Source: Ancylostoma caninum (taxonomy: Eukaryota > Nematoda > Chromadorea > Rhabditida > Ancylostomatidae). From it: a DNA stretch of 64,000 bases. The notes beneath the pieces are model-generated. The model saw nothing but the letters and a program-made list of their open reading frames with translations, ran no database searches and was not told the DNA's origin. Within the stretch, counting starts at the first letter, position 1. Each line of letters opens with the position of its first letter. The position numbers and the translations under genes were made by a program. The stretch is from positions 124,001 through 188,000 of the forward strand of contig JBAJFG010000290.1 in the NCBI GenBank assembly GCA_037903475.1, in the 5' to 3' direction. Of this stretch, positions 1 to 64,000 are shown piece after piece.

Positions 1-47
1 TGACAGAGTGACAGATGGACGAATGACTAAATGACAAATGGACGTAC

Positions 48-936
48 TTTTCAACTCGATATTCCACCGGCCACAGAACATCATGGAATTCGACACCTTT
101 CATTATTATTGTCCATACGTTGTCGCAATAGCGATATGCGAGAAGTTTCTCGGATTTAAACTGTACCTGAAAATGGGGTACATGGAATGCCACTAGCACA
201 ACCGAGAAAAAAGGTGAGAGCGCAGACAGCGGAGTGGGGGCGTGGCCTTTCTCCGCGTCTATGACCACGATTGGAGAAGTAAAAGCAACGATTCATGGCA
301 ACACTTTGTTCTCAAAGGAAAAACGTTCGCGGTATTGTTAGAAAGAAAACTACTCAGAACTCTAAAGGCAAGTTTCTGATCGCATCTGAAACTTGCTCAC
401 TCAAAAGCTTGTTGACAACTTGTCGACAAGGAAGTGTGAGAACAGGTTGTCGACGAGCTTTTGGGCAGGCAACTTAGCGGCAAGGAAGTTCGAAAACAAG
501 TTGTCGACAAGCTTTTGGGCGAGCAAGTTTCAGATGCGACCAGAAACGTGTTTATGAGGCTCTGAGTAGTAAATTCATTTAAGACACCTCATTTAAAAAT
601 TCTTATACTGTGTTGCCCCTCCCCCCCTCCCCCCACATGGGGACCAGTTCTCGCATAAGGGTTGGTCCAATTTTCGAGAAAGTTTCACGTTTCGATTTTT
701 TGTTGTGACGTATATGTTTGAGAAATGTTGAAAAATAATTGGAATTGGTGACTATAATACCTAATGCTCACCTTATTCTTAACCTTGAAAGCCAGTGCCT
801 TGTTTATGTTGGCATCAAAAGCAGCCAGAACTTTCGCTGCTAGCGCCCGGCTAATCATACCTTCTTCGACGAACTCGTCCAGGGTGTGTGTTAGCGCAAC
901 TCCAAGCGTTGTTTCACGGTACATAATGTAGGACAT
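48..936 (-). CDS. gtf-2A2: Transcription initiation factor IIA gamma (small) subunit, 3' end outside window
   Basis: Two coding exons are visible on the minus strand, 936-772 (55 codons, phase 0) and 166-48 (39 codons plus 2 nt); the last exon lies left of the window. The first exon reads MSYIMYRETTLGVAL then a TLDEFVEEG segment and an FDANINKALAFKVKNK helix, which is the N-terminal helical bundle of TFIIA-gamma. The second begins VQFKSEKLLAYRYCDNVWT and runs to VEFHDV, the beta-barrel half that contacts TBP and DNA. The family protein is about 110-120 aa and 94 codons are seen here. It works in the nucleus, stabilising TBP on the TATA box with TFIIA alpha/beta. The start was chosen because an ATTTCAG acceptor lies only 4 nt upstream, as expected for a spliced-leader site. 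The gene symbol is by homology to the worm gene. The 605-nt intron contains a palindromic element (350-569). Confidence 0.93.
350..569. repeat. Palindromic MITE-like element in the TFIIA-gamma intron
   Basis: The left end CTACTCAGA and the right end TCTGAGTAG are inverted copies. The arms stay complementary inward through the AAGTTTCTG/GCATCTGAAACTTGC and TTGTCGACAAGCTTTTG blocks, giving a hairpin of about 220 bp. No coding capacity. Class unknown. Confidence 0.75.
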
Positions 937-940
937 CAAC

Positions 941-947
941 CTGAAAT
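941..947 (-). promoter_or_regulatory. Probable SL trans-splice acceptor of the TFIIA-gamma gene
   Basis: On the minus strand ATTTCAG is followed by GTTG and then the ATG at 936. No upstream exon is evident, so a spliced leader is the likely partner. A cis-spliced 5' UTR exon cannot be excluded. Confidence 0.6.
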
Positions 948-1734
948 GTGCAACAGATCGCTTAAGGAAGTTCCTCCACATGTCCGTCACCGTAGTTCGC
1001 TACGGGACGCAAGCGGAGGGCATGAACTGAGTGAAATAAAAAAAAATAGTGAATCACAGGAAATTCACCGAAGAAACCGAGATTCAAGGGGAAAGAATAG
1101 GTGGACAAGGATCTCAGTGGTATAAGAACCTCCCTTTTCCACGGCTTCCACGTTGGCAACGTTGCTGGTGTGGCAGTTCATGCTTGGACACGATTGAACA
1201 CGTATGGAAAACGAACGTTACCTATAATATAATCGAAAGTTGTAATTAATACAATTGATATAAAAGTGGGCGTGGTTCAGAACAAGTATTCATTTATTGA
1301 ATAGGCTAAAATAGCTGTTAAAATTCTAACTGCATGAAATCACAAATAAATTACGATAAAATGGAAACAAATAACAATATAAGAAATAAATCCGCTTTTC
1401 TCGGCTTTCCATATGTCGCGGCCGGCAGTCCAGTTGCTGTTTATACTTTGGCGCGAGATGATAATGTGGCGACGACAGCAGCAAGGACGTATGGAGATGG
1501 CGTCGCTTTATTCAGTATCTGGCAAGTTTGCCTCGCATGTAATGTCTACAAAATCATCGCATCGCGCGTGCTAGCCGGACTCGTCTATTGCGTGATTTCT
1601 GATGGCGGAGTATAAACAGCACACGGCGGCAATCCGCGTTGTCAACTACAGTAACTACAGTAAAGCATGGTAGGTACAGTCGCAAGTAATTACAGTGCTG
1701 TATCAAAGGGTAATTTATATGTACTAGTCAGACG

Positions 1735-1915
1735 CACGCATCCATTTAAGGGCTTTACGATCGGTCAAAGCGACATGTACATCCTAAAAGAAAAGAAAAA
1801 AGTGCGACCGCAGCGAGGCCGCAAGCGCTGCGTCAGCAATGCGACTCGCCCCATCGTTCGTCATGTAGACGCACGCGCGTCAAAGGCACGCGCATGCAAC
1901 TGGTATAAATTGCCT
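1735..1915. repeat. GACGCACGC-type dispersed repeat, copy 1
   Basis: GACGCACGCATCC occurs at the left end and GACGCACGCGCGTCAAAGGC with ACTGGTATAAATTGC at the right end. The same end, TATAAATTGC beside GCGTGCG-type words, recurs at 57976-58230 and, inverted, at 63824-64000. It looks like a non-autonomous transposon family; exact ends are not fixed. A 151-codon plus-strand ORF overlapping it is treated as chance. Confidence 0.5.
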
Positions 1916-3095
1916 CGAAACGCCAATCGCAGCGGAAGTTATAAGAATTTTCACAGGTCGTCTTGTATATCCAAGTCGCCTTTTTTTCAGAAATTAGCTA
2001 CACAGATATTTGAGTCGCCGCAATTTTTCTTGCCACACACATGTTTCATATTCTCTTCTCTCGTTGCCAGGATATTCAGCGATGGGGAAGTCCAAAATTT
2101 TTGCAAAAAAGTTTTCTGGTGAATGAAAAAATCTCACGCCTTTCTAGGTCGGCTTGTATGAAAGAGTTTGATGATCACGAGCTTGCTGTTCAGCCAAATG
2201 TTTAAATATTAAGAAGTTAGTGGAAAATGCTAGGTAATTCAGTGAAAGGGCTTTTAAAGTAGAAAGAAAAACTGAAGGATTCCTTCAGAACCGGGATCGG
2301 CTGCGATTAGCCTAAAATATCATCCAATCACAGAGCTACAGTAACCAAACCTATAACTGGATTGTTCAAATTTGCACTAGGATGGCTAAGAATATGCACT
2401 TTTGGACCAACCTTAAAAGGAATAAGCGATTTTTTTTCGATTGATCGCGCACCGGCCCTGAAGTTTGAACTTCTTATTTGCCCTTTCTACTGCATCAGTT
2501 TTTTTTTCTTTTTAAATTTTCTAAAATAATTATTTCAGCACGTGTTGTGCACGTGCACTAATTTGAAAAAAAAGGAAAAGAACTGATCCACTGCTAAAAT
2601 TCAGTCTGCCACATGGTAGTTCATCCACCTTATTATCAATGCATTGCTAAAATTTTGCATCTGAGTAACATTTATTGATTTTTTCGTTTCACCCCACCCC
2701 TCCCCATACCTTAACGAACGCCTCTCCCCCCATCCCATCGTGACAGCTACGCGAAGCTCATTCGTTAGCCGAATGGTACAATTAAGAGCTTAGCGACCAT
2801 AGTGACCGCCGGGGTCACCGCTGACACCTACGTGCAGAGGATATGCTGATCAAATGCATCTACCTGCCCTGTGGGATAGATACGTATCGATCGTTCGCTT
2901 GATTTCTTGTCTTTTCGTTATGTTTCCACATGTTTTAAAAGAGATTTTTCATTGCAATTTATCCATAGATGATGTTACCAATCTGGTCAAAATGCACTGT
3001 TTTTCGACGTGTTGGTAATGGCAAACCAGCTTGGAAATTTCTTCCAGAACGATCCACAGGCTCACAGCTGATTTGGCAACGACTTGGTCACGACC

Positions 3096-6000
3096 ATGAC
3101 GCCACTTTTGCTACTTGTCCAAGCAACAGTGGCAGTTGCCCAGCAGACGTATAGCGAAATGTCTACTATTGATCTATTTGGGAATAAGAACCCCATTTTC
3201 AACTATATGCCGAATCCTGGACATGTCGATCCATCGCTTCTGGATCAGCGTGAGAAATACATGGATCTCAGAGAGGAGGAAGGTATGCGTTTCACATTGT
3301 AGACATTTTTTAAATTTTTTTGAATAGGGCCTCCTTGGCGTCACAGGTGAAATGGATTTTTTCCAGGCTGGTGGCACCTCTTTCCGTATGGGCCGTTGTA
3401 CAACGATGCAAACCTGCTGAGTAAGCCACATCATGATCGACAGATCGATTTCGACTTCGATTTCCCGTTTTACGGATTTCGATTTAACTACACGATGGTA
3501 AACTGAAGCATTGAGCCCTTTAAATCCAGGAGATTTCTCGAGAATTCTAGAAAACCCCACCATTCGCAAGACTTTCACAAACTGTTTCTAGTCTGTTCAT
3601 CGATCAATGTATTACAGTGCCGGCTAATCTCTCTTACAGAGTACCGTTACTGTTAGAGTACCGTCCGTCTGGTCGACCGCTTCGCACCACCTACGCGGCG
3701 CGGCAGACCACATGGGTGCTGTGGTTGTCGAGCGTTGCCGGTTATAATGTTTTGCTTATGTTTTCGAACGTTTTTCTTGGTATCTTCGTTTTCATTTTGA
3801 AAAAAGAACAGTGGAGAACACAACTCGAACATCAGTACCAGCAACGCTCAGAGTGCTCAGCTGGTCTGCCGCGACGCATAGGTGATACGGCCCGGCAGAG
3901 CGGATGAGCACTAATCTCTGACGCAAGTTTGACCGGCATTGTAGATGTATTCGGCATTGAAATTTTTGATTTCAAATAACTTGGAGATTTGAATGTTCAG
4001 AAAGGGAAGAATCTACTGCTATGGGAAGAGGAGGACAAAGAACAATAGAGCTTTTTGCTGTTCAAATATATGATTTTTCATATGCGTTTCTGGATTATTT
4101 AGTAAATTAACTACATGTATTCATTAGATTTTATTCGGTCGCTACTTGGCTGTTTGATCGTCCACCTATTGTGCCCATGTTACTCTTCTAGAGAAGAAAT
4201 TTTTCTGGAGATTACACAACTCAATATTTTGTTGACTTTTACGCAGGGATGGTTACATAAAATTTGCTGGTGAATGACAAAAGTCTGGGATCGGAGCTTC
4301 GACATTATTTCTTTGCATTTCTGTCTGAATTCATTCTCAGATTGCAAGTGAATCCTTCTTTGTTTACTGTGAAAGGCAGCCAGTGAGTCGTGAGAGCACA
4401 GGCGGCAGAGCAAAGACGTGGCCCCTCGCTAGGTCTGCGGCCTTCTTTGCTGTGATTGGTTGACCCTGAGAACCTTGAAGTGTTATGCGTGCAAAAGAGC
4501 GCTGGCGGCTATAGGAATGGGCTTCGCTGCAATACTCACGCGGCAAAAATATGCATCGTTATCCCAAAAAGCAATACTTCTGGTTTTTCTCAGCCATTAC
4601 AGAGGACCTACGTACAAATAATGGACCTGGGAAAGAGGTACAGGGTGATTCAGCATTTATTTACTTGCTTATTTATTCATTCATCTGTTTATGTCCAGGA
4701 TGAGCTTTAGAACGAATAGGATCAAAGGAATAAACAAGGCAAAACAAACAGTGGGAAACTACTCGAAAAGGATTGTGTTCAAAAACATGCAAAAATATCT
4801 TCTGAATAAATATAGAAACAGAGGAACGATCTAAATTTCAATAAAATATCTCATTGTAATGGTAATCTTAATCTTGTTCATGTTCCAGATATATCCAAAT
4901 GGAATGCTGGCATTCTCCGATCCAGAATTCATCCAACCACCGTACACTTTCCCCAACCCTCGATGGCCTGAGCAAAAAGTGAGTTTGAAGCAATTTTTCA
5001 TCCTGGAAGAATCATTCCTTTTCATCTATGGAACTAAATGGGAACTAGTGCAAAATTCTGGATGTTGAGATGGAAATCTGGTTCTGATTCCCGTGCCGCT
5101 ATGAACCACCACGACTCCCATATTTTGTGCCTATAATTTCTCTATCTTCACCGTTTCACTCGCATAAACCCCATCTAGCCAACATCTGCCGTTCTGGGTC
5201 ATTTTTCCTGAGGATGTATGCATATGAATATTCAGAAGCAGGAAATTAACAATTCTCGGCTCTTTAGCTCATTTTGAACCATTGTAATTTGGCGCATCGT
5301 AGGATTGAAGGAGTGAGAACTGGTCTAGGCTTCAGGCAGCAATATCCTTCTATGTTCCAGGATGCATCCTTCATTGCCGCGTTCTACGCCGACCAAATCT
5401 TCCAATTCGTTGGCGAGCGAGGAATTTCAAATGTATGGTACAGGTGAGCTTGCTTCGGTACATATGATACGAAAAAATTCAGACATTTGGTATAAATGAA
5501 TGAAATGAAGAGAGAAGCTAGCATCTTATTTTCAGAATAATTTTCCGACCACGAGCATTCGAAACATTCGATGAATGGGGCAGTCCATTAATGAATGACG
5601 GCAATCAATATAATAGTATGTTCGAAACTGCCAGAGATCGCTACGAGAAAAAGGTTAGTACGATCGAACATAGTCGCCGCCAGAGATTTGGGCCCGCAAG
5701 CATGCGCCGCGCGTCCCCGCGTTGCGACACACGCGGCTTAATCCATGGATTCAGATGTGGGGTCGAGTGGAAGACACCTACCTCCTGGATAACATCACCA
5801 TGGCAATTCGGGAGGGAATCATAGGCGCGAATGGATTTCGTGCTGACTACGTGGTTATAGTCACATGGGAGCGAATGGCGTACGGTGGAGCGCCGAAAGT
5901 CACACAGGTGGGCGGAGCTTGTCCTTATCTGCTATTGGACAGGGAATATGGTCAGGATTTGAAGGAATAGAGGCGTGAACATAGTACTTGATTAATTCCA

Positions 6001-9000
6001 GGTAAACAGATATGAAGAGGCAAAACGTTGGACAAACACTTATCAGGTTGTATTGGCAACGGATGAAATCCGGAGGTATAGTCTGTTTTAGAGGCGAAGA
6101 TAACTGGAGAGACACCAGAGAGGAAAAGATAAATTTTAAGGTGATATCTCCTTCGTTTTAGCTATGTCATGTTCAACTACGCCCACATCAACTGGACGTC
6201 ATCGAATACAGCTGGAGCTCTTCAAGGACGAGGTGGCCTGCAGAGTGCCATTGTGAGTTTTATTCAATTTTTGCTCCTCTTTACTATTGAGTACCAGTAG
6301 AGGACACAGAAAGTGAGCGGGAGGAGGGGGCGTGGGAAAAAAGTGGGGTCAGCGCCGCTTTGGGGGGCCTAACGGAAAATAAAAATAAAAAGAGATTAAT
6401 TTGAATATTAAATAATTAATATAATTATCCAGGAGATAACAATAAAAAGAAATAACTAAAAATTGCCTGGAGCGGCGCGACGAGACTATACCCGATATCA
6501 ATAGATGAGCACTTAGCCGCGCCGCATAGGTGGCGCGGTGCTTCAGGCCGTGAGGAGGTGTAATCGTGGTTGACGCTCCCTGAGAACAAGATTTTTATCT
6601 ATTTTGTGGAGTAATTTCGAAAATTCGGCTATTCATCCTTGGGAGGGGGGGGGGAGTGAGAGTGGGCGCCTCCCTGCGTCCGTAGTTGATTTATGCATAT
6701 GATCCATGATTGAACGGATTTGATCTACTTATTTTCCTTACTAGGGAGGTGCGCAAAGGTCCGATAGCAGTTCTGTGGAGATTATTTGCCAAACGAGCAG
6801 TATGGTCTATTAGCTCACAGAAGGCGCCTGATCTGACATTGTCTGCAATTGCGACTTTGCCTGCAGAATGCGTCTGGAAGGGTATTTTAGCGGATGGCAG
6901 TGGGGAAACATAAGAGTGGAAAGAAGCTCACCATATGGATATCAAAAAAGGGCAAAAAATAGATCGGTTGGCCTAAAAATGGTGAAGTCGTAGTTGCGGA
7001 CGAAGTCGGATCGGGCACCCTCTGTGAGCTAATAGACTGTACAATGTTTCTCATTAGTACTTATTTTCTGTCTAAATACCTACTATCACTTTTTTGCTCC
7101 TCATTCTTCGCCATATATGTACGTAAATACGTTATTTGTGAATAGCTAAAATACATATGCCTGAATTTCAGGCTGGTTTTAATGGCGGAAACGGTACCGG
7201 ATGGACACCATTGCCGTACTCGGGTGAAGGACGAGTAATCAAATTGAAAGGTAAGGATTTATTCCCTTGTAGTTACAGAACACTTCAATGGTAAAGCTCC
7301 ACTCGGTCTGCAACACCACGTGCAACGTGGCACTCTGATTGTCTGCGTGTCCACACATCTCGTTGGTATCAATTCATTGTAGAATTTTCCAATGTCGGCG
7401 TTCCTGGAAGATGGCTGTTCCGCGTCGATGAGGAAATCATTCGAGGAGGCTGTAGTAACGAAAGTATCGGTTAGTGGTTTCCTTTGCTGTATTTTGTGAT
7501 TATTAAAAACTAGGCGGCATACCCGGCTTCGCTCGGGTGTTTTACAACCTCGGCTTTCTCACATTGATGAGAACAATTGCCATTGCTGGTAAAATCATTG
7601 GAAATACCCATAACTTTGGTGGTGAGCACATTAGCGATGCTCAGGTACAGGGCATTCCCCTCCGAGTGAACATCGCGTTGGAGACACGCGCGCGAGCTGA
7701 TCCAATCCAAAGATCAAAATCTCAATCGAAAGGCTACGTGGGAATGGTTTTTAGCGGTTCGGACGTAGCCTTTCAACTCCGGAGTGAAAGCCCTGTAATC
7801 CTTCCCCTCAAGTAATCCCGTAGGCGAAACGTCAGTGTCAGTGTCAGTTATTTCGATGACAAATTCGTGGGAAACAGTTGCCATATTCGTGCTTAGATGT
7901 TTAACGTGTTCGATTGATCCAGTAAGCGCATTTTGCCAATTTTCAGAAGCAGGAAAAGAACAGAAGACATTAGTGAACCGATATATTCTGCAAAACAATT
8001 GCCGTATTTGTGTTCAACGTATTGAAAAATGCCAGTAGACACGTCTCAACCGATCCATGAGCGAAAACAGCGAAAAATCAATAAAACCGATGGATCGATA
8101 TTTTGTGCAAAACAATTTTCATTTTTATCAATTTGTGTTCAGCGTACTGGAAAACCACAGCACACATGTCCTTGACTGTCCCCAAACGAAAATGGAAAAG
8201 ATCGATGAAATCGATGAATCGGTAATTCGTGCGGAATGTTTGTTGTATTTGTGTTCAGCGTATTGACGAACTCCAGTGGACATCTGTCTGTCGCCCCATG
8301 GGCAAGAATGGCGAAAAATCAATAAAGTCGATAAATCGATATTTTCGTGCGAAGCGGTTGCCATATTCGTGTTCAGCGCATTAAGAAACCCCAGTGTACG
8401 TGTCCCCACCAACCCCTCAGCAAAAAAGCGAAAAATCAATGAAATCGATAAATCGATGAATCAATCGATATTTCCTAGAGGGAAGTAGCCTAAAACCTCC
8501 GTCGGCCTTTGATGGGTATGTGTGCAAAGTTTGGTCCCGATAGGTTCACCCTCCGCGATTTCTATAAGGAACATACATACATACATACATACACACACAC
8601 TCACAGACATTCTACTTTATATATAGAGAAAAGTGGGAAATTTGGAAAAAAAAGTGAGGATCTGCTCATCTGCCCTGCTTCACTCGGTTCTGCTCATCAA
8701 GGAGTACTCGTACAAAAATTTTTACTCCTCCTCGTTTTTTTTTTAAAGTAATTTTCTATAAGGAGATCGGTGCGATTTCTCACGTGGAAATCAGAAGATT
8801 GTAGATGACATTGGTTCTACTTTGAATTTAAAATTTCCTCTATCTTACTGGTATCCTATGCTCAGTTTCTGCCCTTTTTTAAAATTGTAACAGTTTTGAG
8901 TTCTGGATCTACCTAGCCGCTTCAGGATACCTTACAACCGCTCCGATAGCAGCAACTATGATCGGCGGAGTGTACGTGAACGTCTCCGGTCCTTGCCTTC

Positions 9001-12000
9001 GTGGAGGAGATGTGGTCAAAGTGATATTTGACGAGTATCAGGTGGACTGTGTTAGGGTTAGTGCGTTTTTGACTTTTATTCAGCTTTTAGTGAGTTTTTA
9101 AAGCGTGTACCTCTTGATTATCTGTTAATTTATAATTACCTTTCAATTATATTATTAATATTTAATTAAAATGTCAAATTACCGTTTAGTAGCTTTATAG
9201 GGGCTTTTACTTTTCTGTTTACTCAGGTCTACTTAACAAATTTTTGATGCACCCTGCCAAACAAGTTTTAAAATAGTCCTGGCAGAGGTATTGCACCCGG
9301 TACGATGCGGCGCACCTCACTGCGAAGAGTCAGCAACGATGGAGCATAGTTATCGATTGGTGTTGACGCGCCGCTTATGGGGTCGCGCTGCGCCTTACCG
9401 GCTGAACCCATAAATAAACGCATTGCTGTGTTTACTTTGAATTTTTTTTTTAGAAATTCACCTCATTATAGCTCAATATGCACCGGGCACAGTGCGTATT
9501 ACCTGTGAATCGCATGTACAAGACTGGCCTAGTGAACGTGAAGATGAGCAGAGATGGTGGACAGAGTTACCCATATGTTGGCACATTCTATCTGTGTTAG
9601 TTGTCCTGATTCTTCAGAACTACAAATCACGTATTTTTCCCAGCTTCTACTCGAATTTGCTCAATTTCAGTACAACCAGCACTCGCAACACCAGCCATAA
9701 AACTAATTGACAACCCTCGTGAGCCGCACAATAACTGGCGCAGCGCGAACGCAACGCGTCTGCGCTTGGAATGGGCACCGTATAACTTGACCAACGATAT
9801 CAACGCCATGGTCGATATAAAATTAATGGGCTATTGGGAGGATACAGACGACCATGTGTTCGAGGAGGTAGGTGCAAAAAATTCGCATGGCAGCTGTGAT
9901 ATTTTCATACTTAATATCAACACATAGCGGAGCGACCACATTTTTGTATAGCGAATTCGCGTGGCCAATCGATTTTTTAGTGCGCGCGCGGCGTGATACA
10001 CCATGTGCACCACATGGCGTGATGCACCATGTGCATCACATGGCCACAGCTAAACGGTTTTTCAAATGTGAACAATACGCTTCGCGTTTTTTTTGCGACT
10101 TTGTGTTTTTTTTCATTTGTAACGTGATGATTGTCTATTATTCCGTATTTCAATGATACTTTCCTAGTCTATTAGAACGTTGTGACATTAACTCGGTCTC
10201 CAGAATGTACTTCATTTGAAGCCTCTGCTAAAACCAGAGTCCTGACCGGGCCCATCTGTTCTGTTCTCTGTAAAGATTTCTGTGGTTACGTGATGGGGCC
10301 GTCGGAAACGGTGCAGTTATCAACGCACGAGAGTGGCGTGATGCACCATGTGCATCACGTGACCACACGGGATGAGTCAGCGTGATGCACCATGTGTATC
10401 ACATCGTCCGCAATGTGTTAAAGGATTTTCGAAGGGTGGATTCTTTTGCTGTTCGTTCACATAATTTTGCATGAATTATAGATAGGAACCATAGCAGAAC
10501 GTACATCAAACGATGGATCATACGAATTTGATCCACGGACCTTGGCCAGGACAACAATGCTATTCGATTCATGGCGACGCTACTCGTTTGGTGGTGTGAG
10601 GATATCCATCTCGGACACTGACGAGACTACTGGGTATAAAAATATTATCTTTTCATAAAAATTTGTTCCTCTGCTTTGTGTTGATTTTCTTGTGCCCTGT
10701 GGGTACTGGATAAATTCCTTGTGATTTAGAGTTTTCTGGAGCAAGCTGACGCCATTCGGGTGGTATTTTCGCGATGTGTGGGAGTACGAATATGGCCGTG
10801 ATTGGGCGTTGGAGCTCTGTCAGGTAAGACCATAGGGCCCACAGGGTAAGAGTTTACCGACCTTGTTCGCTTGGTTCCTCTAAGGATGAGAGACTTATTA
10901 AAGGTGCTTAGCCTTCCAATTCCCAAAGATTTCATATTTCAAGAAATTTTTGCCTGTTTTACCTAATTCTGGGATCGAATCCTCATTTTCAGGACTGGTT
11001 CGACTACGACGGCAAACGAGTTAACTTTGCTATGGATCTGGAGCCGTTCCTACCGTGCCCGTGTACTTTTGATCAAGCTTTGTTGGATCTGGGTAAGCAA
11101 CTTGTTTTTGATTACATTTATCAGTCACCTTGTTTTTATATTGACTATTCATTCATATAGTTCGGACTTTATACCCTCAATTTCCATTTCTCTAATCTGA
11201 TTCTTCCCACCGGCGTATAGCAATATGGTCATCTTCTTATGATAATTTCTTTATGCTGATATTAGCCCAAAACCTAGTCAATCAGGGATTTTAGAGTGCT
11301 TCCCGACCATTCCAATACCTTTGTCATCCCTCATTTTTTTTTTTGTAAAAGAAATTCTTGGATGAGGTAAAGGCATCTGCAAACGGCCAGGTGAATACGC
11401 ACCATGACGTGGCTCGACGAGGCACTCTGCTGTCTGCTACACTCCTCGCTCGATTATGTTATAATCGTGCTCTCTGATACTCCTTATCCAACTCTGCCGC
11501 GCCACGTCACTGGTCCGTATGCACCTGGGTTTTTGGAGTTCGCTGTCGTATAGGTTGCTCCAAGGCACCTATTCGACGTGGCATTATTGGTGTCGAAATT
11601 TCAATGATTCTATCCTTGTAGAAAAAATCTTTCACTGTTGAACTGCAACCTTAACATAATATTTATTTCTCACTGTGTTATTTTTCGCCGTTGTTTTTAA
11701 AGCATCTCCTCTTATTTTTTCATGGTCGGTTTCAAAAGCGACATTGACTATTTGTGCTACCGTCTACTCTTCTCACTTCCTTCCATGAATGCTTCACTCT
11801 TTCTCGGACTTTTTTTGGGTGTGGCGCGCTGTACCTGAAAGGGGGGTGCGGCCAAGCTCTGCGACTGGTCGACGCACCCTATCGGCCAATTACAGAGCCC
11901 GTCAGCGCCGCCCACTCCAATTATAACGCTTCACACCCCTTTTTTGAGTCTCGTTTCTCTTCAAGTTGCGCTCGGGTATAAGGAAGCCAAGATACCACTG

Positions 12001-15000
12001 ATAGTTGCTAAATGCCATGACTTCAATCCATTTCTGTCCCCTTACCCTTAAGGACACCGTCCCACCTCAGAATCATTTTTAAGATTTTCGCGTGAAAAGA
12101 ATCTCCAGTAGCTGCTGATCACAATGATATACATGATTCCGTGAGAAACTGACGAGAAACCCGTTTTCAAGCTCTAATTATTGAGGAGCCTGTGGGCGGA
12201 GCCAATGCGAAATTACAGGGTTTTCACCTCATGTATTCCTTTACTCTTCACGGATGGAGCGTAGATTTCAGACTGATAGAGAGTGAAGGAGGGATTGAGG
12301 AAACTCACGTGAGTTACGAATTTCCCTAGAAGGAGCGCTCCCGGGAGTGAGTTGTTCAGAGGGTGCCCTGGCCCCGCCCCTCGGCTCCGCCCACATGCTC
12401 CTCAAGATGTCTGCTGGAAAACGGTTTTTTCGGTAGTTTTGCAGGGAGCCACATATATCATTGTGATCAGCAGCTCCTGTAGATTGTTTTCACACAAAAA
12501 TATTGAAAAAAAAAAACGACTTTGAGGTGGGACGCTGCCCTTAACATACCACTGACGCTGACTGCTCGTTTTTAAGGCAGATACATGCCATTATTCGGGT
12601 GCGATCGAGACGGTGACGCTTCCTGTGAATACAATAAAGGAGCACAGCACTGTGTGATGAGCGTTGCTGCCACGTAAGCATCTTTCTTCCCCAGATGCAG
12701 TGATTTCTCATTATTTTTAGCTATTCAGGTGGACAGGGGCCGGCCAGGTATGCTGCTACGACTTCGAAGGTTGGCTGATGCATTCGGATGACTACGAGAA
12801 CGCCGCACATCTAAGGTTTTTCAGCCCGGGAACTGCCATGAGGTATACATATTGTTAGTCCGACGATCCACAGGATTCGTATCCTTAATAATTTTTGCAG
12901 GGCTCATCCCATGGGTTCATTTCCATTCAAACGACCACCGTATGTGCCATCACTGTCGAACTTCCATACCGATATCATGGCCTACGAAAAATGCTGTAAA
13001 TGGGCGGGGGCGTGCGAGTTTTACTTTTGGCGACGACAAACCAGCGGCTGTCAGGAGTATATACCGCCGGTTGCAGGTTTGTGCTAATTTTTTAAATTTA
13101 ATCACTTACTCAAATTAGCTAATTAGTCAGTTAGTTACTCAGACGCCTTCTTGAATTCTGTAGTTAAGGAATCAGGGATATTCAATATTAATTCAAATCC
13201 TATATGATAGGTTTACTTGGTTAAATTTGGCTGAAATTTCAGGAATAGCCTATGGTGATCCACATTTCGTGACCTACGATGGGACACGATACACTTTCCA
13301 AGGAAAGGTGCGCTATATTCAACTCCTCGCCTTTGAACTTCTTCAGCACATTCTTGCTTGGTTCTTTTGTCCCTAAACTGCCTGAAATTTGAGTTACCCA
13401 AGTAATTTTAGGGTTACTACATCCTTTCCATGAGTAAAGATCCTCGCCACGATTTCCATGTACAGATTCGCATGGAGCAGCCACCTAAAACCGACTGTAA
13501 GCGTCATTTTTCAACAACTGAAGAAATTCTGAATTAAAAATATTATATTATTTGTTTTTAAGGGAACCAAGAAGTGCATGCGTCAGTGATCACTGGCGTA
13601 GCTGCCCGCGAGAATCAGTCGGATATTGTCCAGATATTCGCGCGGAAGGAGTTCCGGAGGTATACACCTTTCTCTGTCCATGAGGTACCAAACTGTTCTC
13701 TTAAGTATTTTTTTCAGATGGCGTTACCGAATGGATGTTGTGGTGAACGGACACTATCGGTTCTTTGACACACCTGAACTGAAAATGCAGAGGTTCAAAG
13801 GTTAATTTTCCTTTTCATTGTTAAAACAAATCAAATCATGTGAACTAAGCTTGCAGTGGCATTGAACAAGCCTAGGGTTAGCCTACCCTGCTGTGGAAAG
13901 ATCAGTCTTTCATCTATTTATTTTTTTGCATAAAAACATGCGCCAGAGGAAACAAACCGTTCGCTCATGATTTCAACAAGTAGAGTAAGAGCATACTGTT
14001 AGAAAAAAAGAACGAACTTTAATGTTAAACTAACATAGACAACCTAAGAAAAATAACAGATGAGGGTGGAGATGCCGGCGATAAAATCGATTAAATCTGG
14101 AGAAAGGTAATGAGCCGAACTATACACTCCTTTTTCAGAATTTAAAATTTTTCTCAGTCTTTGGTCATAGATTTGCATAAGAGTACAGGTTTGATTGAAT
14201 TTCCTTATGTAGTAAGTATTTTCCTTGTATAGTAAGTTCTGCATACCTATAGGCGTCACTATCCGATCACCTGAAAGGAATCACAACCAGTCAGAAATTC
14301 ACGTGATGTTCGACTCCGGCGCCGGTATACGTGTGGCTGAAGCGCATGGAGTTTTGTCAGTGATGACTCTGTTGCCACCCGACTTCAATGAGACGTACGC
14401 AGTGAGTTGAATATCTTTCTATTCAACAATTGGTTTTTTTCTCTAGAAGTTGAGTTGGAAGTGCACTTTTCCCGATTTATCACTCATGGCTGCGATAAAG
14501 AATCATTGCGGTCTCTGCGTTTCCAATTGCCGCTGTATTTTCGTGTCTATATGGCCTGTTAGCTCGGAGAGGGCAGATGGAGTGACTTTGTCTGCAATTA
14601 CGACCACAGTGGTATCATCGATGCGGAGACGCAACAGGATGCGTCTAGGAGATTTTACTAGGTGGCAGTAGGGAAACATCAAAGTGAAAGGAATCATACA
14701 TGTACATATCAAAAAAGTGTAAAAATTAGATCATTTGGCCGACACCGTGTTGAGGTCGCAATTGCAGACAAAGTCACTCCGTCAGCCCTCTCTGAGCTAC
14801 CAGACTATACAGAGAACTCCACATGGCCATGTTCAAGGGGTGGGATCGCGGCGCGGCTTTCTTTGACAGAGATACAGAGGTTCTGCATGTGGCTCTGCTT
14901 CTCTGCTTCCGCCAGCAGCACACAACCGGAGTGCCACGCCGCGACGCGGTCCCGCCCCTTGCACACGGCCGTTTGGAATTGCCATGCCCAATTTTTCTAT

Positions 15001-18000
15001 TAGAAATAGGATCTCTTTTGACTGTTTGACTACTTTCAGGGCTTTTTTATTGATACTTTCAGTACTACCGAGGCGCATACTATCCTGGCAATGAATACGA
15101 CGAAGATGGACGTAGATCAGCAGTACAAGAAGAATTCATCAACAGAGTTACGCAACCAACTTTGCAGTATGTTGGAGGTACGCCAATGATCGATAAATTT
15201 CCAAGGTTAATCATTATTGATTTGTTGATCTCCGATAATGCGATGATCTTCAGGTGGACAGCGATATGTTACCGTAGGACTGTTAGGAACATTTAATGGG
15301 AACCCTCTCGATGATCTAATGTCACCAGATGGTCACATTACTATCGTAAATCACCCTCCAACAGAACAAGATAATATCAATGCGTACAAGTTTGGATCAA
15401 GATGTAAGTTGTTGTTCATTTATACTACTGTATTCATGGCCGTGCTTTTTTCGCGGCCTCGAAAAGCACGCAGCGCGACCGCGCCGCTAGCGCTGGAGTC
15501 CTCTCCGGGGTGATAGACTATAGGATTTTCTTCATTGTTAGTTAGCCTTGATAAAAAAAAACATCAAATATGATGAGAAACTATAGAAAATACCCTGATT
15601 TGCCGCTACAGCACCAATTCCAGCGTGAGCGGAGCGGTCGCGCAGCGTGCTTTTCGAGCCCGTGGAAAACGCACGCTCCATTGACGTCTAATATATGATC
15701 AGTTGCAAATAAGAATAAGTTCTCATTGATTACTTACTCTTTGCTAAGAAAGTTGAGGTTTTAGAGTGTTGACTTGAGATTCCCAGAAGATTGTTAAGGT
15801 TAACACCAAGAATCTTCTTCTATAAACCTAGTTTTTTTTTTCAATATCTTCCAACTATTTCCAATACAAAATACTTCTATACCAGTTATAAATGTGAAGT
15901 TTGACATTTTTGAACAGAGGGGGAGTGTCTGCTGGTCAGCTCCGATTGGCTGAAATCAGGACATTATCACTTTTGAGTGCACAGTACCATCTAGGAATCG
16001 TTTTAATGAGCTGCTGATCACAATGGTGTGTGTGATTCCGTGCAAAACTGACAAAAACCCAGTTTTCAAGCCTCAGTTCCCGAGGAGCCTATTGGTGGAG
16101 CCGAGGGGCGGGGCCAAAACGCTATCTGAATTATTCAGTACCGGAAGCACATCTTCTGGGAAAATTCGTATATCTCGTGAGAGTTCCTCATTAGCTCCCT
16201 ATCAGAATAGAAGCTGCGCTCTAAGCTTGACCAGCAAAGGGATGCATGAGCTGAAAACTCTGTAATGTTGCGTTGACTCCGCCCACATGCTCCTCAATAA
16301 CTGGAGCTTGTAACGGGTTTTTCGGCACTGCTGCGCCGAATCACATATACCATTGTGATTGGCAGTTCCTGGAGATTTCTTTTCACTATTCTGATGTGGG
16401 ACGGTGCTTTCAACCCATTGACGACCGCGCCCTTTTTCGCGCGTTTCCACATTCTCTCAAGTTCCGGCTCCTTTTTGTGCTCCAAAGTTTTCATAACAGA
16501 ATATAAACATAAAATAACATAGAAATTCCAATATAATATTTCTATAATCATATTGACTTGGAATTTTCTTGTGTTACCACCTAAAAACCGCTAAAATCAT
16601 TAATAATCACCTCTCAAATGTGAAGCGCGGTTCAACAGTGAGCAGTGCGGTTAACCATTGTTACAGTATTTATAGGGCAATGGGTTAACCATTGTTACAG
16701 TATTTATAGGGCAGAGTATCTATATCGTGAAAATAATGCACTTAAATTAATTGTTTTCATTAATTTATCTTAATTTCCTGCAAAAATCCATGTTTAGGGA
16801 GGGTAGATGGATCGCGCCATAAGTCGCTTTTCCAGGATGATATCAAACCGATCTATAACCCCTTACAATTTGGAGATGATAGAAGGTGAAATACTCCTTT
16901 ATTTTTTTGCAGGACTAGCTTCTCTGAAATCTTATCTTCTGGGGTGTTCTCACAAATTTCCAGATTTTTCCTTACAAGACAACTTACCTTTCAGGTACAA
17001 TCCAGTACATGATCCATATCGGCTACAGTACAACGCCAGTTTGGTTTTTACGCTGGATGAAGTTCGGGTGGGTACCTAAAGTCCTTATGCGCAATCTGCG
17101 GAAAATTTTCGAGCATGCGGCGCGTACGCGGCGCGGCCCTCTTGTGGCAGTGGTCCCCTGTCGTTCGTCAGATTTTTGGCCCAGGTGAGTGTTTTTCCTT
17201 CATTTTTTTCTTTGATTGATGTTTATCTGAAGGTGTGAGGCTTGTGGCTGACCGATGTCGATCGTACGGCCTCGCATGCCTCATAAAAACAATAAAAACA
17301 AGCATTTGGGCATACATTGGGAGAACGTGCAAAATATGAGGCATGCGGGGCCGTCGGGTCGATATCGGTCAGCCACAGGCCTCACAGCTTCAGGTAAACT
17401 TCAGTTAAAGAAAAAATGAAAGAAAAACACTCACCTGGGCCAAGAATCTGACGAACGACTGGGGACCGCTGCCACAAGAGGGCCGCGCCGCGCACGCGCC
17501 GCATGCTGGGCGCGCTCGAAAATTTTCCGCCGATTGCGCGTAAGGACTTTACTCTCTAAATTTGCTTCACCTTCACTTGATTTCTGTTTTAGGTTGCTTG
17601 TCAAAATGTCTATGAATGCGAATACGATTACTTCCTAACAGGGAGACGTGAAATTGCTATGAATACGCTCGAAGTCCAGAGTAAACTCATCGAATTGAAG
17701 CAGAAAGGCACACATCGAAGTGGGTTCCGTTGTTCCTGTTGTCAGATAGATGCTTTATTCCGCTCCTGTCGTTGCAGTACAATCCTGCGGTGCTCTTCTG
17801 GTAGCACCAGGAGCTGTGAAATATCCTCCTGGGAACAACTATTTGGATGGTGTGACGGTAACTTTCACATGTAAACCGGAATACTTCATACATGGGACTC
17901 CACAAAGGACATGTGTGAATGGATCGTGGACACCCGGTTGGCATGTGTGGTGCAGATGTGCGTTTTTTCCGGGAGTAAGGTTTTTCTGAGCTAATTGAGG

Positions 18001-18498
18001 TTCTACTGGCCTTGGTTTCTCGAACGGATTCTTTTTTCTCTCTCAAAATGAAAAAAATGCGATGAAATGGCTGAAACATTGTGAAAATGGACTTGGTGGG
18101 CCATTTTTGAACCAAATTTTATTCCAGACCGCTCCGTAGAAATAGGTCTGAAGTGGATGACGGGAATCCTGTCATCGGTGGCAATTCTCCTATTCATCGC
18201 TGCTATATTCTTTGGTTGCTACCTACGTCGCATTGCACTTCATCCAGAAACTGGGATCACCTTCCGAAAACAGGAGCCGAGGTCCGCTCACACCTACCTT
18301 GGACTACCTATTTCAATTTTTTTATTATTTAGCTACATACCTTCAACGTCATCGTCATCATATCTGGTGAAGGAGCCACCCAGATCACCGTCTATCACAT
18401 CTTTGCAAACAAAGGCTAAGCAGAAGACACCACATGCTGGCTCTTCGATTCTGCGGCCGGCTAGATCACCGTTCAGAGCTTATGAAACTTCAGCATGA
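3096..18498 (+). CDS. SUSD2/mucin-4-like type I membrane protein (NIDO-AMOP-VWD-sushi)
   Basis: Coding exons: 3096-3282, 3367-3497, 4889-4978, 5361-5443, 5536-5653, 5755-5907, 6002-6075, 6162-6252, 7172-7250, 7383-7463, 8926-9056, 9472-9595, 9671-9867, 10482-10633, 10730-10823, 10993-11092, 12577-12673, 12729-12842, 12901-13076, 13243-13307, 13412-13496, 13563-13659, 13718-13800, 14253-14401, 15063-15177, 15254-15403, 16798-16885, 16995-17067, 17593-17719, 17778-17957, 18128-18498. The total of 3855 nt (1284 aa) closes in frame. Signal peptide [20 protein letters not shown] about residues 95-355 ([26 protein letters not shown]); an extracellular linker; AMOP about 590-755 ([32 protein letters not shown]); VWD about 758-1035 starting [15 protein letters not shown]; one four-cysteine sushi domain about 1103-1160; TM about 1170-1195; serine/proline-rich tail. 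This domain order is that of vertebrate SUSD2 and, from memory, worm K03H1.5. It is likely a cell-surface adhesion or signalling protein; the exact role is unknown. The GDPH motif is a known Asp-Pro autocleavage site in this family. Confidence 0.92.
3615..3941. mobile_element. TA-flanked MITE, CAGTGCCGG family
   Basis: TA then CAGTGCCGGC at the left end and GACCGGCATTG then TA at the right end, about 327 bp, in the second intron of the SUSD2-like gene. The TA duplication and CAGT ends fit a Tc1/mariner-type non-autonomous element. Inside are GC-rich GGTCTGCCGCG-type arms. Related copies: 28641-28971, 46296-46610 and part of 30084-30300. Confidence 0.7.
6300..6690. repeat. Dispersed element with G-run ends, intronic copy
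   Basis: Gene-free intronic stretch with GGGGGCGTGGG near the left and GGGAGGGGGGGGGGAGTG near the right, separated by AT-rich sequence. The layout matches 19060-19390 and 53748-54016 (AAATTCGGC near the right end, CCCTGCGTCC-type terminus). Probably a degraded hAT-like MITE. Confidence 0.4.
6803..7040. mobile_element. MITE, TCTATTAGCTC family, copy 1
   Basis: GGTCTATTAGCTCACAGAAG at the left end and CTCTGTGAGCTAATAGACTG at the right end are inverted repeats. TTGTCTGCAATTGCGACTTTG lies inside. Copies at 14548-14809 and 45081-45294 share ends and core. It sits in a SUSD2-like gene intron. Confidence 0.7.
7511..8630 (+). repeat. Retroelement-like 3' fragment with internal tandem units
   Basis: Starts GGCGGCATACCCGGCTTCGC and ends in a CATA microsatellite (about 8574-8594) after GTGCAAAGTTTGGTCCCGAT. 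This organisation resembles 3' ends of RTE-like non-LTR elements (family knowledge, unconfirmed). Between about 8040 and 8470 a unit of roughly 110-130 bp repeats three to four times, each with GTGTTCAGCG(C/T)A(C/T)T and an AAAAATCAATNAA(A/G)(C/T)CGAT block. Entirely within a SUSD2-like gene intron; no reverse transcriptase motif seen. Confidence 0.5.
9993..10402. repeat. Cluster of four GTGATGCAC palindromes
   Basis: GTGATGCAC, a CAT spacer, then GTGCATCAC (a near-perfect 21-bp palindrome) starts at 10019 and 10338, with degenerate copies at 9993 and 10382. A homologous pair lies at 34913-34978. Intronic in the SUSD2-like gene. Confidence 0.7.
12047..12544. mobile_element. Approximately 500-bp MITE, GGACRCCGTCCCACCTC family
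   Basis: TTAAGGACACCGTCCCACCT at the left end and GAGGTGGGACGCTGCCCTTA at the right end are inverted. The next block (GCTGCTGATCACAATGATAT / ATATCATTGTGATCAGCAGC) is inverted too, so the element folds back over well over 100 bp. A second, more diverged copy is at 15950-16422 and a fragment near 54440-54480. Confidence 0.7.
14548..14809. mobile_element. MITE, TCTATTAGCTC family, copy 2
   Basis: TGGCCTGTTAGCTCGGAGAG and CTCTCTGAGCTACCAGACTA are the inverted ends, with GACTTTGTCTGCAATTACGA inside. Intronic in the SUSD2-like gene. Confidence 0.6.
14816..14986. repeat. GC-rich palindrome related to 42515-42679
   Basis: AAGGGGTGGGATCGCGGCGC at the left and CGCGGTCCCGCCCCTT at the right form a stem. 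The right flank CACACGGCCGTTTGGA matches the right end of 42515-42679. Abuts the preceding MITE. Confidence 0.6.
15438..15683. repeat. Palindromic GC-rich element (GCACGCAGCGCGACCGC arms)
   Basis: GGCCTCGAAAAGCACGCAGC near the left and GCTGCGTGCTTTTCGAGCC(C) forms near the right are inverted (GCGCAGCGTGCTTTTCGAGC). The arms resemble the interior of 19504-19757 and 45887-46140. Intronic. Confidence 0.55.
15950..16422. mobile_element. Second copy of the ~500-bp foldback MITE
   Basis: Shares GAGCTGCTGATCACAATGGT and the inverted ACCATTGTGATTGGCAGTTC with the 12047-12544 element, and ends in GATGTGGGACGGTGC. More diverged, and its left terminus is unclear. Confidence 0.55.
17078..17550. repeat. 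Near-complete 473-bp foldback palindrome in an intron
   Basis: AAAGTCCTTATGCGCAATC at the left and GATTGCGCGTAAGGACTTT at the right are inverted. Arms remain complementary almost to the centre (GTGTTTTTC/GAAAAACAC, CACCTGGGCC, GAGGCATGCGG(G)GCCG), leaving a loop near 17285-17335. It fills most of the intron between exons 17067 and 17593. Confidence 0.85.
18282..18332 (+). other. Possible 51-nt in-frame optional intron in the tail-encoding exon
   Basis: The segment has a pyrimidine-rich TTTTTTTATTATTTAG acceptor but a weak GTCCGC donor. It is 51 nt, contains no stop, and its removal joins EPR to SYIPSTSS without a shift (1267 instead of 1284 aa). Retained, it adds a short hydrophobic LPISIFLLF segment after the TM. 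Either form may be made. Confidence 0.4.
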
Positions 18499-19059
18499 GC
18501 AGCACTGCTAAATCTGTACACCGTACTGTGCATAAAAATTGTAAAATTCACATTCTTCTATGGATATCCGGATCGATACTTTCAAGTGAACAGTGTCCTA
18601 GGCCCTCCACCCGTGGTCCCGTGTTTCCGAGTTCAGCTCTTCATCACTTGCGCTTACAGATACATTCCTACCGTTTGAATTTGGCGCCCACGCGCGTCGT
18701 CTAGATTTTTGAAAGAAAAAAACGTCGTAGGCGTTTCTGTGTTTTATATATATAAGATATAGTAGTGTTTCTTGTGTTATTTCCCTGACACCTCCATTTC
18801 CGCTTCATTTTCCTTTTCATTGCTTTTTACGCCAGTTATACTACTGCTGCTGAGTTCGTTCTGTACAGCATTTTTTCTACTGGTTACATAAAGGTTGAAA
18901 TGATGAGATCGATTAGAGAAGGGTTAGCGGGGGTGAGCATACCTGGCTACACCTGATCGATGAGGCTAACTTAGTGGTTTAATCAATTATCCATAGGAAA
19001 TTAGTGTGTAAAATTTAAAAAAAAGATAAAAATATGGACAGAGCAGGTATAATAATAAC

Positions 19060-19390
19060 ATATACGCCAGGAAGTGCCGGACGCAGGAGTTGCTAGCCAG
19101 GAAGGTGGGGGGGGGGATGGTGGAAAAAAAGTAGGGAAAAAAGTGGCAACTTCTCCACTCCGTGGACCGAGATGGAAAAATAAAATTGCTAAAAATATAA
19201 ATTCTGGTATCAGGTAACAAATAACGAAAATTTGAAAATAATTATAGAAATACATAAATAGTGGAATATAAGCTTGTACAATAATTTTATCTATTTTACA
19301 AAGTAACTTTAAAAATTTCCCATGAGCCCCCCCCCCTACCCCCTACATTTGCCAGAGGCGCGAAGTTATTTGTTTTGTGGATAGCACTTC
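19060..19390. repeat. Dispersed element with GCAGGAGTTGCTA end
   Basis: GTGCCGGACGCAGGAGTTGC, a G-run, GTGGCAACTTCTCCACTCCG, an AT-rich centre, then a C-run. Left half matches 53748-53835 closely in order of words. Confidence 0.5.
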
Positions 19391-19503
19391 AATGCACGTA
19401 AGTCAGAGCTTGTTGAAGAATTGATGTTCATAACGTTTCTCTCTTTCTCTTTTTCTCCCTCCATATCTTTATCTCTCTCCCTCTCTCTACCTGTCTGTCT
19501 CTA

Positions 19504-19757
19504 CAGTGAGCGTCCGCGGCGTCGAGAAGGACGCCACGCAACCGCGTCGCGCGCGCCGGAATCAGTGTCGTCTGCCGCCGAAATGTTATTTCTAGCAGCA
19601 TTTCTACACGATTGTAAGGATTTTTGATCAAATCGGGATGAAAAGCACGTACAGAAAGCATTCTGGCGGCGGACAACATAGATTCCGTTACGCGCGGAGC
19701 GGTTGCGCGGCGTTCTTCTCGAGGCCGCGAATGGGCCACCGCTATCGACGCTCGCTG
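19504..19757. mobile_element. 254-bp TA-flanked palindromic MITE, copy 1
   Basis: TA, CAGTGAGCGTC ... GACG(C)TCGCTG, TA. Interior GGCGTCGAGAAGGACGCCAC pairs with the right-hand GCGGCGTTCTTCTCGAGGCC region. Its length equals that of the related copy at 45887-46140. Confidence 0.75.
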
Positions 19758-20373
19758 TACTTCTCTCTGTACCCCTTGCTCTCTTTCCTCTTGGAAAGGC
19801 ACTGTTTCGTGGTTAGTGTTCTGAACAGTTGATCTTGTTTCCCAGCGGCACTTCCAGGAGAAGTTTTATCTGTTCCTGGTCAAGTTTCTCCTTCCAGTGT
19901 CAAGAACGAAGCGAAAGTTCGGTATGAGGTTCTTTTTGTTTGTTTATTTGTTACACATAAAGGTCTTACTCCATAATTGTGTGGTTTTTTGATGTTTATC
20001 CCTAGTCATGATCCCTTATTCTCGAGCTGGGCTCTATATTCATCTTTATACGATTTATAACGACGAACTATGCATATTTTCGTTTGAATAACTGCTTCAC
20101 TGGATATATAGCTGTAACGAGACCTTGGAGGGTAAAAAGCTCTTCACCTCTCAAAATGTGAAGACAGTAGGACTATTTTTTTATTTTCAGATTCTTCCAT
20201 TATGAGAAAATGGAGGTAGTGTTCAGAAGTTCTATACAAGCAGTGGAATGTACTATTAATGGGTTTTAGTGTACTACAGCTTATTAGGTCTCATTAGAAA
20301 ACATAGGCTTAAATCCTCAAAAGTTATGCAATTATGGAGTTAACTGTCAGGATTTTGCAAACATTACAGGAGA

Positions 20374-23300
20374 TCACTTCCGAAGATCCTTGAAAAACAC
20401 CATTACGCCCTCATTGCCGTCAAACATATCGAGTTTATAGTTCGGTCTACTGATGCAGGTGTAGCCGTGTTTCGTCAATAGCCTCTGATTGGCTAGTGAT
20501 GACGCTTCGGAAGTTATGCCGTGGATGCCTTGTTTCTGGAAGAGATGACATAAAAGACTATGAAGAAGCTAACAAGTAGTAAAAAATAGTGGAAAACAGC
20601 ACCTTCAAGTCCTCGAAGTTGAGTCCAAGATGGACTAGATGATTTGCGATGCCTTTTCGTTGATGCTGCGGAACCACATACGTGATTTCACGTCGAATCA
20701 CCTTCGTCACCGCGGGATCCACCAGTTTCCAGAATTTTCCTTTCGATTCGTCCAATATTTCACCTTAAATTGTCCATTTTCTATGAGACAAGGATCCAGT
20801 GACTGCAACTCACACAGTCGCACTGCTCCTGGCTCGGTAGGTTCGACGAATGGGAGGGGTTCTATGTCTAGGGTGTGATCTCTGTGTCCAATAGATAGGA
20901 GACGAAAGCCTATGATTTTGTTCGAGCCCTAAAATGGGTGAATCAGTGGTGGAGATAGTCTATATTAGTTGCGTGCACTTGTAGGTAACACAATGGACGA
21001 GTTTTCGTGCAAAGTCGTGATTGGCGCCGTGCTTGGAGAGGATTGTGTGGCCGAGCTCTGCGACTGGCCGGTTAGATGAAGTGACCAATCACGAGGCTCG
21101 GCCTCGCGCGCTTTCTAGGTACAATGCTCCAGACTTCGAGTTAGATCATGGTAGCCTAGAAAGCTGCTGATCCCGCCCTTTTCCCAGGAAAGACAGTTCA
21201 GCTTTGGTTCGCTAAGGTGATAAAGCGATTTAGGGCACCATGTGAACTCCACGTTTGGCTGTTTTTTCCCGTATTCGAAAAAAAACGGCCTAACGCTACG
21301 CGCGCGGATGGGAAGTGCCCGTAGACGCTCCACAAATTCCGCCCAGTTTTCTAGCAATACAGCAGAACTGTAATTTCGCGCAGCATTTATTTGCCTTACC
21401 CACTTCTCAGTATCCTTGCTGGTTTCTGTTCTGGTATTTCTATCAACTTTTTGAATGATTGTGTTGGCAGAAGTGTCACTAAGTACTCATTGATAGTCTT
21501 TCGTTCCCGGTGCTGAACTTTACATGAATTATTTTCTGATGATAGATAGAGGTTACCTTCTCATGTATCCGGTAAGAGTAAGGATAATGCAGAGCCTTGG
21601 CAGCGATATACTCGAACAGTGCTCTGGAGCCTTGTGGTGTCAGCTTGAGAGCCTGAAAGTTGGTCATGCATGCCGATGGTTTTGTTCCGAAGACGTTCAG
21701 CAGAGTGTAGAGCGGTATACCTGACAGGAAGCATGGCCGACACCTGTGACTGGCCGCGCCTTCCACCTGCTCCCGCCCAGAAACACATCTCGTATGCCAA
21801 CGACACAAAATCACACAATTAGGACGGTGCGACTATTATGTGTTCTGTAAGTTTGCGTCGTTGACGTACAATATGTGATTTTTTTGGCGGAAGGAGGCGG
21901 GAGATCTCGTCAATCTTATGGTCTATCTCGCTCCGGGCCAATTATATGTATATTATATTTATGTAGGGTGCCGCTTCGCACCCTACAGTCGGGTCCGGCA
22001 GCCACTGCAAATGGGCGCTGGCGGGCGCCGGCCGTCGCCACCCTCCGGCACCCCGGTATTAATGAGCTATAAATCACTCGAGCTTGGGAGAAAGCGAAGA
22101 AAAACACAATTTTAGTCCATGGTAGACAGAGTGCAGTGGATATGTTAAGGCTATAAAGCAGAGGACCATTTTCACAACTTTCACGTTTTTTTCATTTTTG
22201 TGATTTTCATGGGGAAACATTTCTGAATACACAATAAGCGAAGTCGACTCTTCCATTTTCTTTTATAGTACACTGCTTCGCGAATACAAAAATGGCCGTT
22301 ATTTTTCTATAGATGGACACAGTACTTCAGTTATCCCATCTGAATAATAAAGCTCATCCAATTCGGGATCCTCAGAAATAATTGAAATCCGTATAAAATG
22401 TTCCATATCCATTGCGAAGTAGTTCTACCGCTGTCATTTATCTTTCGTGGAGCAGTCCTTTACGGCGCAGTTACTCTCACCCGGTTTCCCTCAACTTTGA
22501 AAAAGTGGTTTTCACTATTACTTACACTATTACTATTACTTACACTTACACTTATCGTAGTTTGTCTTCGAAATTTATGCAAAACGTTGCCGGATGCCTT
22601 CCTGGACTACCCGAAGGAGATCACGGGGGACGTTCCAAGCAGTGAACCCCAAACACTGCGATACTTAACTCTGGATCTCCAACGGAGTGGAACCAGCGAT
22701 AGGGACAGATTGCAATCTGCCGCTCAAACCACTGAGCCATCCGGGCTACTTTTTATGCTGGAGTTTGTTAGATAACTGCAGCAGTCGTAGGCAGCATACT
22801 ATATGTATTTGCAAAACGGGGGCACAGGTCAGGATTCGATCCCCTGACCACCACAACGTCGATCATTCGCTCAATCCACTGAGCTATGCGCGCACGCGAT
22901 GCAAGGTACAAATGGTGTCCACTATTACTTACACTTACACTTATCGTAGTTTATCTTAGAAATTTAGGTGAAAAGGGAGTTGGGTGGGGCCACTTCTGTG
23001 AAGCCTAAGCCTAAGCCTTAAACCCATTCTTAAGCATAGGGTTAGGCTTATCTAACCTAGTGAAAATGATCAGTAATGCAGTATTCCTACATCTATGCCC
23101 ACTACATGAAATAATTAGTATTTTTGAAATTCGAAAGGACTATTAGCAAGTGTAAAAAGTAGTAATAGAACACAAATTTTCAGAATTGACGAAATAGATA
23201 GAAGTTAATTTGGTCGATAAATGGGTGGATGTAGAAGCAGGATATACAACTATGAGGGAATCCTGATAGGCGAAACTGAAATTCTCTTGACACTGATTAG

Positions 23301-24103
23301 AATTTGGAAGGAATTTCCCCTGAAAATATCTTGTAAAATCACAAAATGAAGAAATGATCATAAGATTGCATGACATTTTAACTTTCTTTGTTAGATGGTT
23401 AAGTAAACGTCTTTCACACAAGCTGGAATGGATGGACGGGCGGGTGGAAATAAAGGGCCTATTGGAAAAACTGGGATACGTTCCTAGATCTCTTCATCGA
23501 AGCATTGCGAACTGAAATGAAAGCTTGAATACGAAGCACATCACATGGGAAGGGCGGTTTTTGCGCGACGTGCGATTGGTCAATTCATTAAACTGGCCAA
23601 TCGCAGGGCTCAGTCGCTCTCGTGGCTATTTACACGAAATTGAAGTTTGCCTTTTTTTGCTAATAAGCCATAATTAATGGATTATTATATAAAACAGAAA
23701 AAAGGGGCGTGGCTTCTAGAAACTTCTATTTAGGCTAGTCGTGAATTCAGATCATGAGAACAGATATTGTAAAGCTTAATTCTTTTAAAGCTTAATTATT
23801 GTAAAGCAATCTTTAGGAAAAAAATGAAGTCAGAACTCTGCTCATTTGAAACATCTGTGGAAAAATTTGTAACTTTTTTTTCCTGAAAGGCATACCCTTG
23901 AATGAGGCTCGTCATGAATAAGTCCGCTGGTGCATAGATCGACCACGTCGGCAAGGTCGGACATTTTAGCCGGGATGAAGTCGAACGCTTGTGTTGGATC
24001 GACTTTTTGACTGTCTAAACGGAATTTCAATTCAACTCTTTTTTGTTTTCTAAAAGGTCAAACACTCACATAGTCGAATTTGAATCAGAGATCGACGTAT
24101 CAT
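20374..24103 (-). CDS. GNAT-family N-acetyltransferase, tandem copy A
   Basis: Six exons on the minus strand: 24103-24070, 24014-23896, 21652-21557, 20928-20814, 20763-20603, 20535-20374; 228 aa, phases consistent. Starts MIRRSLIQIRLYSQK, an arginine-rich stretch without acidic residues that could be a mitochondrial presequence (inference). Then FDFIPAKMSDLADVVDLC, typical of the GNAT first strand and helix, and the acetyl-CoA motif A YVVPQHQRKGIANHL (Q/RxxGxA pattern), ending KHGYTCISRPNYKLDMFDG and VMVFFKDLRK. It resembles nematode arylalkylamine-type N-acetyltransferases, but the substrate is not known. A GAATTCCAG acceptor lies 2 nt upstream of the ATG (trans-splice site). Intron 2 holds the composite foldback element 21986-23065. 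Confidence 0.88.
21986..23065. mobile_element. Composite foldback/tRNA-like element, one-armed copy
   Basis: TA then CAGTCGGGTCCGGCAGCC at the left, followed by a left arm that matches 25349-25960 in order, then the tRNA-like dimer in inverse orientation (about 22570-22960), then GCCTAAGCCTAAGCC and AGGGTTAGG. The inverted right arm seen in the other copies is missing. It lies in intron 2 of GNAT copy A. ORFs across it are translations of the repeat. Confidence 0.75.
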
Positions 24104-24105
24104 CC

Positions 24106-24113
24106 CTGGAATT
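24106..24113 (-). promoter_or_regulatory. Probable SL trans-splice acceptor of GNAT copy A
   Basis: Minus strand AATTCCAG, then GG, then ATG. Copy B has the same arrangement. Confidence 0.6.
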
Positions 24114-25348
24114 CTCAGTATTAATCGATGAGCATGTTTTGGGGAGCGCAAGAGTATAGAGGACTTGTGATGAAGTATAACAAAGAAATGAGTTGAGATT
24201 TCATGGGAAAAATAGCGGTTTCAACATTCAACAATGAATATTCATTCGAATATTCGCTCGAATCACCAGAAGAAAAAAATCGATTCGATGATTGAAGAGC
24301 TATGTAGTGTCGAGTGGTGGTTTGTTTGCTGATGACTACTGCCACTTGGTACATATAACTGTTCACATCGCTCATTGTTGACATGAGTATGAACGAGGCA
24401 GGGCTGACCACTAAGTAGACGGGGGGGGGGTTGAAGGAAACCGGGACTAGTGCGAGTTTTCGTGTTTTTTTTCTTGGGAGCTCAAAAAATTGCTGGAATT
24501 TTAGGACATGGCGCAATATTGAATTTGCTAGCAAGAATGCAGGCAACAAGCTAATGTCACATATATCTACATCCACATTTGGTCAAGATTTCGTTGATGG
24601 AGCGCGATAACTAAATTTGATGATCGGGCGTGGTACTACCTCTCTAAGAAGACTTGCTTTTAAGGAGGAATCTAAGAGGTTATTCCCCTTTTTTCTAATT
24701 CATGAATTGTGTATGAGGTTTTTCCAGGGGAATAATTTCCGGAATAGAGGATAGGAAGCATTGCAGGGTGTTACATGCACGCCAGATGCAAATGACATGC
24801 GCTCAGGAGCTCGCCTGAATGAGTTACTCATTATCACAATGGATATCTTAGTGTAGTAAGGTTAGGGTCGAATAATGCATTAGATACCAATCGATTTATT
24901 CAACATTCGAGAATTCGATTTCGAATAAGTCTATATTTTGGATGTTTGAAAGAAAGGGAGGCAATACATTTCTCCAGAACTGATAAGGAGGAGTATATGT
25001 CTATCCCTTTTTTGGACATTTGAATTCTTCGGATCAGGTCCTGAACAAATAATTAAATTAACTGGTTTATTCGATTTTACTTGGTCTCAAGTATACTTCA
25101 TAGTACAGCAGTATTTTCAATTAACTCAGGGAAACATCTACAGAAGTTTCTCCTTGAAAAGCAAGTGCGGTTTTCCTAAACTAGGTAAGACTAGGTAAGG
25201 CTGGGTGCTTTTGGAAAGAAAAGCGAACGAGCAACACATAGTGCTCAGAATGCTTAAGCGCTTTCCAGGTGGTAGTGCCGGAAATGATACATAAACAAGT
25301 AAATAAAGGACTGCCACACAACCGGATGCACCACAGGATGGAGAGCTA

Positions 25349-27064
25349 CAGTCGGATCCGGCCGCCACTGCAAATGGGCGCCGGCGGGCGCCGGCCGCCG
25401 CCACCCTCCGGCGCCCCGGTATTAATGAGCTACAAATCACTCGAGCTTGAGAGAAAGCGAACAAAAATATGTATAAGTTTAGTCCAGAGTAGACAGAGTG
25501 TGGATATGTTAAGGCTATAAAGCAGGGGACCATTTTCACAACTTTCACGTTTTTTCTTTTTGTGATTTTCATGGGGAAAGATTTCTGAATACACAATAAG
25601 CGAAGCCAACTCTTTCATTTTCTGCTATAGTACACTGCTTCGCGAATACAAAAATGGCCGTTATTCTTCTATAGATGGACACAGTACTTCAGTTATCCCA
25701 TCTGAATAATAAAGCTCATCCAATTCGGGATCCTCAGAAATAATTGAAATCCGTATAAATTGTTCCATATCCATTGCGAAGTAGTTCTACTGCTGTCATT
25801 TATCTTTCGTGGAGCAGTCCTTTACGGCGGAGTTACTCTCTCCCGGTTTCCCTCAACTTTGAAAAAGTGGTTTTTCACTATTACTTACACTATTACTATT
25901 ACTTACACTTACACTTATCGTAGTTTATCTTCGAAATTTATGCAAAACGTTGCCGGATGCCTTCCTGGACTACCCGAAGGAGATCACGGGGGACGTTCCA
26001 AGCAGTGAACCCCAAACACTGCGATACTTAACTCTGGATCTCCAACGGAGTGGAACCAGCGATAGGGACAGATTGCAATCTGCCACTCAAACCACTGAGC
26101 CATCCGGGCTACTTTTTATGTTGGAGTTTGTTAGATAACTGCAGCAGTCGTAGGCAGCATACTATATGTATTTGCAAAACGGGGGCACAGGGCAGGATTC
26201 GATCCCCTGACCACCACAACGTCGATCATTCGCTCAACCCACTGAGCTATGCGCGCACGCGATGCAACATACAAATAGTGTCCAATCTTACTTACACTTA
26301 CACTTATCGTAGTTTATCTTAGAAATTTAGGTGAAAAGGGAGTTGGGTGGGGCCACTCCTGTGAAGCCTAAGCCTAAGCCTTAAACCCATTCTTAAGCAT
26401 AGGGTTAGGAAGGCATCCGGCAACGTTTTGCATAAATTTCGAAGATAAACTACGATAAGTGTAATGTGTAAGTAATAGTAATAGTGTAAGTAATAGTAAT
26501 AGTGTAAGTAATAGTGAAAAACCACTTTTTCAAAGTTGAGGGAAACCGGGAGAGAGTAACTCCGCTGTAAAGGACTGCTCTACGAAAGATAAATGACAGC
26601 GGTAGAACTACTTTGCAATGGATATGGAACAATTTATACGGATTTCAATTATTTCTGAGGATCCCGAATTGGATGAGCTTTATTTTAATTTTATTTTATT
26701 TATTCAGATAGGATAACTGAAGTACTGTGTCCATCTATAGAAGAATAACGGCCCTTTTTGTATTCGCGAAGCAGTGTACTATAGCAGAAAATGGAAGAGT
26801 TGGCTTCGCTCATCGTGTATTCAGAAATCTTTCCCCATGAAAAACACAAAAATGAAAAAAAAAACGTGAAAGTTGTGAAAATGGTCCCCTGCTTTACAGC
26901 CTTAACATATCCACTGCACTCTGTCTACTATGGACTAAAATTGTATTTTTCTTCGCTTTCTCCCAAGCTCGAGTGATTTATAGCTCATTAATACCGGAGC
27001 GCCGGAGGGTGGCGGCGGCCGGCGCCCGCCGGCGCCCATTTGCAGTGGCTGCCGAACCCGACTA
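25349..27064. mobile_element. Complete 1.7-kb composite foldback element with tRNA-like core
   Basis: TA flanks; the left end CAGTCGGATCCGGCCGCC and right end GGCTGCCGAACCCGACTA are inverted. Arms of about 600-650 bp (25349-25960 and 26408-27064) are reverse complements throughout, including GGCGCCGGCGGGCGCC, ACTCGAGCTTG and ATTCGGGATCCTCAGAA. Between them lies the tRNA-like dimer (about 25900-26340, inverse orientation). TA duplication and CAGTC ends suggest mobilisation by a Tc1/mariner-type transposase; no transposase is encoded. Confidence 0.82.
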
Positions 27065-28640
27065 TACATATAGTACCGGACAGACCGTTACGTTCCAGAA
27101 AACTGCCACACTTTAATATTTGCCCAAAAACCCCGAAAGGAACATTATTCGGTTAGACGGATGGTCTGTACATCTAATGTCTAATATTTTTTCATTTATT
27201 CATGTATTCATTTATTTTTCATCTGTACTCGTTATACCACGCTAATGTATGGATACGATTTGATGAACGAAAGTACAATCCATAAAAAACATCGAAGCAA
27301 TGACAATAAGTAACTGTTTGAGGTAACCTAGTAATGTTAGATCAATACATATAACATAAATCAATAAGCAGAAATGAAAATTGTTGCATGTGTTGAAAGG
27401 ACGAGTTCCTTATGAAAGTACGCAACAAGACTTTTTTTCAATTCTTTATCAAGGCCACATGCACGTGATACCTCGGAAAAAGGTGATTTCATAAAATCCA
27501 TCTTAAAAACGACCATTTTGATTGCAAATTAAATTCTGGAAAAAAAGATCCATTGTGGAGCTGTTCACTAGGAAATTTCGGATAATTTAGCCAACCTGAC
27601 CTCTTAACCCAACTGCTGTAAGGAGATCTTAAGAGGTCGAATTTCTAGTCTGTAGACGAATAATCACTGATTTCACTATCCTAGCGAGAGTGAAATGATA
27701 AAGAACTGTCAACCCTACATCAGAAACTCGACTCCACGGAATATTTCTGGGGAAGAGGGCGTGGCTTAGCAACAAACTTCTGAACCTGGTTTGTTGAATG
27801 AGGAATTCATTACACCTTGAAAGAGTACTTAAGAAGATTGTTTGTTGATGCCGCAGCTGCGTCAGTTGGTCTTTTGGTCGAAGCAAATAACTCGTAGGTT
27901 AATGCTATTGCTGAGAAGCTGCAAGGGTGAAAATGTTGCATCTTCTGCTCGTAAACTGTTAATATTGTCGGAAAATAAAGAATACATACAATACAGAATA
28001 CAGAGCCTGTGAGAATGCTGTAGAGTGTCTGCATTCGATTGTTTCGAATTGTTCCTTAAAAGGCGCATTGGTCGCGAAATTCACGGAGACGTCATTCTGA
28101 TAATGAGAACCTGTTTTGAAGCAGAAAACAATGTTTTCGGCTTTTCACTCTCGACCCAGACGTCTGTGGTGTTTAACGATAAGGTGGTTTGAACAGATAC
28201 GAAGGGTAGTTCGACTGAACTTACCACTGGCCACATGCACTATTGACATTGAGGTTACAGATTACCCAAGGTAAACGTGTAGACACTACCCAAATTGTAC
28301 TTTCTGTAGTAGATGGACCAGTGTGGCTAACCATCACTTGAGTAGTGAAGGAAATTTTACCTTACTTATTAAGTGCTATGTCGCAAACTCATCGTGCTAA
28401 TATTGTTGCATAAATCCTAGCAAAAAAAGGCGTTATTAGATTCACAGCGGTGGCAAAATCATGTAGTTACTCTGCTAATTTCCGACGATTCTGTTTGCTT
28501 GGTTGGTCTTCAAAATATGGCAATCTTACCGCTGGTAGAGGATATAATACTCGATTCTCCAAGATCACCTAAACCTAGAGATAGTTCGGAGAGCATAGCT
28601 CTAGCATAGCATGGCTGCAACGGACTAAATGTAGACTCTA

Positions 28641-28971
28641 CAGTGCCGGTTAATTATTTTATTTCCACAAGAATACAAACCGCTCATCTGGGCCACCGCG
28701 CCGCATTGCACGCGCGACGCGACAGGCCAGCTGGGAGCTGAGCTTGTCGAGCGTTGCCAATATTTTATGTTTTCCGCCGTTTTTGGTATCTTCGCTTTCA
28801 TTCGGGAAGCTTGAATCAGCGTGCTACCAATCATAGCATAATGAAAACATCAGTGCCGGCAAAAAACCGACAACCATGGCGCCAAGGTGGTCTAACGCGC
28901 CGCGTGGGGGATGCGGCGCGGCAGACCTGATAGGCGTTATTATGTGATGCAAAAACGATTGACCGGCACTG
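28641..28971. mobile_element. MITE, CAGTGCCGG family
   Basis: Left end TA CAGTGCCGGTTAAT; right end ATTGACCGGCACTG. An internal CAGTGCCGGCAAAAAACC at about 28850 suggests two copies are nested or joined. GC-rich GGTGGTCTAACGCGCCGC-type arms inside. Confidence 0.65.
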
Positions 28972-29089
28972 CATGTACATATATTCGCACACCAAAATAA
29001 ATAACAGATTACAGAATAATATTACAGATTACATTGGGAAACATTTATACTGCTTGTTATTAGTAACTCAGAGCAAGTAGTCCAACAGA

Positions 29090-31836
29090 TCATTTCCGAA
29101 GGTCCTTGAAAAACACCATCACGCCGTCGTTGCCGTCGAACATGTCGAGTTTATAGTTCGGTCTACTGATGCAGGTGTAGCCGTGTTTCGTCAATAGCCT
29201 TTGATTTGCTAGTGATGTCGCCTCGGATACTAATCCATGGAAGCCTTGGTTCTGAAAGGCGTCAATTTATCGTTTTTACCATTTCAGAAATCCGGGAACA
29301 TTTCCGGGAATGTTTCACGTCTGTGATTCTTACTATTACTTGTACTAATATTGCCGACTGATTGTGACATACACATTTTTGCAAAGAGAACTCTCCCTGG
29401 GGGTGGCTGGGTAACAAATTACCCGGTACATTCACGAATGCAAACACAAGAAGCTCTGTGCTGAATAACTCCCACCCTCAGCTCCTGAAAGTCAAGTCCG
29501 AGGTGAATCAGATAATTAGCGATGCCTTTTCGTTGATGCTGTGGAACGACGAATGTGATTTCACGTCGAATCACTTTCTCCACGTAGGGATCCACCAGTT
29601 CCCAGAACGTTTTCTTTGATTCGTCCAGTATTTGCGCTAAAATTCTTCACATTTGTAGAAGTTGAGGAGAGAATTTATAGAAGAGAGAAATGATATTGAA
29701 AAAAATTGAAAAAAAAAACTGAAAAAAATGAAAAAAGAAAATAATTTATTGAAGAAAGAACTGACCGAATCGCAACGTTCCCTGCTCCGTAGGTCGAACG
29801 AGTGGTACGGGTTCAATGTCCAGAGCGTTGTCCCTGTGGCCCACGGATATCAGACGGAAGCCGATCATCTTATTTGTGCCCTAGCAATGGAGCTATAGTC
29901 CGTTTCAAAAGCGACGATAGTTGATTATTTGTCCCCATGATTTTTTTCTCGCCTGCCTCTCCGAATATGGCACTATTTCTCGCGTTCTCTCTTTCTCTAG
30001 TATCTTCACAACAACATTCCTCGGTGAAATACACTAAAACTATGCAGGAGGTGTCGTTGTTGCACACTTCAAAACGAGGCCGCGCCGCGCCATCTACCTA
30101 GGCGGCGCGGCAGGCCAATTGGCTGCACTGTGGTTGTCGGGATAATGTAACTGTTGGTAAGAGTGACCACTCATGAAGAAATTAGCTCCGAAAACCATAG
30201 GCAAAGCGGCAATCCTTCGCCCTCGACAATCACGGCGCTCAGCTGGTCTTCCGCGTTGCGTGGGTGGTGCAGCGCGGCTTCGTTTATTCAAGTGTGCAAT
30301 AACGACTGACGTTTTCTATAGTTATGGCACATTGCATTTGATAGTTAGATTGATAAGTGATTGAAAAATATCTGCTTACAATAAGTAAATATTTCATCAT
30401 CAAAAAGTCAGCAGTTGTTCATGGTTTACGGATAAAGTACGGCAAATCATCACTTCGCTTACCTTACCTCTAATCTCTTCCCTTTTGTTTTTTTTAAAGA
30501 TTTTTATGTACACAAATATTTGATTGTCAACAAAGATTTCTTGTGATACTTCCCAATGCTTGCTGAAGAATACTTACTTTCTCGTGTATCCGATATGAGT
30601 ACGGGTAATGCAGAGCCTTGGCGACGATATTCTCAAACACTCCTCTGGTGCCTTCTGCAGTGATACTGAGTGCCTAGAAACCTTATATGATTGCGTTTGA
30701 TAAAAGCATCTGATAGCAATTTCCCTGGGAAAGAGCGAGAGGAAAAGAGAAAGGTACTCTCAATTCTTAGAAAAAGCTTACGTAAAGGATGCGGTCGAAA
30801 TTCTGGTCTGTGGGGGGGGGTCGAAATTCTGGTCTGTAGCCCCCCCCCCCCTAACGTGCGACTCCCGTCTGCGACTGCGACTGTCATAGACGCATATCGG
30901 CAAGTAAACAAGAGGTTGTTGAATTTTTTAGACCTTTCAGAAACTGTAATAGTTTTGTGTTTTGAAGGATTGCTCGATTGCGGGACTGGAATTCAAGCAT
31001 TTGTTATTTTTTTCAATGATTTTTCTGCTCGGAAATACAATGCCGCCTTGAGCGGTCTCTTTGGGAATGCGTGCGTCTCACGCGCGACTGACGCATTCAA
31101 AATGTATCCATTTTTTATTTGAAGTCCACCCTAGTGAAGCGGTAGGTGGGAACGTTCGCAAATCTACCAGTGGTATTTGGCTTTATGTATGGTAAGGTCG
31201 GTGCGACCCAGCTCTGCTATTGGAGAGTTGGGCAAACTGGCAAAACGCAGGGGTCGGCTGCACCGTCCGTTCTAGATTTTACGCCATCCCACACTCGTTA
31301 CACCACAATAAGCGACTATGTCCGCTACCTCTGCCTCAGAAACAGCTCGGAGAAACCTACAAGGGTTATTTGGCGCACTAATCACGAGATCATACAAATT
31401 ATTTTGTACTGCAGTGTTCTCTTTCGTAGGCTAACGATAGGATTACTGTAGGAAATCATAAGAAAATATTACATTTGGTAGCGTACTTCAGTGAGACTCT
31501 TAATCATATCCATAATCGTGACACATCAAGTAACGCGGACAAAATAGGGATGGAATTTTTTTCTGAATTTCTAGGAAAAAGGGCGTCTACATTCTGCGGG
31601 GTTGTTTTTTCCAAAAACATAATTTCTACCTTTGAATGAGGTTCGGCTTGAATAAAACTTGTGGTGCACATATCGACCAAGTCCGGAAGATCACACATTT
31701 TTGCCGGAATGAAGTCGAACGCTTGTGTTGGATCCACTTTCTGACTGTCTAAATAAGTTCCAAGTAGTCTTTGTTCGTATGTTTAGCGATAAAAATACTC
31801 ACATAGTCGGACCTGGAGAAGTGATCGACGTATCAT
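29090..31836 (-). CDS. GNAT-family N-acetyltransferase, tandem copy B
   Basis: Six exons: 31836-31803, 31748-31630, 30673-30578, 29880-29766, 29636-29476, 29251-29090; all six match copy A exactly in length and phase, giving 228 aa. Starts MIRRSLLQVRLYSQK, has FVVPQHQRKGIANYLIHLGL as acetyl-CoA motif A and ends KHGYTCISRPNYKLDMFDG and VMVFFKDLRK. The last-exon DNA is close to copy A, with a central tract of more than 50 identical bases, while the middle exons differ at many residues (ALSITAEGTRGVFENIVAKA against ALKLTPQGSRALFEYIAAKA). Clearly a tandem duplicate; divergence in the middle may mean different acceptor substrates (inference). An AATTCCAG acceptor lies 2 nt before the ATG. Confidence 0.88.
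30084..30300. repeat. GC-rich hairpin repeat in intron of GNAT copy B
   Basis: Words such as GGCGGCGCGGCAGGCC and CTTCCGCGTTGCGTGGGTGG correspond to the interiors of the CAGTGCCGG MITEs (3615-3941, 46296-46610); terminal repeats are degraded. Confidence 0.45.
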
Positions 31837-31838
31837 TT

Positions 31839-31846
31839 CTGGAATT
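31839..31846 (-). promoter_or_regulatory. Probable SL trans-splice acceptor of GNAT copy B
   Basis: Minus strand AATTCCAG, then AA, then ATG at 31836. Confidence 0.6.
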
Positions 31847-32456
31847 CGCGAAATCGATCGATATGCATGGATAAAGTGGGCGCAAAAGTTTGGAGAACAG
31901 AAGGAAAAGTTCACAAGAAAAGACAGCAAGGCGGAATCTATGTCAACAATAGGGAATTGGTAATTCGAGAGTCATTCGCTAATCGAATGTTCTTCGAATA
32001 TTCGCGTCATTCACAGAAATCAATAACCGATGAACAAGAGTGGAATGCTGAATGGCTTGTTTATGACTGCAGACACTGGTGCAGAACATTGTTCAAGTTG
32101 TTGATTGTTGACACTCGAGTAGGAAAGGGGCGTAGCGGGCGGGTTCACTTTGTGACACAGATACGTGTTTTACATTGACCTTGAGTCAATTTCACTGATG
32201 AAACTCGATAGCTATGTAGGTATGGTTAAAGCAATGCGCCTACGCTCGCATTAGGTGGTACTTTTGATACCAATATAAGTTAATACTTATACTTTTATGT
32301 TTTAATTTAATCCACTTATAAACTTTTACATACTTTTGATCTAATTTATTGTCACTTTGGTGAAATGAACGATATTTTGCCTTCTGCCTACCATCCAGAT
32401 CTCCACGATAACTGGCGATAGGGTTGTTTGGAAAACGAAAGGACGATAGAACTTAC

Positions 32457-32539
32457 CCGGATCTTGGACGCTAGTGTTTTGGCAGTGCCTGGATGTTTGA
32501 TGGTGTCAATCACTTGTAGCTGAGATCGATAGAAGGCTA
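32457..32539 (-). other. Isolated exon-like segment
   Basis: Minus strand: TTCGCAG acceptor, 83 nt with a single open frame (27 codons, AFYRSQLQVIDTIKHPGTAK and following), then a GTAAGT donor. Composition and both splice signals look genuine, but I cannot join it to an upstream or downstream exon. It could be a leftover of a duplicated gene or an exon of a gene I failed to assemble. Confidence 0.35.
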
Positions 32540-32941
32540 CTGCGAACAAAATATATCTTGATATTCATATCAGTTTTGTAGAAATTGTATCTACACACGT
32601 GCCAAGCGCTTGAGCAAGACCGTTCAAAGATGAAATACCCAAATTGTCACCTGCATTTCTAGAAAAGTCCTCTGGTTATGGTCTGAGGAAAATTCACGTT
32701 TTTCTCACTCGTATAGCAACAGTATTTATTTGTTGTGTGGTAAAAACAATTAGGTATGCCACTTGTTTTGCAAATTTGAGAACCAGCGATGCGAAAACAG
32801 AATACCAGAACAAAAATAGAAAGCTCCTGTCGCGACTTCGTGCTACTCTTCTTCCATTCCATCGTAAAACGCCAGGTCGCCGCGCGCAATGGTCCAAAGC
32901 CCCGCACGCTCAAGTGAGGCTCCGCCCCCGCGCCGAAATCG

Positions 32942-32949
32942 TATAAATA
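32942..32949 (+). promoter_or_regulatory. TATA box (TATAAATA) in a GC-rich context
   Basis: TATAAATAG flanked by GCGCCGAAATCG and CCGGCGCGCG; an initiator-like TTCCATTC follows about 30 nt later. Position fits a transcript that includes the ORF at 33099-33582. Confidence 0.4.
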
Positions 32950-33098
32950 GCCGGCGCGCGTCCGGGCGGTTTCCATTCTGCATCGTGCACTCGTGGGGAG
33001 CGGTTACGAAGAAGTCCATAGATGTTGGTTGATGCTGGTTCACATGTGTCGCGTACCATCAAGCACATATCCGAGGATCGAGGAGAAGCAACGTCAAC

Positions 33099-33582
33099 AT
33101 GAGGTAACCCGGCGTCACCGTGGTCTGCGCGTAGTAATTGGGCTGGTTGGATCCTGTCCCATAGTGTTTGTTGTTGTTTAGTAGTGTCTGTTTTATGCGG
33201 GCTATGAATTTGGGCAATCCATGTGTTTGTGTTGTGTAGCAAGAAGACAGACGGGTGCCACGAAGACAGTGGCCACTATATTAACACAGTCATTATCTCA
33301 CGTATGTCGTTAACATCTACGGCAATGGTGGCAGCATGTAAGTCCGTCACACATGTGGAGTGCTATATTTGTGCAGTCAGGTGTCAGTGTTGGTACGTCT
33401 GCGGACGTACCGGGGCCATGTGGTATAACGGGTTGTGGTATAACGGACTCTTGCATTCAAACGCAAGCCAGATAAGGGCTATCAGTCTGGTTGAGGACAG
33501 ACTCAGACATTTAGCCGCCGTTTCCCTGTCGACCGTGAACACCGATGCCTGGTTCTGTGGTCTCCTAGAAAGCGGTTACTAA
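33099..33582 (+). CDS. Unassigned two-exon ORF, cysteine-rich, 115 aa (tentative)
   Basis: Model: ATGAG at 33099-33103, GTAACC donor, TGTGTAG acceptor, second exon 33240-33582; the join gives MSKKTDGCHEDSGHY and keeps frame to a stop at 33582. There is a cluster of cysteines (HVECYICAVRCQCWYVCGR). The stop overlaps the ATG of a further 87-codon ORF (33582-33845; TAATG). I do not recognise the family. A GC-rich promoter and overlapping ORFs could also indicate a retroelement fragment. The strong-looking GTAAGT at about 33339 would be an alternative donor. Confidence 0.28.
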
Positions 33583-34654
33583 TGGAGGAAACCGCGACAG
33601 CTCGCAACTGTAATGTAACAACAACTACATACAAAACAAATGTTACGGAACAAGGAATCAAAAACTGTCTCAGGAACAAGAGCAGAGGATATGGAAAGCC
33701 AGTGGGAAAAACGTGGATGAGACGTTTGTATAAGCAATTCAAAAAGTTAGCAGTACAAAGCTATTCAATTTTAGGAGTAAATGATCATCAATTACGCAAT
33801 ATCGAGGTTTCAATTTCGAGATGTGGTGAAACTAAATATTTTTGATTTTCTGACAGCAATGCAAGCTACGAATACTAGGACGTAAAGGACCTTTGAAAAT
33901 AATCACGACCCGAGAACGCAACTGGCAAGGGTATTTCCGGGCGATCGCCTGAGCGCAATTTATTGGACAGAGGCACCGTTCAGCCAGTACATCTCGCGAT
34001 CATTTTTATTTCTCGATGTAAATCTGTTATGTATGTCTACTGTGGTTTGATAGTAGGAGTGAATTCACACCAACATGTTGTATTTGTTGCCAAGAATAAA
34101 AATTTCGAAACCAACAACAGTGAACAATACTCATTTATTACATTCAACAGCAGCAGTACAAGTAAAAAATACTGATGGGACTCATTTCAGGTTAGAAACG
34201 AGTTACCGGTGACTGGTGCGGAGCTCCAGTGACGAGACAAGATGCGTAACAATACAAAATGTAAAGCATCTCACCGAAAATTGAATGAAGACAAAAATTG
34301 CTAAAAATCATGGACTATTCATTCCACATATGTGATCTTCTGTGAAAAAAAAAACCAAATAATCACTGTTTTTAGAGACACCTAAACTTCTTGCTTACTT
34401 GCTTCTGCTAACTCATTTGAGAGCAACAGATAACTAATACAACTAAATAACCAACTAAATAACAATTATATCAAGTGTAAAGCCAGCAAATTATGTACAA
34501 ACAGTTTGGATAATGAATTCAATAGGAATAAAGTGAATGCAGTTGAACTGGCAACAACAATAAGAACTGAGCAGAAATAGCAATTCCATGAAAAAAAAAG
34601 ATATTCGGATGGCCAGAAGCTCTGAGAGGATCACGCACGATGCCTGGATGCAAT

Positions 34655-37600
34655 TTAACGGGACAATCTTGGCCACTGCTTAATGCGTAGGGCGCAAAGG
34701 ATGATGGAGAACAAATTCAAGACAACTGAAACAATTTCTCCGTCGATGTAGGGACGAGTTATCTGAGGGATTCCAAACAAATTTTGTGGGACGGCAAACG
34801 TGTATGGCCAAAAGGCATTTTTTTCTGATCTTCTGATTTCTTTTTCTGATGATTGTGATAATTCACCATTTACACTATCTTACGTTCTATGGACATGAAA
34901 AGCACATTTCGCATGACGCACCGTGTGCATCACGTAACCACATGGGGATGAAAGAGCGTGATGCACCATGTGCATCACGTTGTCGACGTGCTAATACTTA
35001 TTCTCAATTGTTTATTGGGGTGTAGAATTATGGATACGCGCTGCGTTCTTTTGACCACTGCCCGCAGGTACTGCTTTGTCGAAATGGAGAACTGTGAGCT
35101 TTTAAAGTACTCACCTACGAAAATGACAACGACAATTGACAAAACAACAATGGTCAGTCCTATCTTGAACTGCCAAACGCACTCCAGAAAATTCTCCCTG
35201 CCGTAATGTTGACCGATATGCCGGATTCTGCAACAAAGGAAATAGCGGAGGTGAGATCCTGAATAATTCTACAGAAAACTAAGAACAAAACTCTAAGGTA
35301 TCAGGCTTCAATGCCATTTCCCCTAAAGATATAACAACAAAGTTTCAACTACAGTTGAAACACTATGAATTCAAATCAGCAAATGAATTATGAGCTTTTC
35401 AGTTGAGCTAATATCAATATTTACTTCATCATTGGTTCAATTTGCAGCAAGGCCACGCCCACAAGTGAGAAACTCACCTTTCTGGGTCATAGTCGGCAAT
35501 TATGCAAAAGACACCATGTTTGTGACACCACTCCTTAGTACCAATAGTTGTATAGTCACTAGAATATCGATTATATAAAAAGAGGGAGATGGAAAACTAC
35601 ACAGATTTAAGTTGGAAGGAATACGAGGAGGTAGTTAAAATATTAATTATACAGTCCGGTCCAGCAGCCACTGCAAATGGGCGCCGGCGGGCGCCGGCCG
35701 CCGCCACCCTCGGGCGCCCCGATAATAATGAGCTATAAACCACTCGAGCTTGGGAGAAAGCGAAGAAAAATACAATTTTTGTCCATAGTAGACAGGGTAA
35801 ATGAGCCCAACCCTATGCTTAAGAATGGGTTTAAGGCTTAGGCTTAGGCTTCACAGGAGTGGCCCCACCCAACTCCCTTTTCACCTAAATTTCTAAGATA
35901 AACTACGGTAAGTGTAAGTGTAATGTAATAGTGGACACCACTTGTATGTTGCATCGCGTGCGCGCATAGCTCAGTGGGTTGGGCGAATGATCGACGTTGT
36001 GGGGGTCAGGGGATCTAATCCTGCCCTGTGCGCCCGTTTTGCAAATACTTATAGTATGCTGCCTACTGCTGCTGCAGTTATCTAACAAACTCCAGCATAA
36101 AAAGTAGCCCGGATGGCTCAGTGGTTTGAGCGGCAGATTGCAATCTGTCCCTATCGCTGGTTCCACTCCGTTGGAGATCCAGAGTTAAGTATCGCAGTGT
36201 TTGGGGTTCACTGCTTGGAACGTCCCCCGTGATCTCCTTTGGGTAGTCCAGGAAGGCATCCGGCAACGTTTTGCATAAATTTCGAAGATAAACTACGACA
36301 AGTGTAAATGTAAGTAATAGTGAAAAGCCAATTTTTCAAAGTTGAGGGAAACCGGGAGAGAGTAACTCCGCCGTAAAGGACTGCTCCACGAAAGGTAAAT
36401 GACAGCGGTAGAACTACTTCGCAATGGATATGGAACAATTTATACGGATTTCAATTATTTCTGAGGATCCCGAATTGGATGAGCTTTATTATTCAGATGG
36501 AATAACTGAAGTAGTGTGTCCATCTATAGAAGAATAACGGCCATTTTTGTATTTGCGAAGCCATGTACTAAAGCAGAAAATGGAAGAGTTGGCTTCGCTT
36601 ATTGTGTATTCAGAAATCTTTCCCCATGAAAATCACAAAAATGAAAAGACGTGAAATTTGTGAAAATGGTCCCCTGCTTTATAGCCTTAAAATGTCCACT
36701 GCACTCTGTCTACTATGGACTAAAATCGTATTTTTCTTCGCTTTCTCCCAAGCTCGAGTGATTTATAGCTCATTAATACCGGGGCGCCGGAGGGTGGCGG
36801 CGGCCGGCGCCCACTGGTGCCCATTTGCAGTGGCTGCCGGACCCGACTGTAATAATAAACAGCTAATAAAATTATTTAGAAAGTAATAGCGCAAATAAAC
36901 AATGAAAGACAAACTAACTCAAGATTTCCATTCGTTTTATAAAGTAATTTCAGAAATTCGGTAAACCACGGCGGAAGGACCACCGTTTAACGACCTATCA
37001 TGAGCATGACCCTTTACTACCGCCATCCGCGCTCTTCAACATAGGGCAATATACTGTATCGACTTCTCAGTGGAGACAACCAATCAGGACACAAACCCGA
37101 AGTCACGCCCTTACTCTGTCGTCTGCACTCTCACCTCTTTTGCTCACTACCGCATAGGTGGGGAACAAGTCTCGTGCACCAATTGTTAACTCACATTACA
37201 GAAATCACCGCACTCGCTGTACCTACAGCTATCGCTATCGCAGACATGAACACATGAGCGAAGAGAACGACGTCGTGACCAATAATCGCTGCGATTATAC
37301 CAACCTGAAAGGTTCAGTGGAAGAGACGTAAAGGATGGGTAGAGAAGCGGAGCACTCACTAGTGAATTCACCAAACAGAAACAAGGCATCCATATGTTTG
37401 TATAGTATGAGCAGTAGAAACCTCCAGTGTAAAGTTCGCACGAAACACCGCCATATAGGAGAAGGCCTGAACTTGGACATACCGTAATTTTACAGTACGT
37501 GCAGTAGAAAATTGTACAGTATCCCAACAAAAAGCTGAGCCTAAGGAGAAGGCAAAAATTATTGTGGACATCTCACTTCTGTGCTTCGGTTCATTTAAGA

Positions 37601-38775
37601 ATAAGGGGGCGTGCAGTGAAGTTTATCGAAATTCTTCGTTTTTTTTTCTTTTTCTCATAGTTTTGTTCTACTTTTCTATTTTTTTTTCTATTTTTCTTCT
37701 AGAATGCTATGGAAATTCCAAAAACCGCATTTTTTTTTGCTTTCAAAAGTACATTCACAGTAAATTCAATGAGATGCATCGTGAAAAAAAGGGGGCGGTT
37801 CATCTTTTGTGTGATTGGTGCATTAAAGAACCTCTTCCCGCCCCTCAATGTCAACTTGTCCGGTATTCACATGTTAGAACATTATATGATTCTAAATGTA
37901 AATGTGAAATGAGGACCGCTCGGCACCAAATGAATGAGCAGGTTTAATTGCACCAATCGTGCAACAGCGGTTCCGCCCATTCTCCTCACAGTGCTTCAAA
38001 CGCTGGGAAATGGTTGTTGCTAGTGGAGATTGGAAAAGAGAGATGAAACTGTAGTAATTTAGTGGCAGTGCACTGGCAGCACCTCCTAGAATATTACTAT
38101 AATCCATCGTCTCTGTAAGTAACTGTTAAAATAAATTGACACTTATTTGCATATATTACTTATGAAACATTTAAACATTTTTTTGCATTAGCCTGTTGAT
38201 AATGATACTATGACATTACCAGAAAAATCAACCATCATTATCATAGTTAACTGTTGCCAAGTTTTCACTAGCTCCGCCCCTTCCCCTCGACAAACCCCGC
38301 CCATTTTTCCCACCGGATGATTCTCCCGCTTTTATCTCCCGGATAATTTTTATGACTAGGACTATTTATTATGACTTTCTTTGTTACCCTCATTCTGAGG
38401 GGTAGCATTGTGCCCTTGGCACAGTGTAGTGAAAATAAATAAACAAATAAATAAAATATTGCCTGTCAATAAAAATTGTGCTATTGCAACGCCAAGAAGG
38501 AGATTGATCCTGGATGTAGAACGTTTTGGCGGACCAGGAGGAGTATAAGCCGGCGGACGTCCGAGTAGGTGAGACAAGCCGACGCGGTCCTGAACGGAAG
38601 GATAAACGCGGACGGTTGAAACTTGGCGACTTGCCAAGCAGTGCAGAATTCCAAGTGGACGTGAACGTACCAGAGTCGGTGCAGTCGCTTGTTCACGTTC
38701 GCTAAAACTACAGTAATCGTCGTCGCTCATCTGGAACGTTGAGCTACGGGTGCGCTTCTGGCTATAAGATGACAT
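34655..38775 (-). CDS. Unknown multi-pass membrane protein with cytosolic PPAY motif
   Basis: Five exons on the minus strand: 38775-38388, 37540-37377, 37304-37195, 35227-35115, 34824-34655; 314 aa, phases consistent. Residues 1-90 are hydrophilic with a PPAYTPP motif at 74-80 (a WW-domain ligand pattern). TM1 is about 91-116; a luminal loop with N-glycosylation sequons at N123 and N165 follows; then hydrophobic segments at about 180-202, 203-222 (FMSAIAIAVGTASAVISVI), 243-258 (IGLTIVVLSIVVVIFV) and 289-304. I do not recognise the family; tetraspan-type topology with one extra segment is possible. The exon 2 donor (GTTTGG) and the exon 1 donor (GTAACA) are non-optimal and were chosen because only they close the frame. 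The start could lie further upstream in the same open frame. Intron 3 carries the composite foldback element 35652-36849. Confidence 0.65.
34913..34978. repeat. Pair of GTGATGCAC palindromes
   Basis: Starts at 34913 (slightly degenerate) and 34958, 45 bp apart, with GTAACCACATGGGGATGA between. Same layout as 10338/10382, so a repeated unit of about 66 bp. Confidence 0.65.
35652..36849. mobile_element. Composite foldback element with tRNA-like core, plus orientation
   Basis: TA flanks; CAGTCCGGTCCAGCAGCC at the left, GGCTGCCGGACCCGACTG at the right. The left arm is shortened to about 160 bp, the right arm (about 36300-36849) is full length. The central tRNA-like units start near 35959 and 36105 on the plus strand. 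It lies in an intron of the membrane-protein gene. Confidence 0.82.
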
Positions 38776-40248
38776 GTTGAGGAGTATAAATGCTAGTACG
38801 ATGCAAAAGCCAATGATTTTCTCAGAATGTGTGGGGGCGGAGCGATAACATACTTGCACATGCACCATACTTTGTATGTGAGCCCCATTCCACAACATAC
38901 GGCAGGGAGAAAGCAATAGTAGGAGGCGCAGAGATGCAAAGGAAAATGTTTTTGCAGAAGAGTGATATATCTGATCGCACGCATAGATCTTCGCCAACAT
39001 AAAATAGGAGCGAGTACGAAGGACTACCAGAAGTCAGTTGTTTTACTAGTAGCGAGTGGAAACGTCGGAAAAACGTTTTCTTTCCAAAGCACAATCCAGA
39101 TGAATGAGAAGGTGAAAGAAAATAAGCGGTCGACGAAATTGGTGAGGAAAAGCGCAGCAAAATACAAGATAAACTAGTGGAATCCAGAAGAATGGGAAAG
39201 AAAGTGAGCGATCCATGCATTTTTGAAGGAGTTTATACTCATTTATTTATCCATTGAAAACTCTTCAAATGCGCACGGAATTAGCATACTTTGGAAACTA
39301 CACTAAGGAGGCGGATACAAGGAAACTAAGGTTATAGCAGCATACTTATAACAGATTAAACTAGTTGAAAAACAGATTATTTTAGAAAAAACTGTGAAGC
39401 CTGGTGTCCGTTAAATGTAGAGCAGAAAAATTTTATATAGTTTGGTGCATACCCAACACCAGAAAGGGAACACCTTTTCCCGTCCTTTAATGTGAAATCA
39501 TCAGCTATTCACAGGCAAAAAAACTGAATGTATAAGAACAAATTTAGACGTGAAAAGAGGACTACTTGACACTAATTGATTGAGGACGTTTGATCCAACC
39601 AATCGTGAAACAGTGGGTCCGCCCATTTTTTCTATTTTTCACTCAAATTTACCCTCACTGAAAGACAACAATGTGTGAAGAGAACATCGAAGAGTTTTCT
39701 TCCAATATAAACAATTCAGATCTATTTAAAATCATTCAAACATCACTTCAGGCTATTATCCGGATCCAGGTCCAGAAGCACCATTTTCTATATCACAGGT
39801 CTGAATCAATGTCCTGCACTACTATTTTCCCTACTTATTTATTTATTAATTACCTACTTATTTATTATTTAATCATGTTATCATCACTGATCCACTTCAC
39901 TGATTGGTTCATTCATTCATAATAATGAAACAAAATGTAACCCTTTACATAGAATCTAAGGTGAAAGAACCTATGAGACTGCAGAGAGATTCCGAAAAAG
40001 GATTTTTAGGTCCCAACAACAATATAAATTCAGAAAGGCGTGGTTACTAATATAGTTACTTAAGACCGAACAATGAACCATTAGATAGCAATCGGTTCAT
40101 TCAAAATTGGAAAATTCAATTTCGAAGAAGTCCACAGCTGAATTGTTTGAGAAATAGGGAGCAGTACAATTCTCTAAAAATGATAAGAAGGGATTTAGAT
40201 TTTCTCTCGCTTTTTTTGAATATTTGATTTCGTCGGGTTCTGCCATGC

Positions 40249-40736
40249 ATGAATAATTTTAAAAAATCGGATTATTGGATTTTTATTCAGTTTCAAGTAT
40301 TGTTATTGACATATAATTTCTGCTTAATACAATCAACCAGCCTGGAAACCACGGAAAATATGCGAGACCCTCATCGTTTCCATCGAAACCGTCAGAAATC
40401 TTCAAAAAAAAAGAAACGTATGAAAAACGGAACACATAAAGGTGAAACAAGAACTTGGCACCACTCCAATTTGGGTGAGAAGCATCCCCAAGTGCGGCAG
40501 ATGCCTGTCTGATAGCGAAGAACAAGATCGATAGTTACTCAGCGATCGGAAGAACTTGCATGCACTGCCTGGCGTGGCTGGACGTCAGGAAAATGTCAGC
40601 AGCAGCTGCCGGCACTCCTCAGTGCGTACCGTACAGCAGAACCATCCATGAAGAAGTGCGACGCCAGTTTTTCACGCACGTCGTCGGACGTGCCGAAAAA
40701 ACGCCGTCGACCGTACGAAAACAGTATATGACTCAG
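40249..40736 (+). CDS. Tentative small secreted basic protein
   Basis: ATG at 40249, then a hydrophobic stretch around residues 10-27 (IFIQFQVLLLTYNFCLIQS) that could be a signal peptide, then a very basic segment (RQKSSKKKKRMKNG). A GTGAAAC donor after codon THK (about 40440) and a GACGTCAG acceptor (about 40591) would add GKCQQQLPALLSAYRTAEP and a KKRRRPYENSI end, stopping at about 40736. Alternatively the first exon reads on to a stop at 40512. The first part lies in a stretch that resembles 24857-25095, which argues against a gene. No family recognised. Confidence 0.2.
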
Positions 40737-42514
40737 CGTGGATGCAAGTGCATGGGAAACGAATAGTTAATCGAACTACAAGCAGGGTCATCCTGAATTT
40801 CAGGGCCAAATGTGCCATGAATTGCCGTGGAACTAGTGAGAGTAATAGAATAGCAACACAACAGCAAAGCTCCATGGAACCTCGCTGTCAGTTGTTGCTG
40901 GATTGCAATTTTTCCAAACAGTTGCTGGTTACAACCTCTGCCAATGGGTTTTTACTAGTTCTTGTTGAGTTCCTGGAAAATTCTGGAAGGCAAATCGGAG
41001 TAAACGAAGTTCACTATAGCACCTTCTGGGATTACGAATATGTGGAACGCTTGAAAACGCGTGGAAATGGGAAAAACAGGAGGCGTGGCCTACCTGCAAG
41101 TTTAAGGGCGATTTTACAAGATTTCTTCGAACGAATTCATATTACTTCTACTTTACTACTTTAGACATGTTACTATTTATACTACGTTCATTACATTTTT
41201 TTTCACCATCAGAGTTAATCTTGAACTGTGGAGAATTGCAGCCAGAAAAGCTACACGATGAAGCCCTGCGATTGGCCAACTTCCACGACTGACCAATCAC
41301 GAACGTTTGGCAGCCACTCCCTTTCTCAGGTATGGCCCACTCCTTGAATTCTGCGTATGATTTACCGCAGCAAATTTTGAAGCTTTCAAATTTTTCCAGG
41401 ACTTAATTGCTCTGCCTGGATGACATAGGATTATTTAGCCATTCAAAAAGGACGGTGGACAAATTTCTTTGTGTAACATAAAACACCTTTTATGCTAATT
41501 TTCTTTCAAAAATAATAAAAAAAAGTGAGTATTCATTACTCGCGCGTGGGCGCCAGTTCAAACACTAATTAAATAAATTAACAAACAATATTGGTAATAA
41601 AATAATAGTCAACTAATAAATAGTGATAATCGATAAATAATAAAATAATGATTAGTAATAAATTCCACGTAAGCTTATCCTCCAGCTCAAGGTGGACACT
41701 GTGGGCCATTTCATACCATTCATTTTTGCTGCAAACTTGGTGTAGGCACATGTAAAGACCGCTTCATCTGGAAAGATACTATACTAGTTGGAGAGAGCTC
41801 CGAGAAAGAGAGAACGCCAGAAATTGTACACCAATTGAAGAGGGTGGAGAGAAAGTTGGCAGTTTGCAAGATGGATAGGAATATGACAAGCATTCCTGAA
41901 GCACTCGTGGATCCCTCGATTTTTTCTGTTTTTCTTCATGTCATCTAAGGATAGCAACAAAGAGAAGTCACCACATATTCATTTCTGCAAGTTTCTGAGT
42001 CATTTTCCAGAATCAACCAATGAAACCCATAAAAAAAACTCACATAGGGTACAAACTATTAAATCTATATAGTGACACATCATAACAGAACTATGCAATA
42101 ATAACCAAACCGAATCCTAACAAATTGATAACAAAACAAATGTATTACAGCATAGAAAGTATTCAGAACAGAGAATTTGACAATTTTCCAAAAGTAGCAC
42201 TAACAGCACAAAGCACGAATAAGGCTATTTGCAAGAAAACACATGAAAATAAAAATGAATTAGATATGCCGAGACACAGTAGGAACTATCAATCCGGTCA
42301 CTTTTACGAGGATGTGTCGCCTTATGATGGAAAAGTGGGCGGTGCCGCTGTCCTACGATTGGTTCCTTCAAACATCGCTTCCCACACTTCCCGGTTACCT
42401 CACTCTTCTTTCGCTTTTGAACTTGTCAGCGTATAGGGTAATTACGCATGAATGGAGGAGTAACTGACACATTATGACTGGGGAAGGGGCTTAAATGCAC
42501 CATTCACACAGATA

Positions 42515-42679
42515 ACTCCAAACGGCTGTGTGCAAGGGGCGGGACCGCGGCGCGGCTCTCCTGAGCAGAGACACAGGAGCTCCACATGCAGGCTCTGGTT
42601 GTCTGCTCCCGCCAGCAGTAGAGAACTCGAGTGCCGCGCCGCGCCGCGGTCCCGCCCCTTGCATACGGCCGTTTGGAGT
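42515..42679. repeat. 165-bp GC-rich palindrome
   Basis: ACTCCAAACGGC(TGT) at the left and GGCCGTTTGGAGT at the right are inverted, followed inward by GCAAGGGGCGGGACCGCGGC against GCCGCGGTCCCGCCCCTTGC. Related to 14816-14986. Confidence 0.75.
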
Positions 42680-42928
42680 TTCTAGTACAACAGCAGCGCC
42701 GCCCTAGGTTCCCTTGCGATTCGATGCACTCCACGAACGGATGAGTAGATGGGTCAGCAGCAGTGAAACCAAGGACATGAATTAGACGGATATTGATTGG
42801 AAATGGCTGTAGTATGCTTCGACATAATAACTACCACTCCACATCGCTATGCCCAACTACCCATGCTACAAAACAATTCCATTGAGCTCTAACTCTAGAC
42901 TTCTAGGATATATCAATATAATACTTTT

Positions 42929-44917
42929 TCAAGGCAACTTCTCCAGCTTCTCCACTATCTCCTGCCGTTCACTTGCTTCTTTATCCTTTGCCTCCTTAGA
43001 TGGCCTAGACCACTTGTTTGATCCACGTTCTTTCCTTCTGCCACCACGTCGAGACGATCGAGTTTCAGCTGGCTTCGCATGCATTTTCATGCCAGTGTCC
43101 GATGACCGTTGCATACTAAAAATGTCATTACATCTTCACTTTTAGAGAAAATGGGTCCATTCCTCTTGCTGCACTCCCAACCTCATGCACTGTAGCTCCA
43201 CTGGGTACGGATCGCGTGATAGCATTATAAAGATCACAGGTGTGTCAATCGTCACCTTTAACCTGGAAGTAAGCCGTGTATATACCGGTATTAACCAGTG
43301 GTAATGTCAGGAAATATGCTTGGGAACCGAAGAATCGGAAAATGGGCGTGGCCAACCACCATTTAGTAAAAAAATCAATTAAAAAATTGAGTAACGAGAA
43401 CAAATCCTTCCACAAAAAAAAATTAAAATGAAGCAACGCAGTCCCCTGAACGATCCATGAGAAGCTTTCGTGTACAGGTGAATTTTAACCATTTTTGCAT
43501 CGAGTTCTATCGTTCTTCGGTGTCATTGCTCGCGGTAGTGAAAAAATGTAAGTAACAAACTAGGTACATGTGTTCTGCTCACAAATATTCAGCAAAAAAT
43601 AGATCGGCGTTTATCCATAGAAGGCAAAGATACTAAAAAAAGAACCAACCTGTTCATTGCAGCAACAACAGGGTCCCAGTAGGTAACACGCTTCGCCGTA
43701 CTCAGAGCGTTCCATTGATAGAGCTCTTCCTAGAGAAAGTATATCTCAAACGAAAGAGGAAAGTAATAGGTGTATCTATGGGCAATTCGTTTTTTCGGCT
43801 GTGGGCGTAGCCTATTGTCTTCCCACAAATACCTTTAACCCTATTCCACAGGCTACATACCCATTTATTTCACATTCAGTAACATGCTTTTTGCAAACCT
43901 ACCGACATCTATCCTCAATAAAACTCGTGACAAACGTTTTTTTTTTTGGCATAGGCGCGTTTTTTTTTTCAAGATTCCTGTTGGTGGACAGCGTGCCAAA
44001 TTCTACCAGCTCACTGGGATTATGTTAGGAAATTTACATGAATTTCCATTTTCAGAGCAGGATCAATGAAATAAGAACTACGCCAGCAAAGTTTTACACA
44101 CTCACCTGCCGTTTCCTTTTGAACACTTCTACACAAGAGACGCACTTCTCCGCAGCATCACCAACACCTCGAAAAATCACCCGTCGCACCGTTTCGTCCT
44201 GAAAGTAAAAGCCATGAAATCGACAAGACCCTAATTCTGCTTTTTATGGTTTTTTCGTGAACTGATCTCCCACTCAGAATTTTACACCACGTGCTTAGGA
44301 AATTCAGACAAAAATTTGCCTTCTGAGCTAATGAGTATCACGTGGAAAATGCTAGTTACCCTGACTAGTATGTAGGAGATCCTAGGAACAGTGAGCTCTT
44401 TGCTGGATAAATTCCAACGATATACCAAGTTACACCCTTTGAAAAGTAATCGCAGAGTCGTTACGGGCCTACGGCACTTTGGCTTCCATACAGTCGATTA
44501 CAAAGAAACAGGAAGCTTTCATTTCCCTGTTTCTCATCCCGTTTTTCGAAAGGTGTAAGTTGACGCTTTGCTTGATCAATGGGACAAAATGGCTGGAATG
44601 GCAGGCGGCTTCAACCGTCATGTTTTCTTTGCTGAATAACAATAGTTAGTCACTATATTGAAATACGCATATACCAGCTGTTTTCCTGCACTTTCGCACC
44701 TTCTTTTCCCTGGGAAAAGCCTATTTCGGAGAAAAAGAACGATATTAACATAGTGTTCTGAACGAACCTCGAACATTTTGTTCACGAAATCGATAATATT
44801 GCCAAATTTCGTATTCTTCCGCAACTCCATGATTTTGACTCCTGCCTTGAGCGAGTCATCGAACGGTGGTTCCGCGTCCAGCACCTCCTCTTCTTCCGAT
44901 ATCACATATTTGTCCAT
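42929..44917 (-). CDS. rpp25: Ribonuclease P/MRP subunit p25 (Alba-fold, Rpp25)
   Basis: Five exons: 44917-44768, 44198-44106, 43729-43650, 43262-43182, 43115-42929; 196 aa. The Alba core runs about residues 25-130: VKIMELRKNTKFGNIIDFV, RRVIFRGVGDAAEKCVSCVE, FKRKRQEELYQW, then VTYWDP and the last strand PVIFIMLSRDPYP. The C-terminal tail is basic and arginine/glycine-rich (SSRRGGRRKERGSN). Rpp25 pairs with Rpp20 and binds the P3 stem of RNase P/MRP RNA in the nucleolus. The last join removes a 66-nt intron (43116-43181) with a GTTGGG donor and TTTTTAG acceptor; if retained, translation stops at 43142 and the protein is 147 aa. The spliced length is close to human Rpp25 (199 aa), which favours splicing. 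The symbol is by homology. Confidence 0.85.
43116..43181 (-). other. 66-nt intron whose retention truncates Rpp25
   Basis: Donor GTTGGG, acceptor CATTTTTAG, with an in-frame TAA at 43142-43144 when retained. Decides whether the basic tail is made. Confidence 0.55.
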
Positions 44918-45080
44918 ATTTTCAAATTATGGGAGCTTTACGTACTGCTATACTTCCATTTCTAATAGGAATTATTCATGAAATCAAACTATAAATGAAG
45001 AAAAGTCTATATGAAATTGGACTGCTTCTTTCTCTATGGCAACTTCTTTATGGAACCTGATGGCGAATCCTGGGCACTTA

Positions 45081-45294
45081 CAGTCTATTAGCTCAGAGAG
45101 GGCGCCCGATACGACTTTGTCCGCAACTACGACCTCATCATTTTTCAGCTAACCGATCTATTTTTTGCACTTTTCTGACATGCATATGGTGTGGTTACTT
45201 CCATTCTCATGTTTATCCTTCCAGACGCATTCTGCGGGCAAAGTCGTAATTGCAGACAAAGTCGCATAAGGCGCCTTCTTTGAGCTAATATATA
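45081..45294. mobile_element. MITE, TCTATTAGCTC family, copy 3
   Basis: TA, CAGTCTATTAGCTCAGAGAG at the left; CTTTGAGCTAATATATAG at the right. Contains GACTTTGTCCGCAACTACGA as in copies 1 and 2. Confidence 0.65.
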
Positions 45295-45886
45295 GGCCAA
45301 ACAATAAAAATATCGCAGAAAGTGTGGATTTCGAACCAGCCATTCACAGACACGTCCGAACAAAAAACTAATTTATTCTCTGAAAATACATACAGTAAAA
45401 CCAAGCGGAAAGCGACTCTGATTAAATAGCCAGCCTTTCGAATACGGCAAGTGATGCATTTCGAACCTTCTTCGACGAGAAAAGACTTGTTATGTAGGAT
45501 ATTTCCCCAACAAGTAGCACACAAAGTACAAATGGAAGTGTTGTACAAAAACTTGCAAATTACTTTTACTGTAAAACAACTACTCACAAAAACAGATAGT
45601 ACTCGTACAAAGTGTTAATACGTGAAAACATATCTCAATGGCTACTCTTAAATATCACAGAAGCAACATACAAAGCAGAATACAACACAATTTTGTGTGG
45701 GAAGGCATCATAACTGCGTAATCATTTGCATAGAGTAGTAAACAAACAAGTAAAAAAGTGAGAGTTAATGGAATAAATATTCTAGATCTTTGAGAAAGGT
45801 ACATAATTCAAATGCAAACTGGTCGAAAACGACAGGAATGCAAGATGAGTGACATTGAGACATTCTATCCAAGCCTCGTCAACTTA

Positions 45887-46140
45887 CAGTGGACGTCAAT
45901 GGCGGTGACCCATCCGCGGCGTCAAGAGGCACGCAGCGCAACCGCACCGCGCACGCCGTAATCGATGTTTTCTGCTGCTGTTATGGTATTTCTAGCAGCC
46001 TTCCTACCTGACTTTAAAAATTTTCGACCAAATCGGGTAAAAAAGCGCAAAGAAATAGCATTTCGGGGGCAGACGTGCGGCGCGGTCGCGCTGCGTCCTT
46101 CTCGAGGCCGTGGATGGGTCACCGCCATTGACGTCCACTG
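45887..46140. mobile_element. 254-bp TA-flanked palindromic MITE, copy 2
   Basis: TA, CAGTGGACGTCAATGGCGGT ... ACCGCCATTGACGTCCACTG, TA: terminal inverted repeats perfect over 28 bp or more (through GACCCATCC/GGATGGGTC). Probably recently active. Confidence 0.85.
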
Positions 46141-46295
46141 TATGCATACTAGTACTATGAGTATTATAAATAAAAGCGTCAACTCAAATCAACTACCCAA
46201 CGTCATCAACTCACATCTCACTAATAACACCAGTACCACTTAGATTCTCATGAGAACATGATTTCTTCAACAGATGTATTTGTAGGGTCCAAGTA

Positions 46296-46610
46296 GAACG
46301 CCGGTTAATCACTGTTGCATCACAGAATACCGCCTGTCTGGTCTGCCGATCCGTACCATCTACGCGGCGCGGCAGACCAACTGAACGCTGTAATTCTTGG
46401 ACCTATCTGGTACTAATTTTTTTGCATAAGAGTTCCATCGCTTCGGAATAATGAAAAAGACACGGAGAAAGCAGTGGAATACATGAGGAAAACATCAATA
46501 CCGGTGACTTCCGACAACCAAAGCGCATAGAGAACTGCCGCATCGCGCTAGCGGTGCGGCGCGGCAGACCAGGGGCGGTTTTCTGTGATGCAAGAGTGAT
46601 TGACTAGCAT
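46296..46610. mobile_element. Degenerate MITE, CAGTGCCGG family
   Basis: GAACGCCGGTTAATCACTG at the left, GTGATTGACTAGCATAG at the right, with GCGGCGCGGCAGACCA arms inside. Confidence 0.5.
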
Positions 46611-46652
46611 AGCATGTGGTGAGTATCTCGTGATTCAGTCTCTGAGAAACTA

Positions 46653-48824
46653 TCAGGCAGTGGCAACACCACTCCACTTGGAGATGAACGCACTGTGGCG
46701 TTGTCGAAGCTTTGCGATAATCTCCCGTTCAATTTCAACACCGTTCTTCACTTCATCCTGAAAGAAGAGCATAGTGGTAACAACATACAAGAATAACTTA
46801 TTCCTAGTGCTAGAAGAATGGAGAAACAGCATATGCGGTCTACAATACTAAAAAATATAGCCCGTTCCACCAAGGAAGATAGTTGGAGAGACAAAAAAGA
46901 ATAACAACGTGGGAAGTGTGCGGTATCACATGAAGCAGGAGAGAACGATGGGTAGAAGATACAATTACTTACAGTCCTTCTCAAAATACTTGCCTCACAC
47001 TCCACCGCCCACCTGCTAAGCCGCGCCGCATCGGCTATGCATATAAGAATAACTTATTCCGTGATGTAACGTGGCTAAGCTGACGCGCGGTTCAGCACGA
47101 GGCAAGAATTTTTGAGAGAGTGTAGTTACCGTCGGATTTGGATCAGATGGTGGTGTTAATGGGATGTTCAAACAAGGAACAATTCAAAAAATACCTGAGT
47201 TAAGTCAATATTTTCCGTGTTGTGCGCGTCCACCAGTACGACATGAACTTTCCTCGTTTGTAGAATATTTCCAATTACCAGCTCGTGTCCATACTTCTCC
47301 AATGCATGACGCGATTTTGAGATCAACAACGATTCATCAGTTTCCAGCTAAACTAAATGTATGAAATACGCCAAAAAGAATCAGTATAAAACCACTTTAC
47401 ACCCCTGCTTACTTTGAATGACACGACAAACGCTTCTGGTACCAATCTATTTACAATTGTATCTATTGCCTTGGGAGCCAGGCTAAGTCGTAAGTTCAGC
47501 TCGCCACCACTTGACTGGATCTTGTGGGTGGGCTGAAACGGACAAACATGACATTGAAAAACTGTAATTCGCTACTAATTTGTACTTATTCGCCACTTAT
47601 TTATTTATTGTGATTTTGCAATATAAAATATAGGCAGAAAACAAATGAAGGACAATGAATTTACTTTAAAAAACTGCATACCAGTTTCTCTTCCTCAACA
47701 TAGAAGTCTGACACAGCAGCTGCAAGGTACAGGAGTGCTCTAGACTTCAATGGGGCCAATTGTTTACTAATCTAAATCATCACGCCCTTAGCAAATTGGT
47801 ACGATAATGGAAAAAAATGACTTACTTCTGCCAAGTAATAAAAGTACGATTCAAGTGTTGAAAATGGTACAAACAATAGTCGATCCTTGTAGAGTGCCTT
47901 TTGCTCAACAGCCTCCTTTATACGTGGCAGGTCGCAAACAACCTGCAAAATGTTCTCAAGGCGGAGAACTCGTCCTCTTACGCTACCGCAATCAGGGGCA
48001 CAGTTAACCAGTCACTAAATAAAGTAAGAAACTACAACAAAAGAACGTAGACACCAGTGTTTTTTCTACAGATAGAGAAATTCATCTGATTTTTTCCAGA
48101 CAATAACTCGTGTACAGATAAGAATGCTGATAACGCAAACTAGAGTGAGAAAAAAAAAGTGACTGAAAGGTTGAATGAATGAATCAATGAATGAACTGAT
48201 GAAGAATGAATGAAAGAACTTTGCCATACCTTATCACCCTCGACTTTTAACGAGTCGAAAATACGTGGAAACAGTCGAGAAAACGGTTTTAATGACTCCT
48301 CTCTGTGCAGAAATATCACAGCATAATCAGCTTTCAGAAAATACCTAGAAAAGACTTCTTTTAAAGGAGCGCACGAAACTCGTATGTTTCAACGAATACA
48401 GAATAACGAAAACGTATTGTAATTAACACTCACTCAGCACTAGCCGCTCCTCTAGTTCCCATAGAAAAATTGTCAATGAATCGAACGCAGTTCTTCTCTA
48501 AGTTCACTTTTGTGCCACCGCTCTGGAATTCAAATTATTTATAGGGGAAACTGCATCAAATGTCACTAAATGAAGCAAAAAATGAACTATCAAATAAGAC
48601 TAAAAATCAAATATATAGGAAATAAAAGCTGAAATTTTCATTTAACAAATTATTGAAGCACAAGAAACTATCAGTTGTCTATATGTGTCTGTTGCAACAG
48701 CATTCAAATTCTCATATCGAAAATCTCATGAACCACTCACCGTTATGAACGCCACTGGATGATCCTTGTTCGTATCCAGGAATGCCTGCACCTTCTCTAC
48801 TACTGATGGATATTTGTGAGCCAT
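46653..48824 (-). CDS. Phosphopantothenate-cysteine ligase (PPCS, coenzyme A synthesis)
   Basis: Eight exons: 48824-48741, 48522-48434, 48344-48230, 47942-47826, 47771-47682, 47532-47413, 47347-47195, 46757-46653; 290 aa, phases closed. The enzyme joins 4'-phosphopantothenate to cysteine in the second step of CoA synthesis, in the cytosol. Diagnostic segments: SGGTKVNLE and [18 protein letters not shown] (nucleotide and acyl-phosphate binding), AAAVSDFYV (substrate loop), [39 protein letters not shown], and [10 protein letters not shown]. Human PPCS is about 311 aa, so the model is full length. A GGTTTTAG acceptor lies 1 nt before the ATG, as for a trans-spliced mRNA. The upstream SMARCE1 gene is on the same strand 1.2 kb away; too far for a classical worm operon. 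Confidence 0.95.
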
Positions 48825-50058
48825 GCTAAAACCTCCAATACTGTATAAAAATTCTGATTATCACATAGGAATTCGAGTCGGTGATTTTCCTATATTCAAT
48901 CACAGCAAAATCACTGTACAAACATTTATCAACATATTTGAGTTCATAAATAGGTTGAGAGCAAATAAGGAGAAAAGCATGACACGGAAACAAATACTGT
49001 CTGGAGATATTCAGACAAAGACATCTACCTCACATTGTTCTTATCAGCTCTTATCAAGCGCCAAAAATCAAAGCGACTACGGATTTTATGCAATTACAGC
49101 TGCGCCCGGAACCGTGCAGTCGTAAAACGGCCCGCTTGTTTTAGGTGAATGATAACAAGGAAAACACGGACAAATACGTCAGGTTCAGACATCTCAAATG
49201 CAGCTTCACAATAGCTATGCACTGGACAGAGAGAAAAATAAAGGAATAATTAAGAGAAAAAAAGAGAACCCATCTACCAAAGAAAATACATCCTTGACAG
49301 ATTAGAAACGGTAAAAGTAGTGCGATTGATGAAACAGGGAAAAAAGTATAGAACGAGATACGAAGATGAAGAAAATACGGTGTCTATACAAACATCGGAT
49401 AAACAGTATATGCAATATAAATTAAGTATAAATTAAAGGAACATTGAACGTTTTAAGCAATAAATCACATAAAAAAGCACAAACAACACCATTCAGGGGG
49501 CAGCCATGCACAAAGGTACAATAACTGGGGTATGTGATTTTGAGAAATCGCACAAAGCGACTTGTTTTAACATCCTAGAACATTCAGGATTGTGAAAACA
49601 ATACAAATTCCGTTCAGACACGTCCTCATACACACCTGGTACTGTTGGGATGGAGAAGAACCGCTAGGATCCGCCATGACTCACGTGGGACATGCAAGAA
49701 TGTATCAGAACCGGCTGAGTCATACGACTATCCGAATTCCGACACATAGCGCCTCACAACAGTCCTGATACGCTTTTTGCAAGGCCAGATTGTTCAGCGT
49801 ACAAACAGGCTCTAAGGATATACAACTAGTTCTCAGGGAAGCTCCAAAAACTGAAGGTTTAGCCTAATTGCTGTTTAGTTTGAAAGGAATTCCGCCAAAA
49901 AAAAAAAAAGATCTCAGGGGAGAAGCCTAGGATGGAATCTACTATTTCTTTAATAATTTAAAGCGACAGCAAAATGATACATGCCTTATTCTGCTTACTC
50001 TGAAAACCAGTGTGCATTTCGCTCCCCCACAACTGCAGAAACCTACCTATGTAACAGT
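48825..50058. other. Spacer between PPCS and SMARCE1 genes
   Basis: About 1.2 kb; contains a 100-codon plus-strand ORF (48823-49125) without family signature. No repeat family recognised. Confidence 0.5.
48826..48833 (-). promoter_or_regulatory. Probable SL trans-splice acceptor of the PPCS gene
   Basis: Minus strand GGTTTTAG, C, ATG. Confidence 0.55.
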
Positions 50059-52126
50059 TCATTTCGCTTCCTCAGCGGGCTTTTCTTCATTTTCAGCTTC
50101 ACTTTCCTCCTTTTTCTTCTTCTCTGGTGGCTCTTCTTCCTCTGGTTGTGCTGGTGTTTCCTCTTTCTCTGGTGGCTTTGATACTGTGTCCGTATCATTC
50201 TCTTCACTCATCACGAGCTCTGCCAATACTGGGGTCTCTTCGACGATTTTCTCTCGTTCAGCAGCTGGAAATATGTCACTTTAGAGGATTTCTCATGCAC
50301 ATTTAGCTAAAGAATCTTACCAAGTCGGGCATTTATCTCATCTTGCTTCTTCTTGTACTCTTTGTATGCTTCAGCAAGTTTAGTTTTCATTTCCTCCAGT
50401 AATTCCGCATACTTTGCCTCATCTAGCTGCGGTTTTTCCTCACATACCTAAGGAGAAACTTTGGAATTTGAATTTAAATGGTAGTGATTACTAGCCCCTT
50501 ACCCTCTTCAAATTCTCGGCGAATTCCTCGCTCCCCTTCTCAATTTGACGTTTCTTTTCTTGGTGGATTTCCTCAAGCCTAAAACAGCGATGTTTCACAA
50601 GAATTACAACATAATCCTGCAAGATCACGAGAAGATCAACCCATACTTGACAAGCTCTTCCTCTAACTTGTTCTGATGAGCAGATAATGACTGTGCCTGC
50701 TTGCGCAACATATCCATTCGATTTTGAGCTACCACCTGCAGCAAATAAGCTACAACTATCCATGAAATTTACAGGCAACGAACTCAAATATTACCGTTCG
50801 AGTGTCTGTGACAATAGCTGGCGAAAACAAATCACCGATAAGACGATGATTTCGATCAAAACTGAAATATTGAACTGTCGATAGCGGAAAATGACTAATC
50901 TAACGAGTTCTCAGTAAGTGGAAAAGAAGTTGTACGTACCGCACTGCTGCCAAACGACGGCAAGACAGTTCATTTCCAGCATCTTCCTCGTCGACCGGTT
51001 GAATCACGACACCACCTGCCTCCATTCGACTGCGTGACGACTTCTCATTCGCTTTTGCGCGAGTCTTAGAAGTACTTGTATGCATATGAGAGCAATATTC
51101 ACCTCTAACAAGATACAAATGATTTTTTTCTTTTGAAATTTAGGAAAGTTATGTCTTGGTACGACATTTAAGAAAATAGGTAGAGCGGACCGAAAAATGA
51201 GGAAGAAAATGTGAAAAGGGAGCAAGAAGCAATGAAATGTTGAAAGTCAGGAAAAAGAAGATCAAAATCTATCTAAATTACCTTGGCATTAATGTACTGC
51301 TGATATGCGTGAGAATTCTGATAGGCTTTGAAGGCTTTTTCATACTCGGCCTGGAAACCATTCAATAAACGCCTGTTCCTCATAAAACCCATGCATTCTC
51401 CAAGAAAAAAAAAACTGTTGCGGAATTGACAGACCAACCTTCTCTATTTCATACTCATGCTGATAAACAGCCTTGTCCGCATCTGAGATATCCCGCCACA
51501 TTTGTCCAATTATCTTACCAATATCCCACAGTTGCGCGTCCGGATTTTCAGCTCGAACCTTGGTTAAACAATACATTAGAGAAGAGATGAAATTAGATTG
51601 CAAATAAATGTGTGAATACGTAGGAGATCTTCCTTGAAATAGTAGTATTGATCCAGGAATGAATCCCACCTTTGACCACATCTTGCGGCTATATCGCATG
51701 TAAGGAACCAAAGGCCGATCGGGTGGCTTCGGGGCTTTCATGGTGAAATCTGTTTGGTTCTGAAATCATCATTGAAGAATAAAGCCAACTCAATGTGTAA
51801 TTTAATGGATCCATCCCTATGATGCTTGGATTCTGATGCAGATGGATTTTGATATTGGATACGTTGTGTAGCTTTGCAGGAGTAAAAATAATTCAATTTC
51901 GAAAAAAAAACCGGAATAAGTGGAGTATTTCTAATTGATACTTAAGAAATGAGTACTTCTGCTGATATTAAAGTAACCGAAGTGTTTTGTTCTTGCTTCC
52001 AGTTATGAAAGATAATTCAAAATGTATACATTCAAAATATTTAAGGGAAAGTCAGAAAAGAAAAACAAGGACTGAGATTAGACTTACCCTAGATGGAGTA
52101 GCTTGAGGGTGACGGAAGGTTGACAT
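50059..52126 (-). CDS. swsn-3: SWI/SNF complex HMG-box subunit SMARCE1/BAF57
   Basis: Ten exons: 52126-52088, 51759-51670, 51558-51439, 51350-51282, 51064-50940, 50861-50795, 50735-50647, 50578-50503, 50447-50321, 50264-50059; 335 aa, phases closed. The HMG box is about residues 22-95 ([55 protein letters not shown]). A conserved [18 protein letters not shown] block follows, then a coiled coil (about 170-260) with [16 protein letters not shown], then a Glu/Pro/Lys-rich acidic tail. It is a DNA-binding subunit of the BAF chromatin-remodelling complex in the nucleus. TAATTCAG lies 4 nt before the ATG (trans-splice site). The exon 3 acceptor (ACCAAG) lacks the usual pyrimidine tract but is fixed by homology. 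The symbol is by orthology with the worm gene. Confidence 0.95.
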
Positions 52127-52130
52127 TTTC

Positions 52131-52138
52131 CTGAATTA
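52131..52138 (-). promoter_or_regulatory. Probable SL trans-splice acceptor of the SMARCE1 gene
   Basis: Minus strand TAATTCAG, GAAA, ATG; the GAAA-ATG spacing is the same as at the AIG1-like gene. Confidence 0.6.
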
Positions 52139-53747
52139 GACATATGAGACCTTCATTAAAAAACGTATTAAGGACAAATGATGAACAAGTATAATCAATA
52201 TAACAACAGCTCTGCGTTGAATACTCGAAAAAAAGGACGGCATAAAACGCAGGAACGAAAAAAAAAACAAGGACCGGAAAGAATAAGTATAATGATGCTC
52301 CAGAAGTGAAATATTTTTGAAACTAAATAGGAATTCCATTGAAAACATAACTTTCTGTGCTCAAGCATTAACACAACAATAGCCCATGCCAAAAGAAGTC
52401 GATGTGGGAAGGAAAAGATGAAAAAAAAGGAAAAATGTGAAAAAATAACGGTGGCACTTAGTCAAAAGTGGAGAAGTCGAATTTGAACGCCACGCGCGCG
52501 TAGGGGACGCAACCTCACACGACACACTTCTAGTCGTCAATAAATTGCTGCTTGACCTTGATGTCGACCTCCTATGCCAAACGTTTTGCTACCACCCTGC
52601 TTTTTGCACATTAAAACCCTCAAATCCTTCAAAATGTTGCTTGTGGGAGGTTCTCCTATCTGAGCACGCGTTGATACCATTCACCTTGCATTCTGGGTAC
52701 TGTCAATCTTGATGGAGAGTTGACTCGCCATCAGGATGCACGAAATTCAGTCGATTTGGCCAGTATTCTGAAGGAAGTCTCACATGCTGGAAGTCCTGGG
52801 ATATTTCTGGGGATATCCTCAGTAGTAGAACAATATCTTTTCACTTATTGCTATTCTTTCCAGTTCATATTAGCCAGCCGTCTGAAGTCGGGTTTGCAGG
52901 GTTCTTTTGCTCTTCAGGCAGCGTTATTAGGAATGCCGATCTCAGTTTTCGGTCCAAAATTAGTTTTCCTTCGTTTTCATGGGTTCGAAGCCGTTAATAG
53001 TGAGGGGATATAAGTCTGCATAAATTCATCGAGATCCCCTATTACATCTACAAACACAAGTACTGGAAGGAATGTTTGAAAGCTCCCAGGATTAATATGA
53101 CCAAATAGTGTGGCCAATTTATTCTCAATTGGAGAAGAATTGTTGTTTGCTTAGATGTACATGAGCTTCGTTGAGTGGTTCGAGCACCTATTTGCGATCT
53201 GGTCCTCTTGTTGGTTACAGTCGGTTGCAGATCGAGCATTTGCTTCTATTGCACTCCCTCCGTCTCATTTTCCTCGACTTATCCAAGAAATCTGCCTCCA
53301 GTTTCCTTGTTACTTTAGGAAAAAATGATAATTACTGATGTTTCTGAATATTCAGTATTTTGAGTGTTTGGTCTTTACTTCTGGAATTCCAAGTTTTACC
53401 CCCACCTATTCTCGTTGGGCATGCTTACATTTTTTTACCTTAGAATTCTTGCCACCTGGAAGTTGTATGGCAAATTTTCTGAAGAATTTGAAATCCTACG
53501 AGTGGATTAGGATTATAGTCTGTTTCAAACACGACAATAGTCGCGTAATCGTGCACATTGCGCGGTTTCATCTTAAACTCTCTCCAGTTCTCACGCAATT
53601 TCCCGCGCTCTTTTTCTCTCTGTCCTCTCTCCAATTAAACATTTCCCTAGTGAAAAACCATGTATTGTATATAAGGGGTGCATCCCCCTAACAGTGGTTT
53701 TCTAGTGTTTCTTTGCTCACATGTTGATAGAAGTGATCACAGTAACC

Positions 53748-54016
53748 CAGTGGCGGATGCAGGAGTTGCTAACCAGGGGGAGGGGCGTGGGGGAGAAGTG
53801 GCAACTCAGCCACTCCATGGGCCCAGATGGAATAATAAGATTACTAAAAATATTAACTTTAATTTGAAGTAAATAGTGCTAAATATATTAAGAATAATAA
53901 TATTAATAATGGAAAAAAATAAGTCTGTACAATATTTTCATCTATTTTATAGAGTAATTTCAAAGATTCGGCGACTCTTTTCTCTGGGTAGCGGGCGTCC
54001 CCCTGCATCTCCCACT
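53748..54016. mobile_element. Short TIR element, CAGTGGCGGATGCAGG ends
   Basis: Left CAGTGGCGGATGCAGGAG, right CCCCCTGCATCTCCCACTAG, imperfect inverted repeats; G-run and AT-rich interior as in 19060-19390 and 6300-6690. CAGTGGCG-type ends are typical of hAT MITEs (family knowledge); no clear 8-bp duplication identified. Confidence 0.5.
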
Positions 54017-54881
54017 AGAGAAACCGTATACCATTTTCCAGTTGAAAAATTTAAACGGTAATCATATAGTAATCGAAAGTATAGCGTTTCTTAGTGCTCT
54101 TTGTGTTATAATAGCTATAAAAAGCTGAAAAAATTCGCCTTAATTGTCTATAAAACTGGTAGGAAGGAGGTATGCTTGCGTTCGAGGTCAAGCGGCGAAT
54201 GTATGGGCAATTATATTGTGTGCACACAGTCGTGTGGCTATTCACATCCCTCGCCGTGGATTCCCAACCAAACGATTTCCTCCTTTCACACGTTCGATTT
54301 GGCTCAGCAATACAAGCTGGGCTATAAGTTGCTGTACAACGTTTGCTCAAGCATTTCTCCACCTGGAACCCATGCTTTGTTCTGTTTTTTTTTTCTCTGC
54401 CAAATAAGGAAAGGTTCAAAGTATTTTTATTTAAGATCCGGTTTCCCAGACTCTGAGGTGGGACGGCGCCTTCAAGCAGTATGCATGCAGTACTAAACTA
54501 TCCCCATATGTGTCTTTGATACCAACCTGCCACAGAATTCGCGGTGGAGAATTGTGGGGAGTTGTGCTTCACTGCAGAGGCACGTGTCTAAACCTGACTG
54601 GTGAAAATTCAAAATCCTAGGTCTAATTTGATCTGGAAACGATTAAATGTATGTACTCCATCTCGCCTATGCACGTCAAATGACATATTTCATGTGTGAA
54701 AAATGGCTGTATTAGGTTACACATTCCTTTCGAGCCAATGAGAAACGGACCAATCAGAGGCGACCCAGACTCATTCCATATAGGATATTCTAACCATTTT
54801 ATATGTATTTCAAATGCCAACTAACGTTGGTCCGTCACGCTTTTGTTAAATGGTCTTGGCATCGAGTATAGACGAGGTAAA

Positions 54882-54887
54882 TTTCAG
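54882..54887 (+). promoter_or_regulatory. Probable SL trans-splice acceptor of the AIG1-like gene
   Basis: TTTCAG, GAAA, then ATG at 54892. It decides the start in favour of 54892 over the in-frame ATG at 54850, which lies upstream of the splice site. Confidence 0.6.
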
Positions 54888-54891
54888 GAAA

Positions 54892-57318
54892 ATGGCTATG
54901 GCTCACAGGATACTGAGCATAGTTTTTGCTATAATATGGTGTGGTTCTCTCTACTATGATGTCGCCTATCAGCCACGACTCGGCCATGACTGGTATATTT
55001 ACAAGCTGGTCATGCTTACTAATTTGAATTTTGTGGGTTTTTAATTCTTTTTTTTTTAATTCTCAAGCGACGTCTCCTTGTGTGTGTCGGTTGTCCCTGG
55101 GTCAGAATGACGGGAATAGAGCGCCAGTTATGGCCACCGATCCTAGGATGTGAATGTAAGAGAGAGAAGTGAAACTGTCAATAATGGTTCACAAGAAATT
55201 GCAAGAGGAAAGTTGTGGCAATATTTTTTTGTTACTTTAGTATTCTAAAAGTACATTTATGTGCAGTTGCACAATTTCGCTCCGATAGGGTGTTCTTGCA
55301 ATTTTTCACTGACTTTTCAAGATAAATTTGTGTTATTTTCTGTGAGGAGAAGTTCAGGATGTACAATCTAATGACATTTGTAATGCTTGCGTCGCTCTGT
55401 CGCGATTGGTCCCAGCATAGTGGGCGGAGCATATCCGCGGAGCTATCATGTTTGCTCCTAACAACAGAGACATAGAGACGTGGTGAAATATAAACTCTCG
55501 CATAGATACTAACATAAATCCAATGTTAGCCTGAAGCAAGGTTGAGTATCCTATTCTCCCTGTTTTTTATGACTACAAATTATTGATTTTTTTTCAGGTG
55601 ATCATCACGATCTTTGCTGTGTTCGCGTTAGCAGAGGTCTTATCAATTGCCGACAATCATCTGAAGCCATTCCTGGATTTTTCGTTCTACTGCACGATAT
55701 TCCCCGTCGCAGTGGTTGGTTTTTTTCCAAGGACCATTTTTATGTGCGATTGCCGCCGCGATTCCGTCGCGATTTAGCTGTTTTTGATGGTTGTGGCTTT
55801 TTTATTTAAAATAATACTATTTAAAGAATATTTTTCTCCCGCGACTTCTCCAAAAAATTGCGATATTGTGCGTCGCGATGGTATCGCAGCGATGAGGCAA
55901 TCGCGGCGGCATCGCGATTCCTGAGTTAACAACACGTTCCTCTGCTTTGATCATTCTTTCTGTTTGCTCTTGTACACTCATTTTATCTGCTTTATTCCAT
56001 ATGTTATCGCTCCATATTTTATCTTTCTTTTCTAATCGATATATTGATTGACTTTATTGCTGCCAAAAAAGCGGTGCGTATCATTCAAATTTCTGTTCTT
56101 CGAAATGATGAGGAAAAATAGGGAGATACAGTGTTGAGTTGAAAGAAGGGTCTCTTCTATTATTACATCTGTGCATTTTGTTTTTATTTCGCTTATAATA
56201 GCTTTGTTTTTCCCTCAACCAATCACCATCTTGCACTGGCCACGCCCCTTTTCAGACCACTTGCGCTCTATTCTGGGGACTGTACGCCATCGATCCGGAG
56301 CTGGTGATGCCTGAATGGGTGGCCAGATTGATCCCATCGTGGTTAAATCACGTCACTCACACATTACCAGTAATTTACGTGGTTTTTGATCTACTAACAG
56401 CCAAAAGAAGTCCTCCATCGCATCGGAAATCGTTGACTATGGCAGCGTTACATGTTTTCATCTACTTTATTATGTGAGTAAGCTCCATTTCACCCCGTGT
56501 TATTTTTTCAGTTTTTTTTTCGAGTTTTTGATTTATTTCCTCGATCGTCTTCACAATTAAGAATCATCGCCGTTCGAGTAATTGACGGCTACTGGTTGTA
56601 TCCGCTGTTGGAGCTGCTCTCACTACAGGCATTGGCAGCCATGTTCGTCGTAGCCATACTGGGATACTATGGCCTCATAAGGCTTGCGGCAATTTTGTCC
56701 AAATTTGGCTATGGTAAGTTAAGAACACCGTTTGGTAGGGTTACAGTCCATATCAGTTGTCTGGCTGTGGGCGGAGTTTATTGACAGGGGCAAGGAATGT
56801 CCCTAGTACAGAATTTTGTGTAATTCTGGAGGGTAGGCATGGATACTATTATTTAAACATTAATCTGTGTAATGTGTTCACAAAAGTCCCTCTGTTGAGT
56901 GTTGTACCGAAAAGGGCGGTGATGCAAAGGTCTGCGATTGGTCATCTCATCTAACTGGCCAATCACAGATCTTGGCCGCATCGCTTTTGGCAGAAACAAT
57001 GCTGCACCTTTCATGCTCCACCAATTAGGTAGAAACGATAAACAAAAGCGTTTTACATAAGATTTGTCCAACAATTGTGCACCGTTCAGCACTAAGTAAG
57101 AGCGCAGACATTGAAGTAGGGGTGTGGCACCTTAGAACTCATGGTTTTGTGATTGGCTGAGAAAATATCACATGCAATGCGCGTGGAGAAGCCGGCAGAA
57201 AGCCATATTAGTAAAGTGACGCTTACGTAAGTATAAATGTTACATTACTATGCAAATTATTGATTTTTCAGGTATCCAGGAGCCAATGAAATCAAAGCGA
57301 TCCCGTAAGGTCGACTGA
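54892..57318 (+). CDS. AIG1/ADTRP-family integral membrane hydrolase
   Basis: Five exons: 54892-55032, 55598-55714, 56256-56473, 56562-56713, 57272-57318; 224 aa, phases closed. Five to six hydrophobic segments (ILSIVFAIIWC; VIITIFAVFALAEVL; CTIFPVAVTTCALFWG; LPVIYVVFDLL; AALHVFIYFIII; FVVAILGYYGLI) fit the FAR-17a/AIG1-like family. The proposed threonine nucleophile is T43 in KLVMLTNLNF, the same number as in human AIG1, and a catalytic histidine is present in LNHVTHTLP (H118 or H121). Human members hydrolyse fatty acid esters of hydroxy fatty acids in the endoplasmic reticulum and plasma membrane; the same reaction here is inference. Basic C-terminus KSKRSRK. Introns contain an ATTGG/CCAAT hairpin near 56935-56970. 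Confidence 0.9.
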
Positions 57319-59001
57319 ACTCTGAGCGTCATTTCTTGTTCGTATGTAATTTCTCCATTCTTTCCGCTGATTTTTCCCTGTGATTGATGTTTCGTGCCAA
57401 AGGCTTTTCCTGTGATCATACGCGTTTTTCTGGATACTTTTGACCCAACCATATAATTCCCGGACGCTAGCTAAGCCATGCGCGAAATTTCTTCTCTTCG
57501 TAAACTTGAAATTCTCGTTTTTTTTTCGGAAGGTTTAGCTCCCGATTTCGTGGAGTTCTTCCAGATTTTGAATCTTAAACTTTTTTTTTATTCAACAGTT
57601 TTGGGAACCATCCTAGGACTTGAATCTATTTTCAGTGGAAGCTGTTCATTTTTGTAGGAATCTTAAGTATTTGCGTTGTTCAGTTCATCCTGAATACTTT
57701 TATTTATTATCACTTGTGATTGGCTGCGGTGACAATTTTCCAGAAGAGCTGTCACAGGATTTCAAGCGAATTATTGGATTTCTGGCTAGGAATTTCGAGA
57801 AAACAACAATTTTTTGGGGAAAAAATGATTCCTATATGGTTTTCTTCTTATCGCACAGGCTTTTTCACGAATTTTGGAAAAGATTATCTGCTTTGGGTTA
57901 TTCACCTGCACTGGTTATTTGCATAATTTCTTTAGAAACCGGTATATGTCATCTCTTCCTTGAGCATACATACTTATAGGGCGGTTTGGGCAGGAGATGC
58001 GTGCGTGAAGCGCGCGTTGGATGCACGCATCCGTTTACGGAGAATTTTCTAGGAACACCAATTGACGCGAGATGTATAGTCTGAGTAAGAATGCCACGTT
58101 TCCAGCGCGAATCGCCGCTGCAAACGCGTGCGTTTCACCTGCGTTCGGGCTGCGTCAGGTTTGCGACTGGGTTTATTGTGGATAGCATAGACGCATGCGC
58201 GTCAAACGCACGCATCTAGTATAAATTGCTTCGCCTGCTTTGTGAATGTACACCAGGAACCACATGCATCATTAAGATTACTAAAGGTGCTAACACTAGA
58301 CAAATTTACCCATGGTTGACACTAGCTTCATCATGCTTACCCTGGGTAAAGTCAACGAGGTATCCAGGCAAAGCGGAGGTGACAGAAGTTCATTTATTCA
58401 ACGTTTTTGAAAATCCTGCCATCTGGTTTACTTTCTCGGTGGGAACCCAGCCTTTTTTCTTTCCACACCACCTCCTCCAATGATGGGTAAGTTTGAATGT
58501 GGTAACACGTCTACCCTGGACAATTTCAGTGATGCATGCGGCCCCTGCTCTTGGAAAAAATTCTGAAGAAAAGCTTCTGCTTCTTATATTTCGTGCACAA
58601 CGTGAAAGAAATCGATAGAAAAATCTCGAATAAGGTTTTTTCTCAGTGAGAAGGAGCCGCGAAGCAGCCGCACGCGTGTGAGGCTCCGGCCAGGCCCCAA
58701 TTCTTGAAATGGACCTAAATATAATAGATTTGACATAAATCAACAGTAAAACCTCAAATAATGAATATTCGTGCTCTGTTAGACTCAGCCGCGACGCAGC
58801 CGCACGCGTGTGGGATCCCGAACAAGTCCAAATCCTTGGAATGGACCCAAATATAGTCGATTTTATTATTGTTATTACTGTTTATTATGTTTGTAGATGT
58901 TTTGTAGATTTTGGTAAAGATGCTATAGCGATAAACATTGGTGACGGATAGAAATTGTTCATAATCGTTTAATATTATCTTCAACATAACAATATGATTC
59001 G
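57319..59001. other. Convergent spacer between AIG1-like and stomatin genes
   Basis: Contains the GACGCACGC repeat at 57976-58230 and two similar GCCGC(A)CGCGTGTG(A/G)G segments at about 58665 and 58800, each followed by AATGGACC(T/C)AAATAT. No exon recognised. Confidence 0.5.
57976..58230. repeat. GACGCACGC-type dispersed repeat, copy 2
   Basis: Left ATGCGTGCGTGAAGCGCGCG, right GCGTCAAACGCACGCATC followed by TAGTATAAATTGC. Matches the ends of 1735-1915 and 63824-64000. Confidence 0.55.
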
Positions 59002-61784
59002 TTAACATCTAATATTTCGCCCATACTTCTTCACCAAACTTCTCGCCACTTCTATTGGATATGGAATTACTATCGTATTGTTCCTGCAATGAACCCTATT
59101 GGTACCATGGTCGCCCAGGAACTGAAGGGACTCTCGTACCTTTGCGAGGCCACCTGATGAAGCGTCTGCAGATATCGTAACTGTACGGAGATCGTATTTC
59201 CATTGATGATCTCAGCAGCTTCCGACATCCACCTGAAATCCTGCATAAATCAAAATTACCAAAAAACTAATTATTACTTTATCTGGACAAGATAAAGTAA
59301 TATTTAGCTATTTCTTGGGGGGGGGAGGCCTTGACATTGGCATTTCTCCAAATCTTGGTTTTACATGTATTTTGTTGATGAAACCCTAAATGTAACAGTT
59401 CTAATATCTACTGGTATACTGTCGTGGATTATCCAGTGCGCGGAACTAGGTTTTCACGAGTATTGGGCATAAAAATATCGATTTGCTGATTTTATTGATT
59501 TTCTCCAAATTTGCTGGCACGCACAGTAGTTGAAAATAAACAAGATTTTTTCCGAGTTCTGTTTCTTGCGTGGGGAAGCAGAGATTGTCCAGTGTGCGGA
59601 ACTAGGATTTCACGAGAGTCAGGCATAAGAATATTGATTTATTGGTTTTATTGATTTTCTCGAAATTTACTGACACGCCTGCTAGTCAAAATAAATGAGT
59701 AGTTTTGTGTTTGACACATGTAGACATGGAGTGGAGTTCTATAAAACCTCTTCGACTGGCTATGATTAGTTTCTCGGATGAGGCGTTTTTTCTCGGGAAA
59801 CTCGTCCACTCTAGGTGGGCGGGGCGGTGTCAATTTTCGCGAAAACATCTCCGGATCCGAGCCAAAGTCTCCCCTACCGTGATGCATTCTTCTCTCCCTC
59901 GGCGTGGATAATAGCAGCCCTGGCTCTGCGGACCGCTTCTGCCTCGGCAGCCATGCTGCGCGTGAGCTGATGGGGAAGACGAATGTCTTTGATTTCGACA
60001 CGCTCCACCTTAAATCACCATGGCTGCAAATCTCGGACAACTGTCACAAATAGTTACAATTTCTCACCTTCACACCCCACGGCACCGTGCCCTCATCCAG
60101 AACTTTCTCGGTGATCTGAAACAAATAAACAATCTGCGTTTTTCGCGTGTGAGCAGAGCGATGTTTTTGTTTCGCGATTTGTTTCCAGTGAGCGGTGTGC
60201 GTCTCAAGTTTCATGTGTCGCAAAGAGTATAAACAAGTCGATAGATGTCAGCTGTTCTGCTACAATCAACGTCAACATGTTCCGCGGACAACTAACATTT
60301 GCTATCGCATCGCGTTCGGACAGCATTTCACTGAGCGTTTTCGTGCCCAGCACGTTTCGAAGCGTCGTCTGTGCGAGAAGTCGCGTACTGAACTGAGCAT
60401 CGTTCACATTTGTTACCGAAATCACCTGCAACACAATTATTATGCCATGGAGTATGAACAGCTGTTCATTGGTGTTGACATTTCAGGATGTAAACACGTG
60501 TAAACAATGCGGCAAACCGTGGGAATGGCAGAGAAAGCGCGTCTATCCAGTTATTTCCGTAAAATAGCAATTTTTAGAGCGGATATTCATGAGGTTCTGG
60601 CCGAAATGAGATCATTTCCTGGATTTTCACAAGAATTTCCAGCAGAAAATGAGGAACATGGGTCAGCACGAAGCTTTTCAGCTAATTCTATATAGTCTCA
60701 TAGGCACGCAGCGTCATTCCCTGGATAAGAGCGTGGCTGAGCACTGTGATTGGCTGACGCAGACGTAGCAGCCAATCGTAGAAACTGACCACGCCCCCTT
60801 ACAAATGATTCGCCTATAGCCTTCATACTGCAGCGCTTGACATGAATGATAGCATTATCGTCAGAACAGAAAAAAGATGTGCAATTTATTCACTAATTTA
60901 TTTATTTATTCAATGCGCTCTAGGTGCGCACATGTTAGGAACAAATAAAAAATTGGAAACTAAACAATTGCAGGAATTTGTAAACCAACAATCCAGAAAA
61001 AATACTCATGCATTGTAGAAAAAAACTCAAAAAAAAACCTCAAAAATACTTCCATCATAGGTCCGGAGCTAAATCTAAAGACGAATTTCAATTTAATCAG
61101 TTGCTACTTTTTGTTTAACTTCTCAAAATCCGTTCCAAAAAACTGGTAGGAATTTGATAAATTTAATAAAGGCTACGCAAAATCGTGGCAAAATTGACCA
61201 CGCCCTAAATCATTTTGAGAAACTAACTGGTAAAAAATGGTAAAATTTTTACCTATAGCCCTAACAATGCTTTTCGTTGATATTCCTGCCAGAGGAGGTA
61301 GTGGGAGATTTCCTCTTGAGCATGGTATTTCTAGCAATTCCTCAATCGTCTTTCGAATTAACTTACCGCCAGGTTTCTATTTCTTCAAAATGGACGAATT
61401 TTCCGAACAGAACTTATTTAAACCAGTTTTCTTCGAAGAACTCATCTGGGAGGTTATAATATCCTTGGGAACACTGACTCTAAGAATAATCTTTGCATGC
61501 ATAGAGAAAAAGGTTAGGAAGAAAAAAGAAGAGAGAAAAAAAGCAAAAATTTCCCAAAAAGTGGAAATGTAGCTATAACAGTTATAGGCATAACAGTTAG
61601 AGAGCACTGAGAAAACCGCGGCTTTATCGTACCAATTTCCGGAAATCTTATGAAATTTTAAAAAATCTGCACGTACCGGATTCGAAACCCTAAAATATAT
61701 GACCGCTTCCACAGATACTGTGACGGAATCGCGACTGAGAATCTCCTGAGGCGGAACGTCAAACGAGAGTACTCGCAGATCAAC
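59002..61784 (-). CDS. Stomatin-family (SPFH/PHB) membrane protein, 5' part beyond right edge
   Basis: Six 3' exons: 61784-61677, 60425-60297, 60115-60068, 60008-59878, 59232-59140, 59083-59002; 194 codons in frame to a stop. The PHB core is evident: [100 protein letters not shown] and the strand [11 protein letters not shown]. Stomatins sit in the inner leaflet in cholesterol-rich domains and regulate ion channels. The hydrophobic hairpin and N-terminus must be encoded by exons outside the window; none is found in 61785-64000. Which worm STO/MEC-2/UNC-1 member this is cannot be told. Confidence 0.92.
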
Positions 61785-62195
61785 CTAAACATTATGCATT
61801 ACCACTATTTATTTATTTATACTATCTCTACATCGCAACGGCACAATTTATTTCAAATTGTTCTTGCGGAGAGCTCAGCATTTTTTTTTTTGCCATCTCC
61901 GTTCATCATCGTTATCCAGTTTGACATTGCATCTATACTTTGCCTCCTTTGAATGTCGCTATATCATCAAGCCATCTTGTTCGAGGTTATGATTATTCAT
62001 TACTACTACAGAAGTACAAAAAACATGGTGTTATTTGCCTGATAGGCGGTAAATGGCCTAGGTTGCCATTCTCATTTGATTTGTGAAACATTGAGCTAAT
62101 TAGAAGAAAAAAACAGTGGAAAAATAGTCTTCTATTTGGCCAGATCAGAACAAGAGCCAATATTGCAACATTCGCAACAATAGCAAAGCAGTTGC

Positions 62196-62262
62196 CTCTT
62201 AAGGGTCTCGAACTCGCGACTGTTGCGTGATATCCAACACACTACACCATTGAGCTATGGCC
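62196..62262 (-). repeat. tRNA-like sequence (SINE head or tRNA pseudogene)
   Basis: Minus strand: GGCCATAGCTCAATGGTGTA gives a good box A and GAGTTCGAGACC a good box B, about 40 nt apart. The 3' end does not pair with the 5' GGCCATA, so not an intact tRNA. Confidence 0.5.
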
Positions 62263-62631
62263 ACACAACGACCCAACTCGCCCAGGGTGTGCCTCAAAGA
62301 CAGGAAATTTTCTGTCCCAGAAATAGGGTGATCCTGCCCTCGGTGCCCTCTTATCATTCGTCAAAACTATGTTCACAGTTGTCCATTTTTATTTGGAATC
62401 TTGAGCGCGTGCCAAGTCGTGCAAGGACAAATCAATCAATACCAAGGACAAATCAAACAGGTGGTGATTTTCATGGTTACCAAGTGTCGATATGAGGGTC
62501 TGATCCTGTTTCCTTAGGGGTGGTTATTTGGCATACTAGATAATATAATAATATCTTCATTTTTTACTGTTACTTAAAGGTCAGATAGGGCACAGATTGG
62601 ATATGTTGCTTCGCGAGGGTTTTCAAGACGT

Positions 62632-62965
62632 GCGCGCATAGCTTAGTGGGTTGAGCGAATGATCGACGTTGCGGCGGTCAGGGGATCGAATCCTGGTCTG
62701 TACCCACGTTTTGCAAATACATATAGTATGCTGCTTACGGCTGCTGCAGTTATATAAGAAACACCTACATAAAAAGTAGCCCGGATGGCTCAGTGGTTTG
62801 AGCGGCAGATTGCAATCTGTCCCTATCGCTGGTTCCACTCCGTTGTAGATCCAGAGTTAAGTATCGCAGTGTTTGGGGTTCACTGCTTGGAACGTCCCCC
62901 GTGATCTCCTTCGGGTAGTCCAGGAAGGCATCCGGCAACGTTTTGCACAAATTTCTGAGATAAAT
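62632..62965 (+). mobile_element. Solitary dimeric tRNA-derived SINE
   Basis: Unit 1 from 62632: TAGCTTAGTGGGTTGAGC (box A) and GGATCGAATCC (box B). Unit 2 from 62777: TGGCTCAGTGGTTTGAGC (box A), CAGATTGCAATCTG arm, GGTTCCACTCC (box B). A tRNA-unrelated tail follows, ending GGCATCCGGCAACGTTTTGC. The same arrangement forms the core of the three foldback elements, but here foldback arms are absent. Confidence 0.75.
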
Positions 62966-63823
62966 CATAGAAATTTGTAGGGGAAATTGTGCGCTTTTAC
63001 CGGAAAGCTCAAAAGCTGAGTGTGGAGAGGCTAAGGTTAAGCTCCACCGATGATGGAGGAATATTTCTCTAAACGAGAGAGAATTAAATATTGAATATGG
63101 ATGGACAGTAGAACCAAGAACCACAAGAAAAAAAAGAGAAACAGCGAATGGAAGGTCCCTAACTTCCTTGGAACCCTTTCTTGGTAACACTGTTCTCCCA
63201 GACGCACACATAATTTTTCTACGTAATTTTTCTACCGTATCACATGAATTACATCTATCAAAGAGAAAGGCGGCAGAGCAAGAACGGTAAAGAATGCACA
63301 GCAACCGATGAAAGGTGATATATGAAGGAATAAATCTTGTGTAGTACACTGCTTGGATAACAACACGCTCTCGCATGCTCACTGGTCTGCAAATGCACCA
63401 TTCTTTCGTAAAACTTGTGAGTTTTCAGAGAAACGAGGAAATATAAGCTAAAGATAATGGGTGATCTCGTTCCTTCCCGGGTACGACCCTCTGTATCCTT
63501 GGAAAGCATGATCGTCAAGAAAAGAATTGAAAAAACTTCAAAAACCTGGTAAAATTTTAGGGGTGTTTAACATTGATGCATTTTCCATATTCAGTTCTGT
63601 AACCAAACCTTTTTAAGAATTGAAATATAGCCGAAATATTGACCGAATTTTTTGCTACATAGGTACCACCTTTTTTTCCCAAAAAGAAGCCGTTCCACAG
63701 ATAAAATACCATTGTCGAGACGACAATTCCCAAGAAGGGTGTAACCTCTCCGAGCCGTTGAAGTGGAATAGTTTTCCGGGGAAAATTATGTACATTTATG
63801 TTGAACGATCGGGTGACAAATGG

Positions 63824-64000
63824 CAGTTTATACTAGATGCGTGCGTCAGTCGCGCGTCAGACGCATTCATCCATCTGCGCAGGGTTTTCCACGTAGCCCT
63901 TTCATTATGGTATGAACAGCCTGACTGTAAATAATGCGTGGCGTCTCGTAAAACATGTGCGTCTCACCTACGTCCGAGCTGCGTCAACCGTGCGACCTGA
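63824..64000. repeat. GACGCACGC-type repeat, copy 3, cut by window end
   Basis: TTTATACTAGATGCGTGCGT then GCGCGTCAGACGCATTCATCC; inverted relative to copies 1 and 2. Right end outside the window. Confidence 0.5.

Follow-up and report, generated by a model that had tools for sequence, protein, structure and literature searches.

A family of short, TA-flanked MITEs in the nematode Ancylostoma caninum carries two consecutive tRNA-like units as a regular part, and a segment the size of one predicted Pol III transcript, that of the second unit, is poor in variation among the copies. The explanation we favour, at a probability of roughly 60%, is that such a MITE captured part of a tandemly repeated tRNA dimer, that the composite then spread as one unit, that its copies exchanged parts, and that the transcript of unit 2 has changed slowly, with constraint on this transcript as the leading reading. 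The transcript-sized, variation-poor segment on unit 2 is new, and the papers listed by literature searches included neither a description of such constancy nor a nematode element of this make-up.

The window analysed is a stretch of 64,000 nucleotides (contig JBAJFG010000290.1, positions 124,001 to 188,000). A sequence-only reading of it had described three copies of one element with TA flanks, CAGTC ends and two units each bearing a box A and a box B, and this description was confirmed: the sites are those given in that reading, the copies align with one another at 93-96%, and the boxes depart from the consensus by at most two mismatches. Copy 3 (35652-36849, + strand, with TA at 35650-35651 and 36850-36851) represents the usual full-length element, and the order of its parts recurs in most of the genome loci retrieved. 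From left to right on the + strand it comprises a terminal inverted repeat (TIR) of 147 bp (35652-35798); a gap of 7 bp; a stretch that we call B (35806-35932), made of its own part of ~80 bp and then a ~46-bp direct repeat of the 3' end of the module (35886-35932); tRNA-like unit 1 (35957-36040; box A 35967-35978, box B 36011-36021, terminal TTTT); a linker (36041-36097); unit 2 with its tail up to a T4 run (36098-36272; box A 36114-36125, box B 36159-36169, TTTT 36269-36272), which is the predicted Pol III transcript; a unique inner part of 394 bp (36309-36702); and the right TIR, again 147 bp (36703-36849). Within the B stretch, TTAGGC-like repeats (window 35806-35880) adjoin the module; TTAGGC is the nematode telomere repeat.

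The usual copy is thus ~1.2 kb long and asymmetric, with a short arm on one side of the module and the 394-bp unique part plus arm on the other. The inverted repeats noticed at first sight are present, but the repeat shared by the two ends is only 147 bp and the module lies off-centre. Likewise, the label of foldback element applies to copy 2 (25349-27064, module on the - strand), and not to the family, as the inner part is found on both strands in only 3 of 68 sampled elements, a count that could miss a few since 20 of the stretches are only 1.3 kb long. One end of copy 2 reads GACTA. Its second arm repeats tail end, inner part and TIR in inverted orientation, attached to B; the same junction occurs at loci L036 and L050, and the long second arm is a derived inverted duplication. 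Copy 1 (21986-23058, module on the - strand) is the copy reported as lacking an arm: it stops at the B side, and its short-side TIR is missing. A fourth copy of the module, absent from the first reading, lies at 62629-62964 (+ strand) and consists of units 1 and 2 without arms. Tc6 of C. elegans is a palindromic transposon with Tc1-like ends, a TA target and long inverted repeats, and is not known to contain a tRNA-like module; both it and the present family are TA-targeting nematode elements, but most of the copies sampled here are not long palindromes.

No transposase gene was found in the three window copies; the only frame of at least 150 amino acids that overlaps them has 158 aa. Elsewhere in the window, a Pfam scan of 95 of the 116 frames of at least 85 aa matched an exon-like ORF at 688-999 (- strand) to the TFIIA gamma N-terminal domain (E 5e-17), and other ORFs to AIG1-like, HMG box, mucin/nidogen/VWD and Band 7 domains. 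A hairpin at 56910-56992 (+ strand) aligns with the full length of the mir-43_2 model (27.9 bits, E 0.029, gathering threshold 90) and contains AUCACAG, the seed of the miR-2 group; judged by its sequence, it is a possible microRNA gene.

Genome-wide, the 30-mer at the TIR end was found with up to three mismatches at 762 forward and 766 reverse sites in the 348-Mb genome, that is 1,528 ends against none for the reversed control, and half of this number would place composite insertions at very roughly 700-800 sites. For closer study, 70 stretches were retrieved, corresponding to 72 of 100 listed exact 30-mer matches (28 were not retrieved) and to 68 distinct elements, L025 and L037 being left out as second ends of elements already sampled. 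Selection by an exact 30-mer makes this sample lean towards younger copies and young right parts. All 68 elements contain the tRNA-like module, and the gap between the short arm and B is 7 bp in 48 of the 51 junctions that could be read (17 of the 68 are unreadable in this way). In the 35 two-ended elements, drawn from L009-L058 and measuring 1,071-1,660 bp, TA stands at both ends in 32, where the sampled end has TA by choice of the pattern and all three exceptions fall at the other end; CAGTC...GACTG ends are present in 31.

These counts bear directly on how module and element came together. The existence of armless copies could suggest that a widespread SINE had nested independently in one copy after another of an equally widespread MITE; the single junction shared by 48 of 51 readable elements refutes this for the sampled elements and leaves the idea a negligible probability. 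The proposal of the sequence-only reading that a Tc1/mariner-type MITE captured the module and was amplified jointly with it is, in contrast, well supported by the presence of the module in every sampled element and by the consistency of the core junction in this exact-end sample. The pattern that this reading had named as refuting it, with arm-only and core-only copies each common and the junction differing from copy to copy, did not appear in the sample.

The units themselves are recognised by their promoter elements. Both have a box A and a box B spaced 32-33 bp apart, and all eight units of the window, from the three arm-bearing copies and the armless one, contain at most two mismatches in total. 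Box pairs of this quality occurred 0 times in 30 first-order Markov simulations of 64 kb; at up to three mismatches, 0.7 pairs are expected per simulated 64 kb, and the window has two such chance-like matches elsewhere. Neither unit is called as a tRNA by ARAGORN or by the Rfam tRNA models, which rules out functional tRNA genes, and the units are therefore tRNA-like by promoter boxes and spacing only. The tail hairpin weakly resembles RAGATH-11 (window 36165-36233 and 62837-62905, + strand; 27 bits against a gathering threshold of 79.4; E 0.018 and 0.0057), with the long identical strings GUUUGGGGUUC and GAACGUCCC, a likeness that could point to a broader family of RNAs. Scanning viral contigs for a motif gave 0 matches, and one literature search likewise gave 0. 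A protein search with the module produced two hits, both to an antisense reading of unit 2 and its tail: a 1-kb ENA contig (P0001, 90%) and Ancylostoma ceylanicum (P0002, 37 of 76 positions), the only named one. Judging by these matches, some version of unit 2 seems to be present outside this genome as well.

Where did the module come from? The tail 41-mer has 1,199 matches at up to three mismatches across the genome. Among 30 loci with an exact match, 28 lie inside elements, and two (L081 and L086) have no arms within ~1.5 kb on each side. In one genome stretch outside the TIR sampling, 100 exact tail 41-mers were found compared with 44 exact inner-part 41-mers; an exact tail 41-mer lies no more than 450 bp away from 40 of the 44 inner sites, while the converse applies to only 40 of the 100 tails, a figure also lowered by tandem units and deletions. 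Tandem modules at about 389 bp are present in at least five of the 68 elements (L019, L041, L100, L101 and L105), spacings of 387-390 bp recur at several places, and one place has four tail matches spaced 388-390 bp. L109 is a tandem array without arms (within its 1.3 kb), and its downstream flank matches that of the armless window copy (62960-63071, + strand) at 82% over 112 bp. Judged from these sequences, the armless copies, the armless array and the tandem spacing of 387-390 bp point to a module that was captured rather than native to the element.

An opposite reading holds that the tRNA-like units are original to the transposon, which would use Pol III transcription of its own centre, the armless copies being remnants. 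The module in all 68 sampled elements and its tandem expansion inside at least five of them would be in keeping with such an origin, but an armless tandem array besides armless single copies argues against it, as does the fact that known Tc1/mariner movement needs only transposase and TIRs; we regard it as quite improbable. As for the term SINE that had been applied to the module, box A and box B at tRNA spacing and the existence of armless copies speak for it, but none of the four armless copies examined (window 62629, L081, L086 and L109) shows a clean retroposon insertion. Three of these four involve a tandem array, adjoining direct repeats or a common flank; at L081, direct repeats lie on both sides of one unit when inspected by eye. 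On this sequence evidence, the free form of the module resembles a tandem or longer repeat more than it does a cleanly inserted SINE. In the L109 array, at ~1130-1240, a small insert with inverted ends GCATGCATCA.../...TGATGCATGC was noted by eye at the start of the unit 2 of one array unit.

Under the favoured explanation, a non-autonomous, TA-targeting Tc1/mariner-like MITE with 147-bp inverted repeats would have taken up more than one unit of a ~389-bp repeat, each unit of this source consisting of two tRNA-like units, so that the captured part slightly exceeded one repeat unit. This capture probably happened once. The composite would then have been amplified as a unit, presumably by cut-and-paste movement with a Tc1/mariner-type transposase supplied from elsewhere.

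Several known systems share parts of this arrangement. Dimeric tRNA-type SINEs have two tandem tRNA-like units with A and B boxes at tRNA spacing, and they resemble the present module in these tandem units, although the latter is mobile as cargo of a DNA transposon. Cassandra TRIM retrotransposons carry a 5S-type Pol III promoter in their LTR; they and the present family are both mobile elements with a Pol III promoter as a constant part, but Cassandra is an LTR retrotransposon with a 5S-type promoter and no TIRs. A published parallel is MER6/MER6A, a mammalian Tc1/mariner MITE that holds a V-SINE fragment and is described by Luchetti et al. (2019, PMC6887750) as having a SINE body and tail without the tRNA-related head, 24-bp TIRs, and least divergent copies more than 12% from the consensus. 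MER6 resembles the present family as a short, non-coding, TA-flanked TIR element with a fixed piece of a tRNA-SINE and hundreds of copies, and as in a composite of this kind most copies here hold the SINE part at one and the same junction (68/68; 48/51). The present family differs from this description in its two tRNA-like units with good A and B boxes, its 147-bp TIRs, its sampled copies only ~1.5-3% from the majority outside unit 2, and its variation-poor, transcript-sized segment. The statement that no family of this make-up had been described is accordingly too strong as regards the kind of element: a SINE-in-MITE composite is already known in MER6 (PMC6887750), old and headless, and the present family is a young one with promoter boxes.

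Variants are distributed unevenly along the element. In a resampling of 60 end-sampled elements, unit 2 with its tail has 0.25 variant types per column (0.18-0.33); the corresponding values are 1.03 for unit 1 and the linker, 1.00 for B, 0.71 for the inner part and 0.65 immediately past the T4 run. A fit of two change points to 67 elements delimits a segment at module positions 144-310 (support 137-146 and 267-319, so that the right boundary is soft), with a gain of 39 log units against at most 9.2 in 60 permutations. In copy 3 the segment, as placed by change-point, profile and resampling analyses, extends over about 36100-36266 (+ strand). Copies covering less than 85-90% of a segment were left out of its counts; the divergence, transition/transversion, left/right and resampling analyses excluded every element in which a full module or inner part occurs more than once; and L005, from the same array as L004, was left out of some counts. 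Transcription by Pol III begins some 10-20 nt ahead of box A and stops at T runs. Since box A of unit 2 is at module position 158 and its TTTT at 313-316, the segment poor in variants has the same extent as the ~170-nt transcript predicted for this unit. For the alternative raised in the sequence-only reading, an element that would use Pol III transcription in its life cycle, this coincidence is indirect support. Unit 1, whose boxes are equally good, shows no depletion of variants.

What kind of process would keep this segment constant? Variants seen once and those seen more than once are depleted alike in unit 2 (odds ratios 0.31 and 0.35), which rules out selection growing with the age of a variant, as recurrent variants should then be depleted more strongly. 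When 48 variants are set against the predicted fold, 14 break a pair, 13 keep one and 21 are unpaired, and the folding stability is unremarkable (z -1.75, -0.66 and -0.95); a constraint on RNA structure is therefore not seen. Two positions in the D-arm region, 171 and 175, are commonly polymorphic within unit 2 (45:7:5 and 37:21, respectively); in the predicted fold, the T/C alternatives at 175 would keep a pair (G-U or G-C), and the variants at 171 would break one.

These two sites affect the relation of unit 2 to its flanks. With them included, unit 2 and tail diverge by 0.54-1.04% in every tercile of either side. Divergence of unit 2 was positively correlated with that of B (0.43) and of the inner halves (0.32 and 0.39). 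With the two sites excluded, the terciles give 0.10, 0.47 and 0.70% for unit 2 and tail compared with 0.34, 1.72 and 3.05% for the inner part; rho is 0.47 with the inner part (p 4e-5) and 0.16 with the left part, and the regression slopes are 0.19 and 0.02, respectively. The idea that unit 2 is constant at any age of its flanks is thus rejected, as sites 171 and 175 had masked the trend with the inner part. Unit 2 has a history in common with the right part, its rate of change being about one fifth of that of the inner part. Such slow change fits selection, a lower mutation input or a mixture of the two, while steady overwriting would be expected to blur the trend.

Homogenisation, in which gene conversion among dispersed copies, perhaps aided by transcription, overwrites the segment, is for this reason a rival and no longer the leading reading. 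It draws on the armless sequences and on the mosaic nature of the elements. Adjacent units of L109 differ at 3 of 135 positions in unit 1 and linker versus 18 of 160 in unit 2 and tail; the middle one has the majority type of unit 2 and tail (1/169 from the family majority), its neighbour stands 19/160 from the majority, and the alternative tail type has two exact copies in the genome, both inside this array. The armless window copy differs from the majority at 2 of 169 positions in unit 2 and tail against 13 of 141 in unit 1 and linker. However, without sites 171 and 175 the segment tracks the divergence of the inner part, which overwriting should blur, and L081 and L086 had been selected by an exact 41-mer within the tail of unit 2. 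Homogenisation is on balance doubtful as the cause.

A locally lower mutation input without selection, for example through protection or repair tied to Pol III factors, is to be considered unlikely to a similar degree. The equal depletion of single and recurrent variants and the rise of unit 2 in proportion to the inner part are what it would predict, but armless copies keep a near-majority unit 2 despite a strongly diverged unit 1, and transcription is generally regarded as raising the mutation rate of tRNA genes. The constancy could also have been produced by assembly or polishing, if short reads mapping to a 170-bp repeat with almost identical copies had been made to conform to the majority sequence, an effect strongest where copies are already most alike. 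We consider this rather unlikely, as sites 171 and 175 are still polymorphic inside the segment, a unit with 18 differences survives beside a majority-type unit in L109, and the discordance of left and right parts would go unexplained. Constraint on the predicted ~170-nt Pol III transcript may be what slows change in unit 2, and it is the leading reading.

The discordance just mentioned is a further property of the family. How far an element has diverged in its left part (B, unit 1 and linker) bears no relation to its divergence in the inner part (rho -0.01, n=69), whereas one age per element would give a rho of 0.51±0.06, and the observed value was reached in 0 of 2000 trials; in a control comparison, divergence in one half of the inner part goes with that in the other (rho 0.54). 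This lack of relation suggests exchange between copies. Individual loci have the same appearance: L017 has 0 differences in 504 bp of its right side and 12 in its left part; in L076 the counts are 2 for left TIR, B, unit 1 and linker taken together, 4 for unit 2 and tail, and 16 for the right side; and the middle unit of L109 combines its neighbour's unit 1 and linker with a family-majority unit 2 and tail. Exchange between copies explains these three patterns jointly. Segments inside the left part correlate poorly with each other and linkage between shared variants is near zero everywhere, so that exchange is not pinned to one breakpoint. The end sample also favours young right parts; in 18 elements sampled by the tail or by T2, left and right TIR divergence is similar (2.51 and 2.17%). 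In the favoured explanation, the left (B, unit 1, linker) and right (unit 2, tail, inner part) portions would have acquired separate histories in this manner, possibly through repair of excision breaks from other copies.

Left and right parts also differ in the kind of private variant, with transition/transversion ratios of 0.61-0.96 in left TIR, B, and unit 1 with linker compared with 1.38-1.51 in right TIR and inner part. This excess of transversions on the left arises although the left and right TIRs have nearly the same sequence, in a sample taken by an exact TIR end. Since no single substitution class dominates among the left-part variants, an origin of these by RNA editing or by cytosine deamination was rejected.

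We tentatively entertain a further possibility, itself unlikely, that the element requires the RNA that Pol III would make from it. A copy with a damaged unit-2 transcript would then spread less, and in the DNA-transposon family as well as in its armless relatives the transcript alone would be conserved; in a bolder form, the RNA or a cDNA made from it would serve as template when unit 2 is restored in copies elsewhere in the genome. The family is young and has many members, and in it a DNA transposon has amplified a Pol III unit whose promoter boxes are intact; over a thousand dispersed copies of one predicted transcript adjoin non-transcribed sequence of the same element. This setting allows direct tests of what causes the constancy, be it constraint, mutation input or exchange, and of how frequently transposon copies trade parts.
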